A stretch of 64,000 bases of DNA, taken from contig NZ_CP100355.1 of NCBI RefSeq assembly GCF_024204665.1, positions 496,001-560,000 on the forward strand, written 5' to 3'. The DNA is from Natronosalvus rutilus. GTDB lineage: Archaea > Halobacteriota > Halobacteria > Halobacteriales > Natrialbaceae. Shown piece after piece: positions 1 to 64,000 of the stretch. Numbering within the stretch: position 1 is the first letter of the stretch; every line of letters starts with the position of its first letter. The translations under genes were made by a program, and so were the position numbers. The notes under the pieces were generated by a model. The model ran no database searches and was not told the origin of the DNA. It saw nothing but the letters and a program-made list of their open reading frames with translations.

Positions 1-417
1 GCGGTCGCCAACCCACCGACTTCGGAGTCGTTCACGGAGTTCGCGTTGGAAACCGAACCGGTCACGGCCGATAGCGACACGGTGTACCAGACCAACTACG
101 CAGCGGGCGAGGCCTCGGACGTGACCGTTTCGATCACGAACCACGAGGGAACGGAACAAACGTACACTACCGTGGTTCTTCTCGAGCGGGTGAGCTACGG
201 GGAGTCGAACGCAACCGTCCAAGAACGGACACAGCTCACGAGCGAATCCGTTACGGTCGCCGACGGCGAACAGCGAAACCAGACGCTCGAGATGACACCA
301 TCGATGCAAGGAGACGACCTCCGACTGACAGTGCTGCTGTACGAGGGCGAGCCGCCGTCCAACCCCTCGACCGAAAATGCCTACCGGGCGGTGCATGCAC
401 CGATCGTGGTGGAGTGA
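1..417 (+). CDS. DUF1616 family surface protein, C-terminal part (5' end outside window)
   Basis: The reading frame is open from the first base, so this is the last 138 residues of a longer gene. It matches the extracellular C-terminal half of haloarchaeal DUF1616 proteins: a TEF segment near the start, a 'VTVSITNHEG' beta strand, 'TVVLLERVSYG' and the closing 'LLYEGEPPSNPSTENAYR'. Family members have N-terminal membrane segments followed by this beta-rich domain, and often lie in S-layer or exopolysaccharide gene regions, which suits the glycan genes that follow. Molecular function is unknown. The stop codon abuts the next start with no spacer, so the two genes are probably co-transcribed. 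Confidence 0.8.
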   Translation, partial: AVANPPTSESFTEFALETEPVTADSDTVYQTNYAAGEASDVTVSITNHEGTEQTYTTVVLLERVSYGESNATVQERTQLTSESVTVADGEQRNQTLEMTPSMQGDDLRLTVLLYEGEPPSNPSTENAYRAVHAPIVVE

Positions 418-996
418 ATGTGGCCGTGGGAGCATTTGCTGTTCGCGTACCTGCTGTACTCGCTCTACACCAACGTCGTTCGGAGACGCAGTCCGTCGGG
501 GCCTGAAACGCTCGCGGTCGCCATTGGCTCACAGCTGCCGGATCTCGTCGACAAGCCGCTGGCCTGGACGTTCGACGTCACACAGACGGGGCTCTCCGTC
601 GCCCACTCGATTTTCGTCGTTCCGTTCGTCTGCCTGGCAGTATACGTACTCCTTCATCGCTGGGAGCGTGGATCGGTCCGACAGGCGACTGCGTTCTCGA
701 TCGCGATTCTGTCTCACCTCGCCGGGGACATCGTCTATCCGTGGCTCACGGGTGGCCACTTGAAGCCGAGAGCCGTCACGTGGCCGGTCGCTTCACCCCC
801 GGCGGTCGATCAGGGGAGCTTCCTCGATCACGTCGTCATCTACGGCCACCGATCTCTCGAGCTGTTTCTCAGCGGCGAGACCCCCCAGGAGTTGACGGTG
901 CTGCTCGGTCTGTTGGCCCTCACTGTCGTCCTGTGGGTGTACGACGGGGCGCCGGTCGCCGCCGACTGCTGGCGGTGGGTGTCCCGGCGAACGTAG
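418..996 (+). CDS. Membrane-bound metal-dependent hydrolase family protein (DUF457/YdjM-like)
   Basis: A 192-residue polytopic protein beginning MWPWEHLLFAYLLYS, the start typical of haloarchaeal membrane-bound metal-dependent hydrolases. Polar residues that could bind metal lie near or inside membrane segments: SQLPDLVDKP (about 38-47), VAHSIF (about 60-65), LSHLAGDIVYP (about 101-111) and DHVVIYGHRSLE near 140. About five hydrophobic segments are visible. The substrate is unknown. It starts directly after the stop of the DUF1616 gene, a pairing common next to surface-polysaccharide genes. The family assignment is good; the catalytic role is inferred from family naming only. Confidence 0.8.
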   Translation: MWPWEHLLFAYLLYSLYTNVVRRRSPSGPETLAVAIGSQLPDLVDKPLAWTFDVTQTGLSVAHSIFVVPFVCLAVYVLLHRWERGSVRQATAFSIAILSHLAGDIVYPWLTGGHLKPRAVTWPVASPPAVDQGSFLDHVVIYGHRSLELFLSGETPQELTVLLGLLALTVVLWVYDGAPVAADCWRWVSRRT

Positions 997-1146
997 TTCG
1001 ATCATCCGACCACACACGCTCGGAGCGTCTTCAGTCGTCGTCCGCTCACGTTCGACACTCGTCGTCCACACAGTATAGGGACGACGGGTAAGCGCTCGAG
1101 ATGACGCCCCACGGAAACGAACGGATCCACCTTGCAACGACGTCCG

Positions 1147-1248
1147 ATGCGTGAGGAGGTCACACTGTTCGTCTATCAGAACGAAGATCGACACCTGTAC
1201 TGGGCGAGGGAGATGGAAGCGGCCAAACGCTTCTCACGTCTCGAATGA
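1147..1248 (+). pseudogene. Possible decayed remnant of a small DUF6176-like gene
   Basis: The stretch 997-1527 has no convincing gene. Within it a 33-codon frame contains 'HLYWAREME', which resembles the LYWYMEVED-type segment of small haloarchaeal DUF6176 proteins. Downstream, in another frame near 1320-1370, 'LEDDSLLDEF' looks like the C-terminal part of the same kind of protein. Start, middle and frame continuity are lost. The similarity is from memory and short, so this is only a suggestion of a broken gene. Confidence 0.25.
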
Positions 1249-1527
1249 GGTTCGTCCGAAGCCGTCCGAAGCGCTCGTGGCACGATCTGTGGGCGGGTCC
1301 ACACCAGTCATACCGTCGCTCATGGACTCGAGGATGACTCGCTCCTGGACGAGTTCCACTCGAGCAGGCTGTGCGGTTCTCTCACCCTGGGCACGTACAC
1401 ACAACACGTTTGCGCTCGCTCGAGTAGTGGTTACTCGGGCGGTAGTGACTCAGTCGAAGCGACTCGAGCGCTCGTGACGTCGTACTCGAGTGAAAAGCCG
1501 CTGCGCGCAGACGGTGTGACCGCCCCG

Positions 1528-3507
1528 TCAGTTCGAAGCTGGCGACGGCGTACAGAAATTGACGTCGCCGCTATCGTACACCGTCGCCTGGGTCGGACGA
1601 CAGATCTGTGCGCGGTCGACCGACTTGAGTTGCGCTTGTCCGTTCTCGTCGACGAAGTAGGCCACGGACTCTGTCTGGCTGGTCCGGTAGACCGTGTAGT
1701 CGTGGTCGGCGACGCCGTCTTCGGGTAACGTCACGTACGACGAGGACGAGTAGGCGCCCGTCCGATCGAAGACCGTGAAGTACGGATGGTCGGTGTGTAG
1801 TTGCTGGTCGGCTCGAATTTCGGAACCAGCCGGGGAGCCGGTCATCTCGCCGATCGAGGAGACGGCGGTGAGTTCCGACTCGTCGTAGGCCAATTGCTCG
1901 TGTTGCTGTTCGAAGATCGGATTCTCGGTGTTACTCTCGGCGGCGAAGGCCATTGCCCCGGGGTAGACCAGGACCACCAGGAGTATGGTGACCATCGCGA
2001 GGCGAGGATCGAGGTCACGAACGAACACTCGGATTGCGATCGCTCCGAGGATCGCCATCGGCGCGTAGAGGAAGGCGAACCAGCGCGTCGGAATGAAGTT
2101 CCGAATGCCGAACATCGGCAGCCCCATCACGAAGAAGAGCATGATCGCCGACGCGAGCAACAGGGTGAAGACCGACTGCTCCGCCCGTCGTCGGTGGATG
2201 ACGTACAGACAACCCGCGAACGTCAGTCCGAGCAGGATCAAGAATCCGAGTTCGTCGACGTACGGGACGACCTGGTCGAGAAGCGTCGGCGCCGCAACTT
2301 CGCCAGCCGATTCTTCGCTCCCCGTTCCGCTGGCGATGTTGAGGAAGCCGGCACTCTCCTCGATCGTCTGGGAAAGGAAGCTCAGGACAGTCTTCAGGAA
2401 CGAATCCTCGCGATACGGCGTGAGCGACCAGACGAAGATCGTCAGCCCGAAGTTGAAGACGACCAGGCCGATCAGGTTGACCGGCTTCTTCGTCCGGAAC
2501 GTGTTCGTATCGAGGCGATTGAGGCCGAACGGGCCGATCATGAACACGATCTGGGCGAGGAACGCGGTTACGAGCACCACAAGCATGATGAACGTCGACA
2601 CCTGGTGGGTGAGGATGACCGCGAGACTCAACACCAGGAGTAACATGAAGTCCCTGATCGTGTACTCGATCCGCATGACGCGAATCAGTGCGTAGAGAAC
2701 ACCGAGGAAGAATACGAGCCCCATGCTGGTCGGGATCAGGTGCATTCCCCACTGGGCGACGTAATTCGCCATGGCGAACAGGCCGGCTGCGAGCGCCGAC
2801 CAGCGCGGCGAGATCAACAGGTTCGCCGTCGCGTAGACGAGCAGGATAGAGAGCGGCATTACCACGCCGACGGTCAGGTACAGCGCTGCCCGCAGCGGAA
2901 CGTCGAAGACGAGCGCGCTTGACGCCACGAGCAGGTGATACAGCGGTGAGCCGTAGTGTTTGTTGTTGGAAATGGCGCTCAGCGACCGTTCCTCGAAGAT
3001 CGCATCGGCCAACTCCATGTGCGTCCAGATGTCGATGCCGATGAACCCCGGTGTGGCGTAAAGCGCCGTAAACCGGAAGACGAACGCGAAGAGGACGAGC
3101 TGGAGCAAGACGATCCCCGTGTTGAACGTCTCGTCCTCGGAGAAGACGATCTGGGCGATCAACAGCGTGCCGACGAGACCCGACAACACGAAGAACACGA
3201 TTGTCCGCTCGCCCTGCACGAACGACAGCACGACGAGGGCAGACAGGCCGAACAACACGAGCGTCGGCAGCGTCATCAGGGCTGGTCTGGACAGCGTCGG
3301 CATCGCCGAATTGTTGGTCTCGGCGTACAGCGACAGCAGATACAACCCACAGGCTAACCCGAGAACGATTGGCACGGTTTTGATGAATATCTGGGAAGCC
3401 AGCAATCGGAGTGGCAACATCGCCGATGCCAGGAGGAGCCCGAGGATCGCGGCGACGGTATCGAGGCGCAACGGCCGGATCCTCGACAGAAACGACGAGT
3501 TACGCAT
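1528..3507 (-). CDS. Polytopic membrane protein, GT-C glycosyltransferase-like
   Basis: A 659-residue protein with about a dozen hydrophobic helices and a soluble C-terminal tail of about 130 residues. After the first four to five helices a loop reads 'GIDIWTHMELADAIFEERS'. An acidic residue in the first large external loop is the hallmark of GT-C enzymes, which transfer sugars from lipid carriers outside the membrane. The C-terminal tail ('HTDHPYFTVFDRTGAY') would face outside. It is the last gene of a five-gene operon with a sugar dehydrogenase and three glycosyltransferase-like proteins, and overlaps the upstream GT4 gene by 8 bases. Transfer or assembly of a surface glycan is inferred; a polymerase or flippase role is not excluded. 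Confidence 0.7.
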   Translation of the reverse strand: MRNSSFLSRIRPLRLDTVAAILGLLLASAMLPLRLLASQIFIKTVPIVLGLACGLYLLSLYAETNNSAMPTLSRPALMTLPTLVLFGLSALVVLSFVQGERTIVFFVLSGLVGTLLIAQIVFSEDETFNTGIVLLQLVLFAFVFRFTALYATPGFIGIDIWTHMELADAIFEERSLSAISNNKHYGSPLYHLLVASSALVFDVPLRAALYLTVGVVMPLSILLVYATANLLISPRWSALAAGLFAMANYVAQWGMHLIPTSMGLVFFLGVLYALIRVMRIEYTIRDFMLLLVLSLAVILTHQVSTFIMLVVLVTAFLAQIVFMIGPFGLNRLDTNTFRTKKPVNLIGLVVFNFGLTIFVWSLTPYREDSFLKTVLSFLSQTIEESAGFLNIASGTGSEESAGEVAAPTLLDQVVPYVDELGFLILLGLTFAGCLYVIHRRRAEQSVFTLLLASAIMLFFVMGLPMFGIRNFIPTRWFAFLYAPMAILGAIAIRVFVRDLDPRLAMVTILLVVLVYPGAMAFAAESNTENPIFEQQHEQLAYDESELTAVSSIGEMTGSPAGSEIRADQQLHTDHPYFTVFDRTGAYSSSSYVTLPEDGVADHDYTVYRTSQTESVAYFVDENGQAQLKSVDRAQICRPTQATVYDSGDVNFCTPSPASN

Positions 3508-4471
3508 TCTCCGTCACCTCGAGGTCGCGGTGCTGGCCCGTGGGTCGGGCCCGTCGTCCGAGGACGTCGCGATAGCACTCGAGCAGACGGTCGCCCATGG
3601 CGTCCAGACTCAGTCCGTCGACGACTTTGCGGCCGTTCGAACGACGGTCGCCAGCGAGGACGGTCTCGAGGCCCGCGGCGAGGTCGGCGTCGTCGTCGCT
3701 AACGACGCAGTTGTCGACCTCGCCGATCGTGTCGCGAACGAAGCCGACGTCGGTCGAGACGACAGGCACGTTGCAGGCGGCGGCCTCCTTGATGACCATC
3801 GGGCCGGCCTCGCGCTTCGAGGTCACGAGGAGGACGTCGCTGGCGTTCATGTAGTAAGGCATCTCTTCGTAGGGGACGCCGTCGATCGTTCGCAACTCGA
3901 GGTCGGCGTCAGCGCGCTCGACGATGCGTTCGGCCCGCGGATAGTCCTTCTCATCCCTGTTTGGATCGTACGGAAAGAGCGCGATGCGTTCGTCGGGGTT
4001 CCAGCCCACGCGCTCGCGGGCGTCCGCACGTGGGACGGGTCTGAATTGCTCGGTGTCGACGCCGAACGGGATCTCGACGTGGTCGGTGTCGAGTTCGCGC
4101 GACATCGCGGGGCTCGGAACGATCGTGGCGTCCGCAAAGCGGGCGCCGTAGCGGCTAATCGACTCGAGCCAGCGCATGTCGCTCATCAGGTCAGTTCCCC
4201 ACAGGCTCATCACCACCGGGCGCGTCGGCTGGGCGAGTGCGAACGGCGCGACGAGGCCGTAGTGGCCGTGGATCAGGTCGTACTCGCCCGACCAGACGTG
4301 CGAGAGCACCTTCGGATAAAACCGCAGGTAGTCGACGGGCGTCCGCGGCGAATCGGCAGTGTATTCGCCGGGGACGCCGATGACGGTGCACTCGACGCCA
4401 CGTTCCTCGAGGACGGAAATCTGTTGCTCGAAGAACGAACGCGTAGAGGTGATGAGGTGTAGTACGTGCAT
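3500..4471 (-). CDS. Glycosyltransferase family 4
   Basis: A 323-residue GT-B glycosyltransferase. The N-terminal half ends with 'IHGHYGLVAPFALA' and 'VMSLWGTD', typical of the acceptor domain. The C-terminal half carries 'IPFGVDTEQF', 'MNASDVLLVTSKREAGPMV' and 'IKEAAACNVPVV', the usual E(x7)E nucleotide-sugar site. It should add a sugar from a nucleotide donor to a lipid-linked or surface glycan on the cytoplasmic face. It lies 5 bases after the DUF354 gene and its end overlaps the GT-C-like gene by 8 bases, so it is translationally coupled within the operon. The sugar is unknown. Confidence 0.9.
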   Translation of the reverse strand: MHVLHLITSTRSFFEQQISVLEERGVECTVIGVPGEYTADSPRTPVDYLRFYPKVLSHVWSGEYDLIHGHYGLVAPFALAQPTRPVVMSLWGTDLMSDMRWLESISRYGARFADATIVPSPAMSRELDTDHVEIPFGVDTEQFRPVPRADARERVGWNPDERIALFPYDPNRDEKDYPRAERIVERADADLELRTIDGVPYEEMPYYMNASDVLLVTSKREAGPMVIKEAAACNVPVVSTDVGFVRDTIGEVDNCVVSDDDADLAAGLETVLAGDRRSNGRKVVDGLSLDAMGDRLLECYRDVLGRRARPTGQHRDLEVTENA

Positions 4472-4476
4472 TCGTG

Positions 4477-5544
4477 TCAGTTAGCGTTGGCAGCGAGCGT
4501 CGGCCGTTCGGGGCCGGTCCCGGAGACGGTTTCTACCTCCCTGACGATGACGTCGGTCACGTCGATCCGATCGGCGAGCAGCCGTTCACGTCGACGGGCC
4601 CACTTCTCGGTGTCGTCTTCCTCGATCACCGAGATCGCCTTCTCGAGCGAGCGAGCGTGGCGATCCAAGCCGTTGAAGTTGAACACGAGGCCGTACGTCT
4701 CCTCGAGTTCGGTCGTGTACCCGAGCGACAGGGAGTTGACGTACACCGCTGGGGTGCCGAGCACCGCGGCCTCGGCGGCCATCGTCGCGCCCTCGCCGAC
4801 AAAACAGTCGGCGTACGCGAGCAGGTCGTGCATCCGGTCGGGCGACGTCGTGAGTCGGTTCGATTCGAGTTCCTCGGGGAGGGGGACCTCCGACGTGAGC
4901 ACGACCTCGGCGCCGGCGTCCTCGAGTCGCTCGACGGCCTCGACCGGATCGTCGAAGCCGCCCTGTCCCATGTCGTGTGAGGAGTCCCAGCTGCTCAGGC
5001 GCATCACGACGAGCGTGTCGTCGGGTTCCAGCCCGGCTTCCTCGAGGATCCCGGGTTCGGGTTCGAACCGGTCGGGGTGGAGGTACGCGAGTTCGTGATA
5101 GCCTGGGTACTCGACCTTCTTCGAACCGATGTCACCGTCGTAACACTCCGGCGTGCAGACGATGTCGGCGAACGGGTACGCGAGCGCCTTGATGATCGTC
5201 GCGTGTTCGGTGTCGTAGAAGACGACGCTCTTCGCACCGACGAGTTTCGCGACGTGGGCGGCGGCGACGCCACCGATCGCGGTGATGACGTCGGGCTTGA
5301 TGCGACGCGCTCGCGCCAGCAGTTTCGCCTCGTAGGTCGCCTGGACCGCCGCCAGCGAGAGCAGCGAGTTCGACTCGCCGGCCAGGATCTCGTGGTCGAT
5401 GTCGTAGGACTCGAGTAAGTCCGTCACGACCTCATTCTCACGCGCGAAGACGTGGACGCTGTGGCCGTCCGACTCGAGCTCGGCGATTGCGTGCTTGAAG
5501 AAGTGGACGTGTCCGGGGTGCTGGATCGTCACGATGACGCGCAT
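4477..5544 (-). CDS. DUF354 family protein (GT-B fold, glycan biosynthesis)
   Basis: A 355-residue protein starting MRVIVTIQHPGHVHFFKHA, the hallmark of DUF354. Other family features are 'VITAIGGVAAAHVAKLVGA', 'VFYDTEHAT', 'YPGYHELAYLHPDRF', 'VVMRLSSWDSSHD' and the C-terminal 'ADCFVGEGATMAAEAAVLGTPAV', which resembles the UDP-binding half of UDP-GlcNAc 2-epimerase or MurG-type folds. Members sit in archaeal and bacterial surface-polysaccharide clusters and are thought to act as glycosyltransferases or epimerases; the reaction is not established. It begins one base before the GT2 stop-codon end, so the operon is tightly packed. Confidence 0.88.
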   Translation of the reverse strand: MRVIVTIQHPGHVHFFKHAIAELESDGHSVHVFARENEVVTDLLESYDIDHEILAGESNSLLSLAAVQATYEAKLLARARRIKPDVITAIGGVAAAHVAKLVGAKSVVFYDTEHATIIKALAYPFADIVCTPECYDGDIGSKKVEYPGYHELAYLHPDRFEPEPGILEEAGLEPDDTLVVMRLSSWDSSHDMGQGGFDDPVEAVERLEDAGAEVVLTSEVPLPEELESNRLTTSPDRMHDLLAYADCFVGEGATMAAEAAVLGTPAVYVNSLSLGYTTELEETYGLVFNFNGLDRHARSLEKAISVIEEDDTEKWARRRERLLADRIDVTDVIVREVETVSGTGPERPTLAANAN

Positions 5545-6588
5545 CTAACGGCGCACCTCCTTCCCCTCGTTCTCACCGGCGTCGGTCACCATCGCAACCA
5601 GGAAGACGACTGCGCTCGCGACGAACGCGAGCCCGGTCGTGAAGAGATCGCGAAGCGACGTCTCGCCCTCGAGGGCGCTCGCGCTCGCGCTACCGGCGAA
5701 CGCGACAGCCCCGGCCAGCGACGCGACGCCGATCAGGTACCCGAGCGCGGTCGGATCGCTGCGATCGTCGGCGAGGCGCACTCGCATTCGCTGGAGGAAG
5801 CCACGGAGCAGCGTCACCGACGTGATCGGGATGAATCGCTTGTAGTCGATGGTGCTCTCCTCGTCGGCGTACTTCGCTGGCATCGAGACGTCGGCGACGC
5901 GCATTCCCGCGATGTTGAGCCTGACGAGCAGATCGTTGGTGTACTCGTGATCGTCCGGCAGCGACTCGATGTCGACCGCCGACAGCGCCTCGTTGGTGAT
6001 CGCCGTGTACCCGTTCTGCGGGTCCTGGAGGGACCAGTACCCGCTGGCGATCTTCGTCAACTGCGTCAACACCCAGTTGCCGAACAGGCGAAACGGCGGC
6101 ATCTCCCGTCGACTCTCCCGGTCGGCGAGCCGGTTGCCCTTCGCGTAGTCGGCCTCGCCCTCGACGATCGGATCGAGCAGCTTCGGCAACTGGTCGGGAT
6201 CCATCTGGCCGTCCGCGTCCATCGTGACGACGACGTCCATTCCGTCGTCGCGCGCGCGAACGTATCCGGTCCTGAGCGCCCCGCCGGCGCCCTGGTTTTC
6301 CTCGTGATGGATTGCGACGATCTCCGTCCCTCCGATCGCCCCGCCATCGGAGATCAGGGCGTGCGGTTCGAGCCGCTCGTCGGCGGCCGGATCGACGCGA
6401 CGCTCGTCGGCCGACTGTCTCGAGCGGGCCGCGTACTCCTGGATGATCTTCCAGGTGTCGTCGGTCGAGCGGTCGTCGACGGCGTAGATCCGGTCGACGA
6501 AATCGGGCATCGTCTCGAGGACGCCGCCGACGTGCGTTTCCTCGTTGTACGCTGGTACGACGACGCCGATTGAATGTCCTCGGTACAT
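5545..6588 (-). CDS. Glycosyltransferase family 2 with C-terminal membrane helices (dolichyl-phosphate hexose synthase-like)
   Basis: 347 residues. The GT-A domain has VVPAYNEE (about 10-17), the metal-binding DADGQMD (124-130), and 'QDPQNGY' typical of polyprenyl-phosphate sugar synthases. Two hydrophobic segments at the C terminus (about 280-335) would anchor it to the membrane. It likely loads a nucleotide-activated sugar onto dolichyl phosphate. Residues about 55-90 form an acidic, low-complexity insertion between the first strands that most GT2 enzymes lack. Its ATG overlaps the TAA of the upstream dehydrogenase (TAATG), indicating translational coupling. Confidence 0.9.
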   Translation of the reverse strand: MYRGHSIGVVVPAYNEETHVGGVLETMPDFVDRIYAVDDRSTDDTWKIIQEYAARSRQSADERRVDPAADERLEPHALISDGGAIGGTEIVAIHHEENQGAGGALRTGYVRARDDGMDVVVTMDADGQMDPDQLPKLLDPIVEGEADYAKGNRLADRESRREMPPFRLFGNWVLTQLTKIASGYWSLQDPQNGYTAITNEALSAVDIESLPDDHEYTNDLLVRLNIAGMRVADVSMPAKYADEESTIDYKRFIPITSVTLLRGFLQRMRVRLADDRSDPTALGYLIGVASLAGAVAFAGSASASALEGETSLRDLFTTGLAFVASAVVFLVAMVTDAGENEGKEVRR

Positions 6589-7994
6589 TATACCCTCCGA
6601 TAGACGAAGCCAGCGTCAGCGACGGCGTTCTCGTCGAGCGCCGCGGTCACGTCGATCAGTGCCGGTTGCTCGTTGAGACTGTCGGCGGCCTCCTCAAGGT
6701 CCATCTCGACGAACTCCTCGTGCGGTGTGCCGAGGAGGATCGCGTCGAAGTCGGTGAAGTCGAGTTCGGTCTGGACGTCGATCCCGAACTCGTCGTGGAT
6801 GGCGTCGGCGTCCGCGAACGGATCGAATCCCTCGATGTCGATGTCGTACTCCTTGAGTTTCTCGACGACGTTCGCGATTTTCGAACTCCGGATGTCGCCC
6901 ACGCCGGCCTTGTACGAGAGGCCAAGAACCAGGACGCGGCTCTCACAGAGGGTCTTCTGGCACTCGTTGAGCGCCTTGATCGTCAGGTCGGCGACGTGCT
7001 GTGGTACCCGCTCGTTGACCGCACGACCCGTCTGGATGAGTTTCGGCGTGAATCCCGCCTGCTCGGCCTGATAGGCCAGGAAATACGGGTCGACCGGGAT
7101 GCAGTGTCCACCGACGAGCCCCGGCCGGTAGTCGTGGAAGTTCCACTTCGTTCCGGCGGCCTCGAGGACTTCTCGCGTGTCGACGTCGAGTCGCTCGAGG
7201 GCCATCGACAGCTCGTTGACGAAGGCGATGTTGAGGTCCCGCTGGGTGTTTTCGACGACCTTGCTTGCCTCGGCGACCTCGATCGTGGGCGCACGGTGGA
7301 CGCCGGCATCGACGACCGACTCGTAGAGGGCCGCGACGTCCTCGAGCACCTGCTCGGTCTGGCCGCTGACGACCTTGACGACGTCCGCCAGGCCGTGTTC
7401 CTCGTCTCCCGGGGTCGCTCGTTCGGGCGAGTAGCCGACGAAGAACTCCTCGCCGGCGGTCATCTCGGAAGCCTCCTCGAGTGCGGGAATCATGACTTCG
7501 CGAGTCGCACCCGGGTAGACGGTCGACTCGAGGATCACCGTCGTCCCCGCAGTCATCTTCGAGCCGACGGTGCTCGCGGCGGCCTCGACGAAGTCGAAGT
7601 TCGGGCGGTTGTCGCAGTCGACCGGCGTCGGAACCGCGATGATGACGTAGTCGGCGTCGGCGATCTGGCTGGCCTCGGTCGTGTAGGAAACGCCGCTCTC
7701 CGCGACGGCCTCGTCGGTGAGGTCGCCGGTCGTGTCGACGCCGTTCTGGAGGGTTTCGACCTTCGATTCGTCGACGTCGAACCCGACGACGTCGAAGTTG
7801 GCCTCGGCGAACCGGACGGCGAGTGGCAGTCCAACGTAGCCCAGCCCGACGACGCAGATCGTCGCCTCACGTGCGCGTTCGATCGCCGGCTCCTCGAGCG
7901 TTCCCTCCTGGCCGCGCCGGGAGTAGTCCGTGACGACGGGCACGTTCGATCGATTCTCGCTTCGCGATTCCGTATTGCTGAGTGGTGGATTCAT
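6588..7994 (-). CDS. Nucleotide-sugar (UDP-N-acetylhexosamine type) 6-dehydrogenase
   Basis: 468 residues, UDP-glucose/UDP-ManNAc dehydrogenase superfamily. The NAD-binding GLGYVGLPLA is at 50-59 and the catalytic Cys298 lies in GGHCIPVDPYF. That Cys context is typical of enzymes oxidising UDP-N-acetylhexosamines (WecC/WbpA type) rather than UDP-glucose. 'LSYKAGVGDIRSS' is the C-terminal family motif. The reaction is a two-step NAD-dependent oxidation of C6 to a uronic acid. It is the first gene of the glycan operon and gives the uronate donor its glycosyltransferases may use. The first 40 residues are a non-conserved extension; a later start is possible. Confidence 0.92.
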   Translation of the reverse strand: MNPPLSNTESRSENRSNVPVVTDYSRRGQEGTLEEPAIERAREATICVVGLGYVGLPLAVRFAEANFDVVGFDVDESKVETLQNGVDTTGDLTDEAVAESGVSYTTEASQIADADYVIIAVPTPVDCDNRPNFDFVEAAASTVGSKMTAGTTVILESTVYPGATREVMIPALEEASEMTAGEEFFVGYSPERATPGDEEHGLADVVKVVSGQTEQVLEDVAALYESVVDAGVHRAPTIEVAEASKVVENTQRDLNIAFVNELSMALERLDVDTREVLEAAGTKWNFHDYRPGLVGGHCIPVDPYFLAYQAEQAGFTPKLIQTGRAVNERVPQHVADLTIKALNECQKTLCESRVLVLGLSYKAGVGDIRSSKIANVVEKLKEYDIDIEGFDPFADADAIHDEFGIDVQTELDFTDFDAILLGTPHEEFVEMDLEEAADSLNEQPALIDVTAALDENAVADAGFVYRRV

Positions 7995-8255
7995 GGGTAC
8001 ATCACCGTCTTCTTCGTGTGCCGGCCGACCGGGTCCGACCGATCGGAAGGTCGTTCATTTGGCGATCCCGGGAACGGGACGCGCTGTTCCCCCTTTCCAG
8101 CCTCCCTCCGTTTACTATACCGCTGATAAAACTGTTGCAGCGGCGGAGACGGTCGTTCTCAGGGCCAGTACCGGCCAGTCACCGGGGTATCAGCCGAAAT
8201 TGGGCCACAAAAGCGCCTCGAGGGCTTAGCCTGCCGTTAAGCGGGCCTGTAGCGC

Positions 8256-8262
8256 TTTATAA
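8256..8262 (+). promoter_or_regulatory. TATA box, probable promoter of the winged-helix regulator gene
   Basis: TTTATAA in an otherwise G+C-rich intergenic region. Transcription would start near 8285, leaving about 125 bases of untranslated leader before the ATG at 8411. The glycan operon on the other strand must also start in 7995-8255; a minus-strand TTTTATC at 8126-8132 is the best candidate for its promoter. Confidence 0.45.
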
Positions 8263-8410
8263 TGAAAAGGGTGTCTCGTATTAGTGGACGTACGGTCGTC
8301 CCCGATCGTCGTTTCGATCGGTCGGCTCGGCCGTGCGTGATCAGCCGATCACGAGATCACGATCACCGATACCGAAACCGATCACCAACCAGCTCCGAAG
8401 GACCGAAGAT

Positions 8411-9148
8411 ATGACGGCACCCACCTCTCAGATCGATGTTGCCCCGTCCGGGGTCGTGCGTTCCCGGGCCGACACTGGGGAGTCGACCGATTCGACTCCA
8501 CAGCCAGCGCCTGCGAACGTGCGGTCGACAGACGACAGCGCCACCGACCATGGTTCGACCGCACGCTCCGAGTCGGTGTGTGCGTCTCGTCCCGACGTCG
8601 TCAGTCGTCCATCGCCGTCCCGTGACTGCGACTACCGCACGCACGGAATTGGGCTGTCGGCGGGGGTGGCGACGATCGGTAACGGGGCACCCGCGGTCGC
8701 GTTCGTGAACTGGTTCACGAACCGGCCCGCATCGGACTGGGATATGGTTCTGGTGACCGTGCTCTCGCTGCTCGTCGGTGGTCTCGTCGGTATTCGTCTC
8801 GCGTACGTCCTGTCCGCTCGAGAGATCAGCGTCACCCTGGGGGGTTCACTCTCGGACCCGGCGGGCGACGAACCGACGGACGACCAGCACAGCACCGGGC
8901 ACGAGTACCACCACGCCGTCTCGGCTTCCACTCCTTCGTTGCTCCTGAGCGACGAGGGAGAAGTGATCAAACTGCTCATGCAGAACGACGGAACGCTCCG
9001 TCAACACCAGATCGCGTCGGAAACGGGATGGTCGAAGTCGAAGGTAAGTCGCATTCTCTCGGATATGCACGACGAGGGAGTGATAGAGAAGATCTCGATC
9101 GGTCGCGAGAATCACATCACGCTGGTTCCGGAGGCACAACAAGAATAA
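8411..9148 (+). CDS. Membrane-anchored winged-helix transcription regulator
   Basis: 245 residues from the ATG at 8411. Residues 1-75 are Ser/Thr/Asp-rich and probably disordered. Two hydrophobic segments follow (about 80-100 and 108-130), then an acidic linker. The last 70 residues form a winged helix: 'VIKLLMQNDGTLRQHQIA', 'TGWSKSKVSRILSDM' (recognition helix) and 'IEKISIGRENHITL' (wing). This architecture is the haloarchaeal membrane-bound MarR/IclR-like HTH protein. It is divergent from the glycan operon across a 416-base spacer, so control of that operon is a reasonable inference. A membrane-tethered DNA-binding domain suggests it senses envelope state. Confidence 0.82.
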   Translation: MTAPTSQIDVAPSGVVRSRADTGESTDSTPQPAPANVRSTDDSATDHGSTARSESVCASRPDVVSRPSPSRDCDYRTHGIGLSAGVATIGNGAPAVAFVNWFTNRPASDWDMVLVTVLSLLVGGLVGIRLAYVLSAREISVTLGGSLSDPAGDEPTDDQHSTGHEYHHAVSASTPSLLLSDEGEVIKLLMQNDGTLRQHQIASETGWSKSKVSRILSDMHDEGVIEKISIGRENHITLVPEAQQE

Positions 9149-9955
9149 CAGACAGCGCGTCTGTGCGGCGTATCGGTCGCCGTTTTGTCGATTGCAATCG
9201 CACCACCACCAACACTACCACCGCAATCGCACTCACTACAGTACACACCACGACTGAGTGCTCCGGTCCAGCGTTTTTCTCGGTACGCGTCGAACGAATC
9301 GCCGGAGCGACCGCCAGTATCGGCTCCAGTTCTTTCGATGCTTCGTCCTGACTACGTCCGATACTGGCGTAGCTCACCATGATCACCGGAGAGAGCTCCG
9401 GCACACCTGGGCCCGTCTGCAGTCGTCGCTCGAGCGACGGAAACGTCTCGTATTTTCTCGTTCTCACGAGAGGGGGCGAGGAAACCCGAAGTGGCTCCAC
9501 AGGTGTACCGTACGTCGACCTGCGCCGACGACCTCGAGAACGCGCTCGAGACCCGACCGATCTCGACGTACGCGTCCGTCAGTACACTGGACGACCAGAT
9601 TGCGAGACGACGAGAACCGGTCCGGAATTCCGACACAAATTATCGGTGGTACTCTCGATATCTCGGCGATATAATGAATGTTCGAAGGAATATCGGCCGT
9701 CAGCCACCCGTCTGACGACTCGTCGGGGGAGCCGCGCCCCGAACGAGATCGTCGGTTTGAGCGGGTCTACCCCATTTATACCGGCACCACCGGTCAGTAG
9801 AACGTACATTCGCATCCTGTGAAACGGTTTTAACAGGGAAATATGAGGGGCCAGGATGCGTCTTATCTGAGGTATAGTAATACCGTCATTCCGTCTGGTG
9901 AACGAGTAGATGCCCACCCGCCAGCTGGCGGAGGATCACGGGTACCCACACATCC
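9149..9955 (+). other. Intergenic region without a convincing gene
   Basis: About 800 bases. Frames of 90-140 codons exist on both strands but show no family features and Arg/Ser-rich composition typical of shadow frames. The right part (9640-9890) is AT-rich and holds candidate regulatory sequence: GATATAATGAATG at 9669, a minus-strand TATAAAT near 9774-9780, an inverted repeat ACCGG-5-CCGGT at 9780-9794, and GGTAT-4-ATACC at 9871-9884. Promoters for glmS are probably here. Confidence 0.5.
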
Positions 9956-10108
9956 ATGATACGAACTAGCCGCCATCTACGCACCGCTGTCTCGACGAGC
10001 ACGACCACGGAAACCGATGCAGTGGTCCGATCGACCGCTGGTCGGTCGTCTCGTTCGTCCGTCACGGCACTGCCGGCTGTCGCGTCGGCTCCAGAGGTGA
10101 GCGGCTAA
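9956..10108 (+). CDS. Possible 50-residue upstream ORF overlapping the glmS start
   Basis: An ATG at 9956 opens a 50-codon frame rich in Ser, Thr, Arg and Ala. Its TAA shares a base with the glmS ATG (TAATG), the arrangement haloarchaea use for translational coupling. No family is recognised and the composition is low-complexity, so this may be chance. If real it would couple glmS translation to a leader peptide. Confidence 0.3.
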   Translation: MIRTSRHLRTAVSTSTTTETDAVVRSTAGRSSRSSVTALPAVASAPEVSG

Positions 10109-11916
10109 TGTGTGGAATCATCGCGCGAGTCGGTCGCGACGACGCGACCGAGACTCTCCTCTCGTCGCTCGAGAACCTCGAGTACCGCGGCTACGACTCC
10201 GCTGGAATCGCCGTACAGAACGGCTCCGGCGTGAAAGTCCACAAGTGCTCGGGAGAGGTCGCCGACCTCAAGTCTCGCCTCCAGACGAAACCGAGTGGGA
10301 ACATCGGGATCGGCCACACCCGCTGGAGTACCCACGGGCCGCCGACGGACGCGAACGCCCACCCCCACACGGACACCGCCGGTGACGTCGCCGTCGTTCA
10401 CAACGGCGTCATCGAGAACTACGACGAACTCAGGGACGAACTCCAGGCGATGGGCCACGAGTTCGAGAGCGACACCGACACCGAGGTCATCCCCCACCTG
10501 ATCGACGAGTATCGGGCCGAAGCCCCCGACACAGAGACGGCCGTTCGTCGCGCCGTCTCGACGCTCGAGGGGAGCTACGCGATCGCCGCCATCGTCGACG
10601 GCGAAGAAGCCGTGTACGCCGCCCGGAAGGGGTCCCCGCTCGTCCTCGGACTCGACGCCGACGAGTGGTACCTCGCGAGCGACGTCCCTGCGTTCCTCGA
10701 TCACACCGACGAGGTAATCTATCTCGAGGACGGCGACGTCGTCGTGCTTGACCCCGACAACTATCGGATCACCGATCTCGAGGGAACCCCCATCGAGCGC
10801 TCGGTCGATACCGTCGAGTGGGACCCCGAAGACGCCGGCAAGGGCGAATACGACCACTACATGCTCAAGGAAATCTACAACCAGCCGACCTCGCTCGCCA
10901 ACACCATCGAGGGGCGAGTCGACGACGGCGAGGTTGTCTTAGAAGACCTCTCCACCGGGACGTTCTCCGAGGTCGAGTACGTCCAGTTCGTCGCCTGCGG
11001 AACCTCCTACCACGCGGCGATGTACGGCACCCAGCAGCTCCGCGAGGCCGGGATCCGGACGGAAGTCGTCCGCGCGAGCGAGTACGACTCGACTGCGGGG
11101 CCCGTCTGTGAGCGAACACTGACGGTCGCCGTCACCCAGAGCGGCGAGACGGCCGACACGCTCGAGGCGCTCCGCAGCGCCGACGAACAGGGGGCGCGAA
11201 CGCTTGCGGTCACCAACGTCGTCGGGTCGACGGCGGCCCGAACTGCCGACGACGCGCTGTACATCCGGGCAGGGCCGGAAGTCGGCGTCGCCGCGACGAA
11301 GACGTTCTCCTCGCAGGCGGTCACACTGACCCTGCTCGGCCAGCGACTCGCCGCTGACGTGCCGTCGGCCACGCCCCGGGAGGATCAGGCCGACCTCCTT
11401 GAGGACCTCGAGCGGCTTCCGGGCCAAGTCGAAACGCTCCTCGAGTCGACCGACGCAAAGCGACTGGCGGCGGCGTACGTCGACAGCCCGTCGTACTTCT
11501 TCATCGGGAACGACCTGGGTCACCCGGTGTCGCTCGAGGGCGCCCTGAAGTTCAAGGAAATTACCTACGAGCACGCGGAAGGGTTCGCCTCGGGCGAGCT
11601 CAAACACGGACCGCTCGCGCTCGTGACCGACGAGACGCCGATCTTCGCCACCTGTACGGGGGCGAACGACGAGAAAACGAAGACGAATGCGATCGAGGCC
11701 CAGAGTCGCGGCGCACCGATTGTCGCCGTCGGCCCCGAGGAGAACCCGCTGACCGACGTCGCCGACGCCCAGCTCGAGATTCCGGAGACCCACCCCGTCT
11801 GGGCGGGGCTGCTGGCGACGGTACAGCTCCAGCTGGTGTCGTACCACGCGGCGAACCAGCTCGGCCGACCGATCGACAAGCCTCGAAACCTCGCGAAGAG
11901 CGTCACGGTCGAGTAG
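10108..11916 (+). CDS. glmS: Glutamine--fructose-6-phosphate aminotransferase (isomerizing)
   Basis: 602 residues, the normal family length. It starts MCGIIARVG, so Cys2 is the N-terminal nucleophile of the class II glutaminase domain (about 1-220); 'HTRWSTHGPP' and 'VHNGVIENYDELRDEL' are conserved there. Two SIS sugar-isomerase domains follow ('FVACGTSYHAAMYG', 'VTQSGETADTLEALR', 'ATKTFSSQAVTLTLL'), and the C terminus 'DKPRNLAKSVTVE' closes the active site. It makes glucosamine-6-phosphate from fructose-6-phosphate and glutamine, the entry to UDP-GlcNAc and thus to the substrate type predicted for the neighbouring dehydrogenase. The start is fixed by MCG. Confidence 0.97.
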   Translation: MCGIIARVGRDDATETLLSSLENLEYRGYDSAGIAVQNGSGVKVHKCSGEVADLKSRLQTKPSGNIGIGHTRWSTHGPPTDANAHPHTDTAGDVAVVHNGVIENYDELRDELQAMGHEFESDTDTEVIPHLIDEYRAEAPDTETAVRRAVSTLEGSYAIAAIVDGEEAVYAARKGSPLVLGLDADEWYLASDVPAFLDHTDEVIYLEDGDVVVLDPDNYRITDLEGTPIERSVDTVEWDPEDAGKGEYDHYMLKEIYNQPTSLANTIEGRVDDGEVVLEDLSTGTFSEVEYVQFVACGTSYHAAMYGTQQLREAGIRTEVVRASEYDSTAGPVCERTLTVAVTQSGETADTLEALRSADEQGARTLAVTNVVGSTAARTADDALYIRAGPEVGVAATKTFSSQAVTLTLLGQRLAADVPSATPREDQADLLEDLERLPGQVETLLESTDAKRLAAAYVDSPSYFFIGNDLGHPVSLEGALKFKEITYEHAEGFASGELKHGPLALVTDETPIFATCTGANDEKTKTNAIEAQSRGAPIVAVGPEENPLTDVADAQLEIPETHPVWAGLLATVQLQLVSYHAANQLGRPIDKPRNLAKSVTVE

Positions 11917-12058
11917 TCTCTCTCGGCTCTTTCTCTCCACCTACTCGACGTCCCACTCAGCACCACTGCCACTCTGTCATCGAACCCACAGCAAGGAACC
12001 GTCGACGAGTACCGCTCACAGCGATTGTACGGCTCGAGTCGCGATCGGCTTAGTAGCC

Positions 12059-12064
12059 GTATAA
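12059..12064 (+). promoter_or_regulatory. TATA box, probable promoter of the Ser/Asp-rich surface protein gene
   Basis: GTATAA followed by TGAAA, about 95 bases before the ATG at 12158. The ten-base string TATAATGAAA is identical to that at 8258-8267. A GAGGT at 12146-12150 may be a ribosome-binding site for the gene. Confidence 0.4.
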
Positions 12065-12157
12065 TGAAAGGCTGACGGCCGATACGGGAAGTATGGACAC
12101 AGCCGTTTCGAGTTCGCACTCGAGTCACGATCGACCGACACACCAGAGGTAAGAACC

Positions 12158-13075
12158 ATGGGAAATTACGACCAACAGACGAACGAGACGCGATCGATCC
12201 ACACCGGCGTACAGCTGTTACTCGTCTTCATCGGTGTCGCCTTCCTCGTCGCCGGGCTGGTACTCGCCGCAGGCGGGTCAAGCCTCATCGGGCCGGACGG
12301 TCCAGTTGGCGGACTCGCACCGTGGGATTCGGGCTCTTCGGGTGACGACGGCGAATTCCAGCAACCCTCCGAGGATGGGGATTCCGACGGGGGTGACGAC
12401 TCGAGCGGCGATAGTGATGGCGATGGCGGCGAGCAGACCGAAGGCGGGAACGATAGCGACAGTGGTGACGGCAGCGATGGGTCTGACAGCGGTGACGGCG
12501 ACGACAATACTAGTGACGGTAGCGATGGAACTGACGGTAGTAGTGATGGCAGTGACGGAAGCGACGACGACGGCAGCGGCAGCGGTGACGGTAGTGACGG
12601 AAGCGACGACGGTGGTAGCGACGACGGCAGCGATGGTGGCGATAACAACGACACCGACGACGGCAGCGATGGCGGCGATAACAACGAAACTGACGACGGC
12701 AGCGATGGCAGCGATAACAACGAAACTGACGACGGAAGCGACGGTGGCGATGGCGACACGTCGACCCTCAGCATCATCGTCGAGGACGACGACGGCAACG
12801 CGATCGAAGGCGCTACCGTCCAGGTCGAAGGTGAAGGAGTGATCTTCGGCTACAACGAGGAGCAATCGACCGACGGAAACGGCGTCGCGGAGTTCGAGCT
12901 CGAGGACGGCGAGTACGAGGTCACCGTGACCGCGGACGGCTACGAGGGCGCCCAGACCACCATCGAGATATCCGGCGACGACGAGATGCTCATCGCCACG
13001 CTCCAGGAATCAGGCGATAGCGACGGAGGCGGCGACGACAACGAGACGACCAACGACACCCAGACCGACGGCTAA
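12158..13075 (+). CDS. Membrane-anchored Ser/Asp/Gly-repeat protein with carboxypeptidase-regulatory-like domain
   Basis: 305 residues. A short cytoplasmic N terminus is followed by one membrane segment (about 19-42), then about 160 residues of almost pure Asp/Gly/Ser/Asn, including a 12-residue repeat (DDGSDGGDNNET type) encoded by a 36-bp tandem repeat. Residues about 205-285 form a beta-sandwich of the carboxypeptidase-regulatory type ('IVEDDDGNAIEGATVQVEG', 'STDGNGVAEFELEDGEYEV', 'TADGYEGAQTTIEI'). The C terminus returns to acidic linker. It looks like a surface-exposed stalk carrying an Ig-like head; NxT sites in the stalk could be N-glycosylated. Function unknown. Confidence 0.85.
   Translation: MGNYDQQTNETRSIHTGVQLLLVFIGVAFLVAGLVLAAGGSSLIGPDGPVGGLAPWDSGSSGDDGEFQQPSEDGDSDGGDDSSGDSDGDGGEQTEGGNDSDSGDGSDGSDSGDGDDNTSDGSDGTDGSSDGSDGSDDDGSGSGDGSDGSDDGGSDDGSDGGDNNDTDDGSDGGDNNETDDGSDGSDNNETDDGSDGGDGDTSTLSIIVEDDDGNAIEGATVQVEGEGVIFGYNEEQSTDGNGVAEFELEDGEYEVTVTADGYEGAQTTIEISGDDEMLIATLQESGDSDGGGDDNETTNDTQTDG
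12620..12727 (+). repeat. Three 36-bp tandem repeats in the Asp/Ser-rich gene
   Basis: Units at 12620-12655, 12656-12691 and 12692-12727 differ at only a few positions, and a fourth degenerate unit continues to about 12760. Each encodes 12 residues. The unit is a multiple of three, so copy-number change by slippage or recombination would keep the frame and change stalk length. Confidence 0.9.
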
Positions 13076-13247
13076 CGCCCGGTGACTGCGGACCCGGAAT
13101 CCGATCGTACTCGGTCGTCTGTTTTCGCAGGAGTTCGATCGCTTTCGAAGCGAGTTACGTGACCGACTCGAGAGACGGCGCTCGAGGGCTCTACATCGAG
13201 AAATATCAGGAATCGCAACCGTTCAGTAGCCGCCCGTAACCCAGGTA

Positions 13248-14252
13248 TCAGGCGTTCCGCCCCAGTTCCGCGAGCAAGTGGCCGACGTGAATGCGATCGC
13301 TCGCCCCCTCGGTCATCTCGAACTCGACGTCCGCCGCGAGGCGGTGCATCCGCGCGAGCGACTCGCCCTGATAGCGCTTTCTGGCGACGGTCAAGATTTC
13401 CTCGAGGACCTCGCCACCGTCGAGTCCCTCGTCGACGAGCAACTCGTCGAGCGTCGACCGGGCGTCGGTGAACGCACCCGCCTCGGCGTCGTCGAGCATG
13501 GATTCGACCTCGTCGCCGTAACCGACGGTCCCGATCGTCTCGTAGGCCGTCGACATCGTGAGTTCGCCCTCGGTTTCGACGGTCGTCTGGGCCGCCAGGA
13601 TCGCCCGCCGGAGGTTGCCGTCGGCGTAGCCCGCGACGAACTCGAGCCCGTCCTGGTCGTAGTCGACATCTTCGGCCTCGACGATCCGTTCTAAGACGGC
13701 GACCGTCTCCTCGCTCGAGGGGGCGCGCATCGAGACCGGGAAACACCGCGATCGGATCGGTGGGATGAGCTTCGTCGGCTGGCGCGTGGCGAGGACGAAC
13801 TGGGTCGTCCGGTGGTGCTGTTCCATGATCCGGCGCAGTGCCTGCTGGAAGTCCTCGCGAACGGCCTCGGCGTTGTCCAGGAGGACGGTCTTGTACGTTC
13901 CCGAGACGGGGGCGTAGCTCGCCGATTCCTTGAGCACGTGGTTGATCATGTCGCGTTTCGACATCGACGAGCGGCCGGTCAGAAAGTGTGCGAACCGGGG
14001 GTCGTTCTTGATCTCGGTCTTCGTTCGTCCGAAGAAGTCCGCAACGTTGATGATGATCAGGTCGTTGTCCGGGTCACTGTGCGCCGCCGCCGCGAGCGCC
14101 TTCGCCGCCGCCGTCTTCCCGCTTCCGGGTGGGCCCTGCAGAATGAGGTTAATCGGCTCCTCGACGGCACGCTCGAGGTACGCGCGGGCGTCGTCCTGAG
14201 GCAACTCCTCGAGGGTCGGCGCGTACGTTTCCGTCCACAGCGGTGCGTCCAT
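13248..14252 (-). CDS. Replication factor C small-subunit paralogue (AAA+ clamp-loader ATPase)
   Basis: 334 residues. The Walker A motif GPPGSGKT is at 40-47 and the clamp-loader SRC motif at 168-170 ('IPPIRSRCFPV'). The Walker B position reads LLDNAE (124-129) instead of the usual DEAD/DEAH, so the catalytic Glu is replaced by Asn. Sensor 2 and the collar follow ('GNLRRAILAAQT', 'TVARKRYQGESL'). Such paralogues, beside the canonical small and large subunits, occur in haloarchaea and methanosarcinas and join an RFC complex loading PCNA. Partner genes are not in the window. It is monocistronic on the minus strand. Confidence 0.88.
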   Translation of the reverse strand: MDAPLWTETYAPTLEELPQDDARAYLERAVEEPINLILQGPPGSGKTAAAKALAAAAHSDPDNDLIIINVADFFGRTKTEIKNDPRFAHFLTGRSSMSKRDMINHVLKESASYAPVSGTYKTVLLDNAEAVREDFQQALRRIMEQHHRTTQFVLATRQPTKLIPPIRSRCFPVSMRAPSSEETVAVLERIVEAEDVDYDQDGLEFVAGYADGNLRRAILAAQTTVETEGELTMSTAYETIGTVGYGDEVESMLDDAEAGAFTDARSTLDELLVDEGLDGGEVLEEILTVARKRYQGESLARMHRLAADVEFEMTEGASDRIHVGHLLAELGRNA

Positions 14253-14291
14253 TGCCCGCGTTTAGGGACGGCCAGGGTAAGAATCGGTCGG

Positions 14292-15401
14292 TCAGGAGTC
14301 GTTCTCCCGGACCCGGTCGTCGTCCGACGGAAGCGCCGCCTGAACGCGATCGCCATCGATCATGATCGGATCGGCGTTCGGGAATCCCTCTTCCTCGTCG
14401 TACTCGTCCGGTTCGCCCGAGTAGAGCACGACGAACAGGGTTTCGTCGCCCTCGGCGTCGAACTCGAGGGTGACGTTCTCGTGGGTCCCGGCCGAGAGGT
14501 TCTCGCCGATCCCGCGAACGGCCTGGGACTCGTTTTCGACGGTCAGGAACCCGTCTTCGGGGAGCGTGACGTTGATGGTCGCCGTCGAGTCGTTCGCCTC
14601 GAGGATTTCGAGGTCGGGGGGCGTGTCGTACTGGATGGTGAGCGTGTCGAGTTGACCGTGGTCGGTCGTGTAGATGCCGACCGTCCGGTCGCCGGGCTCG
14701 AGCGACGCCGTCTCGAGTTCGAAGCTCACGGTGGTGGTTTCCTCGGCTTCGAGGGAGACGATCTTTCGCTCGAGCACCTCGCCGTCGACGCGAATCTCGA
14801 CGCGCTGGCGATTTTCGACGTCCCGCGGGTTGCGAATCTCACCCTCTACGGTCACGGTTTCGTTGGTCGTCGCCGTCGTCGGCAGCGAGACCGACTCCAC
14901 CTGGAACGAGTCGGTCGGGGCGTCGCCCTCGCTTTCGTTCAGGGTGACGCTCGCGGAATCGCTGACCGGGTAGCCGTCCTCGGTGTATGGCCGGTCCTCC
15001 TCGCCGTCGCTCTCCTCGAACATGTAGGTCCCTTCGTTCGCCGTGTCCTGGTGAACCGTCGCCGTGAGTTGCCCGACGAGGTCGCCGTCGTCTTCCTCGG
15101 CCTGTTCGATCGTGACGTTCTCATGTGGGCCGGAATCGAGGCGGTCGGAGACCGCGACCGTCTCGTCAGCGCTGTTCGTGATGACGATGAATCCCCCGTC
15201 GGAGAGCGTGACCGACTCGACCTCGACGCTCGAGCCGTTGGTCGTCTGATCGGAGAACGTGATCGATGCCTCGGGTTCCTCTTCGACGCCGAACAACGCC
15301 GGCGCCTGGCCGACGGCGAGTCCAGCGGCGAGGACGACGGCGATAGCGACCAGTAGCGCGAGCAGAAGTTTGGCCGTTCCGAGGGAGAGGTTCGAACTCA
15401 T
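14292..15401 (-). CDS. Secreted or anchored DUF7282-type beta-domain protein
   Basis: 369 residues from the ATG at 15401, chosen because a signal or anchor helix (about 6-30, 'AKLLLALLVAIAVVLAAGLAVG') follows directly. Two related beta domains frame the protein: the first ends with 'TYMFEESDGEEDRPYTEDG', the last with 'LFVVLYSGEPDEYDEEEGF'. Each contains a 'GGFIVI...HENVTIE' or 'DGFLTV...HENVTLE' segment typical of DUF7282. Between them is a CARDB-like segment ('TVTVEGEIRNPRDVENRQRV'). This suggests an extracellular adhesion or structural protein; no enzymatic residues are seen. An alternative start 28 codons upstream is less likely. Confidence 0.75.
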   Translation of the reverse strand: MSSNLSLGTAKLLLALLVAIAVVLAAGLAVGQAPALFGVEEEPEASITFSDQTTNGSSVEVESVTLSDGGFIVITNSADETVAVSDRLDSGPHENVTIEQAEEDDGDLVGQLTATVHQDTANEGTYMFEESDGEEDRPYTEDGYPVSDSASVTLNESEGDAPTDSFQVESVSLPTTATTNETVTVEGEIRNPRDVENRQRVEIRVDGEVLERKIVSLEAEETTTVSFELETASLEPGDRTVGIYTTDHGQLDTLTIQYDTPPDLEILEANDSTATINVTLPEDGFLTVENESQAVRGIGENLSAGTHENVTLEFDAEGDETLFVVLYSGEPDEYDEEEGFPNADPIMIDGDRVQAALPSDDDRVRENDS

Positions 15402-15599
15402 CGGAGCTTCGGGTACATTGTCATACGAGACACACACGGTAAAATGACCGGTTCGTTCCCATCGAATTGACGGTGTAGTCGTCAAATACCGGGTCGGTCA
15501 GTGACGTCGAACCCATTACCTCGCTCTCGAGGTCGGGCGCGTCGACGGTCGGATTCGGATTCGAAGCGGGTTTAGCCCCAGCGGACGGATCACGGACCA

Positions 15600-16535
15600 A
15601 TGACACTGTGCGTGACGTTCCTGGGGACGAGTGGGGCGATTCCGACGACCAGTCGGAACCCGAGCAGCCTCTTCGTCGCCCGCGAGGGCGAGCAGTTCCT
15701 GTTCGACGCCGGCGAGGGGACCCAGCGCCAGATGATGCGCTTCGGAACCGGATTCTCGGTCTCGCACCTGTTCGTCACGCACACCCACGGCGACCACGTC
15801 CTCGGGATTCCGGGCCTCCTCCAGACGATGGCGTTCAACGACCGCGAGGACCCGCTGACGATTCACTGCCCGCACGGGACGCGCCGTCACCTTCGGTCGC
15901 TCGTCTCGCTGCTCGGCAACCGACCCTCGTTTCCGGTCCGAATCAACGAGGTCGACGGCGGAAGCGTCGCCTACCGCGGCGACGACTACGAGGTGCGAAC
16001 GTTCGACACCGACCACGACACTCGATCGGTCGGCTACGCGCTAATCGAGGACGACCGGAAGGGCCGCTTCGACCGCGAGCGAGCCGAGGAACTCGGTGTC
16101 CCCGTCGGGCCCGCCTTTTCCAGACTCCACGAGGGCGAGCCGGTCGAACTCGAGGACGGCACCGTCGTCCGACCCGAACAGGTGGTCGGCGAACCGCGTC
16201 CTGGCCGGTCGCTCGTCTACACCGGCGACACGCGCCCCACGGAGGCAACCCTCGAAGTCGCCGACGACCCCGACCTGCTGATTCACGACGCGACGTTCGC
16301 CGACGACCGGGCCGAGCGCGCCGACCACACCGCTCACTCGACGGCGCGCCAGGCCGGCCGGGTCGCCAGCCAGGCCGGGACGAAACGGCTCGCACTGGTC
16401 CACCTCTCCTCGCGGTACGCCGGCCGACCGACGTCTCACCTCGCAGAGGCCCGGGAAGCGTTCGACGGCGATCCGGAGGCCGTTTCAATCCCCGACGACG
16501 GAGACTGCCTCGAGATTCCGTATCCGGACGAGTGA
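15600..16535 (+). CDS. rnz: Ribonuclease Z (tRNA 3'-processing endonuclease)
   Basis: 311 residues, the standard short RNase Z length. The protein begins MTLCVTFLGTSGAIPT, characteristic of the family. The zinc motif HTHGDH is at 61-66, with further ligands in 'FDTDHDTRSVGYA', 'VYTGDTRPTE' and 'HDATFADDRAERADHTAHST'; the last holds the HST motif. It cleaves tRNA precursors after the discriminator base. Transcription is separate from its neighbours. Confidence 0.95.
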   Translation: MTLCVTFLGTSGAIPTTSRNPSSLFVAREGEQFLFDAGEGTQRQMMRFGTGFSVSHLFVTHTHGDHVLGIPGLLQTMAFNDREDPLTIHCPHGTRRHLRSLVSLLGNRPSFPVRINEVDGGSVAYRGDDYEVRTFDTDHDTRSVGYALIEDDRKGRFDRERAEELGVPVGPAFSRLHEGEPVELEDGTVVRPEQVVGEPRPGRSLVYTGDTRPTEATLEVADDPDLLIHDATFADDRAERADHTAHSTARQAGRVASQAGTKRLALVHLSSRYAGRPTSHLAEAREAFDGDPEAVSIPDDGDCLEIPYPDE

Positions 16536-16722
16536 GGCGGTGCTCGAAAAACGACGAGTCGAACATACAAGGCGACGAGCGAGAGCGGTTCGTCCAGCCG
16601 GTGGCGGGAAGCGTTCGGCTACTAACAAGCGCATAAACCGAAAATGTCTAAAAATCTACATTACCTTAACGGGACGGTAGTCGAATTTAGACACGGTTCA
16701 TCGACTTTACGTTCGTAATTGC

Positions 16723-16729
16723 TATATAA
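16723..16729 (+). promoter_or_regulatory. TATA box of the DUF393-associated two-gene unit
   Basis: TATATAA in an AT-rich patch. Transcription from it would start near 16752, which rules out the upstream TTG at 16719 as a start codon and favours the GTG at 16764. Confidence 0.6.
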
Positions 16730-16763
16730 CACATTGTCGACCGACCGGTATGGTGAGCAAGTA

Positions 16764-17429
16764 GTGTTACAGTACATCGAACCATTCACCGACATCATCT
16801 TTCCGGTGGTGTACATCCTGTTCTTCGTGGGGACGATCGCCGCTCTGGCGCTCGCCAACCGCCGCTTCGTCAGGAAGGCCTGGCTGGCGTGTTTTTTCGC
16901 ACTGTTGCTGGCGGTGACGGTCGTCGGAATGACCGTGATGCCCGTCGTCGAGATGCACAAGTTCTCCCAGCCTAACAGCGAGGAGATGACGTACTACGAG
17001 ATCCGAATCGTCGACTCGGCGGGGAACGAACTCGAGCTCGACGATCGTGCTACGCCGCCGATGACCGGTTCGCGGACGTCGTCTGTGGGCCAGAATATGG
17101 CCTACCAGTACGACGACGAGGAACGCATGGAGATGGGTAGATTCTACATCGAGAACGTGAACAGGTATCGGGAGACAGTCGAATCGGGTGGGCCCCCGAT
17201 CTATACGGCGCTGGAGCCGCCGCGCTACGTCGACGACCAGCAATGGACCGCCGAGCAACTCGAGAACTACGAGGAGTTCGAGTCGATCAGCATCTACGAG
17301 CGAACCATAGTCGTCAACGAGGATAGCGACGCAGTCGAGCGCAACGAGGAAACGCACCTCGTGACGATCGACGTCGCCAACGAGACCGTTACCGAAAACG
17401 AGACCGCACTCGAGGATGAATCCGCATGA
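16764..17429 (+). CDS. Membrane-anchored protein of unknown function, partner of the HTTM-DUF393 protein
   Basis: 221 residues from the GTG at 16764, chosen by the TATA box position. Two membrane helices occupy about 7-30 and 38-60, then a soluble acidic domain of about 155 residues follows, with 'YYEIRIVDSAGNELELDDRA' and repeated Tyr/Glu-rich helices. No Cys pair or catalytic motif was recognised. Topology suggests the soluble domain is outside. Its stop overlaps the next start (ATGA), so it is co-translated with the HTTM-DUF393 protein and may be its substrate, subunit or assembly factor. Confidence 0.7.
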   Translation: MLQYIEPFTDIIFPVVYILFFVGTIAALALANRRFVRKAWLACFFALLLAVTVVGMTVMPVVEMHKFSQPNSEEMTYYEIRIVDSAGNELELDDRATPPMTGSRTSSVGQNMAYQYDDEERMEMGRFYIENVNRYRETVESGGPPIYTALEPPRYVDDQQWTAEQLENYEEFESISIYERTIVVNEDSDAVERNEETHLVTIDVANETVTENETALEDESA

Positions 17430-18682
17430 GCGCGTTCGTCAACTACTTCGGCGACGAGACCCGTTCCACGCCGATCAACCTCGCCGTCGTTCGCGTCCTT
17501 CTCGGATCGTGGGCGCTTTGGCGAATGGTCTCGCTCGACTGGAACTTCTACGGGGAGTGGCCCCGCCACTTCAACCCGCCGATCGCCTACCTCCACCAGG
17601 ACGTCTTCTTCACCCTGCTGCCGTACCTGCGGTGGGTCCTCGCAGGGTTGCTCGTCCTGTTCATCGTCGGCTACAAGACCCGGTGGTCCGGCGGACTCGC
17701 CAGCCTCCTGATGATGCACATGCTGGCGGTCAAGTCGACCATCTACCTCGCGGGAACCATCGAGTCGCTGTTCGCCTGTGCGTACATGATCCTCCTGTTC
17801 GCGCTGTTCTGCGAGGACGACGTGCTGTCGGCCGACACCGTGATCGAAACGAAAGAGAAGTCCATCGACCAGCTGAACGCGTTCCTGAAAGAGGGAAGTG
17901 ACGAAACTCATCGGGCGCGCGCCCTGAAGTGGGGGCTGCTCGCCGTCGGCTTCCTCTACCTCGGCTCGGCCTGGGGGAAGTTCATGAACGGCCCGATCGA
18001 CATCTGGCTCTCCGGCGCTGAACTCCAGCGCGACATCCTGCGCAGCCAGGAGATGACCGGTATGACGCGGCCACTCGCCCAGCCCATCCTCGAGTACGAC
18101 GCGCTGGCCTGGCTCGGGTTCCTCGGCACCGGCCTGGTCCAGGCGTCGCTCATCGTCGCCGTATTACTGGGCCTGCCGATCACGCTGTCGGCACTCGGTC
18201 TGATCGGCTTCCACCTCTCAGTCGTCGCGACGCTGGGCCTGTACTTCATCGACATGATCCTCGTCCTCTCGCTGTTCGCCGCCTGGGACGTCGCCTACCG
18301 GTGGCTCGCCGCGGACGCGGAAGACCGCGTCACGCTGGTCTACGACGAGCGCTGTTACTTCTGCGCCCGGAGCCTCTACCTCTTCAAGTACCTCGACGTC
18401 AACGACTCCGTGCGGTTCCGATCGCAGTCGGACGCGCCGCCGGAACTCGTCAACCGCGAGGGCGTCGACCTCGACAAGGAGATGTACCTGTTCCGGGACG
18501 GCGAGGCCTACGGCGGCTACGAGGCGTTCCGCCAGCTGTTCAAGCAGTTCCGGGTCTTCGCCCCGATCGTCCTCCTGATGGCGCTCCCACCGGTCAGGAT
18601 GGTCGGCAACCGCGTGTACGCCTACATCGCGCGCAACCGGAGTCGTCACTTCGTCTGCAGCATCGACGCCGAGCAGTCCTGA
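17426..18682 (+). CDS. HTTM-domain membrane protein fused to a DUF393 (DCC-type) thiol-disulfide oxidoreductase domain
   Basis: 418 residues. About 1-285 is a polytopic HTTM-like region, related to the membrane part of vitamin K-dependent gamma-carboxylase: 'NLAVVRVLLGSWALWRM' near the start, 'YLGSAWGKFMNGP' in the middle. Residues about 297-415 form a DUF393 domain beginning 'VTLVYDERCYFCARS', with the CxxC pair of thioredoxin-like DCC proteins. A redox function at the membrane is likely; whether the HTTM part has carboxylase-like or quinone-linked activity is unknown. Translation is coupled to the upstream gene by a four-base overlap. Confidence 0.85.
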   Translation: MSAFVNYFGDETRSTPINLAVVRVLLGSWALWRMVSLDWNFYGEWPRHFNPPIAYLHQDVFFTLLPYLRWVLAGLLVLFIVGYKTRWSGGLASLLMMHMLAVKSTIYLAGTIESLFACAYMILLFALFCEDDVLSADTVIETKEKSIDQLNAFLKEGSDETHRARALKWGLLAVGFLYLGSAWGKFMNGPIDIWLSGAELQRDILRSQEMTGMTRPLAQPILEYDALAWLGFLGTGLVQASLIVAVLLGLPITLSALGLIGFHLSVVATLGLYFIDMILVLSLFAAWDVAYRWLAADAEDRVTLVYDERCYFCARSLYLFKYLDVNDSVRFRSQSDAPPELVNREGVDLDKEMYLFRDGEAYGGYEAFRQLFKQFRVFAPIVLLMALPPVRMVGNRVYAYIARNRSRHFVCSIDAEQS

Positions 18683-18790
18683 GCCGTTCTGCGGTTCTCA
18701 GTTTTCGGCACTCGAGACTCGGTACTCGGACCTCGATAGTCAGTTCTCAGTTCCCAGTTCTCGAGCCGTGAGTCTCGAGACCGCGCCGGA

Positions 18791-18797
18791 TTTATAC
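18791..18797 (+). promoter_or_regulatory. TATA box of the DUF460 gene
   Basis: TTTATAC whose centre is 27 bases before 18821. A leaderless mRNA is expected, which makes the GTG at 18821 as good a start as the one at 18815. Confidence 0.55.
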
Positions 18798-18814
18798 TCT
18801 GTTCCCCCCTACAG

Positions 18815-20800
18815 GTGGCCGTGAGCACGCGAACGAACGCACTCGACGCGGTCGTCTTCGGCGTCGACGTTCAGAGCGGTGACGTTCGCGGCGACGCGCC
18901 CTCCTACGCACTCGTCGTCTACGGCGGCGACGAGGACGGCCTCGAGCGAGACGTCGTCTCCCACCGGAAACTGCGCCGCCTGATCGCCGACGTCGAGCCA
19001 GCTATCGTCGCGACCGACAACATGTACGAACTGGCCGCGGACAAGGACCAGTTGATCCACTTTCTCGGCTCGCTTCCCGCGGGGACAAAACTGGTGCAGG
19101 TGACCGGCGACGAACGACCCGAATCGCTCTCTCGCGTCGCGAAGCGCCACGGCGTCCCCTACGGCAAAGAGCCCATGAAGGAAGCCGAGGCCGCAGCCCG
19201 CCTGGCGGCCCACAGCGTCGGCTACGAGGTGTCGGCATTTACCGACACCACGGAGGTCAAAGTCTCCAGGGGTCGCTCGACCGGCAAGGGCGGCTGGAGC
19301 GCCGACCGCTACACGCGCCGGATCCACGGCTCCGTCAAGCGCCGCGCCCGGGAAGTGGAGAGCGCCCTCGAGGACGCCGGCCTCGCGTTCGAACGTGAGG
19401 TCCGGGAAGCCTACGGCGGGTTCGCCAACGCGGTGTTCACCGTCGACGCCCCTCCCCAGAACATTCCGGTGTCGAACGAGCGCTCGGGCGACGTGCGCGT
19501 CGAGATCGAACGGGAGCGACGCGACGGCATCGAGTTTCGCCCGCTCGCGAAGCGTCGCGATCACGTCGTCGTCGGCGTCGACCCCGGAACGACCACCGCG
19601 GTCGCCATCGTCGGGCTCCAGGGCGAGGTGCTCGACGTCTGGAGTTCGCGAACAAACACCATGGCCGACGTGATCGAGTGGATCGTCGAGCGCGGCCGGC
19701 CGGTGATCGTCGCCGCGGACGTGACGCCGATGCCAGAAACCGTCGAGAAGATCCGCCGGAGCTTCGACGCCGCAGCCTGGACGCCCCAGCGAGACCTGCC
19801 GGTCGACGAGAAACAACACCGCACCGCGGACGAACCGTACGACGACGACCACCAGCGCGACGCGATGGCCGCCGCCCTCTACGCCGTCGACGCCCACGAG
19901 GACCAGTTCGAGCGCATCGCCCGGAAACTCCCCGCCGGAATCGACCGCGGGGAGGTGGTCGCCCGGGTCGTCGCCGGCGGCGAGACCGTCGAGACCGTCC
20001 TCGAGGACCTGACCGAGGACGAAGAGAGCGACGAGGAAGAGCGCGAGCACCAGCCGCGAGAGCTGACGGCCGAGGAACGCCGGATTCGCGACCTCGAGCG
20101 ACAGGTCGAGCGCCTCGAGGGCCATGTCGAGACGCTCGAGGGGCGAATCGAGGATCGGGACGAGCAGATCGAGGACCTCGAGGCCGAACTCGCCGTTACC
20201 CGTCGAGAGGAACGCCGCCAGATCCGCAAGGAACGCGAGGTGAGCCGCCTCGAGCGCAAGGCCGACCGCCTCGAGAGCGAGCGCGACGAGGCCCGCGAGG
20301 AGGTCGAGGCCCTCGAGGAGAAAGTCGAGCGGATGAAGACGCTCTGGAAGCTCGATCACTCGAACTTCGCGGACGTCTCCGAGAAGAAGGCCGGCCTCGT
20401 GCCCGTAAAGGTAATCGAGAAGTTCACGAAAGGAGCGATCCGGACAGCCGAGGAGGCCTACGGCATCGCGCCCGGCGACGTGGTCTACGTGCGCGACGCC
20501 AGCGGTGCGGGACGCTCGACCGCGGAGCTCCTGGCGAGTTTCGAACCGCGAGTCGTTTTGAAGAACGGCAACCTCTCGGAGATCGCCGATGCCATCCTCT
20601 TCGACCGCGAGATTCCAGTCGGCCCCGGCGACGACGTAGCGATGCAGGAGGTAGACGAACTGGCCGTCGCCCGCGAATCGGACGTCGAGGCGGTCATCGA
20701 GGACTGGCACGACCGGGCGCTCGAGCGCGAGCGCGACCGGAAGGCGGAGATGGTCGATCGGCTGATCAGCGAGCACCGGGCGGGCGACAGCGAGGTCTAA
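18815..20800 (+). CDS. DUF460 family protein with RuvC/YqgF-like nuclease domain and coiled coil
   Basis: 661 residues from GTG 18815 (GTG 18821 is equally possible). An N-terminal DUF460 region ('VVFGVDVQSGDVRG', 'TDNMYEL') is followed at about 250-390 by an RNase H-fold domain with 'VVVGVDPGTTTAVAIVG' and, near its end, 'DDDHQRDAMAAAL', resembling the RuvC catalytic acidic pattern. Residues about 423-508 are a strong Arg/Glu coiled coil. The C terminus 'AEEAYGIAPGDVVYVRD' is a conserved small domain. The family is archaeal, predicted to act on nucleic acid; no reaction is proven. The long frame on the opposite strand is a shadow. Confidence 0.88.
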   Translation: MAVSTRTNALDAVVFGVDVQSGDVRGDAPSYALVVYGGDEDGLERDVVSHRKLRRLIADVEPAIVATDNMYELAADKDQLIHFLGSLPAGTKLVQVTGDERPESLSRVAKRHGVPYGKEPMKEAEAAARLAAHSVGYEVSAFTDTTEVKVSRGRSTGKGGWSADRYTRRIHGSVKRRAREVESALEDAGLAFEREVREAYGGFANAVFTVDAPPQNIPVSNERSGDVRVEIERERRDGIEFRPLAKRRDHVVVGVDPGTTTAVAIVGLQGEVLDVWSSRTNTMADVIEWIVERGRPVIVAADVTPMPETVEKIRRSFDAAAWTPQRDLPVDEKQHRTADEPYDDDHQRDAMAAALYAVDAHEDQFERIARKLPAGIDRGEVVARVVAGGETVETVLEDLTEDEESDEEEREHQPRELTAEERRIRDLERQVERLEGHVETLEGRIEDRDEQIEDLEAELAVTRREERRQIRKEREVSRLERKADRLESERDEAREEVEALEEKVERMKTLWKLDHSNFADVSEKKAGLVPVKVIEKFTKGAIRTAEEAYGIAPGDVVYVRDASGAGRSTAELLASFEPRVVLKNGNLSEIADAILFDREIPVGPGDDVAMQEVDELAVARESDVEAVIEDWHDRALERERDRKAEMVDRLISEHRAGDSEV

Positions 20801-20826
20801 TCGGATTCGCGCGTCTGTCTCGAGCC

Positions 20827-21006
20827 CTATACCATCCCGAATGACTGGAGCACGCCCGTCACCAGCGACTTGACGACGAGGGCGACTCCGATGAGCATGA
20901 GGGCGAGGCCGCCAGCGATCAGGTAATTCTGGGTGGCGATCAGGGCGATGCCGGCAATCGCGAGGATCACGCCGAGGATTCCGAGCGGACCGAGACTTTT
21001 GCGCAT
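20827..21006 (-). CDS. DUF7470-like small membrane protein
   Basis: A 59-residue protein starting MRKSLGPLGILG. Two hydrophobic helices (about 8-25 and 29-47) are followed by 'VVKSLVTGVLQSFGMV'. The pattern of a Gly-rich hairpin ending in VKSLV...GM is typical of small haloarchaeal DUF7470 membrane proteins. Function is unknown. It is convergent with the DUF460 gene and divergent from rnpB. Confidence 0.75.
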   Translation of the reverse strand: MRKSLGPLGILGVILAIAGIALIATQNYLIAGGLALMLIGVALVVKSLVTGVLQSFGMV

Positions 21007-21157
21007 ACCCGCTGTGGACAGTGGATGCTCTTAATCGCGGTGGTTTGCGAGCGGGGCTCGAGTATGGTGAGAGCCTCGAGTGGAAACGATGGGGAAGTCA
21101 CTGAACGCGAATGCGTATAAGCGAGACACTTAACCGACGACCGACCCTAGAACCGAT

Positions 21158-21584
21158 GGGAGAGAGAGCCTGGCTGCCGCGATGGCCGGTCCGGAAACGG
21201 GTCGGCCACCACACGCGAGTGCTCGTTTTTCGGGCGCTCGCGCCCGCGAGGAAAGTCCCCCCACCCGTCGGGCGGGTGACCGGACGCAAGTCCGGAGCGG
21301 GAGACCGCTGGCTCTGGAACAGCAACGACACGTCTCGGCCCGATCGATGATGCGTGCGAACCCAACCGCGAGGACGGGGAGTTAACCCGCAGAGAGCGCG
21401 TGGCCGCCTTGCGGCCACGGTGCGGCGGTTACCGCCGCACGGACGGCCGAGGACCGATGGAACGGCGAATCCTCACCGGTGCAAGTCCGCGTCGCAGGTA
21501 GCCCGACAGGACCGCTTTAGGCGGGCGGCGCGGACGCTCAGCCGAATGCCGGGTCGAACAGAAGGGGGCTTACTCCTCTCACCC
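21158..21584 (+). ncRNA. rnpB: RNase P RNA (archaeal type A)
   Basis: Contains the universal conserved regions of RNase P RNA: GAGGAAAGTCC at 21248-21258, ACAGCAA at 21319-21325 and ACAGAAGGGGGCTTAC at 21558-21573. The ends were set by a P1 helix pairing GGGAGAGAG (21158-21166) with CTCTCACCC (21576-21584), one mismatch. Two adjacent perfect hairpins, GTGGCCGC-CTT-GCGGCCAC near 21400-21418 and GTGCGGCGG-TTA-CCGCCGCAC near 21420-21440, fit the variable P12 region. It is the catalytic RNA of tRNA 5' processing. A TATA-like CGTATAAG (21114-21121) and CTTAAC (21129-21134) lie upstream. Exact ends are estimates. Confidence 0.93.
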
Positions 21585-21624
21585 AGTTTCCAATCCTCGA
21601 GCCACGGCCACGGCTCCGGAGTCG

Positions 21625-22419
21625 CTACTCGAGCAACCAGTGTCGAACCGCCGTCTCGACCACGGCACCCGGATCGAACCGCAGGTACGGAACGTAGAAC
21701 GTGTGCGTCTCCCCTGGCTCGAGTTCGGCGCTGGCCGAATCGTTGCAGGCGACGGTCTCGTCCTCGAGCAACGCCTCGACGACGACTCCGGCCTCGCCGG
21801 TTTTCACCTGCGTCGCGTTCTGCAGCGTGATCGCGGCCCCGTAGACCGGTTCACCGTCGGCCGTCCCCAGCTGGCCCCACCCCTTCTCGACGAGCGTCGA
21901 CCCATCTTCGACCGTCGGGCCCGGGCCCGACGTTCCGCCCTCCGGTTCCTCGAGCGTGTATCGATCGACAGCGTCCGCGCTCCCCTCCGTCGTGACGATT
22001 TCGAAGAGGTACGTTTCCCGACTCCGTTCGACGAACAGCTGACTCTCGACGACGCGCTCACCGTCGTCCTGGTCGAGCGTCGCCCGTACCGTTTCGATGT
22101 AACTACCGGGACGGTCGAACTCGATGCGTCCGCGAACGCCGTATCGATCGGTCCCGTCGTCGTCGAAGAAGAGGTGGTCCGTGATCGTGCCACCCGGATT
22201 GCTCTCGATGCGCCCGTTGCGATCCTCGCCGTCGGCGAAAATCGGCGTCGCTGACCGGTTGAACGATTCCTCGGCGATCACCTGGTCGGACCAGTTCGTC
22301 GGTGGTGCCAGTTCCGAACTGGTCACGTTGGTCGCGTCGTCACCGACGCCAGGGACGCTCGAGAGGCAGCCACCGACGAAGCTCGATCCGAGAGTCGCGA
22401 GGTACGGTCGACGTTTCAC
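21625..22419 (-). CDS. Haloarchaeal lipoprotein of unknown function
   Basis: 264 residues. The N terminus MKRRPYLATLGSSFVGGCLSS has basic residues, a short hydrophobic stretch and a lipobox-like VGGC (Cys18), so the protein is probably exported and lipid-anchored. The remainder is beta-rich with 'TDRYGVRGRIEFDRPGSY', 'SQLFVERSRETYLFEIV' and a C-terminal FxxL-type domain ending 'ETHTFYVPYLRFDPG', which resembles a small extracellular beta sandwich (FxLYD-like). No catalytic residues are recognised. It is convergent with rnpB, 40 bases away. Confidence 0.72.
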   Translation of the reverse strand: MKRRPYLATLGSSFVGGCLSSVPGVGDDATNVTSSELAPPTNWSDQVIAEESFNRSATPIFADGEDRNGRIESNPGGTITDHLFFDDDGTDRYGVRGRIEFDRPGSYIETVRATLDQDDGERVVESQLFVERSRETYLFEIVTTEGSADAVDRYTLEEPEGGTSGPGPTVEDGSTLVEKGWGQLGTADGEPVYGAAITLQNATQVKTGEAGVVVEALLEDETVACNDSASAELEPGETHTFYVPYLRFDPGAVVETAVRHWLLE

Positions 22420-22562
22420 GAGGGAAACCAGAGTACGATGGGAGAAAAGGGCATCTCAAGCTCAAACTTCGGTTGCACCTATAGCAGCTACAGAGGTCGT
22501 GGCCCGCCACCCACCCCGACGCGAGACGGGAACTTTAACGCCTCGCGCCGGAAAGCGAGGGT

Positions 22563-23720
22563 ATGTCGAATCCGTTCGGAATCGTCTCCGACGAGGCCAT
22601 CCTCGAGGGACGGGCCACCGACGCCTACTTCGAGCGTACCCGGGCGACCCTCGAGCACGCGGGTCGAAATCCCCGCGTCGTCGCAGAGGTCACCGCCGAC
22701 CAGTTCCCCACCGGCGAATTCGAGGTCTTCGCCGGCGTTCACGACGTCGCGACGCTCTTTTCGGGCCGCGCAGTCGATATCGACGCCCTCCCCGAGGGCA
22801 CGCTGTTCGACGGCGGGCCGGTCATGCGCATCGAGGGACCGTACCTCGAGTTCGCCGAGCTCGAAACCTCCCTCCTGGGTTTTCTCTCCCAGCCTAGCGG
22901 CTTCGCGACGGCGGCGCTCGAGGCCCGTCTGGCCGCGCCCGACTCTCAGGTCCTCTCCTTTGGCGCGCGTCACGTCCACCCCGCCATCGCCGCCACAGTC
23001 GAGCGCTCGGCCCTGCTCGCCGGACTCGACGGCTTCTCCCACGTCGCCGCGGGCGACGTTCTCGAGCGCGAGGCCGGCGGGACGATGCCCCACGCGCTAA
23101 TGCTCATCTTCGGCGAAGGCGAGCAGGACGCGGCCTGGACGGCCTTCGACGAGGCCGTCCCCGAGGACGTACCTCGAGTCGCCCTGGTCGACACCTTCTG
23201 GGACGAGAGCGCCGAGACCCTGCTCGCCGCCGAGACGCTCGGCGACCGCCTCGACGGGGTTCGCCTGGATACGACAGGCTCGAGGCGCGGCGACTTCCGC
23301 CACATCACCCGCGAGATTCGCTGGGAACTCGACGCCCGCGGCCGCGAGGACGTGGACATCTTCTGCAGCGGCGGGCTAACCCCCGAGACGATCCGAGAGC
23401 TTCGAGACGTCGCCGACGGCTTCGGAATTGGGAGCTACATTACGGGCGCCGACAGCGTCGACTTCGCGCTCGATATCGTCGAAATCGAGGGCGAGATGAC
23501 CTCCAAGCGCGGGAAGCTCTCGGGCGATAAACAGGTCTACCGCACCGCCGACGGCGGTCACGAGGTCCGGTTGGCCGACCAGCCGGCTCCCGAGGACGGC
23601 GACGCGCTGCTCGAGCCGGTAATTCGCGACGGCGAGGTCGTCCGCGAGGCGGACCTCGAGGCGGCGACCGAGCGATGTCTCGCCGATGCGGAGACGGTCG
23701 GGTTCGGGAGCGACCACTGA
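22563..23720 (+). CDS. pncB: Nicotinate phosphoribosyltransferase
   Basis: 385 residues, the size of archaeal short-form nicotinate phosphoribosyltransferases. Conserved features: 'GRATDAYFERT' near the start, 'GFLSQPSGFATAA', 'SFGARHVHPAIA' (active-site His), 'VRLDTTGSRRGDF' and 'DIFCSGGLTPETI', the phosphate-binding barrel loops. It makes nicotinate mononucleotide from nicotinate and PRPP in NAD salvage. A nicotinamidase-like gene lies about 1.2 kb downstream, so both steps from nicotinamide are close together. Confidence 0.93.
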   Translation: MSNPFGIVSDEAILEGRATDAYFERTRATLEHAGRNPRVVAEVTADQFPTGEFEVFAGVHDVATLFSGRAVDIDALPEGTLFDGGPVMRIEGPYLEFAELETSLLGFLSQPSGFATAALEARLAAPDSQVLSFGARHVHPAIAATVERSALLAGLDGFSHVAAGDVLEREAGGTMPHALMLIFGEGEQDAAWTAFDEAVPEDVPRVALVDTFWDESAETLLAAETLGDRLDGVRLDTTGSRRGDFRHITREIRWELDARGREDVDIFCSGGLTPETIRELRDVADGFGIGSYITGADSVDFALDIVEIEGEMTSKRGKLSGDKQVYRTADGGHEVRLADQPAPEDGDALLEPVIRDGEVVREADLEAATERCLADAETVGFGSDH

Positions 23721-23795
23721 GAGCCGTCCACTTGCCAGTCTCGAGCTTGCTCGCGTCTATCGGTCGTCTATATTACTGGCCGCCTCGAGGCCCAC

Positions 23796-24815
23796 TCACT
23801 CGTCGACCTGGACGTCCACCCGGGGGACGAAGGGGCCGAAGTCCGCGGTCTTGCTGGCGATCGTCGCAATTCTGAAGGTGTACACCAGCAGGACGACGAA
23901 CGGCAGGAAGGCGAGCGTGACCGCGACGCTCACGACGACGACGAGCGCGAGCGTGCTCTCGAGGCTCGCGATGATCGACGGGTACGTCATCATGAACAGG
24001 CCGCCGCCGAGCAACGTCGGAAAACCCACGTACAGCAGGAGTTTCGAGAGGTGAGCGAGTTCGTGTTGCATGTACAGCGTCTTGAACGACTGCCGGGCGA
24101 CGGCGAGGTAGCCGAGCAGTTCGATCAGCGAGTCGAGTCCCTCGAGGGCCTCTATCGAAAGTTCGTCGGCGTACCGGGCTCGAATCGTCCGGGCGGCGTG
24201 GAGGTGCGCCCCGTTGAAGTGACCCAGGACCGCCGAGAGCGCGTCGAACGTCCCGAACTCCGCGGTCTCGAGCGTCTTCGAGACGGTCTCGCCCTCCGTC
24301 GTGACGGCCCCGGCGAACGTCTCGAGGCTCGCGGCAACGGCTCCGTCGGCGTCCGTCGCGGCCGACTCAACCTCGCCCACCTCCGCCACGACGGCGTCGA
24401 CGATGAGCCGGAGGAATTCGGCAGGCGCGGCCGGGCTGACCGGCGTCTCGGTCGCGTCTTCGACCGTTCGTCGGAAGTCGGTCATCGCCTCGTAGCGCTG
24501 CTGCAGGTCACCGGTCCACCCCAGTTCCTGAGAGAGGACGAGCTGGTTGATCGCGAGGACGATGGTGATGAACGGCAGCGTGCCACCGACGATCGCGCCG
24601 ACAAGCGTCGTCGCCGTGTCGGGATTCGTGACCGGAATCCAGCCGGCGGCGCCGATCGCCAAGCAGATGGTGAATACCAGTCCGGCACAGAGGGCCGTCA
24701 GCACGTAGCGATTCCCGTCGAGCAGGATCCAGCGCTGCGCCGGCGACTCGCGGAGTCGTTCGTGAACGAGGTCGCTCTGAGTCTTCGTCTCGTCGATCGC
24801 TCGCTCGGCGCCCAT
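23796..24815 (-). CDS. Haloarchaeal membrane protein of unknown function
   Basis: 339 residues with two hydrophobic segments at about 37-60 and 68-95, a helical, charged middle section (about 100-255) with predicted amphipathic helices, and two more membrane segments at about 262-285 and 290-320. The arrangement of two helices, a long soluble domain and two helices resembles bestrophin-like or DUF4239-type proteins, but no defining motif was found. It lies between the two NAD salvage genes in the opposite direction; a link to them is not evident. Confidence 0.6.
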   Translation of the reverse strand: MGAERAIDETKTQSDLVHERLRESPAQRWILLDGNRYVLTALCAGLVFTICLAIGAAGWIPVTNPDTATTLVGAIVGGTLPFITIVLAINQLVLSQELGWTGDLQQRYEAMTDFRRTVEDATETPVSPAAPAEFLRLIVDAVVAEVGEVESAATDADGAVAASLETFAGAVTTEGETVSKTLETAEFGTFDALSAVLGHFNGAHLHAARTIRARYADELSIEALEGLDSLIELLGYLAVARQSFKTLYMQHELAHLSKLLLYVGFPTLLGGGLFMMTYPSIIASLESTLALVVVVSVAVTLAFLPFVVLLVYTFRIATIASKTADFGPFVPRVDVQVDE

Positions 24816-24918
24816 GGGTCGGGGTCAACGACCGTCGAAAAAAGCGTGTGTCTTCGTTGCAGTCGATGGCTCGAGTTTCGAGTGCGAACCACGTCTGGGC
24901 CGACCCGTCGCGCGTGGA

Positions 24919-24925
24919 TTTATGG
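24919..24925 (+). promoter_or_regulatory. TATA box of the nicotinamidase-like gene
   Basis: TTTATGG centred 27 bases before the ATG at 24949, so the transcript is probably leaderless. This supports that ATG over the longer frame that runs upstream into the neighbouring gene's promoter. Confidence 0.55.
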
Positions 24926-24948
24926 CTCGAGAGTGGGTATTTTCGACT

Positions 24949-25530
24949 ATGCACCTCGAGCCAGACACCACGGCAGTGGTCGTCGTCGACATGCAAAACG
25001 GCTTCTGTCACCCCGACGGGGCGCTGTACGCGCCGGGCAGCGAGTCGGTGATCGCCCCTATTGCGGACCTCGTCTCTCGAGCTCGAGAGGTGGGGAGTCG
25101 AATCGTCTACACGCGTGACGTCCATCCCCCCGAGCAATTCGACAACAATCACTACTACGACGAGTTCGACCGGTGGGGCGAACACGTCCTCGAGGGGTCG
25201 TGGGAGGCCGAACTGGTCGACGAACTCGACGTGCGAGACGAGGACCTGATCGTCGAGAAACACACCTACGACGCCTTCCACGAGACCCAGCTCGACGGCT
25301 GGCTCTCTGCGCGGGGCATCAAGGACCTGGTCATCTGTGGTACCCTTGCGAACGTCTGCGTCCTCCACACCGGCGGGAGCGCAGGGCTCCGGGACTACCG
25401 CCCGCTCATGGTTTCGGACTGTATCGGCGCGCTCGAGGACGACCACCACGAGTATGCCCTCGAGCACGCGGACTGGCTGTTCGGAGAGGTCCTCGAGAGC
25501 GACGAGCTGACGTTCGGCGAATCGGCGTAG
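24949..25530 (+). CDS. Cysteine hydrolase, nicotinamidase/isochorismatase family
   Basis: 193 residues. The catalytic triad is visible: Asp14 in VVDMQNGF, Lys104 in VEKHTYDAF and Cys137 in GTLANVCVLHT. Asp57, His59 and His68 ('RDVHPPEQFDNNHYY') are placed like the metal ligands of nicotinamidase. This favours nicotinamidase (nicotinamide to nicotinate) over isochorismatase, and the nearby pncB supports that. The start is set by the TATA spacing. Confidence 0.85.
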   Translation: MHLEPDTTAVVVVDMQNGFCHPDGALYAPGSESVIAPIADLVSRAREVGSRIVYTRDVHPPEQFDNNHYYDEFDRWGEHVLEGSWEAELVDELDVRDEDLIVEKHTYDAFHETQLDGWLSARGIKDLVICGTLANVCVLHTGGSAGLRDYRPLMVSDCIGALEDDHHEYALEHADWLFGEVLESDELTFGESA

Positions 25531-25688
25531 CACCCTGGAAAGCCCGTCTTTTGGGGAAGCGGTGCTCGAGAAAATCCGACACTATAATATCGATAGTATT
25601 GCATAGACGCCGCGACGACCGAGCGATCGATCGGCAACGATTTCCACCAGACGACAGCTAAATACGGCCGGGCCGGTACTCCTCGAGC

Positions 25689-27224
<1,536 letters not shown>

Positions 27225-27270
27225 TCGAGAAGTCGATACGTTCATTTCGCTCAGCCGACCATCACGACGT

Positions 27271-27789
27271 GTGACCTCCGCGTCCATCCGCCCGGCGACG
27301 CTCGCTGACGCCCCGACGCTGGCGCGCCTCTACCGGGACGCTTACACGACCAACGTCGACCTCGGATTTCCCTCGCGAGCGGCGCACGCCGACCGCGCGG
27401 CTCTCGAGGACTGGATCCGGGAGGGACGCATATTCGTCGCGGTCGCCAGTAGAGCGGACCCCGACGGCAGGGCTGACGACCGTCCGACCGGCGGCAAACT
27501 CGTCGGCGCTATTCGTTACCGTGACGAAGGGAAGTACGACCCCGACGCCCCCGAATTCGGTCGCTTGGCCGTGCCGCCCCGCGCTCGAGGTCGGGGCATC
27601 GCCAGCGTGCTGATCGATCACGTCGAGGCGCTCGCCCGGCGGGAAGACCACGGCCGCATGCGATTGCGGACGTTCGCCGGCCACCCGTTTCTCCCCGAAA
27701 TCTACCGCCGACGCGGCTACCGCGACGTGCGGGTTCGGGAACTCGAGGGGGCGCCGTTCGACGTGTTGCACATGCAGAAGGAGCTGTAA
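27271..27789 (+). CDS. GNAT family N-acetyltransferase
   Basis: 172 residues from a GTG start. It has the GNAT fold sequence: an N-terminal 'IRPATLADAPTLARLYRDAY', a central beta strand 'KLVGAIRYR', then 'FGRLAVPPRARGRGIASVLID', where the last part is the acetyl-CoA pyrophosphate loop (RGRGIA). 'FLPEIYRRRGY' near the end is the usual C-terminal motif. The substrate is unknown. It is 46 bases downstream of gpmI on the same strand and may be co-transcribed. Confidence 0.88.
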   Translation: MTSASIRPATLADAPTLARLYRDAYTTNVDLGFPSRAAHADRAALEDWIREGRIFVAVASRADPDGRADDRPTGGKLVGAIRYRDEGKYDPDAPEFGRLAVPPRARGRGIASVLIDHVEALARREDHGRMRLRTFAGHPFLPEIYRRRGYRDVRVRELEGAPFDVLHMQKEL

Positions 27790-27895
27790 ACCGATGCACA
27801 CGTTCGGCCGCGAAAACAGGTCCGTCGCTGGTGATTGGATTGGGTTCAGATGAGCCGGGTCGGTCGGCAAAATCGGAGTCGCTACCCGAACGCCC

Positions 27896-29689
27896 TCACT
27901 CGAGCAGGTCGTCCAGTTCCTCGAGTCGATCGCCGTAGGTCGACAGCGCCCGGTCGATCGGTTCCGACGAGCGCATGTCGACGCCGGCGATTTCGAGCAA
28001 CTCGAGGGGGTACTCGCGGGAACCCCGACGGAGGAACGCGAGGTAGTCCTCGGCTGCGTCGGCACCGTTCTCAACGATGTCGTCGGCGATGGCGAGCGCC
28101 GCGGAGATGCCCGTTGAGTACTGGTAGACGTAGAACGCGCGGTAGAAGTGCGGGATGCGCATCCATTCACGGGGAATTCGGTCGTCCATCTCGGCGGGTT
28201 CGTAGTACTGGGCCTTGAGGTCGCCGTACAGTTCGTCGAGGCGGTCGGCCGTCAGCGGTTCGCCCGCCTCCTCGAGCCTGTGCGCCTCGTGTTCGAACTC
28301 GGCGAAGAGCGTCTGGCGGTACAGCGTCGAGCGCACCCGTTCTAAGAACTCGTTGAGGATGGCCTTGCGGAACTCGGGGTCCTCGACGGTCTCGAGCAGG
28401 TGGTGGGTCAACAGGGCCTCGTTGACCGTGCTCGCGACCTCGGCGGTGAAGATCTCGTAGCCCGAGTAGATGTACGGCTGTTCTTCCTTCGTCAGTTCGG
28501 AGTGCATCGAGTGGCCGAGTTCGTGAGCCAGCGTGTACATCGAGGCGACGTCGTTCTGGTAGTTCATCAGGATGAACGGCTGGGTGTCGTAGGTGCCCCC
28601 GGAGTACGCGCCCGTGCGCTTGCCCTCGTTCTCGTAGACGTCGACCCACCGGGACTCCAGCCCTTCGGCGACGCGGGACTGGTACTCCTCGCCCAGGGGG
28701 GCAACAGCGTCGACGACGTACTGGGCGGCGTCGTCGTACTCGACGTCCGGCCCTTCCTCACCGGTCAGCGGCATGTAGACGTCCCACATTCGGAGTTCGT
28801 CGACGCCGAGCGCCTCGCGCTTGAGTTCGGCGTGACGGTGGAGGTGCTCGAGGTTGTCGTGGACGCTGTCGACGAGCGTGTCGTACACCTCGACGGGGAC
28901 GTTGGGACCGTCGAGGGCGGCCTCGCGGGCGGTTTCGTAGTTGCGGGCCCGGGCGAGTTTGACGTCGGCTTTCACGCTGTTCTTGTAGGAAGCGGCGACG
29001 GTGTTGCGGACCGACTCCCACTCGTCGAAGTAGGCCTCGTAGACGCGTTGTCGGAAGTCGCGATCGGGTCGCTTGAGCAGGTTGACGAAGTTGCTCTGGG
29101 TGATCTCGACGGGTTCGCCGTCCGAATCCTCGACCGTCGGAAAGCCCATGTCCGCGTTCGAGAGCATGCTGTAGACTTCCCCAGGTGCGCCGGTGACTTC
29201 GCTCAGGTCCGCCAGCAGCGCCTCCACCTCGGCCGAACGCGTGTGCGGTTTCATCCGCAACACGTCGTCGACGTAGTGGGCGTAGTTCTCGAGGTCGGGT
29301 TCGTCCTCGACCATGGCTTCGAAGTCCTCCCGGCTCAGTTCCTGCAGTTCCGGCTCGATGAACGAGGCCGCAGACTGGGCGCCGGCAGCCAGCGACTGCG
29401 CCCGTGCGCTCAGGGCCTGGTACTCCTGATTCGTCGTGTCCTCGTCGCTCCGCATTCGGGCGTAGGCAGCGATCATCGAGATCTCGCGCATGAGCCGGTC
29501 GCGCAACTCGAGGACCTCGAGCAGCGTGGTGGCGTCGTCGACCGTCTGCCCCTCGTAGGCGGCCAGGTCCTCGACCTGGTCCGTCGCCGCCTCGTAGGCG
29601 TCCTCCCAGTCGTCGTCGGTGGCGTAGATGCTCTCGAGATCCCAGGTATACTCCTCCTCGATCTCCGAGCGTGTGGGAACGGAACTCAT
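27896..29689 (-). CDS. pepF: Oligoendopeptidase F (M3 family zinc peptidase)
   Basis: 597 residues, normal for PepF. The zinc-binding HELGH motif is at 389-393 in 'YTLAHELGHSMHS', with the downstream glutamate in the 'IFTAEVASTVNE' helix. The N-terminal helical part starts 'IEEEYTWDLESIYATDDDWE', a signature of the family. C-terminal 'HFYRAFYVYQYSTG' holds the Tyr residues that position substrate. It degrades short cytoplasmic peptides. It is monocistronic. Confidence 0.95.
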   Translation of the reverse strand: MSSVPTRSEIEEEYTWDLESIYATDDDWEDAYEAATDQVEDLAAYEGQTVDDATTLLEVLELRDRLMREISMIAAYARMRSDEDTTNQEYQALSARAQSLAAGAQSAASFIEPELQELSREDFEAMVEDEPDLENYAHYVDDVLRMKPHTRSAEVEALLADLSEVTGAPGEVYSMLSNADMGFPTVEDSDGEPVEITQSNFVNLLKRPDRDFRQRVYEAYFDEWESVRNTVAASYKNSVKADVKLARARNYETAREAALDGPNVPVEVYDTLVDSVHDNLEHLHRHAELKREALGVDELRMWDVYMPLTGEEGPDVEYDDAAQYVVDAVAPLGEEYQSRVAEGLESRWVDVYENEGKRTGAYSGGTYDTQPFILMNYQNDVASMYTLAHELGHSMHSELTKEEQPYIYSGYEIFTAEVASTVNEALLTHHLLETVEDPEFRKAILNEFLERVRSTLYRQTLFAEFEHEAHRLEEAGEPLTADRLDELYGDLKAQYYEPAEMDDRIPREWMRIPHFYRAFYVYQYSTGISAALAIADDIVENGADAAEDYLAFLRRGSREYPLELLEIAGVDMRSSEPIDRALSTYGDRLEELDDLLE

Positions 29690-29755
29690 GGGACGAAGTT
29701 TCGGAACGAAGGTGGTAAAGGGTATCGAAGCGACCCGGATGCCTGCCGTCAGTCG

Positions 29756-30088
29756 TCAGTCACTGTCGCTGTCGCCTGCCGGCTCGCTCGCGGGCCGCGA
29801 CGCGAGTGCACCGAGCACGACCAGCACCGCGGCCGGGAGCGCCGCGAGCTGGATCACGTCATCCCAGATCGAGAAGATCACCAGGCCGAGCGCGCCCAGG
29901 TACGCCGGCCTGGTCCGCCCGGTGTAGACGCCATACCCGCCGACCCATCCCGAGAGGACGAGCGCTGCGAGGAGGGCGAACCGGCCGTGCGTGTACCCGA
30001 ACTCGAGGAGCAACGCGGGCACGAGTAGGGTCACCCCGGCAATCGCGACGAACGCGCTCCATCGAAGCAGGTCGCGCCAGAGTACCAT
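29756..30088 (-). CDS. Small haloarchaeal membrane protein
   Basis: 110 residues with four hydrophobic segments (about 10-27, 36-53, 62-78, 80-97), a charged N terminus MVLWRDLLRW and an Asp/Ser-rich tail. No family is recognised. Its start and the DHH gene's start are divergent, about 140 bases apart, sharing one control region. Confidence 0.6.
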   Translation of the reverse strand: MVLWRDLLRWSAFVAIAGVTLLVPALLLEFGYTHGRFALLAALVLSGWVGGYGVYTGRTRPAYLGALGLVIFSIWDDVIQLAALPAAVLVVLGALASRPASEPAGDSDSD

Positions 30089-30231
30089 CGTTCGCGACCA
30101 GGGACGGACGGGTGATAACCGTTGAGACTCTCGCGTCGGGAGGCTCGAGGCGGCTCATCACCGAGCTCGGCTTCAGGAGTGGGCCACCCGCAGGTTTATC
30201 CCGGAAGCCGACCCAACCACCAACCGATACG

Positions 30232-31728
30232 ATGGCAGGCCCGATCCCCGCCCTCGAGGAACGCGCCACCGCCTGCGCCGAGCACCTGCTCGAGTGCGAC
30301 CGCGTGCTCCTCGCCTCCCACATCGACGCCGACGGACTGACGAGCGCCGCGGTCGCCGCGAGCGCCCTCGAACGAGCGGGGCTGCCCTTCGAGACCGTCT
30401 TCGAGAAACAGCTCGACGCCGAGGCAATCGAAGCCATCGCCGCCACCGACTACGACACCGTGCTGTTCACCGACTTCGGGAGCGGTCAGCTCGACATCAT
30501 CGCCGACCACGAGGACGCCGGCGACTTCACGCCAGTCATCGCCGACCACCACCAGCCCGCCGAGGCCGACACCACCTACCACCTCAACCCCCTCCTGTTC
30601 GGCATCAACGGCGCCTCCGAACTCTCGGGTGCCGGCGCGAGTTACGTCCTTGCACGGGCGCTCGCGGAAGCCGGCGAGGAATCCGGAACGGCGGGAACGG
30701 TCGAGACAGCAGGAGAGCCGACTGCGACCGACGGGGGCGCGGCCACCGCTCGAGCCGACAACCGCGACCTCGCCGCGCTGGCCGTCGTCGGCGCCGTCGG
30801 CGACATGCAGGCCTCCGGCGGCGAGCTCCACGGCGCCAACGCGAAGATCGTCGCCGAGGGCGTCGAGGCCGGCGTCCTCGAGACCGCGACCGACCTCGCC
30901 CTCTACGGGAAACAGACCCGGCCCCTCCCGAAACTGCTCGAGTACGCGAGCGACGTCGACATTCCGGGAATTTCGAACGACGGCAACGGCGCGCTCCGCT
31001 TCCTAGACGGCCTCGGCCTCGAGTTGAAACGCGACGGCGAGTGGCGCTGCTGGGCAACTCTCACGAGCGAGGAGAAACAGACCGTCGCGAGCGCACTCGT
31101 CAAGAAAGCCGTCACCAGCGGCGTCCCGGCGCACAAGATCGACGACCTCGTGGGGACGAGTTACGTCCTCGCGACTGAGCCCGTCGGCACCGAGCTCCGC
31201 GACGCCAGCGAGTTCTCGACCCTGCTCAACGCGACGGCCCGCTACGAGCGCGCCGACGTTGGCCTCGGCGTCTGTCTCGGTGATCGAGACGAGGCCCTCG
31301 AGCGCGCTCGCCAACTGCTCAGGGAACACCGCCGCAACCTCTCGAACGGCATCGACCTCGTAACCAGGGAGGGCGTCACCAGAGAGGACCACGTCCAGTG
31401 GTTCGACGCGGGCGACCGCATCCGTGAGACCATCGTCGGCATCGTCGCCGGGATGGCCGTCGGCAACGCCGGCATCAGTCGCTCCATGCCCATCCTTGCG
31501 TTTGCGAACAAGAACGACGAGGAGGTCAAAGTATCCGCCCGCGGGACTCACAGCCTCGTCAGAAAGGGGCTCGACCTCTCGGTCGTGATGGGCGAGGCGT
31601 CCCGGGCAGTCGGCGGGGACGGCGGTGGACACGACGTCGCGGCCGGGGCGACGGTACCCGCAGAGAAAAAAGACGAGTTCGTCGAGCACGCCGACGCCAT
31701 CGTCGGCGAGCAACTCGGCGATAACTGA
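30232..31728 (+). CDS. DHH family phosphoesterase / RecJ-like nuclease
   Basis: 498 residues from the ATG at 30232, supported by a TTTATCC at 30195-30201. The DHH domain has SHIDADG at 29-35, 'LFTDFGSG' near 78-85 and ADHHQP at 104-109, the metal-binding acidic and His residues. The C-terminal DHHA1 domain has 'GGDGGGHDVAAGA' for substrate binding. Archaeal members are RecJ-like single-strand exonucleases, some bound to the replisome. Residues about 149-176 are a Gly/Thr/Ala-rich insertion that interrupts the DHH domain and looks lineage-specific. Confidence 0.88.
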   Translation: MAGPIPALEERATACAEHLLECDRVLLASHIDADGLTSAAVAASALERAGLPFETVFEKQLDAEAIEAIAATDYDTVLFTDFGSGQLDIIADHEDAGDFTPVIADHHQPAEADTTYHLNPLLFGINGASELSGAGASYVLARALAEAGEESGTAGTVETAGEPTATDGGAATARADNRDLAALAVVGAVGDMQASGGELHGANAKIVAEGVEAGVLETATDLALYGKQTRPLPKLLEYASDVDIPGISNDGNGALRFLDGLGLELKRDGEWRCWATLTSEEKQTVASALVKKAVTSGVPAHKIDDLVGTSYVLATEPVGTELRDASEFSTLLNATARYERADVGLGVCLGDRDEALERARQLLREHRRNLSNGIDLVTREGVTREDHVQWFDAGDRIRETIVGIVAGMAVGNAGISRSMPILAFANKNDEEVKVSARGTHSLVRKGLDLSVVMGEASRAVGGDGGGHDVAAGATVPAEKKDEFVEHADAIVGEQLGDN

Positions 31729-31783
31729 TGGCTGATAGCTGGTAACTGACAGCTGAGAACTGACGCGAGTTCCACCCCGACAG

Positions 31784-32539
31784 CTACTGTGAGCGATCCA
31801 TCGACGCCGGCACCGTCGGTATCAGCGGCGTTCGCTTCGTGATCACGTACGACGATTTCCGCACTGCGCCCTTCGCGTACTGGACGGTGCTCTTTCGGAT
31901 CGGCGTCCGTTTCCCCTGGATGCGCGTTCGACCCTCGAGGATGGCGTCGACGAGGTGGTCACCGTCGATGGTCGCCCTGGTGACGTCCTGGTCGGTACTC
32001 GTCACGATCACCTCGGTGTACGCGCGGCCGACGTTCGGGAGGTAGTGGGCGTCGCTGCCGCCGACCTTCGGGTACTCGCGTCGTCGAGCGAACCGCCGTG
32101 CTCGACGGTTCTGGTAGCCCGTAAAGAGCATCGAGTTGTACACCTCGACGGCGTCCACGTCGAGGATGTGGCGCCGTCGAACCCCGTGGCGACTTCGCTG
32201 AAACGGGTGCGGGACGATGGCGAGGCCGCCGAGTTCGCGAACCCGTTCGACGGTCGTCTGGAACGGCCGGCCCGGTTCGGGGCGTTCCTCGACGCCGATC
32301 GCGAGGAGGTGGCCATGGGCCGTCGACACCTCGACGCCGGGGATTCCGACGAGCCCGTAGCGTGAGGCGAGTTCGGCCGCTTCGAGGGACGCCTCGATTT
32401 CGTCGTGGTCGGTGATGACGACGCCGTCGAGACCGATGTCTGCCGCGTGCTCGAGGATGAGCTCGACGGGCTCGTGTCCGTCGTAGGAAGTCTCCGAGTG
32501 GACGTGAAAGTCGATGGCGAAGGGGATGTGAGCGGACAT
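31784..32539 (-). CDS. PHP domain metal-dependent phosphoesterase
   Basis: 251 residues from the ATG at 32539. The PHP signature is clear: 'IDFHVHSETSYDG', 'VITDHDEIEASLEAA', 'IPGVEVSTAHGHLLAIG', 'VPHPFQRSRHG' and 'VGGSDAHYLPNVGRAYTEV'. These place the His/Asp/Glu residues for a trinuclear metal site. Relatives hydrolyse nucleotides or sugar phosphates; the substrate is unknown. The C-terminal 40 residues are basic and unusual for a haloarchaeal protein. A minus-strand CTTATAAC near 32582-32590 could be its promoter. Confidence 0.88.
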   Translation of the reverse strand: MSAHIPFAIDFHVHSETSYDGHEPVELILEHAADIGLDGVVITDHDEIEASLEAAELASRYGLVGIPGVEVSTAHGHLLAIGVEERPEPGRPFQTTVERVRELGGLAIVPHPFQRSRHGVRRRHILDVDAVEVYNSMLFTGYQNRRARRFARRREYPKVGGSDAHYLPNVGRAYTEVIVTSTDQDVTRATIDGDHLVDAILEGRTRIQGKRTPIRKSTVQYAKGAVRKSSYVITKRTPLIPTVPASMDRSQ

Positions 32540-33497
32540 ACGAGGAGAGCAGCTCTCGATGAGAGATAGCCGGTTGCGCGTTATAAGCCTTCTACTCCAG
32601 CGAGGTGAGAACACCGACGTCCGGCGGTTCGGTGTCGCTCCAGTGAACCGACTGCCCACGTTCGACCAATTCCATATATCACCATGCAGTATATGACATC
32701 AATCGGCGCTCGAGGCAGATCCTTCGTAAAAGTGCCCGGGCGGCCGACAATTGGGTTTTATCGGGAGCTGATGGCTCAAATTCGAATTACACCGTCAGAG
32801 GGGACCCACTCGAGGACGCGAAAGCGGTCGACAGTGATGGCGCCTCGAGGACGCACCCAACGCCGCCTCGAGATCGAGGAAAGGGGCGAGACACTGAACG
32901 ATTCTGGCCCCACGTAGCCGAGGAAGGGCCGATCGACGAGCGAGAAGTCAAAGTACTCCAGCGCAACAGCGATACACATCGAGGCCGCATATCAGCCCCT
33001 CAGAATGGACGAGGTCGTGGACTCGAAGGCCAGTTGGTGTGCCACGCGCGAGGAGACGGTGTCCAGGGCGGACTGTTCCGTTTCGATCCCTCGTTGAAAT
33101 CGGTCGATAAACCGGCGGACGCTCGAGCGAACCGCTGTGTTCGAATCGATGACTCGTACGGACACCATTCGTCGGCGACTACGAGACGAGCCCCGTAGCG
33201 ACGATATCGAAGGCGGACGTGCAGTCGCGATCTGCTGCACGCGGACTGGTCGATTTCGCGGCGTTCCTCGAGCGAGGCCGAAGAAAGCGTGCGATATCTC
33301 GACGGAAGAGGGATGGGTGACGTATTCAGGGAACGTCCATGGCGACCCCCGAGGGACGAAGAGCGGACAGAGTCGGTCACCGATACAACCACCGGCAGTT
33401 CTATTCAGCTCTCACGCCCCTCTCGAGCGACCATAAATCAAATAACGGTATACAGAAATCGTGGCGTCAGGGGAAAACGGCGATCCGTCGGGAACGC
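32540..33497 (+). other. Long intergenic region without a convincing gene
   Basis: About 950 bases between the PHP gene and the glycerophosphodiesterase gene. Frames of 60-130 codons exist but none shows a family motif. The best candidate is a minus-strand frame ending at 32992 whose last 55 codons have balanced composition ('RFIDRFQRGIETEQSALD'), possibly the tail of a decayed gene. CCATATATCACC at 32671-32682 and ATAAATCAAATAACGG at 33433-33448 are AT-rich islands that could be promoters. Confidence 0.45.
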
Positions 33498-34334
33498 TCA
33501 GAAGAGCGCCGTACACCGGTCGGTGATGAGCCCGTCAACGCCGACCGCGGCGAGGTCAGTCGCCTGATCGGCAGTGGTGATCGTCCACGGTTCGACGAGT
33601 AATCCGTTCTCGTGTGCGCGTGCGACCAGGTCAGTCTCGAGACAGAGTTCGAGGCGCGGGTGAATTGCCCGACACTCGAGGGACAGCGCCGTCTCGAGAA
33701 AATCCTCGACGGGCTGGCGCGGATAGAGAGGGACGTCGCTCGCGGCGACGCCGCGAAATCCCCTGCCGAGCAGGGTCTCCCTGACGACCAGAGCGGTGTC
33801 CGCTCCCGCGTCGGTCGCGGCGGCGACGATGGAGGAATCGAAGGAGGATAGCAATACCTCGTGGGGGTGGTCGTCGGCGAGCGAGAGTACGTCGTCGACC
33901 AGTCCCGACGTCTTGAGTTCGAACACGAAGGCGGTCGAGTCGGGGACCGCTTCGAACAGCGACTCGAGGGTCGGAATCGACGCATCGGTCCCACCGACCG
34001 ATAATGACTGTAATTCCTCCAGAGGGAGGGCGTCGACGGCACCGCTGGCACCGGTAACGTGATCGACCGTCGCGTCGTGGATCGCGACGAGTTCGCCCGA
34101 CCCGGCCCGACGGACGTCGACCTCGACCGCGTCGACGGTTCGACCAGCCCGCCTGACTGCGGGGAGCGTGTTCTCGGGAGCCTCGTCGGTGCAGCCGCGG
34201 TGGGCGATGAGACGCGGCTGGTGGTCACCGCGTCGTGGCGCTGGGCGGGTCAGCGAAACGTTCCCGGCGACGAGTCCGACACTGCACCCTGCCGCCAGTT
34301 TGCCGAGGACGGCCCGTCGCGGGTAGGGAGCCAT
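33498..34334 (-). CDS. Exported glycerophosphodiester phosphodiesterase
   Basis: 278 residues. The N terminus MAPYPRRAVLGKLAAGC has a twin-arginine and a short hydrophobic region, so export by Tat is likely. The GDPD active site is complete: 'LIAHRGCTDEAPENT' (HR motif), 'AVEVDVRRAG' (ExD) and 'LVAIHDATVD' (HD). It hydrolyses glycerophosphodiesters to sn-glycerol-3-phosphate and an alcohol outside the cell. The product matches the predicted cargo of the ugp transporter 2.6 kb away. The gene points away from that operon. Confidence 0.9.
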   Translation of the reverse strand: MAPYPRRAVLGKLAAGCSVGLVAGNVSLTRPAPRRGDHQPRLIAHRGCTDEAPENTLPAVRRAGRTVDAVEVDVRRAGSGELVAIHDATVDHVTGASGAVDALPLEELQSLSVGGTDASIPTLESLFEAVPDSTAFVFELKTSGLVDDVLSLADDHPHEVLLSSFDSSIVAAATDAGADTALVVRETLLGRGFRGVAASDVPLYPRQPVEDFLETALSLECRAIHPRLELCLETDLVARAHENGLLVEPWTITTADQATDLAAVGVDGLITDRCTALF

Positions 34335-34381
34335 CGATCGATCATTCGTCGCCGAGACTCATAATGAATGCGAGGCGGAAA

Positions 34382-34401
34382 CCCGCGTCTTTAGGCGCGG
34401 G
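34382..34401 (+). repeat. Left subterminal hairpin of the TnpB element
   Basis: CCCGCG, an eight-base loop (TCTTTAGG) and CGCGGG, followed by AGGAAGCCG. Related hairpins with a TTTAG loop occur at ends of haloarchaeal IS1341 elements. Confidence 0.65.
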
Positions 34402-34505
34402 AGGAAGCCGATAACCCATTCCTCAAATCACACTCGATAGCAGGCCGACTCTTCCAACGCTAACCCAAACTAGTAAAAATACAGGAGTGTACATATGAAG
34501 TACAA

Positions 34506-35744
34506 ATGGTGGAAGACTCAGCCACTCGAACCGTCCCCGTCAAACTCGACGTGGACGAGAGTGCCGCTGACCTCCTCCACCAGACCATCGACCACTTCCT
34601 CAACACCGCCAACTACGTCGTAGACGTAGCGTGGAAACCAGACTGGAAAATCACCAGCAAACAAAAACTCCACGATCAAACGTACTACGACGTAAGAGAC
34701 GACTCACCGCTCCCGGCCAACCTCGTGCAAGCCGCACGAAACCGTGCCGCAGAAGCCGTCAAAGGAGTCATCGAACGCTGGAAGGAAGGCAAGAAAGCCT
34801 CCAAACCCAAGTTCACGTCACGGTTCGCCAGCTACGACGCGCGAACCGTCACCGTCAACGACGACCACGCCACACTCGCCACGATAGATGAGCGAGTGAC
34901 TGCAGAGTTCGTCCTTCCCGACGAACAGCGGGAGACGTCACACGCGGCGTACCTGTTCAACGATGACTACGATGTGAAAGGGGCCACGCTCCACTACGAT
35001 GAGGTTGAGGACTGTTTCTACCTCCATGTGCGGACAAAGCCCGTCGTGGAGAACGATGAAGCCGACAAAGGTGACACCAAGCACGTCTCCGTCCTTGGTG
35101 TCGACCTCGGCATCACAAACATCGCAACCACCTCAACAGGCACATTTTGGAGCGGTGGCGAACTCAACCACTGGCACCGTGAATACGAAAAGCGTCGAGG
35201 CAACCTCCAACAGACTGGCACGCGCTGGGCACACGAAAACGTCCAGCGAGTCGGCCGAAAGCAGACTCGACGCTTTGAGCAGATGCTTCACACCATCTCG
35301 AACGAACTCATCGAGGAAGCCCTCGAAAACGATTGTACACATATCGTGTTCGAACAATTGAAAGGCATCCGTGAACGCTTGCCGCACGCAAAAGCGGTTC
35401 ACAAGTGGGCGTTCCACCGTTTGTTCGAGTACATCACGTACAAAGCCGAATCCGAGGGGCTTGTTGTGGAGCAAATTAATCCGGCGTACACAAGCCAGCG
35501 TTGCTCGACATGTGGATTCACCCACGAGGATACTCGTCCACACAACAACGGTCAGGACGAGTTCGAGTGTCTGAAGTGTGGGTATGAAGTTTACGCGGAT
35601 TACAACGCGGCGAAGAATATCGGTCTGAAGTATCTCCGCAATCAGCAAAAGTCTGGTCGTGGAGGTGCACCCGTAGGCGTGCGCTTGAACAGCGGGATGA
35701 TGAACGTGAACGGCGAGTATTCGTCTACCCCGTTGACGGGTTAG
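34506..35744 (+). CDS. tnpB: TnpB, RNA-guided endonuclease of IS200/IS605 group
   Basis: 412 residues, full length. The RuvC-like catalytic acidic residues are all present: Asp in 'VLGVDLGITNIATT', Glu in 'HIVFEQLKGIRERL' and Asp in 'VYADYNAAKNIG'. The zinc ribbon has CSTCG and CLKCG. TnpB is an omega-RNA-guided nuclease, an ancestor of Cas12, that cuts target DNA and helps keep the element in place. With no stop or frameshift it could be active. No tnpA accompanies it, so mobility would need a transposase in trans. The omega RNA is expected to overlap the 3' end of this gene. Confidence 0.95.
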   Translation: MVEDSATRTVPVKLDVDESAADLLHQTIDHFLNTANYVVDVAWKPDWKITSKQKLHDQTYYDVRDDSPLPANLVQAARNRAAEAVKGVIERWKEGKKASKPKFTSRFASYDARTVTVNDDHATLATIDERVTAEFVLPDEQRETSHAAYLFNDDYDVKGATLHYDEVEDCFYLHVRTKPVVENDEADKGDTKHVSVLGVDLGITNIATTSTGTFWSGGELNHWHREYEKRRGNLQQTGTRWAHENVQRVGRKQTRRFEQMLHTISNELIEEALENDCTHIVFEQLKGIRERLPHAKAVHKWAFHRLFEYITYKAESEGLVVEQINPAYTSQRCSTCGFTHEDTRPHNNGQDEFECLKCGYEVYADYNAAKNIGLKYLRNQQKSGRGGAPVGVRLNSGMMNVNGEYSSTPLTG

Positions 35745-35765
35745 AACGGAAGTCCACACTGAATG

Positions 35766-35785
35766 CCATGCCCTTCAGGCCGTGG
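35766..35785 (+). repeat. Right subterminal hairpin / candidate omega-RNA terminal stem
   Basis: CCATGCCC-TTCA-GGCCGTGG, an imperfect stem 21 bases after the tnpB stop. In this group the guide RNA scaffold ends near such a right-end structure, with the guide being the sequence just beyond the element. Confidence 0.5.
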
Positions 35786-35911
35786 TAGCTTACTAACGTG
35801 CGTGAGCAGGAGAGTACTGGCACCGGCCGTTTTCGTCCGCGTAGACACGACTCGGGCCGCTAAGCGTAGAACCGGCACCAGCGGAATTCGTTCCGTCCGT
35901 CTACAGTCACC

Positions 35912-35918
35912 TATATAG
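35912..35918 (+). promoter_or_regulatory. TATA box region upstream of the HAD phosphatase gene
   Basis: TATATAG, with a second AT-rich string CATATTATTAC at 35943-35953. A perfect eight-base palindrome GAGTACTC at 35964-35971 lies just before a micro-ORF ATG at 35976 and could be a regulator site. Confidence 0.45.
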
Positions 35919-35975
35919 ACAGACATAGATACGGACAAGATACATATTATTACTCGTGCAAGAGGAGTACTCGTA

Positions 35976-36029
35976 ATGAATTACTGGCAACAGAACGGGG
36001 TTCGCCGGCCCGCAAGGCGACCACGATGA
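35976..36029 (+). CDS. Possible 17-residue leader peptide overlapping the HAD phosphatase start
   Basis: ATG at 35976 encodes MNYWQQNGVRRPARRPR, then TGA, which overlaps the HAD gene's ATG (ATGA). The AT-rich string at 35943-35953 is about 27-30 bases before the ATG, suitable for a leaderless transcript that starts with this micro-ORF. Ribosomes finishing it would be placed on the HAD start. Its Arg/Pro-rich end could slow ribosomes. No family is known. Confidence 0.4.
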   Translation: MNYWQQNGVRRPARRPR

Positions 36030-36811
36030 AGACGAGGTACGAGGGAGCGATCATTGACCTCGACGGAACGATGTACCGCGGCGATAGCGCCCTCGAGGGA
36101 GCCGTGGCTGCGGTCGAACGACTGCGAGCGGCGGGCGTGTCGACTGTCTTCTTGACGAACAACCCAATCAAACGACGGACCGTCTACGTCGAGCGGTTGC
36201 GATCGTTCGGCATCGACGTCGTTCGCGAGGACGTGATCAATTCGGCGGCGATCGCTGGCGACTTCCTGGCCGAGACGCACCCGGACGAACCGACGTTCGT
36301 CGTCGGCGAAGATCCCCTCGTCGCCGAGCTCGAAGCCGCGGGAGTTCCCGTCACAGCCGATCCCGCTGAGGCCACGGTCGTCCTCGCGTCGATGGACCGG
36401 GCTTTCTCCTACGACGATTTGCGGGACGCTCTCGTCGCGTTCGAGAACGATCCCGCGTTCTACGCGACCAACCCCGACCGCACCTGCCCCGTCGAAGGCG
36501 GGGAGATCCCGGACGCTGCCGCGATGATCGGCGCGATCGAAGGGCTCACCGGTCGTGAACTCGATCGCGTCCTCGGTAAACCCTCCAGAATCGCCGTTGC
36601 GGTCGCCGCCGACCGCCTCGGCGTCGATCCTGAGCGGTGTCTCGTCGTGGGGGATCGCCTCGAGACGGACGTAGTGATGGGACAGCGGGCCGGAATGACG
36701 CCGGTGCTCGTCCTCTCCGGCGTGACTGACCACGAAGACCTCGAGCGGTCGTCGATCGAACCGGGATACGTGCTCGAATCGCTCGGTGAGATTGAGACAG
36801 TTTTCGAGTGA
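36026..36811 (+). CDS. HAD-IIA family phosphatase (NagD / phosphoglycolate-phosphatase-like)
   Basis: 261 residues. Motif I is IDLDGTMYRG (nucleophile Asp), motif II 'VFLTNNP', motif III the Lys in 'VLGKPS', and motif IV 'CLVVGDRLETDVVMG'. The HAD-IIA cap domain lies between motifs II and III. Relatives hydrolyse small phosphomonoesters such as phosphoglycolate, glycerol phosphate or p-nitrophenyl phosphate. Next to ugpBAEC, dephosphorylation of imported glycerol-3-phosphate to glycerol is a plausible role, but the substrate is not shown by sequence. Confidence 0.88.
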   Translation: MKTRYEGAIIDLDGTMYRGDSALEGAVAAVERLRAAGVSTVFLTNNPIKRRTVYVERLRSFGIDVVREDVINSAAIAGDFLAETHPDEPTFVVGEDPLVAELEAAGVPVTADPAEATVVLASMDRAFSYDDLRDALVAFENDPAFYATNPDRTCPVEGGEIPDAAAMIGAIEGLTGRELDRVLGKPSRIAVAVAADRLGVDPERCLVVGDRLETDVVMGQRAGMTPVLVLSGVTDHEDLERSSIEPGYVLESLGEIETVFE

Positions 36812-36964
36812 CGATTCCCGACCAGTGCGTATCCGTCTCATCCAGAGAGATATATAAAGAACAGTAGCAGTAGTTACGACCATCGGTTGGACGGCGGTAA
36901 ATAATAGACCTCGGTAGTGGTTTCCTGGCCACAAAAGAAGGTGAATATGACAATCATGCAAATC

Positions 36965-36972
36965 TATAAATA
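36965..36972 (+). promoter_or_regulatory. TATA box of the ugpBAEC operon
   Basis: TATAAATA centred 27 bases before the ATG at 36995, giving a leaderless ugpB mRNA. A second strong AT string, GATATATAAAG at 36844-36854, lies further upstream and may be an additional promoter. So the ugp genes have their own promoter separate from the HAD gene. Confidence 0.65.
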
Positions 36973-36994
36973 GAGTTAATCATAATTGTTGTTT

Positions 36995-38371
36995 ATGAGT
37001 AACGAGAAGTCACGGCGATCCGTACTTGCGGGAACGGCGGCGGCAGGTGCACTCGGCCTCGCAGGGTGTCTCAGCGGGCTGACGGGTGGAGACGAGAGCG
37101 AGGGCAACGAACAGCTCACGTTCTGGCACGCGATGGGCGGCGGTTCGGGCGACCTGCTCAACGACATGGTCGAGGGGTACGAGGGTGCCGACGGTCAGGC
37201 GGAGTACCAGGGAAGCTACGAGGAGACGCTGAACAGCCTGTTCAGCTCCATCGAGGCCGACGAAATGCCGGACGTCGTCATGATCGACAGCCTGCACAAC
37301 CAGCAGGTGCTCGACACCGAGGCGACCCAGCCGGTGTCGGAGCTGCTCGGTGACGACTTTCCGACCGACGACCTCGTCAGTGCAGTGCAGGACTTCTTCG
37401 TCGTCGACGGCCAGCTGAATTCGATGCCGTTCAACAACTCGAACGCGATTCTCTACTACAACAAGGACGCGTTCGAAGAGGCCGGTCTCGATCCCGAACA
37501 GCCGCCCGAAACGCTCGAGGACGTTCGCGAGTACTCCGAAGCGATCGTCGACTCCGGCGCCGCGAACTACGGGATCACGTGGCCCAACCACGTCTGGTTC
37601 GTCGAGACATTCTACTCGCTGGCGGACGAACTCCTCCTCGACAATGAAAACGGCCACGCAGGCTCGCCGACGACCATCCACACGGACACCGACTTCGCTC
37701 GCGACCTCTGGTCGTGGTGGCAGGGAATGTACGAGGACGACCTGTTCCTCAACTCCGGCATCGAGGCCTGGGGCGAGGCTCGAAGCGCGTTCCTGACCGG
37801 TGAGGCCGCGATGAAACTCGACTCGACGGCCGCCGTCGAGGCGACCCTTTCGGGCGCTCAGGGCGACGTCGAGGACAACGAAGAGATCGACGAGGAAGAC
37901 GTCGACACGTTCGAACTCGGGACGGGCTACCACCCGTCGCCCACCGAGGACCGCACCGGCGTGGTCATCGGCGGGGCGTCACTGTGGGTGAGCAACCAGA
38001 TGAGCGACGAGCGCGAGGAAGAAGTCGCCGGCTTGCTCGAGGAATTGAGTTCCATCGAGAACCAGATCGAGTGGCACAAGGGCAGCGGCTACTACCCAAT
38101 TCGCCAGGAGGCAATCAGCCAGCTCGAGGACGACGGCTGGTTCGAGGACAACACCCACTATGCGACGGCGTTCGACCAACTGCTCGAATCCGAGACGACG
38201 CCCGCGACGCTCCGGATGCTCGTCGGGCCTGCACGCGAGGTTCAGTTGCGAGTCCAGGAGCGCTCACAAGAGATTTTCGCCGGTGACGTGAGCGTCGAGG
38301 ACGGCCTCGCGAGCATGAAATCGGACGTCGAGGAGGAACTCGAGCGCTACGACCGCGTTTCGGGCCAGTAA
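36995..38371 (+). CDS. ugpB: ABC transporter substrate-binding lipoprotein, glycerol-3-phosphate (UgpB) type
   Basis: 458 residues from the ATG placed by the TATA box. The N terminus 'KSRRSVLAGTAAAGALGLAG' followed by Cys is a Tat lipoprotein signal (RR, hydrophobic core, LAGC). The mature protein is a cluster B binding protein with 'LTFWHAMGGGSGDLLNDMV' near the start, very like UgpB, and 'MPFNNSNAILYYNKDAF' in the middle, the hallmark of UgpB rather than sugar binders. Final helices include 'RVQERSQEIFAGDVSVEDG'. It should capture glycerol-3-phosphate or its diesters outside the cell. Context with a glycerophosphodiesterase agrees. Confidence 0.87.
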   Translation: MSNEKSRRSVLAGTAAAGALGLAGCLSGLTGGDESEGNEQLTFWHAMGGGSGDLLNDMVEGYEGADGQAEYQGSYEETLNSLFSSIEADEMPDVVMIDSLHNQQVLDTEATQPVSELLGDDFPTDDLVSAVQDFFVVDGQLNSMPFNNSNAILYYNKDAFEEAGLDPEQPPETLEDVREYSEAIVDSGAANYGITWPNHVWFVETFYSLADELLLDNENGHAGSPTTIHTDTDFARDLWSWWQGMYEDDLFLNSGIEAWGEARSAFLTGEAAMKLDSTAAVEATLSGAQGDVEDNEEIDEEDVDTFELGTGYHPSPTEDRTGVVIGGASLWVSNQMSDEREEEVAGLLEELSSIENQIEWHKGSGYYPIRQEAISQLEDDGWFEDNTHYATAFDQLLESETTPATLRMLVGPAREVQLRVQERSQEIFAGDVSVEDGLASMKSDVEEELERYDRVSGQ

Positions 38372-38398
38372 GGGACGCGACCGGCTTCCGTTTTCACC

Positions 38399-39283
38399 AT
38401 GACACGAGAAATATACAATCGTTCGTGGGGGGCGTATCTGTTGTTGCTCCCGACGCTGGTCGTCTCCCTCGTCTTCCTGTATTACCCGGCAATTCGGGCC
38501 GCACACCTGAGTTTGTTCGAGACGCTCCGGTTCGGATCGGTCCGGGTCTGGACGGGGCTGGGCAACTACCAGTACCTGCTCACCTCGAGCGAGTACCACA
38601 GTAGCATCGGCATTACGGTCCTGTTCTCGGCGATCGTCATCGTCGGCGTCATGACGATCTCGCTCGTCATCTCGTATCTGATCTACGAGGTGAGCGTCGG
38701 CCAGTCGTCGTACCTGATCGCGGCCATCTGGCCCTACGCGCTCCCGCCGGCGGTCGCCGGAATCGTCTTCTTTTACATCATCCACCCCAGTCTGGGGGTG
38801 TTGACGACGCCGATCGAGGCGGTCACCGGCATCAACGTCGACTGGTTCACGAGCGGTCGACAGGCGTTCGTCATCGTCACGGTCGCCGTCATCTGGAAGC
38901 AGATCGGCTACAACGTGATCTTCATGATCGCCGCGCTGAACAACGTCCCCGATGCCCTCGGTGAAGTAGCGGACCTCGACGGCGTCGGAAAGACCACGCG
39001 GCTGGTACGAGTCTACATGCCGCTGATCTCCCCGACGCTCATCTTCCTGGCCGTGATGAACACGATCTACGCGTTCTTCAGTACGTTCGCGTTCATCGAC
39101 GTCCTCACCCAGGGTGGGCCCAGCGGGGCGACGAACATCATGATCTACGACCTGTACCGGAACGCATTCGAGTTCAACAACCACGGACTGGCTTCTGCAC
39201 AGTCGGTGATCCTGTTCCTGATCGTCGGGATCCTGATGTATGCACAGCTTCGCTTCTCCGACCGCTACGCACACTACGGGTGA
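38399..39283 (+). CDS. ugpA: ABC transporter permease, UgpA type
   Basis: 294 residues with six membrane segments. The EAA loop that contacts the ATPase reads 'EVADLDGVGKTTRLVRVYMPLISP'-like, with the conserved Gly and a following 'PLISPTL'. N-terminal 'AYLLLLPTLVVSLVFLYYPA' is typical of MalF/UgpA-type permeases. It lies 27 bases after ugpB and 6 before the second permease. Confidence 0.88.
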   Translation: MTREIYNRSWGAYLLLLPTLVVSLVFLYYPAIRAAHLSLFETLRFGSVRVWTGLGNYQYLLTSSEYHSSIGITVLFSAIVIVGVMTISLVISYLIYEVSVGQSSYLIAAIWPYALPPAVAGIVFFYIIHPSLGVLTTPIEAVTGINVDWFTSGRQAFVIVTVAVIWKQIGYNVIFMIAALNNVPDALGEVADLDGVGKTTRLVRVYMPLISPTLIFLAVMNTIYAFFSTFAFIDVLTQGGPSGATNIMIYDLYRNAFEFNNHGLASAQSVILFLIVGILMYAQLRFSDRYAHYG

Positions 39284-39289
39284 CAACAC

Positions 39290-40162
39290 GTGAGTACGAA
39301 AACACAATCGACGACACAATCGCGGTTCGAATCGGTAGTCGACGGGCTGACGCTCGAGAGCGCGATCGTTCACCTCATCCTCGGCGTGTCGGTCTTCGTG
39401 ATGGCGTTCCCGATCCTGATCGCGGCGATCGTCAGCACCCAGAGTGTCGGGATCGTCAGCAGTTTCAGCGACCTCTTACCCGGCAGTCACCTGGTCGAGA
39501 ACTATCGGACGGTGATGGTCGACTACAACTTTGGCATCTACATGGTCAACTCCTTCGTGATGTCGATTATCATCGTCGTCGGGAAACTCGCCATCTCCCT
39601 GCTGGCGGCACTCGCTATCGTCTACTACCGGTTCCGATTCAAGAACCTGATGTTCATGCTGATTCTCTTTACGCTCATGTTGCCGGTCCCGGTCCGGTTC
39701 GTTCCGCTTTTCAATATCGTGACGGACCTGGGCTGGTACGACAGCATGCTCGCGCTGACGATTCCGTACCTCGCGAGCGCGACAACGGTCTTCCTGCTCC
39801 GACAGCACTTCTACTCGATCCCCGAGTCGATCGTCGAGCAGGCCAAACTCGACGGCATCGGCCCCCTGAAGTTCCTCGCGTACGTGTTGATCCCGATGTC
39901 GAAGGGGATGCTCGCAGGCGTCTCCGTCATCATGTTCATCTACGCGTGGAACCAGTACCTCTGGCCGCTGGTCATCATCAACTCCCAGAGCCAGCAGGTC
40001 ACCCAGGTCGGAATCACCCTCCTTCGCGGGGATATTCAGGCCGGCGAACTGCAGTGGGCCATCGTCATGGCCGGCGCCATCATTACGCTCGTCCCGCCGC
40101 TACTCGCACTGCTCCTGTTCAGAAAGCCGCTCCTCGAGACCTTTGGGGTCCAACAGAAGTAA
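39290..40162 (+). CDS. ugpE: ABC transporter permease, UgpE type
   Basis: 290 residues from a GTG start 6 bases after ugpA. Six membrane segments; the EAA loop is 'QAKLDGIGPLKFLAYVLIPM', and 'IYAWNQYLWPLVIINS' near residue 220 is highly typical of UgpE/MalG permeases. It pairs with UgpA to form the channel. Two bases separate it from the ATPase gene. Confidence 0.88.
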   Translation: MSTKTQSTTQSRFESVVDGLTLESAIVHLILGVSVFVMAFPILIAAIVSTQSVGIVSSFSDLLPGSHLVENYRTVMVDYNFGIYMVNSFVMSIIIVVGKLAISLLAALAIVYYRFRFKNLMFMLILFTLMLPVPVRFVPLFNIVTDLGWYDSMLALTIPYLASATTVFLLRQHFYSIPESIVEQAKLDGIGPLKFLAYVLIPMSKGMLAGVSVIMFIYAWNQYLWPLVIINSQSQQVTQVGITLLRGDIQAGELQWAIVMAGAIITLVPPLLALLLFRKPLLETFGVQQK

Positions 40163-40164
40163 CC

Positions 40165-41301
40165 ATGACAGCGATAACGCTCAACGACGTCACCAAACGA
40201 TTCGACGACGTAACGGCAGTCGACTCGATCGACCTCACTATCAACGACGGCGAGTTCCTCGTCCTCGTCGGCCCCTCGGGCTGCGGGAAGTCGACCACGC
40301 TTCGACTGCTGTCGGGCCTCGAGACCGTCACCGAGGGGGCGATCACGGCGAACGGCCGCGATCTGACGGATCTCGCGCCAAAGGAGCGAAACGTGGCGAT
40401 GGTGTTCCAGAACTACGCGCTCTACCCGCACATGACCGCCAAGCGGAACATGACCTTCGGCATGAAGTCCGCCGGCGACTACACCGACGAGGAGATCGAA
40501 CAGCGCGTCACCGAGGCGGCGGCGATCCTCGACATCGAGGACTTGCTCGAGCGCAAGCCAAAGGCCCTCTCCGGCGGGGAGCGCCAGCGCGTCGCCATCG
40601 GCCGAACGCTGGTTCGCGATCCGGACTACCTGCTGATGGACGAGCCGCTGTCGAACCTCGACGCCAAGCTCCGGATCCAGATGCGCGCGGAGCTGAGCCA
40701 GCTCCACGACGAACTCGAGACGACGACGCTGTACGTCACCCACGACCAGACCGAGGCGATGACGCTCGGCGACCGCGTCGCCGTGATGAACGAAGGGCAA
40801 ATCCAGCAGATTGCCGAGCCGCAGGTGCTGTACGATTACCCAGCGAACCAGTTCGTTGCCGAGTTCATCGGCAGTCCGGCGATGAACACGCTTCCGGTCA
40901 CGGTGACCGACGAGGGCGACCACTACGTGGCCACCTCTACCTCGGGCGACGTCAAGATCCAGTTGCCCGATACCGGCGACCTCGAGGCGCTCGTGGGCGA
41001 GGACCTGCGTCTCGGGATCCGGCCGGAAGACATGGAAGAAGACACCGGAACCGACGACAGCTACGTCCGAACGACGGTGTCCGTGACCGAACCGCTCGGC
41101 GACTCGATGCTCCTGCACGGTCACGTCGAGGGCGAGTTGTTGAAATTCCAGATTGCCGCCCGCTCGGCCCTGAACCCGGGCGACACCGTCACATTCGGCG
41201 TCGATTCGGATCGGATCCACCTCTTCGATGCCGAGACGGGCGCCGCACGATATCACTCCGACGGCTCGAAGACGGCTGCGAGCAACGTCGCGCCCCAGTA
41301 G
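40165..41301 (+). CDS. ugpC: ABC transporter ATP-binding protein, UgpC/MalK type
   Basis: 378 residues. Walker A GPSGCGKST at 36-44, Q-loop in 'VFQNYALYPHM', signature LSGGERQR at 135-142, Walker B LLMDE at 156-160 and the switch His in 'YVTHDQTEAMTLGDRVAVM'. The C-terminal 140 residues are an MalK/UgpC-type OB/TOBE regulatory domain ('LGIRPEDMEEDTG'). It powers uptake through UgpAE. The start is the ATG just after ugpE. Confidence 0.93.
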   Translation: MTAITLNDVTKRFDDVTAVDSIDLTINDGEFLVLVGPSGCGKSTTLRLLSGLETVTEGAITANGRDLTDLAPKERNVAMVFQNYALYPHMTAKRNMTFGMKSAGDYTDEEIEQRVTEAAAILDIEDLLERKPKALSGGERQRVAIGRTLVRDPDYLLMDEPLSNLDAKLRIQMRAELSQLHDELETTTLYVTHDQTEAMTLGDRVAVMNEGQIQQIAEPQVLYDYPANQFVAEFIGSPAMNTLPVTVTDEGDHYVATSTSGDVKIQLPDTGDLEALVGEDLRLGIRPEDMEEDTGTDDSYVRTTVSVTEPLGDSMLLHGHVEGELLKFQIAARSALNPGDTVTFGVDSDRIHLFDAETGAARYHSDGSKTAASNVAPQ

Positions 41302-41347
41302 TCGAGTTTCGGCCGAACATTCACTCGAGGCGACTATCGGATATCCG

Positions 41348-42535
41348 ATGACGACGATCAACGATCGAATTACTCGACGGATACGAACGGAATCGGCCAG
41401 AAGCGTCGTTCACGACCAGTCGGCACTGGACCCGACCACCTGCCCCGGAAACGTCCAGATCCAGGGACGCGGGCCGGTTGTCGAACACCTCCTCGACGCC
41501 ATCGATCCCGTGTTCTCGGGGGTGCTTCCGCCGACGGTCTACGTCTGGGGGCCGAAAGGCGCCGGGAAGTCCGCCGTCGTTTCGCGCGTCGTGAAACAGC
41601 TTCGACGAGCGGGCGGACACGATAGCGAGGCGCTCTACACCGCAACGAGGACGCAGGACGTGGCCCTCCCGCTGATCACCTGCGTCGACTTGCGCGGTCT
41701 CTCGAGCGAGTGGGCGTTCTACCGGTGTCTGCTGGGGACCCTCGTCGACGAGCGGTCCGTCCCCTCGAACGGAGTCAGTACGGAGACGTTACGAACGCGA
41801 ATCCGAGACCACCTCGAAGAGGGCCCGCCGACGGTCGTCGTCACCGATCACGTCGGGGATTCGCTGTCGCCCGAGACGGACGACGTCGAATCCTGGCTCG
41901 CGACGGCAGCGCCGGAGGCGGCCTGGATCGGCGTCGGACGCCGCGTTCCCGAGGCGCTCGACGTCGTCTTCGATCGGAGCGTCGAGGTCCCCGCGTACCG
42001 GTCTCACGCGCTCGTCGACGTACTCACCAGCCGAGTCGACGCCGGGCTCTCGTCCGGATCGATCTCTCACGAACAACTCGATGCGGTTGCGGTGTGGGCG
42101 GACGGCGACGCACACGACGCGCTCACGGCCGTCCTCGAAGCCGCGATGGTCGCACACGAGGAGGGACGGACCGTCATCTCGAGCGACCACCTCAACGCGG
42201 CGATCGATTCCATTCCCGACTCATGTACGTCCCTCGGTCGCGTGTTCTCCCTCACCGACGAACGCCAGACGCTCCTCTACGAGTTGACGGCCGTTCCGGC
42301 CGGTGGAAATCGGTCAGTTACCAGCGTCGCCGAGGCCCTCGCCGGGCGCCCATCGGTCGATCTCCGGGCGTCGACGATCGAACGAATTCTCTACGAACTC
42401 GCCGACTGCGGGATCCTCCGGCGTGTCGACAGTGATCCCGGCGAGACGAGTGGGCGGGGTCGGCCGCCGAGTCGACTCGAGACGCAGTTCCCGCTGACGA
42501 CGTTCGCTCGGCTGTACGAGGGAAGAAACAAATGA
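41348..42535 (+). CDS. Orc1/Cdc6-like AAA+ protein with degenerate Walker B
   Basis: 395 residues. The start resembles archaeal Orc1/Cdc6 ('HDQSALDPTTCPGNVQIQGR', then an AAA+ core). Walker A GPKGAGKS is at 68-75. The Walker B position reads TVVVTDH (about 162-168) where Orc1/Cdc6 has hhhhDE, so the catalytic Glu is missing. A C-terminal winged helix is present ('ERQTLLYELTAVPAGG', 'ASTIERILYELADCGIL'). The gene follows ugpC by 46 bases and could be read through from it. No origin-recognition repeats were seen nearby. It may be a regulatory or plasmid-derived paralogue. Confidence 0.8.
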   Translation: MTTINDRITRRIRTESARSVVHDQSALDPTTCPGNVQIQGRGPVVEHLLDAIDPVFSGVLPPTVYVWGPKGAGKSAVVSRVVKQLRRAGGHDSEALYTATRTQDVALPLITCVDLRGLSSEWAFYRCLLGTLVDERSVPSNGVSTETLRTRIRDHLEEGPPTVVVTDHVGDSLSPETDDVESWLATAAPEAAWIGVGRRVPEALDVVFDRSVEVPAYRSHALVDVLTSRVDAGLSSGSISHEQLDAVAVWADGDAHDALTAVLEAAMVAHEEGRTVISSDHLNAAIDSIPDSCTSLGRVFSLTDERQTLLYELTAVPAGGNRSVTSVAEALAGRPSVDLRASTIERILYELADCGILRRVDSDPGETSGRGRPPSRLETQFPLTTFARLYEGRNK

Positions 42536-42589
42536 TAGCCCTGGAAACGTCGAGGTTCTCGTCTCGAAGAAAGAGAGAACCGCCTCGAC

Positions 42590-42967
42590 TCACTTCGGGC
42601 CCGGCACAGTGTCGCCGAGATCGATCTCGTCGAGTGCCGCCTGGACGGCGATCGGATCGTCAGGCGTCTCGACGGTGTCGTGGATTCGGTGCAGGCACTC
42701 GAGTAAGCCGTCGAGCGCCGCGCGTTTCGTCGAGACGTGACCGATCGACTCGGTGACCTCGAGTTCACCGATCTGGTGGCGAAGCTGGAGTTTCCAGCAC
42801 CGACCGAGGCCGAGCCGTGGGTTCGCCTGGTCTCCGTCGGTCTGCTCGGCGAGAACCTCGAGGAACGGCTCGTGGCGGCGGTAGACGAACCGGCCGTCGC
42901 TGACGGTGGCCGGCCCCCATCCTGGCGGCAACGCTTCGTGCGGAATGGGGTGGTGGTCCAGTGACAT
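42590..42967 (-). CDS. Haloarchaeal protein of unknown function
   Basis: 125 residues. The N-terminal half reads like a small beta domain that displays a query residue pattern ('LPPGWGPATVSDGRFVYRRH'), and the rest is helical with 'LECLHRIHDTVETPDDPIAVQ'. Such proteins are scattered in haloarchaea; no domain with a known role was recognised. It is convergent with the Orc1-like gene. Confidence 0.65.
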   Translation of the reverse strand: MSLDHHPIPHEALPPGWGPATVSDGRFVYRRHEPFLEVLAEQTDGDQANPRLGLGRCWKLQLRHQIGELEVTESIGHVSTKRAALDGLLECLHRIHDTVETPDDPIAVQAALDEIDLGDTVPGPK

Positions 42968-43239
42968 ACAGCCGATGGGAGGCCGCTGCCTTATGAATGG
43001 ATTGGGCTTGCGTAAGTAACCACCCTTAATAGGATCCCCATGCCGTATCGTGTTTTTTGAGAGTCGGTCCGGGCGAAGACTCGTCGGGAACGGTTCGTTC
43101 TATCGCAGCAGTTCTCACCCGGCCGCTACCAGCTCGAAACCGACAGGCAAAACGGCCAACGCCAGCGCCGTCTCCATACGAAGGGCATGGACGAAGCGAT
43201 TCAACGAGTACTATACCCTCGAGTCCCAACTCCTCGGGT

Positions 43240-43554
43240 ATGACCGAGTTCGACCCGGCGAAGTTCGAGGACAAGTACGTCCACTACTTCCCCGAACTCC
43301 AGCAGGCCTACAAGAACGCGTTCAGCCGCATCAACGAGCGCTACGACTCCTCGCTCGTCCACGCGATCGACCAGCAGGTACTCAACGAGAGCGAGCCCTT
43401 TTACGACGAAGAGGACGGCTTCTGGATCGAACTCCCCGACGAACCCTACGACCGGATTACCGGCGTGGTCGTCGACCGAGAGCGGTTCGAGACGGTGCTC
43501 GAGGCCCACGTTGAGGCCATCGAGACGGAACTCGAGCGCGTCTTCGGCGTATAA
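43240..43554 (+). CDS. DUF5783 family protein
   Basis: 104 residues from the ATG at 43240. The sequence 'FDPAKFEDKYVHYFPELQQ' and 'YDSSLVHAIDQQVLNESEP' match the haloarchaeal DUF5783 family, an all-helical protein of unknown function with a conserved acidic surface. A TACTATACC at 43208-43216 may be its TATA box, 27 bases before the start. The intergenic region 42968-43239 shows nothing else. Confidence 0.85.
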   Translation: MTEFDPAKFEDKYVHYFPELQQAYKNAFSRINERYDSSLVHAIDQQVLNESEPFYDEEDGFWIELPDEPYDRITGVVVDRERFETVLEAHVEAIETELERVFGV

Positions 43555-43628
43555 AACCGGACCGGAGCAAACGTCAGCCGAACATTGACGACGGAAGGTT
43601 TAGGGAGGGCGACGCCCAACGAGTGAGT

Positions 43629-43976
43629 ATGAGCACGGAGACCCAGGAAGGCGACGACCTCGAAGAGCGCGTGGCGAACTTCCTGCGACGGAACTTCCCA
43701 CAGATCCAGATGCACGGCGGGAGCGCGGCCATCCAGGAGATCGACCGCGAGACCGGCGAGGTGTACATCCAACTCGGCGGCGCCTGCAGCGGCTGTGGCA
43801 TCTCCCCGATGACGATTCAGGCGATCAAGAGCCGAATGGTCAAGGAGATCCCCGAGGTCACGAAGGTCCACGCCGGTACGGGCGTGGGAGGCGGTGGCGG
43901 CGGAATGAGTCCCTCGTTCCCCGGCGAGACCGTCGACGACGGCGAGGACGACGAAGGGCCGCAGGCCCCGTTCTAG
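43629..43976 (+). CDS. NifU-like iron-sulfur cluster scaffold protein (Nfu domain)
   Basis: 115 residues from the ATG at 43629 (a GTG two codons earlier is possible). The Nfu domain holds the CxxC cluster site Cys53/Cys56 in 'LGGACSGCGISPMT', and 'ERVANFLRRNFPQIQMHGG' before it. The C terminus has a Gly-rich stretch ('GTGVGGGGGGM') and an acidic tail. It carries Fe-S clusters to apoproteins in the cytoplasm. Confidence 0.93.
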   Translation: MSTETQEGDDLEERVANFLRRNFPQIQMHGGSAAIQEIDRETGEVYIQLGGACSGCGISPMTIQAIKSRMVKEIPEVTKVHAGTGVGGGGGGMSPSFPGETVDDGEDDEGPQAPF

Positions 43977-43988
43977 CTCGACAGTTCG

Positions 43989-44891
43989 CTACCTCGCGCC
44001 GACGTTTTCCCGTTCCCACACCCGCACAAGCGTCGCGAGCGTCCCATTCGTCGGGGCCTCGAAGCCGCACCGGGCGGCCCGGTCACAGACGTAGCCGTTT
44101 ATCGCGTCGATTTCCGTCCGTTTTCCGGCGCGAACGTCCTGGCGCATCGACGACGCGTTCGCCGTCGTCACCGTTGCAACCGACTCGAGCGCCGCGAGCG
44201 CCTCCCGGTTGGCGAGCGAGACCTCATTCGCGCGGGCGAGTCGAGCCGTCTCGCGCGCCGCGGCTCGCGACAGGTCGCGGAGGGGCTCCTCGAGGACGGC
44301 CCCGTTCGGTGCGTCGGCGAGGGCCGTCACGGGGTTGATCGCGGCGTTGACGGCCAGTTTCTCCCACAACCGGTGTGGCATCGACGACGAAACGGTCGTC
44401 TCGAGTCCCGCGCGCGAGAAGGCCTCGCCAACGCGGTCGGCAACCGACGACGGGCCGCCGTCTCGAGCGCCGAGGACGAGTTCCCCGAGACCGGTGCAGG
44501 TGACGATGCCGGGTTCCTCGAGGATCGCTCCGTATGTTGCCGTCCCCGCGAGGACCGGACACGACAGGTGCTCGGCGAGGATCTCCTCGTTTCCCATGCC
44601 GTTTTGCAGCGAGAGTGCGGCCTCGAACGTGCCCGTCGCGAGGGCTCGGGCGGCGTTCTCGGTGGCATAGGATTTGACCGTGACGACAGCGAGGTCGGCC
44701 TCGAGGTCGGCGCCGTCGACTCTCGTGGCCGGATGAGTGGTCTCCTCGAGGGAGCCCGAAATCTGGAGGCCGTCCTCGGCGACGACGCTCGCGTGTGGCT
44801 CTCGAGCGACGAGCGTGACGTCGTGGGCGCGCGCGAGCAGTCCACCGACGAGGCTGCCCAGACTGCCAGCGCCGAAGACGACGATGTCCAT
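43989..44891 (-). CDS. panE: 2-dehydropantoate 2-reductase
   Basis: 300 residues. The NADPH-binding GAGSLGSLVGG is at about 7-17, 'LVAREPHASVV' follows, and 'LSLQNGMGN' is the conserved active-site loop. 'HRLWEKLAVNAAINPVTAL' contains the catalytic Lys and Asn, and 'EIDAINGYVCDRA' the substrate-binding Glu/Asn. It reduces ketopantoate to pantoate for coenzyme A synthesis. It is convergent with the NifU gene. The stretch 44892-45247 upstream has no gene; its right half is AT-rich and carries the Lrp gene's control region. Confidence 0.93.
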   Translation of the reverse strand: MDIVVFGAGSLGSLVGGLLARAHDVTLVAREPHASVVAEDGLQISGSLEETTHPATRVDGADLEADLAVVTVKSYATENAARALATGTFEAALSLQNGMGNEEILAEHLSCPVLAGTATYGAILEEPGIVTCTGLGELVLGARDGGPSSVADRVGEAFSRAGLETTVSSSMPHRLWEKLAVNAAINPVTALADAPNGAVLEEPLRDLSRAAARETARLARANEVSLANREALAALESVATVTTANASSMRQDVRAGKRTEIDAINGYVCDRAARCGFEAPTNGTLATLVRVWERENVGAR

Positions 44892-45247
44892 AGCGGAGAT
44901 GGCTCGAGGGAGGGGTAAAACGGTTCCCCTCCGGCCTCACGGCGGTACTCCGCAGTCGACGGGAGCGAGTCGGTTCGCCGGGCAGCGCTTCAGTTTTACC
45001 GGCGTGCCGGCGGTTACCGTCGGCAGGGATGGGCCGAGAGGAGGTCCGCTGATCGGCGCTGGGTTGACTCTCGAACTGAGACGCCGTCGATGATCGATTT
45101 TCTCATCGGGCTCGAGTCACACTTAAGAAGTATGCAGTTAAGGTGGATATTTCTCATAGAACTCTAGGAAATGGGAGATATCTAAGTAAATATGACTAAA
45201 GAACAAAAAATCGGAAAAAATTTTGACAAGGAGAGGAGATGCCGAGT

Positions 45248-45727
45248 ATGGCGTCGTGCCCGCTCGACGAAACGGACAGACAGTTGCTCGACCTGTTACA
45301 GGAAAACGCGCGATATAAGGCGACCAGTCTGGCCGAGGAGATTGGGGTCTCCGACAACACTATCCACAATCGGATGGCTCGATTAGAGGAGGAGGGGATC
45401 ATCACCGGCTACACGACGGCTATCGATTACCAGTCGACCGAGCTTCGGCTCTCCTTTCACTTCACCTGTACGACCCGAATCAGCGAGCGGTCCGCCGTGG
45501 CCAAAGAGGCACTGGCACTCCCACAGGTCGTCGAGGTGACCGAACTGATGACGGGCCAGGAGAACCTCCACATCAAGGCGGTCGGCGCCGAGGATGCGGA
45601 CATCACTCACGTCGCCGAGCAGCTCGACGACCTCGACCTCGAGATCAACGACGAGAACCTCATCCGGGCCGAATACACGCGTCCCTTCGAGTACGTGCGC
45701 GGACTGGAGCTGGCAGACGACCGCTGA
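45248..45727 (+). CDS. Lrp/AsnC family transcription regulator
   Basis: 159 residues from the ATG at 45248, chosen because the ribosome-binding string GGAGAGGAG (45230-45238) is well spaced for it but abuts the ATG at 45239. The helix-turn-helix is 'YKATSLAEEIGVSDNTIHNRMARLEE', split by normal turns, and the C-terminal RAM domain includes 'VVEVTELMTGQENLHIKAVG'. Lrp proteins sense amino acids or nucleobases. It lies upstream of the zinc-ribbon, thioesterase and ribonucleotide reductase genes, and could regulate them. Confidence 0.92.
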   Translation: MASCPLDETDRQLLDLLQENARYKATSLAEEIGVSDNTIHNRMARLEEEGIITGYTTAIDYQSTELRLSFHFTCTTRISERSAVAKEALALPQVVEVTELMTGQENLHIKAVGAEDADITHVAEQLDDLDLEINDENLIRAEYTRPFEYVRGLELADDR

Positions 45728-45885
45728 TCGAACCAGAGAGTGCCGTCCGTCGAGACGAGCGAAGCCTGGACGCTTTTCTGATAGTCGTTTCGAAGGGAGG
45801 GTACGTTGGCCGGGTTAGAAAATTCCCAACACCTACTTATACACGAGGGAGAAAAGCACACATAGGTTCGGCAACAGGTGAAACC

Positions 45886-46065
45886 GTGAGCGACACCCCC
45901 ACCGGAAAGTCAGTATCGTGCCCGGAGTGCAACGAAACAGCGTTTGCGATCGTACCGAAGAATAGCGAGGTCGTGAACGGCGAGGCAAACGCGGGGGGAA
46001 AAGTCTGGGTCAATTGCCGTAACTGTGGGGTCCAGTTTCTCTCCTACTACCGGCGGCGTGACTGA
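45886..46065 (+). CDS. Zinc-ribbon microprotein (59 residues)
   Basis: From a GTG at 45886. It has two Cys pairs, CPEC at 13-16 and CRNC about 30 residues later, with basic/aromatic end 'FLSYYRRRD'. This is a single zinc ribbon of the small haloarchaeal zinc-finger class. Function is unknown; similar microproteins affect gene regulation. A TATA-like TACTTATACACG at 45833-45844 precedes it. It ends 8 bases before the thioesterase frame. Confidence 0.7.
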   Translation: MSDTPTGKSVSCPECNETAFAIVPKNSEVVNGEANAGGKVWVNCRNCGVQFLSYYRRRD

Positions 46066-46073
46066 GATTCGGC

Positions 46074-46571
46074 GTGAACGCCGGTTTCTCGTCTCGAGGG
46101 ATTGCGTACCGATATATGGGGGCATTCGAGTGCGGACGATCATTGTCAGCGTCGAGGCTCCACCACTGGATGGACATCTGTGGGGCAATCGCCGGCAGAC
46201 GGTTCGCTCGACGGCAGGTTGTCACGGCCGCGATGGACCACGTCGACTTCATCGCGCCGATCGAACTCGGCGACATTGTGACCGTGACCGGCTACGTATT
46301 CGACACGGGGGTAACCAGCATGGACGTCCGAGTCGATGTCCGTGCCGAGCGCCCCCAACACGGCGAAACGAGCGAAACGGCGACCTCGTTTTTCACCTTC
46401 ATCGCGCTCGACGAGTCGGAGACGCCGACGGCCGTGCTGGCACTTCGCTGTCCGACGACGACCGAAACCGACCTTCGCGACCGGGCGCTCGAGGCGCGTC
46501 GCTCCAGGCGCCGAGAACTCGCGCACGAATTCGAGGAACCCACCGACGGCAAAGGTCGAGCGAGTAGGTAA
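46074..46571 (+). CDS. Hotdog-fold acyl-CoA thioesterase, unusual N terminus
   Basis: 165 residues from the first GTG; ATG 46116 is an alternative. The core 'LHHWMDICGAIAGRRFARRQ', 'MDHVDFIAPIELGD' and 'GYVFDTGVTSMDVRVDV' is a clear match to acyl-CoA thioesterases of the haloarchaeal hotdog group. In that group the WMD is preceded by a PNDTN...GG segment contributing to the active site; here the corresponding residues read 'ECGRSLSASRLHHWMD', so the Gly pair and upstream segment are missing. The gene may be truncated or redesigned at its N terminus. Confidence 0.7.
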   Translation: MNAGFSSRGIAYRYMGAFECGRSLSASRLHHWMDICGAIAGRRFARRQVVTAAMDHVDFIAPIELGDIVTVTGYVFDTGVTSMDVRVDVRAERPQHGETSETATSFFTFIALDESETPTAVLALRCPTTTETDLRDRALEARRSRRRELAHEFEEPTDGKGRASR

Positions 46572-46743
46572 ACAACTAAACTTTCACTACTGCAATTTTA
46601 TTGGGAAGCGTTTATGTGAGTCCCGGTCGGATACCGGTACTACGGAGACGACGCGGGCCTGGAGGAGCGACGCACCACCGTCGACAGTGGCAACGCTGCC
46701 GGTTTCGGGCGCCGTCGTCTCACAACGAACGACGAACTCACCC

Positions 46744-49182
46744 ATGAGCTATCACACGCCGACATCGATTCCAGACGTCCGGTCGATCCTCGAACGCGCA
46801 CAGCCGGCCGACGGGCCGTCGCTGCTCGCGGACGAATCGCTTCTCGACGTGATCGGTCGCTCCCTCTACGAGGAAGCGACGGTCGACGAACAATACGAGG
46901 CCGTCATCCAGGCGCTTACGGCCCGAATCGAGCGCGATCCCGCGTTCGATCGTATCGCCGGAACGGTCGCCCGACACCGATACTACCGAACCGTCCTCGG
47001 CGCGGACGTCTCCGGGGACGAATTCGACCGGGCCTATCGGGCGACGTTCGTGACCAACCTCGAGCGGGCGGTCGACGCGGGCCGTCTCGACGACCGACTG
47101 CTCGAGCGATTCGACCTCGAGGCACTCGCCGAGGCGCTCGACATCGACCGGGATGGGGATCTCGAGTACATGGCGATGGAGACGCTCGTCCAGCGGTACG
47201 TCCTTCGAATCGAACAGGAAGATGAGCCACTGGAGTTGCCACAGGCGTTCTGGATGCGAGTAGCGATGGGCCTCGCCCTCGAGGAGGACGACCCGCAGAA
47301 GCGGGCGATAGAGTTCTACGAGGTGCTCTCGAAACTCGAGTTCACGCCGTCGACGCCGACGCTCTTTCACAGCGGGACAGCCCATCCACAGCTCTCCTCG
47401 TGTTACCTGACGACCGTTCCGGACGATCTCGAGGACATCTTCGATGCCTACAAACACCACGCACAGCTCTCGAAGTGGAGCGGCGGCCTAGGCAACGACT
47501 GGACGAACGTTCGGGCCGAGGGCGCGTTGATCAAGTCGACCGGTGTCGAGTCGACCGGCGTCGTCCCCTTTCTCCGGATCAGCAACGACGTGACGGCGGC
47601 GATCAACCGCTCCGGGAAACGTCGGGGGGCGGCCTGTGCCTACCTGGCGTGCTGGCACCTCGACTTCCCCGCGTTTATCGACCTCAAGCGCAACACCGGC
47701 GACGAGCGACGGCGAACCCCGGACATGAACACGGCCGCATGGATCCCGGACCTCTTCGTTAAGCGCGTCGAGGACGGCGGCGAGTGGACCCTGTTCAGTC
47801 CCGACGAGGTGGCCGGCCTGCACGAGTGCTCGGGCACGGCGTTTGAGGAGCAATATCGAGAGTACGAGCGCTTGGCCGATGCGGGCGAACTCCGCCAGTA
47901 CGAGCGCGTCGACGCCGAGTCACTCTGGCGACAGTTGCTCACCCGCGTGTTCGAAACCGGCCATCCGTGGCTGACGTTCAAGGATCCGTGCAACGTCCGC
48001 TCGCCGCAGGACCACGTCGGGACCGTCCACTCCTCGAACCTCTGTACGGAGATCACGCTGAACACGAGCGCCGACGAACACGCCGTGTGCAACCTCGGGA
48101 GCGTCAACTTTGCGACTCACGTCGCAGACGGTGAACTCGATCGTGAACACCTCGCCTCGACGATCGAAACCGCGATGCGGATGCTCGACAACGTCGTCGA
48201 CCTGTGTTTCTACCCGACCGATGCGGCCGAGCGCTCGAACCGCCGTCATCGCCCAGTTGGCCTGGGCACGATGGGCTTTCACGACGCGCTGATGGACCTC
48301 GAGGTCCCGATAGGCAGCGAGGACGCCGTCGAGAAAGCGAACCGCTGGCAGGAGTTTGTATCGTATCACGCTATACAAAACTCCTCGAGACTCGCCGCCG
48401 AGCGAGGAACGTATCCGTCCTACGAGGGGTCGAAGTGGGACCGCGGCCTCCTGCCACAGGATACCGTGGATCGCCTCGAGGCCGAACGCGGCCGGGCGAT
48501 TCCAACTGATCGCGAGGAGACCCTCGAGTGGGAGACCGTCCGCGAGCACGTTGCCAAACACGGCATGCGAAACTCGAACACGATGGCGGTCGCGCCAACG
48601 GCGACCATCTCGACAATCAACGGGACGACGCCCTCGATCGAACCGCTGTACTCGAACCTATACGTGAAGTCGAACATGTCGGGTGACTTTACGATCGTCA
48701 ACGAACACCTGGTCGAGGACCTGCGGGAGCAGGGGTGCTGGGACGACGACCTGGTCGATCGGCTCAAGTACCACGATGGATCCGTCCAGGAAATCGACGC
48801 GGTTCCCGACGAACTCAAAGCGCTGTACCGGGGCGCGTTCGAGATCGACCCGCGCCACCAGCTTCGACTCACGGCCCACCGACAGACGTGGATCGACCAG
48901 TCGATTTCTCACAACGTCTTTTTCCCGTCGACCGACGGCACGTTGCTCGACGACGTCTACAAGACGGCCTGGGAACTGGGGCTGAAAACGACGTACTACC
49001 TGCGTACCCTCGGGGCCTCCCAAATCGAGAAGTCGACCCTCGATATGGCCGAGTACGGAAAGACCCAGCACCGTGGCGAACGAGGGGGCGGCGGGAGCGA
49101 ATCGGACCCCGGCGACGCCGACAAAGGCTCGAGAGATGACCTCCCCTCCCTCGACGATCCGACCTGCGAGGCCTGCCAGTAA
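46744..49182 (+). CDS. nrdA: Ribonucleoside-diphosphate reductase, large (alpha) subunit
   Basis: 812 residues from the ATG at 46744. Key catalytic features are present: Cys in 'HPQLSSCYLTT' and in 'EHAVCNLGSVN' (redox pair), the radical Cys and Glu in 'NLCTEITLNTS', the tyrosine pair in 'KTTYYLRTLG' and the C-terminal CEAC pair that takes electrons from thioredoxin or similar. No N-terminal ATP-cone pattern is visible. It reduces ribonucleotides for DNA synthesis. A TTTATG at 46611 may be the promoter, leaving a leader of about 100 bases. The next gene starts 16 bases after. Confidence 0.95.
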   Translation: MSYHTPTSIPDVRSILERAQPADGPSLLADESLLDVIGRSLYEEATVDEQYEAVIQALTARIERDPAFDRIAGTVARHRYYRTVLGADVSGDEFDRAYRATFVTNLERAVDAGRLDDRLLERFDLEALAEALDIDRDGDLEYMAMETLVQRYVLRIEQEDEPLELPQAFWMRVAMGLALEEDDPQKRAIEFYEVLSKLEFTPSTPTLFHSGTAHPQLSSCYLTTVPDDLEDIFDAYKHHAQLSKWSGGLGNDWTNVRAEGALIKSTGVESTGVVPFLRISNDVTAAINRSGKRRGAACAYLACWHLDFPAFIDLKRNTGDERRRTPDMNTAAWIPDLFVKRVEDGGEWTLFSPDEVAGLHECSGTAFEEQYREYERLADAGELRQYERVDAESLWRQLLTRVFETGHPWLTFKDPCNVRSPQDHVGTVHSSNLCTEITLNTSADEHAVCNLGSVNFATHVADGELDREHLASTIETAMRMLDNVVDLCFYPTDAAERSNRRHRPVGLGTMGFHDALMDLEVPIGSEDAVEKANRWQEFVSYHAIQNSSRLAAERGTYPSYEGSKWDRGLLPQDTVDRLEAERGRAIPTDREETLEWETVREHVAKHGMRNSNTMAVAPTATISTINGTTPSIEPLYSNLYVKSNMSGDFTIVNEHLVEDLREQGCWDDDLVDRLKYHDGSVQEIDAVPDELKALYRGAFEIDPRHQLRLTAHRQTWIDQSISHNVFFPSTDGTLLDDVYKTAWELGLKTTYYLRTLGASQIEKSTLDMAEYGKTQHRGERGGGGSESDPGDADKGSRDDLPSLDDPTCEACQ

Positions 49183-49198
49183 CCCGTATTCACCGCCA

Positions 49199-50194
49199 AT
49201 GACACTCATCAACACCGACAGCGAACACGACCCGAACAAGATCCTCCCCATCGAGTACGACTGGGCGCGAGCGTACTACGAAGCCGGCGTCGACAACAAC
49301 TGGGTTCCCGCCGAGATTCCGATGCAGGACGACGTCACCCAGTGGAACGGCGACGCCCTCTCCCCGGCCGAACGACAGCTCGTCGAGTGGAACCTCGGCT
49401 TCTTCTCGACGGCGGAGTCGCTCACGGCGAACAACATCGTCCTCGCGCTGTACGAGTACGTGACCGCCCCCGAGTGCCGACAGTACCTCTTGCGCCAGGC
49501 CTACGAGGAAGCGATTCACACGGACACGTTCATCTACTGCTGTGACTCGCTGGGGTTCGATCCCGAATACCTCTACGGGATGTACGACCGGATTCCCGCG
49601 ATCGAGGAGAAAGACGCCTTCGTCGTCGACCTGACCCGAGCCATCGATCGACCGACGTTTACCATCGACACCGACGGCGACCTGCGAGAATTTCTCCGGG
49701 ACCTCATCGGCTTCTACGTCATTATGGAGGGCATCTTCTTCTACGCCGGCTTCGCCATGATGCTCGGGCTCAAGCGCCAACAAAAGCTGGTCGGCGTCGG
49801 CCAGCAGTTCGAGTACATCATGCGGGACGAATCGCTCCACGTCGGCTTCGGCGTCGACCTGATCACTCAGCTTCGCCAGGAACACCCCGGCGCCTGGACC
49901 GACGATTTCGGCGAGGAGGTGATCGACCTGATCACCCGGGCCGTCGAGTTAGAGCGCGTCTACGCATATGAGGCCTGTCCCGACGAAATACTGGGTATGG
50001 GGCCTAACCAGTTCGCAACGTACGTCGAACGCGTCGCCGATCGCCGCCTCGAACAACTCGGCTTGCCGGCCCAGTACGGGGTCGAGAATCCGTTCCCGTG
50101 GCTCTCCGAGCAGGTCGATCTGAACAAGGAGAAGAACTTCTTCGAGACGCAGGTGACCGAGTACCGCAGCGGTGGCAGCCTCGAGTGGGATTAG
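49199..50194 (+). CDS. nrdB: Ribonucleotide reductase small subunit, class Ic-like
   Basis: 331 residues. Metal ligands: Glu73 in 'FFSTAESLTANN', Glu104 and His107 in 'EEAIHTDTF', then later Glu and His in helices including 'FFYAGFAMMLGLK' and 'RDESLHVGFG'. The residue where class Ia enzymes have the radical Tyr is Phe111, and the first ligand is Glu, not Asp. Both are hallmarks of class Ic (Chlamydia type), which uses a Mn/Fe cofactor instead of a tyrosyl radical. It pairs with nrdA upstream. Confidence 0.93.
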   Translation: MTLINTDSEHDPNKILPIEYDWARAYYEAGVDNNWVPAEIPMQDDVTQWNGDALSPAERQLVEWNLGFFSTAESLTANNIVLALYEYVTAPECRQYLLRQAYEEAIHTDTFIYCCDSLGFDPEYLYGMYDRIPAIEEKDAFVVDLTRAIDRPTFTIDTDGDLREFLRDLIGFYVIMEGIFFYAGFAMMLGLKRQQKLVGVGQQFEYIMRDESLHVGFGVDLITQLRQEHPGAWTDDFGEEVIDLITRAVELERVYAYEACPDEILGMGPNQFATYVERVADRRLEQLGLPAQYGVENPFPWLSEQVDLNKEKNFFETQVTEYRSGGSLEWD

Positions 50195-50253
50195 CCGCGA
50201 GCGCCGCTCGGTCGGAACGGTTCTGGGTCACCTGCTGGAGGTCAGCCTCGAGT

Positions 50254-50317
50254 CGGAGCAGTGGCTCGAGTCTGGAGTGTTGAATTGAGTACGGAGCAGT
50301 GGCTGGAGTTCGGAGTG
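50254..50317 (+). repeat. Two imperfect 26-bp direct repeats in the nrdB-DUF7130 gap
   Basis: Copies at 50254-50279 and 50292-50317, both CGGAGCAGTGGCT(c/g)GAGT(c/t)(t/c)GGAGTG-like. They lie in the 210-base gap after nrdB; nothing else is seen there. Likely simple local duplication. Confidence 0.6.
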
Positions 50318-50404
50318 GGGATGTGACCTGAAGGAATGGCTCGAGCGACAGGCGGCCTCAATTCTCTGTCCGCCTGTCAGACCTCCGCCTTCCGCCTCCA
50401 GACG

Positions 50405-50734
50405 TCAGTCCTCCGTCCAGTACATGAGGTTCTCCTTCTTGGTGCCGCAGTTCGGACAAGTGTCGGGAAGGCCCTCGTCGATCGCTCCCATCTCGCCGCA
50501 CTCGGTACAGCGCCACATCAACTCGGCTTCGCCGAACTCGTGGCCCGAGCGGGCGTGTTCGACGCTCATCGCCTCGACGCCTTCCCGGGTCGTGACGAAG
50601 AAACCGCCGAGGTCGAATCCGCGGACGGTTCCGAGTTTCTCCCCGTCTTCGCCGTAGACGGCCTGGCCGAACTGAACCTCGTGGACCTCCTCGACGGCTT
50701 CTTCGTCGCCCTCTCTGGCCGGTGTTTCTCCCAT
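50405..50734 (-). CDS. DUF7130 rubredoxin-like zinc/iron protein
   Basis: 109 residues from the ATG at 50734 (a longer start nine codons earlier is possible). A small N-terminal beta barrel ('VQFGQAVYGEDGEKLGTVRGFD') resembles a PRC-barrel. The C terminus has two Cys pairs, CTECG and CPNCG, separated by 17 residues, as in rubredoxin-type metal sites. 'LMWRCTECGEMGAIDEGLP' is typical of the haloarchaeal DUF7130 family. Function unknown; electron transfer or RNA/protein binding are possibilities. Confidence 0.82.
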   Translation of the reverse strand: MGETPAREGDEEAVEEVHEVQFGQAVYGEDGEKLGTVRGFDLGGFFVTTREGVEAMSVEHARSGHEFGEAELMWRCTECGEMGAIDEGLPDTCPNCGTKKENLMYWTED

Positions 50735-50862
50735 GAGCGAGGCTCCCACGAGTACGGGCATAAAACTACAACGCCTACCGTCACGGCTCGCCGACGATAC
50801 GCTCCGGTCCCGAGAAACGGTCGATCGACGTATTTTTCACCGCAGACCGTTTTTGCCCGCCC

Positions 50863-51273
50863 ATGGCAAGTTTCACTGTCGTCGTTGGCGACCCCGAATC
50901 GGGGCTCGCCCACCAGCTCGAGGCGGAGGGTCAGGACGCGAACCGATTCATCGGCAAAGAGATCGGCCAAGAAGTCGACGGGAGCGCCGTCGGTCTCGAC
51001 GGCTACACGCTCGAGATTACCGGTGGCTCGGACAACGCGGGCCGCCCGCACAACGAGACGGTCGCGGGCTCCCGGCTCCAGGAGGTCCTGATGAGCGAGC
51101 GCCAGACGGGTTACAAGCCCGAGCGCGACGGCGAGCGCCGTCGAATCACCGCTCGTGGACGCGAGATGTCCGACGAGACCGCCCAGATCAACGCGACGAT
51201 CGCCGAGCGCGGCTCCGAGAGCGTCGAGAGCCTGCTGGGCCTCGAGTCCGACGAGGACGGAGACGACGAGTAA
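50863..51273 (+). CDS. rps6e: 30S ribosomal protein S6e
   Basis: 136 residues. The sequence begins 'FTVVVGDPESGLAHQLE', and 'LEITGGSDNAGRPHNETVAG' with 'ERRRITARGREMSDETAQIN' are universal S6e features. It is part of the small ribosomal subunit. Its acidic C-terminal tail (ESDEDGDDE) is normal for halophiles. DUF7112 follows 15 bases later on the same strand. Confidence 0.97.
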   Translation: MASFTVVVGDPESGLAHQLEAEGQDANRFIGKEIGQEVDGSAVGLDGYTLEITGGSDNAGRPHNETVAGSRLQEVLMSERQTGYKPERDGERRRITARGREMSDETAQINATIAERGSESVESLLGLESDEDGDDE

Positions 51274-51288
51274 TCCCCCCGCGCTTCT

Positions 51289-51732
51289 ATGACCGACCGA
51301 ATTTCGAGTGACAACCCGAGCGTCGAGACGGTTCGAGCGACGCTGGCGGAGACCGCCACCGGCGTTCGCATCGAGATCCCCGGCGACGAGTCGGGACACT
51401 TTCCGGACGAGGCGGGCCAGGTCGTCCGGTTCGTCCTCGACGGAACCGAACGCTTCGGCCGGGTCGATCGCGGCCTGACCGGCGGCGAACTGGTCGTCCC
51501 CGGCCTCTACGAGACGCCGGATCAGGCGCGAGATCCGCGCGACGGCGTCGACGCCTTGCTCGACTGGATCGACGACCACGGCGCTCGCCGCGGCGGGTCA
51601 GTTCTGCTCGACGTCGTCGAACCCGACTTCCTCTACGGCGTGCGCGCTCCCGGCGAGACCGCCGTCTACGACGCCCACGAACCACCGTCTACGAGCCTGC
51701 AGGACATCGCGAAGGGGCTCGAGGACCAGTAG
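51289..51732 (+). CDS. DUF7112 family protein
   Basis: 147 residues. 'VRATLAETATGVRIEIPG' and 'VVRFVLDGTERFGRVDRG' form a beta-barrel-like N-terminal half; 'LLDWIDDHGARRGGSVLLDVVEP' follows. It is a haloarchaeal family regularly found after rps6e. Function is unknown; ribosome- or translation-associated work is suggested only by context. Confidence 0.8.
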   Translation: MTDRISSDNPSVETVRATLAETATGVRIEIPGDESGHFPDEAGQVVRFVLDGTERFGRVDRGLTGGELVVPGLYETPDQARDPRDGVDALLDWIDDHGARRGGSVLLDVVEPDFLYGVRAPGETAVYDAHEPPSTSLQDIAKGLEDQ

Positions 51733-51817
51733 CGCGGCGTCAGGGCGAACGCGGCGACGAATTGAGAGTTCGACGAATCCAGATCGTTTCGAACCGAAAC
51801 CCCCTTGTAGCTCGCTG

Positions 51818-51831
51818 ACTAACCGGTTAGT
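51818..51831 (+). promoter_or_regulatory. Perfect 14-bp palindromic operator before the TetR gene
   Basis: ACTAACCGGTTAGT, immediately before the GTG start at 51834. The position overlaps the transcription start of a leaderless mRNA, so a TetR dimer bound here would block its own operon, including the MATE gene. Confidence 0.75.
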
Positions 51832-51833
51832 TA

Positions 51834-52490
51834 GTGACCGACGAGAGCGCCCGCGACGAAATTATGACGGCGACCTACGAGGCCCTGTGCGAACACGGCT
51901 ACACGGAGCTCACCACACAGGCCATCGCCGACCAGACGGACAAGAGCAAGTCCCTGCTGTTCTATCACTACGACTCCAAAGACGACATTATCTCGGCATT
52001 TTTCGACTTTCTGCTCGAGCACTTCGACGAGCGACTAGCGGCCAGCCAGGAGGTATCGCCGGTCGAGCGTCTGGCCGCACTCGTCGACTGGTTCCTCTAC
52101 GACCCCGACGACGACGAGCGCGCATCCTTTCACACGGCGATGCTCGAGTTGCGCGCCCAGGCCCCCTACGACGAGCGATTCCAGGCACACCTCCGGCGCA
52201 GCGACGACGCGCTCCGGGCCGCGTTCGAGGATATCCTCCGGGACGGCCTCGAGGCCGGCGTCTTTCGCGACCACGACCCTGCGGAGACGGCAACGGTACT
52301 GATCGCCGCCCTCGATGGCGCGCGCATCCGACAGCTGACGATGGGCCGGGACGCCTACCTCGAGGAGGTGCGGTCGGGCGTCGCCAACGTCGTCGTCGCA
52401 GACCTGCTCGTCGAGGGCGAATCCTTCCCCGAGCGAGGGGCCGTCTCGCTCGAGGCCGTGGACGCGGCGGCCGGTGATGACCCCGAATGA
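51834..52490 (+). CDS. TetR/AcrR family transcription repressor
   Basis: 218 residues from a GTG that follows the palindrome by two bases. The N-terminal HTH reads 'YTELTTQAIADQTDKSKSLLFYHY', with the next 'DSKDDIISAFFDFLLEHFDE' helix typical of TetR. The rest is the ligand-binding helical domain. It overlaps the MATE efflux gene by four bases (ATGA), so it probably represses both until a drug or metabolite binds. Confidence 0.92.
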   Translation: MTDESARDEIMTATYEALCEHGYTELTTQAIADQTDKSKSLLFYHYDSKDDIISAFFDFLLEHFDERLAASQEVSPVERLAALVDWFLYDPDDDERASFHTAMLELRAQAPYDERFQAHLRRSDDALRAAFEDILRDGLEAGVFRDHDPAETATVLIAALDGARIRQLTMGRDAYLEEVRSGVANVVVADLLVEGESFPERGAVSLEAVDAAAGDDPE

Positions 52491-53959
52491 GTCGAAAACG
52501 CGACCGATCGGTCAACGTGACGGACGGCGACCTGTTCAAGCCCCTCCTCGTGCTGTCGGCCCCCATCGTCTTCTCCCAACTCCTGCAGGTGGGTTACAAC
52601 CTCGCGGACACCTTCTGGGTCGGTCGCCTCGGGAGCGACGCCGTCGCCGCGCTCTCGTATTCCTGGGCTATCGTCTTCCTGATGGTGAGCATCGGGGGCG
52701 GCCTCACCGCCGCCGGGACGGTCCTCGTCTCCCAGTACAAGGGCGCGAAGGACTTCCGGAAATCCCACCACGTCGCCGGCCAGACGCTCTCGTTCGTGAC
52801 CGTCGTCGGCTTCGTCTTCGGCGCGCTTGGCTTCGCGCTCTCGCCCTGGCTGATCCAGCTGGTGGGCGCCGAACCGGGCACCGCCGCCTACACCTACGCG
52901 GTCAACTACACCCGGATCATCTTCGTCAGCGTCGGCTTCATGTTCTGGTTCTTCATCTTCGACGCCCTCTCGCGGGGCTGGGGTGACACCCGAACGCCGA
53001 TGTACCTGATGGCGCTCAGCGTGACGATGAACGTCGTCCTGGACCCGATCCTCATCCTGGGCTTCGTCGACAACCCGCTCTTCGCCTGGATCGGTGCGAC
53101 CGGTCTCGAGTCGACGCTCTACGCGATGACCGGCTTCACCGGCTTCGGCGTCGAGGGTGCCGCGGTGGCGACGGTCTTCTCCCGCGGTGTTTCCGCCCTC
53201 GTCGGCCTCTACCTGCTCTTTTCGGGTCGGGTCGGCCTTGAGCCCACCCTCGCGGATCTGCGCCTCGAACTGCCGACAGTGAAGAAGATCCTCGAGATAG
53301 GCGGGCCCATCGCGACCGAGCAGGGCTTTCGATCGTCAGGGATCGCCCTGCTGACGGCGCTGGTGGCCATCGCCGGAACCGACGCGGTCGCCGCCTACGG
53401 GATCGCCAATCGGCTCTCCTCGCTGCTCTTCTTGCCGGCGCTCGGGCTAGCCCGCGGGACGGAAGCCGTCGTCGGGCAGAACCTCGGCGCCGAGCAAGTG
53501 GGCCGAGCCTGGAAGGCCGTCAAGCTGAGTTCCGTCGTCGTCGTCGGAATCTTCGTCCTCGTCGTCGGGATCGCCTATCCGCTGGCCGAACCGATCACGG
53601 CCGTCTTCATCCAGGGCGAGGGGAGCGAGCAGGTCGTCACCTACGGCGCCGCGTTCATCCTGATCGCGGGCCCATCGTACATCTTCATGGGCGTCTTCCA
53701 GGTGCTGCTGGGTGGCCTCCGGGGAAGCGGCAGCACGCGTGCAGCAATGTTCCTCTCGATCCAGGAACTCTGGGTGTACCGCATCCCGATCTCGGCAGTC
53801 GCCGTCCTCCACTTTGGCCTGGGCATCTACGGCGTCTGGTACGCCATCGCCCTCTCGTACGTCCTGTCGGCCATCGTCACCGCCGTCTGGTTCCTGCGCG
53901 GGACCTGGACCGACAACGTCGTGACCGAGGACGTCGCGTCGGCGCCCGCCGGTGATTGA
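52487..53959 (+). CDS. MATE family multidrug efflux transporter
   Basis: 490 residues, twelve membrane segments. 'FKPLLVLSAPIVFSQLLQVG' and 'DTFWVGRLGSDAVAALS' at the start, and 'EQGFRSSGIALLTALVAIAG' with 'LARGTEAVVGQNLGA' at the start of the second half, are typical MATE repeats. It exports organic cations or other toxic compounds in exchange for Na+ or H+, suited to a high-salt cell. Regulated by the TetR gene upstream. Confidence 0.93.
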   Translation: MSRKRDRSVNVTDGDLFKPLLVLSAPIVFSQLLQVGYNLADTFWVGRLGSDAVAALSYSWAIVFLMVSIGGGLTAAGTVLVSQYKGAKDFRKSHHVAGQTLSFVTVVGFVFGALGFALSPWLIQLVGAEPGTAAYTYAVNYTRIIFVSVGFMFWFFIFDALSRGWGDTRTPMYLMALSVTMNVVLDPILILGFVDNPLFAWIGATGLESTLYAMTGFTGFGVEGAAVATVFSRGVSALVGLYLLFSGRVGLEPTLADLRLELPTVKKILEIGGPIATEQGFRSSGIALLTALVAIAGTDAVAAYGIANRLSSLLFLPALGLARGTEAVVGQNLGAEQVGRAWKAVKLSSVVVVGIFVLVVGIAYPLAEPITAVFIQGEGSEQVVTYGAAFILIAGPSYIFMGVFQVLLGGLRGSGSTRAAMFLSIQELWVYRIPISAVAVLHFGLGIYGVWYAIALSYVLSAIVTAVWFLRGTWTDNVVTEDVASAPAGD

Positions 53960-53960
53960 G

Positions 53961-54923
53961 ATGACCAGGTCGAATCCCTTCGTCGACGGTGACGGCGACG
54001 GCAACGGTGCCGAACCCGTGCAATCGACGGGCCTCACCCCGTCCGTCCGGGCGCTCTCACTGCAGGCCTGTCCGCGTCCGGACAATTCGCTTCCGGTCGC
54101 CCTCTGTCGAACCGTCGCGACGACCGTCGACGCCGACTCGAGCGTCGCGGCCGAGGCGCCAGCGCTCGAGCCCCTGGCCACCGCGTTGATCGCACTCGAG
54201 GGGTACGTTCGACTGCGACGCGCGACGCTGGTGGACGAAGTCGACGACCGCGAGACGGCCCTGCTGGCGAGCGATTACCTGTTCGCTCGCGCCCACGGGG
54301 CGGTCGGGGAGGCCCCACTCGACGCCGAACGAGCGCTCGCGAGCGTCCGTGCGTTTACCGCTGCCTCGAGCGAGTTGCCTGTGGCGATCGATCGTGGCGG
54401 GAGAGCGGGCGACGGGGTTCTGGAATCGGCGTCGAAATTGGAATCGGAATCAAAGCCGGCATCAGAACCAGCGCCCGAACCGACCGTCGAAGCAGGCCCA
54501 CTGGCCGTCCTTGCTGGCTGCGGCTGCGTCCTGGGCGCCATCGTCGGCGACCGACCCGACGCGGCCGACCCGCTTCGAGCGTACGGGCGCCAACTCGGAA
54601 CCCTCCTCGACGCCGTCTCGGGCGGATCGCTCGACGAGACCGCGAGCCCGTCCGAACGCCTCGCTCGAGACCACCGGAAGACGGTCCGGCAGGCGATGCT
54701 TCGTGGTCTCCAGGGCGAAGCGATCACTGGTTCGCTCCCCGACGACCCCCGTCTTCGGACAGCACTCCTCCCACGGCTCGAGGAAGCGACAGCCGCCCAC
54801 GGCCGCCTCGCCGATCACCTCGACGAGACCGCGCTGGGTCGGCTCGAGCGACCGCTTCGCTGGCTCGCGGGCGAACTGGGTCGTGGAGATGGGTTCGGAG
54901 CGATCGATGGCCAGCGTGACTGA
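53961..54923 (+). CDS. DUF7114 family protein, polyprenyl-synthase-like helical fold
   Basis: 320 residues from the ATG at 53961; GTG 53952, which overlaps the MATE stop, is possible. All-helical: 'LEPLATALIALEGYVRLRR', 'TALLASDYLFARAHGAV' and the C-terminal 'HGRLADHLDETALGRLERPL' recall trans-prenyltransferases, but the DDxxD metal motifs are not seen. Residues about 165-185 are a Ser/Glu/Pro-rich linker. In haloarchaea it follows the MATE gene. Enzymatic activity is doubtful; function unknown. Confidence 0.72.
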   Translation: MTRSNPFVDGDGDGNGAEPVQSTGLTPSVRALSLQACPRPDNSLPVALCRTVATTVDADSSVAAEAPALEPLATALIALEGYVRLRRATLVDEVDDRETALLASDYLFARAHGAVGEAPLDAERALASVRAFTAASSELPVAIDRGGRAGDGVLESASKLESESKPASEPAPEPTVEAGPLAVLAGCGCVLGAIVGDRPDAADPLRAYGRQLGTLLDAVSGGSLDETASPSERLARDHRKTVRQAMLRGLQGEAITGSLPDDPRLRTALLPRLEEATAAHGRLADHLDETALGRLERPLRWLAGELGRGDGFGAIDGQRD

Positions 54924-55088
54924 CCGCGACCGTCGTTAGTTGGCGGGCCCGATAACGATCTTTCCGAAGCAGACCGAATCAACTTCACCGTGGGAGGCCT
55001 CGAGTTGTGCCCGTGATTACCAGCTTGGGACGTACCCCAATCGGATCGCCGGAGCCAAATCGCTCGAGTCCCCAGACAGGGTATAGAG

Positions 55089-56330
55089 ATGCACCTCGAG
55101 TTTCTCGGTGGGGCCCGCGAGATCGGCCGGAGCGCCCTCCTGGTGGACGATTCTCTGCTACTCGATTTCGGAATGGACTCGGGGAACCCGCCCTCGTTCC
55201 CGCTTCGGGAACCCGACCCGGACGCCGTCGTCGTCTCTCACGGTCACCTCGATCACGTCGGGACCCTGCCTGCCCTGCTGTCGGGCGACGCTCGCCCGAC
55301 GATCCACTGGACCCAGCCTACTTACGACCTCGCGATGGTGCTGGCTCGAGATACGCTGAAACTCCACGGCGGGAGCTACGACTGTCCGTTCACCGAGGCC
55401 GAACTCGCCCGCCTGACTCAGGTGTCGGAGACTCACGGTTACGGCGAACCCTTCGAGGCCGCTGGCTACGAGGTGACGTTCTTCGACGCGGGCCACGTCC
55501 CCGGAAGCGCCCACGTCCTGATAGACGACGGCGACACCCGCCTGCTCTACACCGGCGACTTCCACACCGAAGACCAGCACCTCCTGGCGGGGACGACGGC
55601 CCGCCCCGATGCCGACGTCGTGATCTGTGAGAGCACGTACGCCGACACGACCCGTCCCCCGCGGGCGGAGATCGAGCGCGCGTTCGTCGACAGTCTCAAA
55701 GCGACGATCTGGGAAGGTGGCACAGTCGTCGTCCCCGCCTTCGGCATCGGCCGCACCCAGGAAGTGATGTGCATCTGCGCCGAACACGACCTCGAGTGTT
55801 ACGTCGATGGGATGGGCACCCACGTCGCGGACCTGTTCTTGCGCCCGCGAAATCGTGACTTCCTTCGAGACCCCGACGAACTGCGTCGTGCGAAGGGCAA
55901 CTCTCGGTTCGTCGACGGTAGGGACGGCCAGCGAAAACGCATCGCCGACCAGAACACCGTCATCGTGACGACCAGCGGGATGCTCCACGGCGGCCCCGCG
56001 ATGACCTACGTCCCCGCGATCCGGGGCCACCCGGCGAACAAGATCGCCATGACGGGCTACCAGGTCGAGGGGACCCCCGGCCGGGACCTCCTCGAGACCG
56101 GGAGCGCCGAAATCGACGGCCGAGTGATGCCCGTCAGCGCCCAGGTCGAGCAGTACGACTTCTCGGCCCACGCCGACCGGGCGGGTCTCGAGTCGTTCCT
56201 CGAGTCCTACCGCGATTCGCGGGTGCTCGTGAACCACGGGGACCGCTGTGACTGGTTCGCCGAGGAACTCCGGACCGATGGCTTCGACGCGTCCGCTCCC
56301 GAGCTGGGCGAGCGCGTAGTCCTCGAGTAG
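55089..56330 (+). CDS. Beta-CASP metallo-beta-lactamase RNase (CPSF2-like)
   Basis: 413 residues. HGHLDH at 51-56 is the zinc motif; 'FFDAGHVPGSAHVLI' and 'LLYTGDFHTEDQHL' follow, and the beta-CASP part includes 'VIVTTSGMLHGGPAM', 'YQVEGTPGRDLLETG' and 'QYDFSAHADRAGLESF'. These proteins cut or trim RNA 5' or 3' ends; without an N-terminal KH domain this is the aCPSF2/RNase J-like short type. Monocistronic. The gap 54924-55088 before it holds no gene. Confidence 0.9.
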   Translation: MHLEFLGGAREIGRSALLVDDSLLLDFGMDSGNPPSFPLREPDPDAVVVSHGHLDHVGTLPALLSGDARPTIHWTQPTYDLAMVLARDTLKLHGGSYDCPFTEAELARLTQVSETHGYGEPFEAAGYEVTFFDAGHVPGSAHVLIDDGDTRLLYTGDFHTEDQHLLAGTTARPDADVVICESTYADTTRPPRAEIERAFVDSLKATIWEGGTVVVPAFGIGRTQEVMCICAEHDLECYVDGMGTHVADLFLRPRNRDFLRDPDELRRAKGNSRFVDGRDGQRKRIADQNTVIVTTSGMLHGGPAMTYVPAIRGHPANKIAMTGYQVEGTPGRDLLETGSAEIDGRVMPVSAQVEQYDFSAHADRAGLESFLESYRDSRVLVNHGDRCDWFAEELRTDGFDASAPELGERVVLE

Positions 56331-56369
56331 CAGGTTCGCGGAGGCTGCTCGTCAGCCGTCGTCTCGCGA

Positions 56370-57452
56370 TCACTCCTCGGACTCGTAGGGCTCGCCGACG
56401 GACGAGGGGACCTGCGTCTTCCCCCACCCCGTGAGGACCACGATGACAACGACGTACGGAAGCAGCCCCAGCAGTTTCGAGGAGGCCTCGATGTTGAGCG
56501 TCTGGAACTGGCCTTGCAACATGTCGACGCCGCCGAAGAGGAGGGCTGCGGCGGCCGCTCCGAGCGGGTTGTAGTTGCCGAACAGGTAGGCGACGATGCC
56601 GAGCCAGCCGCGACCGTCGACCATCGTTTGCCCGGTCCCGACGAACGACGAACTGTGTGCGAGAAGCACCGCACCGCCGAGGCCGGCCAGCCCACCGGAG
56701 AAGATCACCGTCGCGTAGCGAACGCGATTGACGTCGATACCGGCGGTGTCGAGCGCCTCCGGATTCTCGCCGGCTGCCTGGATCCAGTAGCCGTACTGCG
56801 TGCGGTAAAGGAAGATCCACGCCCCGACCGCGACGAGGACGGTGAGCCAGACCAGCGGCGACTGATCGAAGACGACCCGGCCGAAGAAGGGAATCTCGCT
56901 GAGTCCCGGGACCGTCAGCCTCCCGACGCCAGGGAGGCGCGGACTGTTTCTGCTCCCCCAGATGACGGCCGCCGTGAACGGGACGAGACCGAGGCCGATG
57001 AACCAGACCCCAAGCCCGGCCACGATCTGGTCCGCCTTGTACCGGATCAGCAATACGGCGAAGAGGACGGCCAACCCCATCGTGAGCAGGACCGAAATGC
57101 CGATCCCGGCCCAGGCGTGGACAGCCCCGCCGGCGCCGACGAGATACGTCGCGGCGGCGGCGAAGAAGGCACCGAAGATCATGAACCCCTCGAGGCCGAT
57201 GTTGAACACACCGCTTTTCTCCGCGTACAGCCCGCCGATCGCGGCGAGCGTGATGGGGGCGGCCATCTCCATCGATCGGGCGACGTAGCCCGGCGTCACG
57301 ATGCTGGCGAGGGTTTCGAGGCCGTCAGCCAGTACCTCGGCGAGGGGAACGTCGAAGACGACGACCCCGACGATCCCGAGGGCTGCCAGCACGACGAGCA
57401 CGAGGCCGACGAGTCGGACGCCGCGGTGGCGAGCGTACTCGAGGCCGCTCAT
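56370..57452 (-). CDS. BMP-type nucleoside ABC transporter permease (second permease)
   Basis: 360 residues, about eight to nine membrane segments, related to YufQ/NupQ. 'TLAAIGGLYAEKSGVFNIGLEGFMI' and 'IDVNRVRYATVIFSGGLAGLGG' are the family's permease signatures. It is the last gene of the minus-strand importer operon, overlapping the previous permease gene by four bases. Forms the channel with it. Confidence 0.9.
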   Translation of the reverse strand: MSGLEYARHRGVRLVGLVLVVLAALGIVGVVVFDVPLAEVLADGLETLASIVTPGYVARSMEMAAPITLAAIGGLYAEKSGVFNIGLEGFMIFGAFFAAAATYLVGAGGAVHAWAGIGISVLLTMGLAVLFAVLLIRYKADQIVAGLGVWFIGLGLVPFTAAVIWGSRNSPRLPGVGRLTVPGLSEIPFFGRVVFDQSPLVWLTVLVAVGAWIFLYRTQYGYWIQAAGENPEALDTAGIDVNRVRYATVIFSGGLAGLGGAVLLAHSSSFVGTGQTMVDGRGWLGIVAYLFGNYNPLGAAAAALLFGGVDMLQGQFQTLNIEASSKLLGLLPYVVVIVVLTGWGKTQVPSSVGEPYESEE

Positions 57453-58582
57453 CGGTCCTCACCACCGAGACCGGCTCGTTTGGCAGCCATTCGGAACAGC
57501 TCCGGCGCGGCCACGAAGACGATGACGATGCCGACGATACCGTCGATCAGCTGGACGGGCACGTCGCTGTACGTCTGGATGTACGAACTCGAGGAGTTGA
57601 GCCCGCCGAACAGTAGTCCGGCCGGCAGGACCCCGAGCGGGTTGTTCGCGGCGAGCAGGCTGACGGCAATCGCGTCGTAGCCGTAGGTGTGGATGCTGGC
57701 CGGTTCGATGAACCGTCCCTGGAACATGATGACGTAGACCGCGCTGGCGAGTCCGGCCACGGCCCCGGAGAACGTCATCGTCGCGACGATCGTCCGCTTC
57801 GCATCGACGCCGGAGTACACCGCCGCCCCGGCCTGGTAGCCGCTGGTCACCATGTCGTACCCGATCCCCGTCCGCGTCATCGCGATGGCGACGACCGCGA
57901 CGACCGCGAGCGTCAGCAGGAGGCCGATTATCGAGAACGACGAATCGCCGAAGAGGATTGGTGGGAGTCCGACGTAATCCGGGAGTCGCTCGGTTTGGAC
58001 GTTCGTCGATCCCTCCGCACGGAGCGGGTTCGTGAGTAGCCAGCTGACGACGCCGATCGCGATGAAGTTCAGCATGATCGTCGTGATAATCTCGTTCGCG
58101 TCGGCGTACGCCTTCAACACGCCGGGAAGCGCACCGTAGAGGCCGCCACCGACGGCGGCGGCGACCGTCCCAATGAGCATCAGCCCGATTCCACCGACGG
58201 TTCCGGTCGGCAAGAACGGGGCCGTCCAGAGGATCGACACGGTGCAGAACAGGCCGCCGACGACGAACTGTCCCTGTACGCCGATGTTGAACACGCCGGC
58301 TCTGAACGCAATCGCCACGGCGACGCCGGTCAGGATGAAGAACGTCGAGAGCCGCAACGTCCGCGCCAGGATGCGCTCGCTGCCGAGCGCGCCGACGATC
58401 AGGTTGTTCAGAAAGAGTATCGGACTGTACCCGGCGGCGGCTACGATCACCAGGCCGATGAGAATCGCCGTCGTGACCGACGCGAGGGCGATCCCGAGAC
58501 GTTCCAGGACTGTCGCCTGGAGGAGTCGACCGGCGACGCGATCCGCCAGCGACCGAGTGCCGCTCTGGTCGGCCGAGCTCAT
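57449..58582 (-). CDS. BMP-type nucleoside ABC transporter permease (first permease)
   Basis: 377 residues, NupP/YufP type, with 'TGVAVAIAFRAGVFNIGVQGQFVVGGL' like the second permease and 'GVDAKRTIVATMTFSGAVAGLASA' as cytoplasmic coupling region. N-terminal about 20 residues are polar. Overlaps both neighbours by four bases, so the whole operon is translationally coupled. Confidence 0.9.
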   Translation of the reverse strand: MSSADQSGTRSLADRVAGRLLQATVLERLGIALASVTTAILIGLVIVAAAGYSPILFLNNLIVGALGSERILARTLRLSTFFILTGVAVAIAFRAGVFNIGVQGQFVVGGLFCTVSILWTAPFLPTGTVGGIGLMLIGTVAAAVGGGLYGALPGVLKAYADANEIITTIMLNFIAIGVVSWLLTNPLRAEGSTNVQTERLPDYVGLPPILFGDSSFSIIGLLLTLAVVAVVAIAMTRTGIGYDMVTSGYQAGAAVYSGVDAKRTIVATMTFSGAVAGLASAVYVIMFQGRFIEPASIHTYGYDAIAVSLLAANNPLGVLPAGLLFGGLNSSSSYIQTYSDVPVQLIDGIVGIVIVFVAAPELFRMAAKRAGLGGEDR

Positions 58583-60153
58583 GGCTGGACCTCGCTGTCT
58601 GGCTCCGATAGCTCGTTCTGGTCGGTGAGGCGCTGGCCCGCCATCAGGAGGCCGAGTTCTTCCTCGGTGACCGCGGTCGGGTCGACGGTGTCGATGAACG
58701 ACCCTTCGTACATGACCGCAGTTCGGTCCGAGAGCTTCTGGATCTCCTCGAGCTTCGACGAGACGAGAACGATCGCCAGTCCCTCGTCCCGGAGTTCGAT
58801 CAACCGGTTGTGGATAAACTCGATCGACCCGATGTCGACGCCACGAGTCGGATGCGAGGCGATCAACAGCGACGGGTCGTGGCCGACCTCTCGGCCGACG
58901 ATGAACTTCTGCTGGTTTCCGCCGGACAGCGACGCCGCTCTGGTGTCGGCGTCGGGCGGTTGGACGTCGAACTCCGCGATGATCTCCTCGGTGTGATCAC
59001 GGACGTGCGCCCAGTCGATGAACCCGTTTTTCGCGAACGGCTCGATAGTCTGGTTCCCGAGCAGGCCGTTCTGGACCAAGTCGTAGTCCATCACCAGCCC
59101 CTCGGCGTGGCGGTCCTCGGGAATGTAGGCGATGCCCGCCTCGATGCGGTCGCGTCGCGACCGCGTGGTGACGTCGTTGCCGTCGAATCGGATCGCTCCC
59201 GAATCGGGCGTCCGGAGTCCGGTGAGCGCTTCGACGAGTTCGGTCTGGCCGTTTCCCTGCACGCCAGCGATCCCGAGGATCTCGCCCTCCCGGACCTGGA
59301 GGTCGACTCCGGAGACTTTCTCGAGGCCGCGGTCGCCCGTGACCCGGATTCCCTCGACCTCGAGGAGCGGCGAGCCCGGTTCGGTCTCGCGAGGCTCGCG
59401 ATCGAACGACACCTCGCGACCGACCATCATCTGGGCCAGTTCCTGCTCGGAGGTGTCCGACGCGGGAACGGTGCCGACCGCCTTTCCGTCGCGGAGAACG
59501 GTTATGTCGTCGGCGATCGCCATGACTTCGTCGAGCTTGTGCGAGATGAAGATGAGCGAGCGACCGTCCGCTCTGAGGTCCTCCATGACGGCCATCAGCC
59601 CGTCGACTTCCTGTGGCGTGAGGACGGCCGTCGGCTCGTCGAGGATGAGGACGTCCGCGCCCCGGTAGAGGCTCTTGACGATTTCGACGCGCTGTCTCGT
59701 CCCGAGGTCGAGGTCCTGGATCGGGGTGTCGAGGTGGTCGGCGACCTCGAACCCGTAGCGGTCGCTGATAGCTTCGATTGACTCTCGTGCGGCCTCCTCG
59801 TCGACGAATCCGTTCTCGACGGGCTCGTGGCCGAGAATGATGTTCTGGAGGACGGTCATCGGCTCGACGAGCTGGAAGTGCTGGTGGATCATGCCGATCC
59901 CCGCGTCCATGGCGTCGCGAGGTGTGTCGATCGTCCGTTCCTCGCCGTCGATAGCGATCGTTCCCTCGTCCTGATCGTAGAGCCCGTAGAGCACGCTCAT
60001 GAGCGTCGTCTTCCCGGAGCCGTTTTCGCCGAGGAGGGCGTGAATCGAGCCGGCCTCCAGCGTGAAGTCGACGCGCTCGTTGGCGACGACGTCGCCGAAC
60101 CGTTTCGTGATCCCCTCGAGTCGGACGGCCGGTGGTGAGTTGTGCGAAGTCAT
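58579..60153 (-). CDS. BMP-type nucleoside ABC transporter ATP-binding protein (tandem ABC domains)
   Basis: 524 residues with two ATPase halves, as in NupO/RbsA. First half: Walker A 'GENGSGKTT', atypical signature 'DLGTRQRVEI', Walker B 'VLILDEPTAVL'. Second half: Walker A 'GVQGNGQTELVEALTG', signature 'LSGGNQQKFIVGREV', then 'LLIASHPTRGVDIGS' where the Walker B Glu is replaced by His. So one site is consensus and one degenerate, normal for this family. Drives import with the two permeases. Confidence 0.93.
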   Translation of the reverse strand: MTSHNSPPAVRLEGITKRFGDVVANERVDFTLEAGSIHALLGENGSGKTTLMSVLYGLYDQDEGTIAIDGEERTIDTPRDAMDAGIGMIHQHFQLVEPMTVLQNIILGHEPVENGFVDEEAARESIEAISDRYGFEVADHLDTPIQDLDLGTRQRVEIVKSLYRGADVLILDEPTAVLTPQEVDGLMAVMEDLRADGRSLIFISHKLDEVMAIADDITVLRDGKAVGTVPASDTSEQELAQMMVGREVSFDREPRETEPGSPLLEVEGIRVTGDRGLEKVSGVDLQVREGEILGIAGVQGNGQTELVEALTGLRTPDSGAIRFDGNDVTTRSRRDRIEAGIAYIPEDRHAEGLVMDYDLVQNGLLGNQTIEPFAKNGFIDWAHVRDHTEEIIAEFDVQPPDADTRAASLSGGNQQKFIVGREVGHDPSLLIASHPTRGVDIGSIEFIHNRLIELRDEGLAIVLVSSKLEEIQKLSDRTAVMYEGSFIDTVDPTAVTEEELGLLMAGQRLTDQNELSEPDSEVQP

Positions 60154-60204
60154 AAAGTGGTCAAAGCGGTGAGAACGGAAACACCGACTGCACGGTCGTC
60201 CCGT

Positions 60205-61314
60205 CTAGCATCCAGTCGGCCCGCATTCGAAGTCGATTTCGCCGTCGATGATGGCCTGCTTTGCGTCCTCGATGTTCTGATTGAGGGAGTCGGGTAGACT
60301 GTCTTCGAACGCCTGTCCGGTCACCCAGTCGATCTGTCCACCTTCGGTCGAGAGGTTCTGTTCGCCCTGCACGCTCTCCCAGTTGTCGTTGACGACGGCT
60401 TCTGCGACCGTGTAGGTGGCCTCGTTGAGCGCCTTGATGGCCGAGCCGAGGATCACGTCCTGGTAGCTGTCGAACGCGACCGACTGATCGCTGTCGACGC
60501 CAAGCGCGAATCGGCCGTTCTCCTCGGCGGCCTGGAACGCCCCTTCACCGGCGGCCGAGGCCGCGTGCCAGACGATATCGGCCCCGCTCTCGATCTGCGA
60601 GACGGCCTGGTCGTTGACCCCCGAGGGGTCGTTGAAGCTGCCGCCGTAACCGGTGAGTACCTCGATACTGTCGTCGACCCAGTGGACGCCCTGTTCGTAC
60701 GAGACTTGGAACGCCTCGATCAGCGGGATTTCCTCGCCACCGACGAAGCCGACGACGCTCTCGTCGGGATTGGTCGAACTCCCCTCGTGTTCGATCTCCT
60801 CCTGGGTCAGTGTCCCGGCACCGACACCGGCGAGGAACGACATTTCGTTGTTCATCTCGATCCACCCCGAGACGTTCTCCGCCTCGACGACGTTGTTGAT
60901 GAGCATCCAGTTCACGTCGGGGTACTCCTGGGCGTTCTCCTGGAGCGGCTCGGTGTGCTGGTCGGCGACCAAGACGATCAGATCCGGCTCGGATTCGGCG
61001 GCGTCGGCCTGGCGCTGGCCGTACTCGCCCTGGTTGGTCTCTTCGATCGTATTGACGCTAATGTCCCACTCGTCGGCTGCCTCCTCCAGCCCTTCGAGCG
61101 CGTTGTCGTTGAACGCCTGGTCGTCGAAGCCCGCCGGACTCGAGATAATGGTCATCTGGTACTCGGCGTCGCTTCCGCCGTTCCCGCCGATACACCCGGC
61201 GAGGGCCATCCCACCGACGACTGCCCCCGATCGAAGGACGGTACGCCGATCGACCGGTACGGTTGTATCGCACGACTCTCCAGACCCATCACGTCCACCA
61301 GTCCTGGAAAACAT
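60205..61314 (-). CDS. BMP family substrate-binding lipoprotein
   Basis: 369 residues. Twin-arginine lipoprotein signal: 'VDRRTVLRSGAVVGGMALAG' then Cys. The mature part has 'IISSPAGFDDQAFNDNALEGL', 'LIVLVADQHTEPLQENAQEY', 'VVGFVGGEEIPLIEAFQ' and 'IVWHAASAAGEGAFQAAEE', matching basic membrane protein (BMP) nucleoside binders. It delivers purine or pyrimidine nucleosides to the permeases. First gene of its operon, 51 bases before the ATPase gene. Confidence 0.92.
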   Translation of the reverse strand: MFSRTGGRDGSGESCDTTVPVDRRTVLRSGAVVGGMALAGCIGGNGGSDAEYQMTIISSPAGFDDQAFNDNALEGLEEAADEWDISVNTIEETNQGEYGQRQADAAESEPDLIVLVADQHTEPLQENAQEYPDVNWMLINNVVEAENVSGWIEMNNEMSFLAGVGAGTLTQEEIEHEGSSTNPDESVVGFVGGEEIPLIEAFQVSYEQGVHWVDDSIEVLTGYGGSFNDPSGVNDQAVSQIESGADIVWHAASAAGEGAFQAAEENGRFALGVDSDQSVAFDSYQDVILGSAIKALNEATYTVAEAVVNDNWESVQGEQNLSTEGGQIDWVTGQAFEDSLPDSLNQNIEDAKQAIIDGEIDFECGPTGC

Positions 61315-61340
61315 GTCACTACCAGATATGGGACTCCTAC

Positions 61341-61347
61341 TATAAAA
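61341..61347 (-). promoter_or_regulatory. TATA box of the nucleoside importer operon
   Basis: Reads TTTTATA on the minus strand, about 28-30 bases before the ATG at 61314, so the transcript is leaderless or nearly so. The remainder of 61348-61676 has no gene; it is AT-rich at 61410-61465 and may also hold control sites of the flavodoxin gene on the other strand. Confidence 0.6.
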
Positions 61348-61676
61348 TCATTTAGACCAAACAGGTCACCATTTGCCGTTTAAACGGCTGTATGGGCCAG
61401 GCCCAGATTATATTTTGTGGCATTCGACCTTATTTATCGAATTAATACAATATGCGTTTAAGTGACTAGTAGTCAGGTACAGTTGCGTTCGTGCCAGCAA
61501 AAACGGACTGGAGATCAGGACCATCAGGGGACCAACCGATCATTTCGTGAGTTCCGCTAGTGCTTGATAGGGATCGGTGTGGTGGCTTTCCAGATGACCA
61601 CGCGTACACGACCCCCTCATTTGCCAATTCACGCACGCCGAGCCTCGAGTCCCACGAAACAAAACGGTGAGCCCTG

Positions 61677-62237
61677 ATGGGTCGCGTCCTCGTCGCCTAC
61701 GGCTCGAGCGAGGGGCAGACGGCCGTCATCGCCGACCGGATCGGCGACGTGCTCGCCGACGCCGGCCACGACCCGCTCGTGATCAGCACGAAACACCCAC
61801 CGCCCGAACTCTCGCTGTCGCGCTACGACGGAGTCGTCGTCGCCGCGTCGGTCCACATGGGCACCCACCAGCCAGACGCCGTGTCGTTCGTCCGCGAGAA
61901 CCTGGACGCACTCGAGCGCGTCCCCTCGGCGTTCGTCTCGGTGAGCCTGACGGCGGCGACCGACAGCGAGGACGCTGGCCGGACCACCGAGGCGTACGTC
62001 GAGGACGTCCTCCAGGAGACCGGGTGGTCGCCGACGCGAACCCACGTCGTCGCTGGCGCGCTGAAGTACCGCGAGTACGGACTGCTCACGCGCTTCATCG
62101 TGCGCCGCATCGCTGGCAAGGAGAGGCTAGCAACCGACACCAGCCGGGATCACGAGTACACCGACTGGGACGACCTCGAGGCGTTTACGGGCGAGTTCGC
62201 GACGCTGGTAGACGACCACAGCTCGAGCGCCCGGTAA
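61677..62237 (+). CDS. Flavodoxin-domain protein, HemG-like
   Basis: 186 residues. 'RVLVAYGSSEGQTAVIADRIGDVL' is the FMN phosphate loop of flavodoxin, and 'YDGVVVAASVHMGTHQPDAVSFV' with 'PSAFVSVSLTAATDSED' follow the protoporphyrinogen oxidase HemG pattern. Near the C terminus 'LKYREYGLLTRFIVRRIAG' is also HemG-like. It may oxidise protoporphyrinogen IX in heme synthesis with a quinone, or be another FMN redox protein. Confidence 0.82.
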   Translation: MGRVLVAYGSSEGQTAVIADRIGDVLADAGHDPLVISTKHPPPELSLSRYDGVVVAASVHMGTHQPDAVSFVRENLDALERVPSAFVSVSLTAATDSEDAGRTTEAYVEDVLQETGWSPTRTHVVAGALKYREYGLLTRFIVRRIAGKERLATDTSRDHEYTDWDDLEAFTGEFATLVDDHSSSAR

Positions 62238-62982
62238 CCTTTCATAACCAGACTCGGTATCCGGAAGAACGGTGGGGACGTGAGTTGGAAGCGGGACTAG
62301 GAATACGCGTTTGAACAGTCGACGAGGGCTCGAGAGAGCGGTCAGCCGTTGGATGGCGTCATTAGAGGAAAAAGATGAATGGGGAGCGTTCGAGAAAAGC
62401 GGTAAAATCGCGCGCTAAAATGTTCATAATCGGTTTCCGTATGGCGGTTTCCGGGTTGGTAGCTACTCGAAAGTGAAGCGGGACGAAGAGGGACTCGAAT
62501 TGAAATCCCGAAATCGAATTCGGTGGTCTCGAGCCTTCTCTGTAGGAGTCTCAGTCACCCACTCGAGTCGAACGGGTGGGCTCCCGGTGGACAGTCTGAA
62601 AGTTCATAATCGGTTCTCTGCTATCGATTTTGAGAGTGGAGCCAGTACTGCAATAACCGAGAAAGTCGAGACGGCTTTTGAGAGAGAAAACGCAGACTAG
62701 AGGAGGCCTCGTGGCGGTTATACCTGTATGGCTGCTCGAGGCTTGGCTCTACGCAGCGAGCACCGGCCACGAGACGGACTTCGCACACCATTCACTCTAA
62801 GCACCCATCTTGAGACATGCAGATACGCACGAACAGCCTCGAACGGCCCCTACTCAGAGATTGGGATGTGAGGCCACGTTCTTGAAGGAGCACTTTCCAC
62901 GTACGCACCTCTCGACGATATTCATAATTGGCCTCGAGTCAGGGATCGTAACGACTCTTCCGGACGATTTCCCAATTATGAG
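62238..62982 (+). other. AT-richer, gene-poor region with short repeats
   Basis: No convincing gene. A 75-codon frame at 62473-62700 has reasonable composition in its last third but no recognised family. GTTCATAATCGGTT occurs at 62422-62435 and again at 62602-62615, exactly 180 bases apart, and a related ATTCATAATTGGCC at 62920-62933. G+C content is lower than in coding neighbours. Confidence 0.45.
62922..62981 (+). repeat. 10-bp inverted repeat
   Basis: TCATAATTGG at 62922-62931 and CCAATTATGA at 62972-62981, perfect complements 40 bases apart. May be a regulator site, a terminator-like stem or a trace of an excised element. Confidence 0.6.
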
Positions 62983-63150
62983 TTATTGAAGCGTGATTAG
63001 TCCAGCCTCGCGAGCACGGGGGCCGGTTGAGACGTCAGCCACGATGATGGCGGCAATCGTACCGATGCCGACAGCGATTGCGAACCCAGCGGCGCAAATG
63101 GCAGGGGTGGTTTGCACCAAGCCGTCGAACTCAACGACGACACCACCCAT
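62983..63150 (-). CDS. Possible small membrane protein (55 residues)
   Basis: Minus-strand frame starting MGGVVVEFDGLVQ with one clear membrane helix (about 16-40, 'ICAAGFAIAVGIGTIAAIIV') and a charged tail. No family is recognised. A hydrophobic helix by chance in G+C-rich DNA is possible. Longer starts exist up to 63264. Confidence 0.35.
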   Translation of the reverse strand: MGGVVVEFDGLVQTTPAICAAGFAIAVGIGTIAAIIVADVSTGPRAREAGLITLQ

Positions 63151-63332
63151 CCGATTCAGGATAGAGACCACTGGCGGCGTCACTACACGCCCAGGGAAGC
63201 CGCCGACCAACCACGACACCCTGGCCAGCGACCACGATGAGTAGCAGCGACGAGGGGAGCCCAACAGCCAACCCAGTGACGACGCTCTGGCGCCCCAAAA
63301 ACATTTTTCCGGCCGTCCGATGTCGAGCGCGT

Positions 63333-63764
63333 ATGGACCCCGACGACGAGAACGCGGACGACGCGAAGGCGACCGACCTCGAGTTGAGCGACGCCGAGAA
63401 GGACGCCCTCCACGACCTCCAGCTCGCCGTCGAACACCTCCACCGGGGCTACGGTGCCCTGCTCGAGTGTCACCACGAGGTCGGCCACGCGATGGATCAG
63501 ATCGCCGACGCCGAGGACCGCCTCCGAGAGGCGGGCCACGAGACCTGGGCGAACGACCTCAGGGATGAGTACCTGCCCGCCGGCTCGATCGGCGACCGGT
63601 GGACCTACGAGTTGATCGAGGAGTTCTCCGACGGGTTCCTGCGAGAACTCACCGACTTTGAGGCGAGCGTCCGGGACGAACTCGCCGACGGCCAGGGGCA
63701 CGTCACCGAGCGCGAGCAACAGCGACGGTGGCGCGAGCGAGCGGAGGGATGGGAAGACGAGTAG
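63333..63764 (+). CDS. Haloarchaeal helical protein of unknown function
   Basis: 143 residues from the ATG at 63333. Strongly acidic and helical: 'LSDAEKDALHDLQLAVEHLHR', then 'CHHEVGHAMDQIADAEDRLRE' and a conserved-looking 'YLPAGSIGDRWTYELIEEF'. Several His lie in the second helix (HHEVGH), perhaps a metal site. Conserved in haloarchaea by appearance; no domain name can be given with confidence. Confidence 0.72.
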   Translation: MDPDDENADDAKATDLELSDAEKDALHDLQLAVEHLHRGYGALLECHHEVGHAMDQIADAEDRLREAGHETWANDLRDEYLPAGSIGDRWTYELIEEFSDGFLRELTDFEASVRDELADGQGHVTEREQQRRWRERAEGWEDE

Positions 63765-64000
63765 CTCGAGTCGAAGGGTGGCTACTGGCGCGGACTCGAA
63801 CGCCGACAGGACGAAGCGAGATCCAGCGTGTGAGTCGTCTCGAGCACACTGGTAGCAGCGAGTGAAAGCGTGAACGGCAGCAGTCGGTCGTCAGTTGGCC
63901 ACAACTGCGACTTGTCGTGTCGCTACATTCGGTTCTCGGACCATTCCGCGCCAGAGAGACGTATCACATGGCTGAAATCCCATTCTCGACACATGCAGTG
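63765..64000 (+). other. Tail of window without a supported gene
   Basis: No long frame. An ATG at 63968 (MAEIPFSTHAV, open to the end) could be the start of a gene beyond the window, with no clear promoter before it. Confidence 0.3.

Follow-up and report, generated by a model that had tools for sequence, protein, structure and literature searches.

The window, a stretch of 64,000 nucleotides from Natronosalvus rutilus, very probably encodes an ordinary haloarchaeal NrdB of class Ic, a ribonucleotide reductase small subunit with a predicted Mn/Fe cofactor, in an nrdA–nrdB pair. This finding holds both as an observation and as interpreted, and it has already been described for haloarchaea, since class Ic NrdB with Phe at the radical-Tyr site, including that of Natrialba magadii, was published in 2010 (PMC3019208, available part). 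The window gene is one more haloarchaeal class Ic enzyme. Following it up adds a likely correction, namely that the other R2 type of haloarchaea has the signatures of class Id, together with a testable pattern.

The sequence of the window NrdB, its residue identities, its partner gene and its homology are direct observations. The nrdB frame (49199–50194, + strand) is intact from ATG to stop and encodes 331 amino acids plus the stop. Its product matches the Pfam family Ribonuc_red_sm (E 5.2e-81) and scores 509.7 bits against the NCBIfam model NF005550, for which the cut-off is 309. The closest solved chain in a phmmer search is 1syy (E 3.6e-118, 50.8% identity), which we take to be the Chlamydia trachomatis protein. 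Chains 1syy, 4d8f and 2ani all match at E about 1e-118 and 6y2n at E 7.5e-112; the first match after these class Ic chains, 6zjk, is far behind. In terms of kinship, the protein sides with class Ic (E about 1e-112 or better) and not with classes Ia, Ib, Id or Ie (5.5e-36, the value for 6zjk). Two other genomes of the genus carry intact orthologues at 96–97% identity. The sequence of 4d8f is identical to that of 4m1i, which is named class Ic in the accessible text of PMC8463856, and the chain numbering of 1syy fits the C. trachomatis (Ct) residues tabled in the portion of PMC6370689 at hand.

All six metal ligands are present on the + strand: Glu73 (49415–49417; Ct Glu89, Asp in E. coli), Glu104 and His107 (49508–49519; Ct Glu120 and His123), Glu177 (49727–49729; Ct Glu193), and Glu211 and His214 (49829–49840; Ct Glu227 and His230). 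This order, with Glu as first ligand and then Glu, His, Glu, Glu and His, is that of class Ic. The radical-Tyr site, which in class Ic holds Phe (or Leu or Val), is occupied by Phe111 (49529–49531, +; Ct Phe127, Tyr in E. coli). The phmmer alignment places Glu73 on position 89 of 1syy and Phe111 on position 127; chain 2ani has Tyr in the Phe111 column, and in E. coli NrdB the two columns read Asp and Tyr. Trp35 (49301–49303, +; Ct Trp51) presumably has a relay role, and Tyr322 in the C-terminal tail (50162–50164, +; Ct Tyr338) is presumably responsible for transfer to NrdA. The equivalents of Ct Trp51, Tyr129, Tyr222 and Tyr338, all of which we assume to act in the relay, are identical in the aligned window protein. 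Adjoining Glu104 and Glu211 are the second-sphere residues Glu103 (Ct Glu119) and Asp210 (Ct Asp226). Both are among the eight residues of the first and second sphere given for class Ic in the available part of PMC6370689, and all eight are present in the window NrdB.

The first-pass annotation had proposed a class Ic-type small subunit, and the Pfam and NF005550 matches, the closeness of the class Ic chains and the eight listed residues bear this out. Its numbering of Glu73, and of Phe111 after His107, is correct. Its statement that the Glu and Phe substitutions define class Ic is sound as far as the pairing goes, given that Phe/Glu corresponds to class Ic, Tyr/Asp to Ia and Ib, and Tyr/Glu to Id (PMC8463856, available text), but Glu as first ligand is also found in class Id. 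The alignment with Chlamydia and E. coli NrdB that it had suggested has now been run; the radical-Tyr column is Phe in the window protein, and no radical Tyr emerged elsewhere. Its reading of a tyrosyl-radical-free class Ic enzyme is thus supported at the level of sequence, with Mn/Fe occupancy suggested by homology.

Other R2 classes were considered and rejected for the window gene. The E. coli type, class Ia, has Tyr and Asp where this protein has Phe and Glu, and class Id has Tyr where it has Phe111. The Cyano SP type has Asp before the second ligand, according to the portion of PMC6370689 available, and Glu103 stands there in the window NrdB.

Upstream of nrdB lies nrdA (46744–49182, +), which encodes the large subunit of 812 amino acids plus the stop and ends 16 bases before the nrdB start. 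In an alignment that counts the window NrdA from its tenth residue, this protein keeps the equivalents of E. coli Cys225, Asn437, Cys439, Glu441, Cys462, Tyr730, Tyr731, Cys754 and Cys759. These columns are kept in all 94 class-Ic-like NrdA rows, except that Cys754 and Cys759 are found in 93 of the 94. The Tyr–Tyr pair is weak evidence when taken alone, because Tyr stands in both columns for a class II NrdJ as well. The gene immediately after nrdB lies on the opposite strand (50405–50761, −) and encodes a DUF7130 protein, whose zinc ribbon is rubredoxin-like.

The metals, oxidation states, electron path and activity of the window enzyme can be proposed by analogy with the solved Chlamydia homologue. 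In the centre formed by four Glu and two His, Mn would occupy site 1, next to Phe111, and Fe would occupy site 2. Oxidation of Mn(II)/Fe(II) by O2 would give Mn(IV)/Fe(III), with Mn(IV) replacing the tyrosyl radical as oxidant. Electron transfer may then proceed by way of Trp35, the tail residue Tyr322 and the Tyr751–Tyr752 pair of NrdA, and a thiyl radical formed on Cys434 in the NrdA active site would start ribonucleotide reduction.

Residues alone do not fix which metals the window NrdB loads. The protein could have a class Ic sequence and yet hold another metal pair in the cell, Mn/Mn or Fe/Fe, as the class Ic scaffold is prone to mismetallation (PMC8463856, available sections). We consider this unlikely, given that the class Ic-defining residues are all conserved across the clade and that, according to the same sections, Mn together with Fe gives the Chlamydia enzyme its highest activity. 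In an open-access literature search, no measurements of metals, EPR or activity came up for any NrdB from haloarchaea. That the gene encodes an R2-like ligand-binding oxidase (R2lox) instead of a reductase subunit is scarcely credible. R2lox shares the fold family and its models do match weakly, but at 55.3 bits or less they all stay far under their respective cut-offs (194 for the best of them), whereas the score against the NrdB model greatly exceeds its threshold; moreover, the protein keeps the C-terminal tail with Tyr322, and its gene adjoins nrdA. We therefore rejected R2lox for the window gene.

Alternatively, the gene could be decaying or idle while a class II NrdJ supplies the activity. 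The genome (4.31 Mb, completeness 99.35) has two barrel-domain matches, the window NrdA and, at C1:2565234–2567027, a class II NrdJ; across the class Halobacteria, neither R2 type is matched at E 1e-20 in 235 of the 391 genomes. Counter to this, the frame is intact, the functional residues of both subunits are kept, and the near-identical orthologues in two congeneric genomes are intact as well. Decay was rejected on these grounds, and idleness appears very improbable. The window NrdB is the one Ribonuc_red_sm match in the genome and also its sole match to the second R2 type query (E 2e-18); a search for NrdD gave no match in the genome. Nothing in the window sequence contradicts the class Ic reading.

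The class Ic pattern is strongly conserved among relatives. We collected 130 class-Ic-like rows from 80 loci, a further 30 loci, 19 of 20 further stretches (the remaining one holds no class-Ic-like gene) and L115, with the window's own copies excluded; 109 of the 130 are distinct over the aligned part. The Phe111 site is Phe in all 109 and the Glu73 site is Glu in 108, so the pattern is not due to chance. The exception, L115, is a piece of an nrdB split in two frames and lacks the Glu73 region. The Tyr206 column has Tyr in 106 and Phe in three of the distinct relatives, and the remaining checked columns have at most one deviant row each, either the L115 piece or an ambiguous letter. The gene at L115:3693–4680 (genome G332) is broken near residue 90, which may be a sequencing error or a real break. 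In Haladaptatus pallidirubidus, two chromosomal places (L017 and L018) have a class Ic nrdB, with frames that score equally.

In a tree of 81 class Ic sequences, 58 rows labelled Methanobacteriota and the window gene fall on one side of a single branch with support of 100/100. The nearest rows outside this haloarchaeal side are two of deltaproteobacterial type (L065 and L069), a grouping with support of only 88/87. Because the Chlamydia branch is very long (5.56), we name no donor for the haloarchaeal class Ic gene. A row titled Nanohaloarchaea SG9 falls within the haloarchaeal set, on a long branch that makes its place unsure.

Looking across the 391 genomes at a match threshold of E 1e-20, we found the window protein matched in 114, six of which have C-terminal remnants only (G059, G065, G114, G140, G280 and G363). 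A class Ic gene is thus present in 108 genomes, split across two frames in one of them, G332. For the second R2 type there were 51 matching genomes, or 50 once the cross-match of G379 to its Ic gene is set aside, and two genomes (G090 and G380) have both types. Within the window's genus, four of seven genomes have the Ic gene, one has the second type and two have neither. Site residues were read in fetched sequences, which are a subset of the 158 Ic and second-type genes.

Ribonuc_red_sm matches occur more widely, in 237 of the 391 genomes; 156 of the 391 have an Ic or Id gene, which leaves about 81 with weak matches only. The weak matches number up to seven per genome (G382). Inspection of 10 of the roughly 81 genomes (20 loci, L155–L174, plus one match without a locus) revealed mostly motifs like EAKHADFF and EGRHVGFG, which we take to be R2lox-like. 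As this inspection covers 10 of the roughly 81, other genomes of the class may still have a Tyr/Asp R2.

The second R2 type (L116–L134, for example L119:3951–4994) has as its closest solved chains 6sf4 (E 3.1e-132) and 5olk (E 1.3e-131), followed by 8dq3 and 6cwo. In all 19 sequences inspected, the first ligand Glu is followed by Lys four positions on (Glu+4) and by Trp seven positions on (Glu+7), the radical site holds Tyr, and the residue just before the second Glu is Ser; the combination of a Tyr radical site with a Glu ligand is that of class Id. Chain 6cwo is the class Id protein of F. johnsoniae, 6sf4 and 5olk are the class Id NrdB of L. blandensis, and NrdBi is marked by Glu, Trp and Lys (for the latter two points, PMC6754362, available part). 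In the portion of Lundin et al. 2010 (PMC3019208) at hand, haloarchaeal class I enzymes are divided into two groups, the first assigned to subclass Ic with Phe and the second described as having a normal tyrosyl radical. We provisionally equate their second group with the second type by three traits, the nrdR–nrdB–nrdA order (seen in L121), the presence of L. blandensis among the nearest neighbours and the Tyr at the site. Judging by its signatures, the second type is likely class Id, and the 2010 description of a tyrosyl radical is likely in need of correction. An open-access literature search found no published class Id reassignment of this type; in PMC10867098, as far as its accessible text extends, haloarchaea are named only in the reference list. 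Taken together, the class Ic and class Id signatures make both inspected haloarchaeal class I lineages look manganese-dependent and free of a tyrosyl radical.

Some second-type loci carry a trace of replacement. Just behind nrdA in L116, L120, L121 and L130, which were picked for having this scar, is the decayed 3' third of a class Ic nrdB in two shifted frames (L116:6733–7076, L120:1746–2095, L121:2205–2548 and L130:1772–2115), with an internal stop in three of the four. A block of 3,975–5,724 bases spanning nrdB, nrdA and the scar is common to the four loci at 92–95% pairwise identity; beyond about 4 kb the flanks diverge, although L121 and L130 share more. The best intact match to the scar among the class Ic loci compared is Natrinema gari (83–85% at the DNA level), and in L121 and L130 this match extends 237 bases past the gene. 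Shorter class Ic traces are present in L129 and L132. The simplest reading of the four loci is that a class Id cassette took the place of a class Ic operon in some Natrinema-like host and then spread, carrying the scar along.

As to regulation, a search of the window NrdA for an ATP-cone gave nothing at E up to 1, the whole genome has no such match over the cut-off (best E 0.141), and no NrdR was found in the genome (best E 0.616). ATP-cones were counted in N-terminal NrdA parts from mechanical stop-to-stop frames at 75 of the 80 loci, leaving out L052 (cut frame) and L060, L067, L072 and L078 (no usable frame). Within the haloarchaeal set, which comprises 57 loci, including the row titled Nanohaloarchaea, plus the window (46744–47443), only 1 of 58 class Ic NrdA parts has a match, and a weak one (E 0.0035), whereas in other lineages 17 of 18 class Ic partners have one. 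On these counts, NrdA of the class Ic enzyme in haloarchaea seems to have lost its ATP-cone and with it the dATP-sensing switch. No ATP-cone match was found in the one second-type R2 sequence scanned; the L. blandensis NrdB carries an ATP-cone (PMC6754362, available part). NrdR lies within the retrieved stretch at 18 of 59 named class Ic loci versus 17 of 19 second-type loci, where some stretches end too early to tell.

Haloarchaea acquired class I reductase twice, in both cases from bacteria (PMC3019208, available part). We consider it somewhat more likely than not that both uptakes were of a subclass whose oxidant is a Mn-containing centre free of a tyrosyl radical (Ic and Id). If the pattern is true for all, none of the class I reductases in haloarchaea would form a stable tyrosyl radical, and neither lineage would retain an ATP-cone, which would favour selection by the haloarchaeal cell over accident. 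It is speculation that the metal pools and oxidative load of this cell are the selecting factors. With classes Ic and Id both represented, haloarchaea would offer natural swaps between Mn/Fe and Mn/Mn reductases, even within one genus, in organisms that can be grown in the laboratory.

The nearest known systems are the haloarchaeal class Ic NrdB proteins of Halobacterium, Halogeometricum, Halorhabdus and Natrialba magadii, which, as described in the available part of PMC3019208, share with the window Phe in place of the radical Tyr and the nrdA–nrdB order. Their hosts, like the window genome, have a class II NrdJ besides class Ic. An nrdR–nrdA–nrdB arrangement is reported there for three of five hosts, in contrast to the window genome, where no nrdR was found; apart from this, comparison by description showed no difference. 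The R2c of Chlamydia trachomatis (1syy, 4d8f/4m1i) is matched by the window NrdB in its six ligands, Phe127, Trp51, Tyr129, Tyr222, Asp226 and Tyr338. The two differ in about half of their residues, as given above, and in that metals have been measured in the Chlamydia protein whereas the window protein is known from sequence. The class Id NrdB proteins of L. blandensis (6sf4/5olk) and F. johnsoniae (6cwo) have Glu as first ligand, as does the window NrdB, but differ from it in Tyr at the radical site, Lys at Glu+4 and Trp at Glu+7. They are kin of the second haloarchaeal R2 type and not of the window gene.
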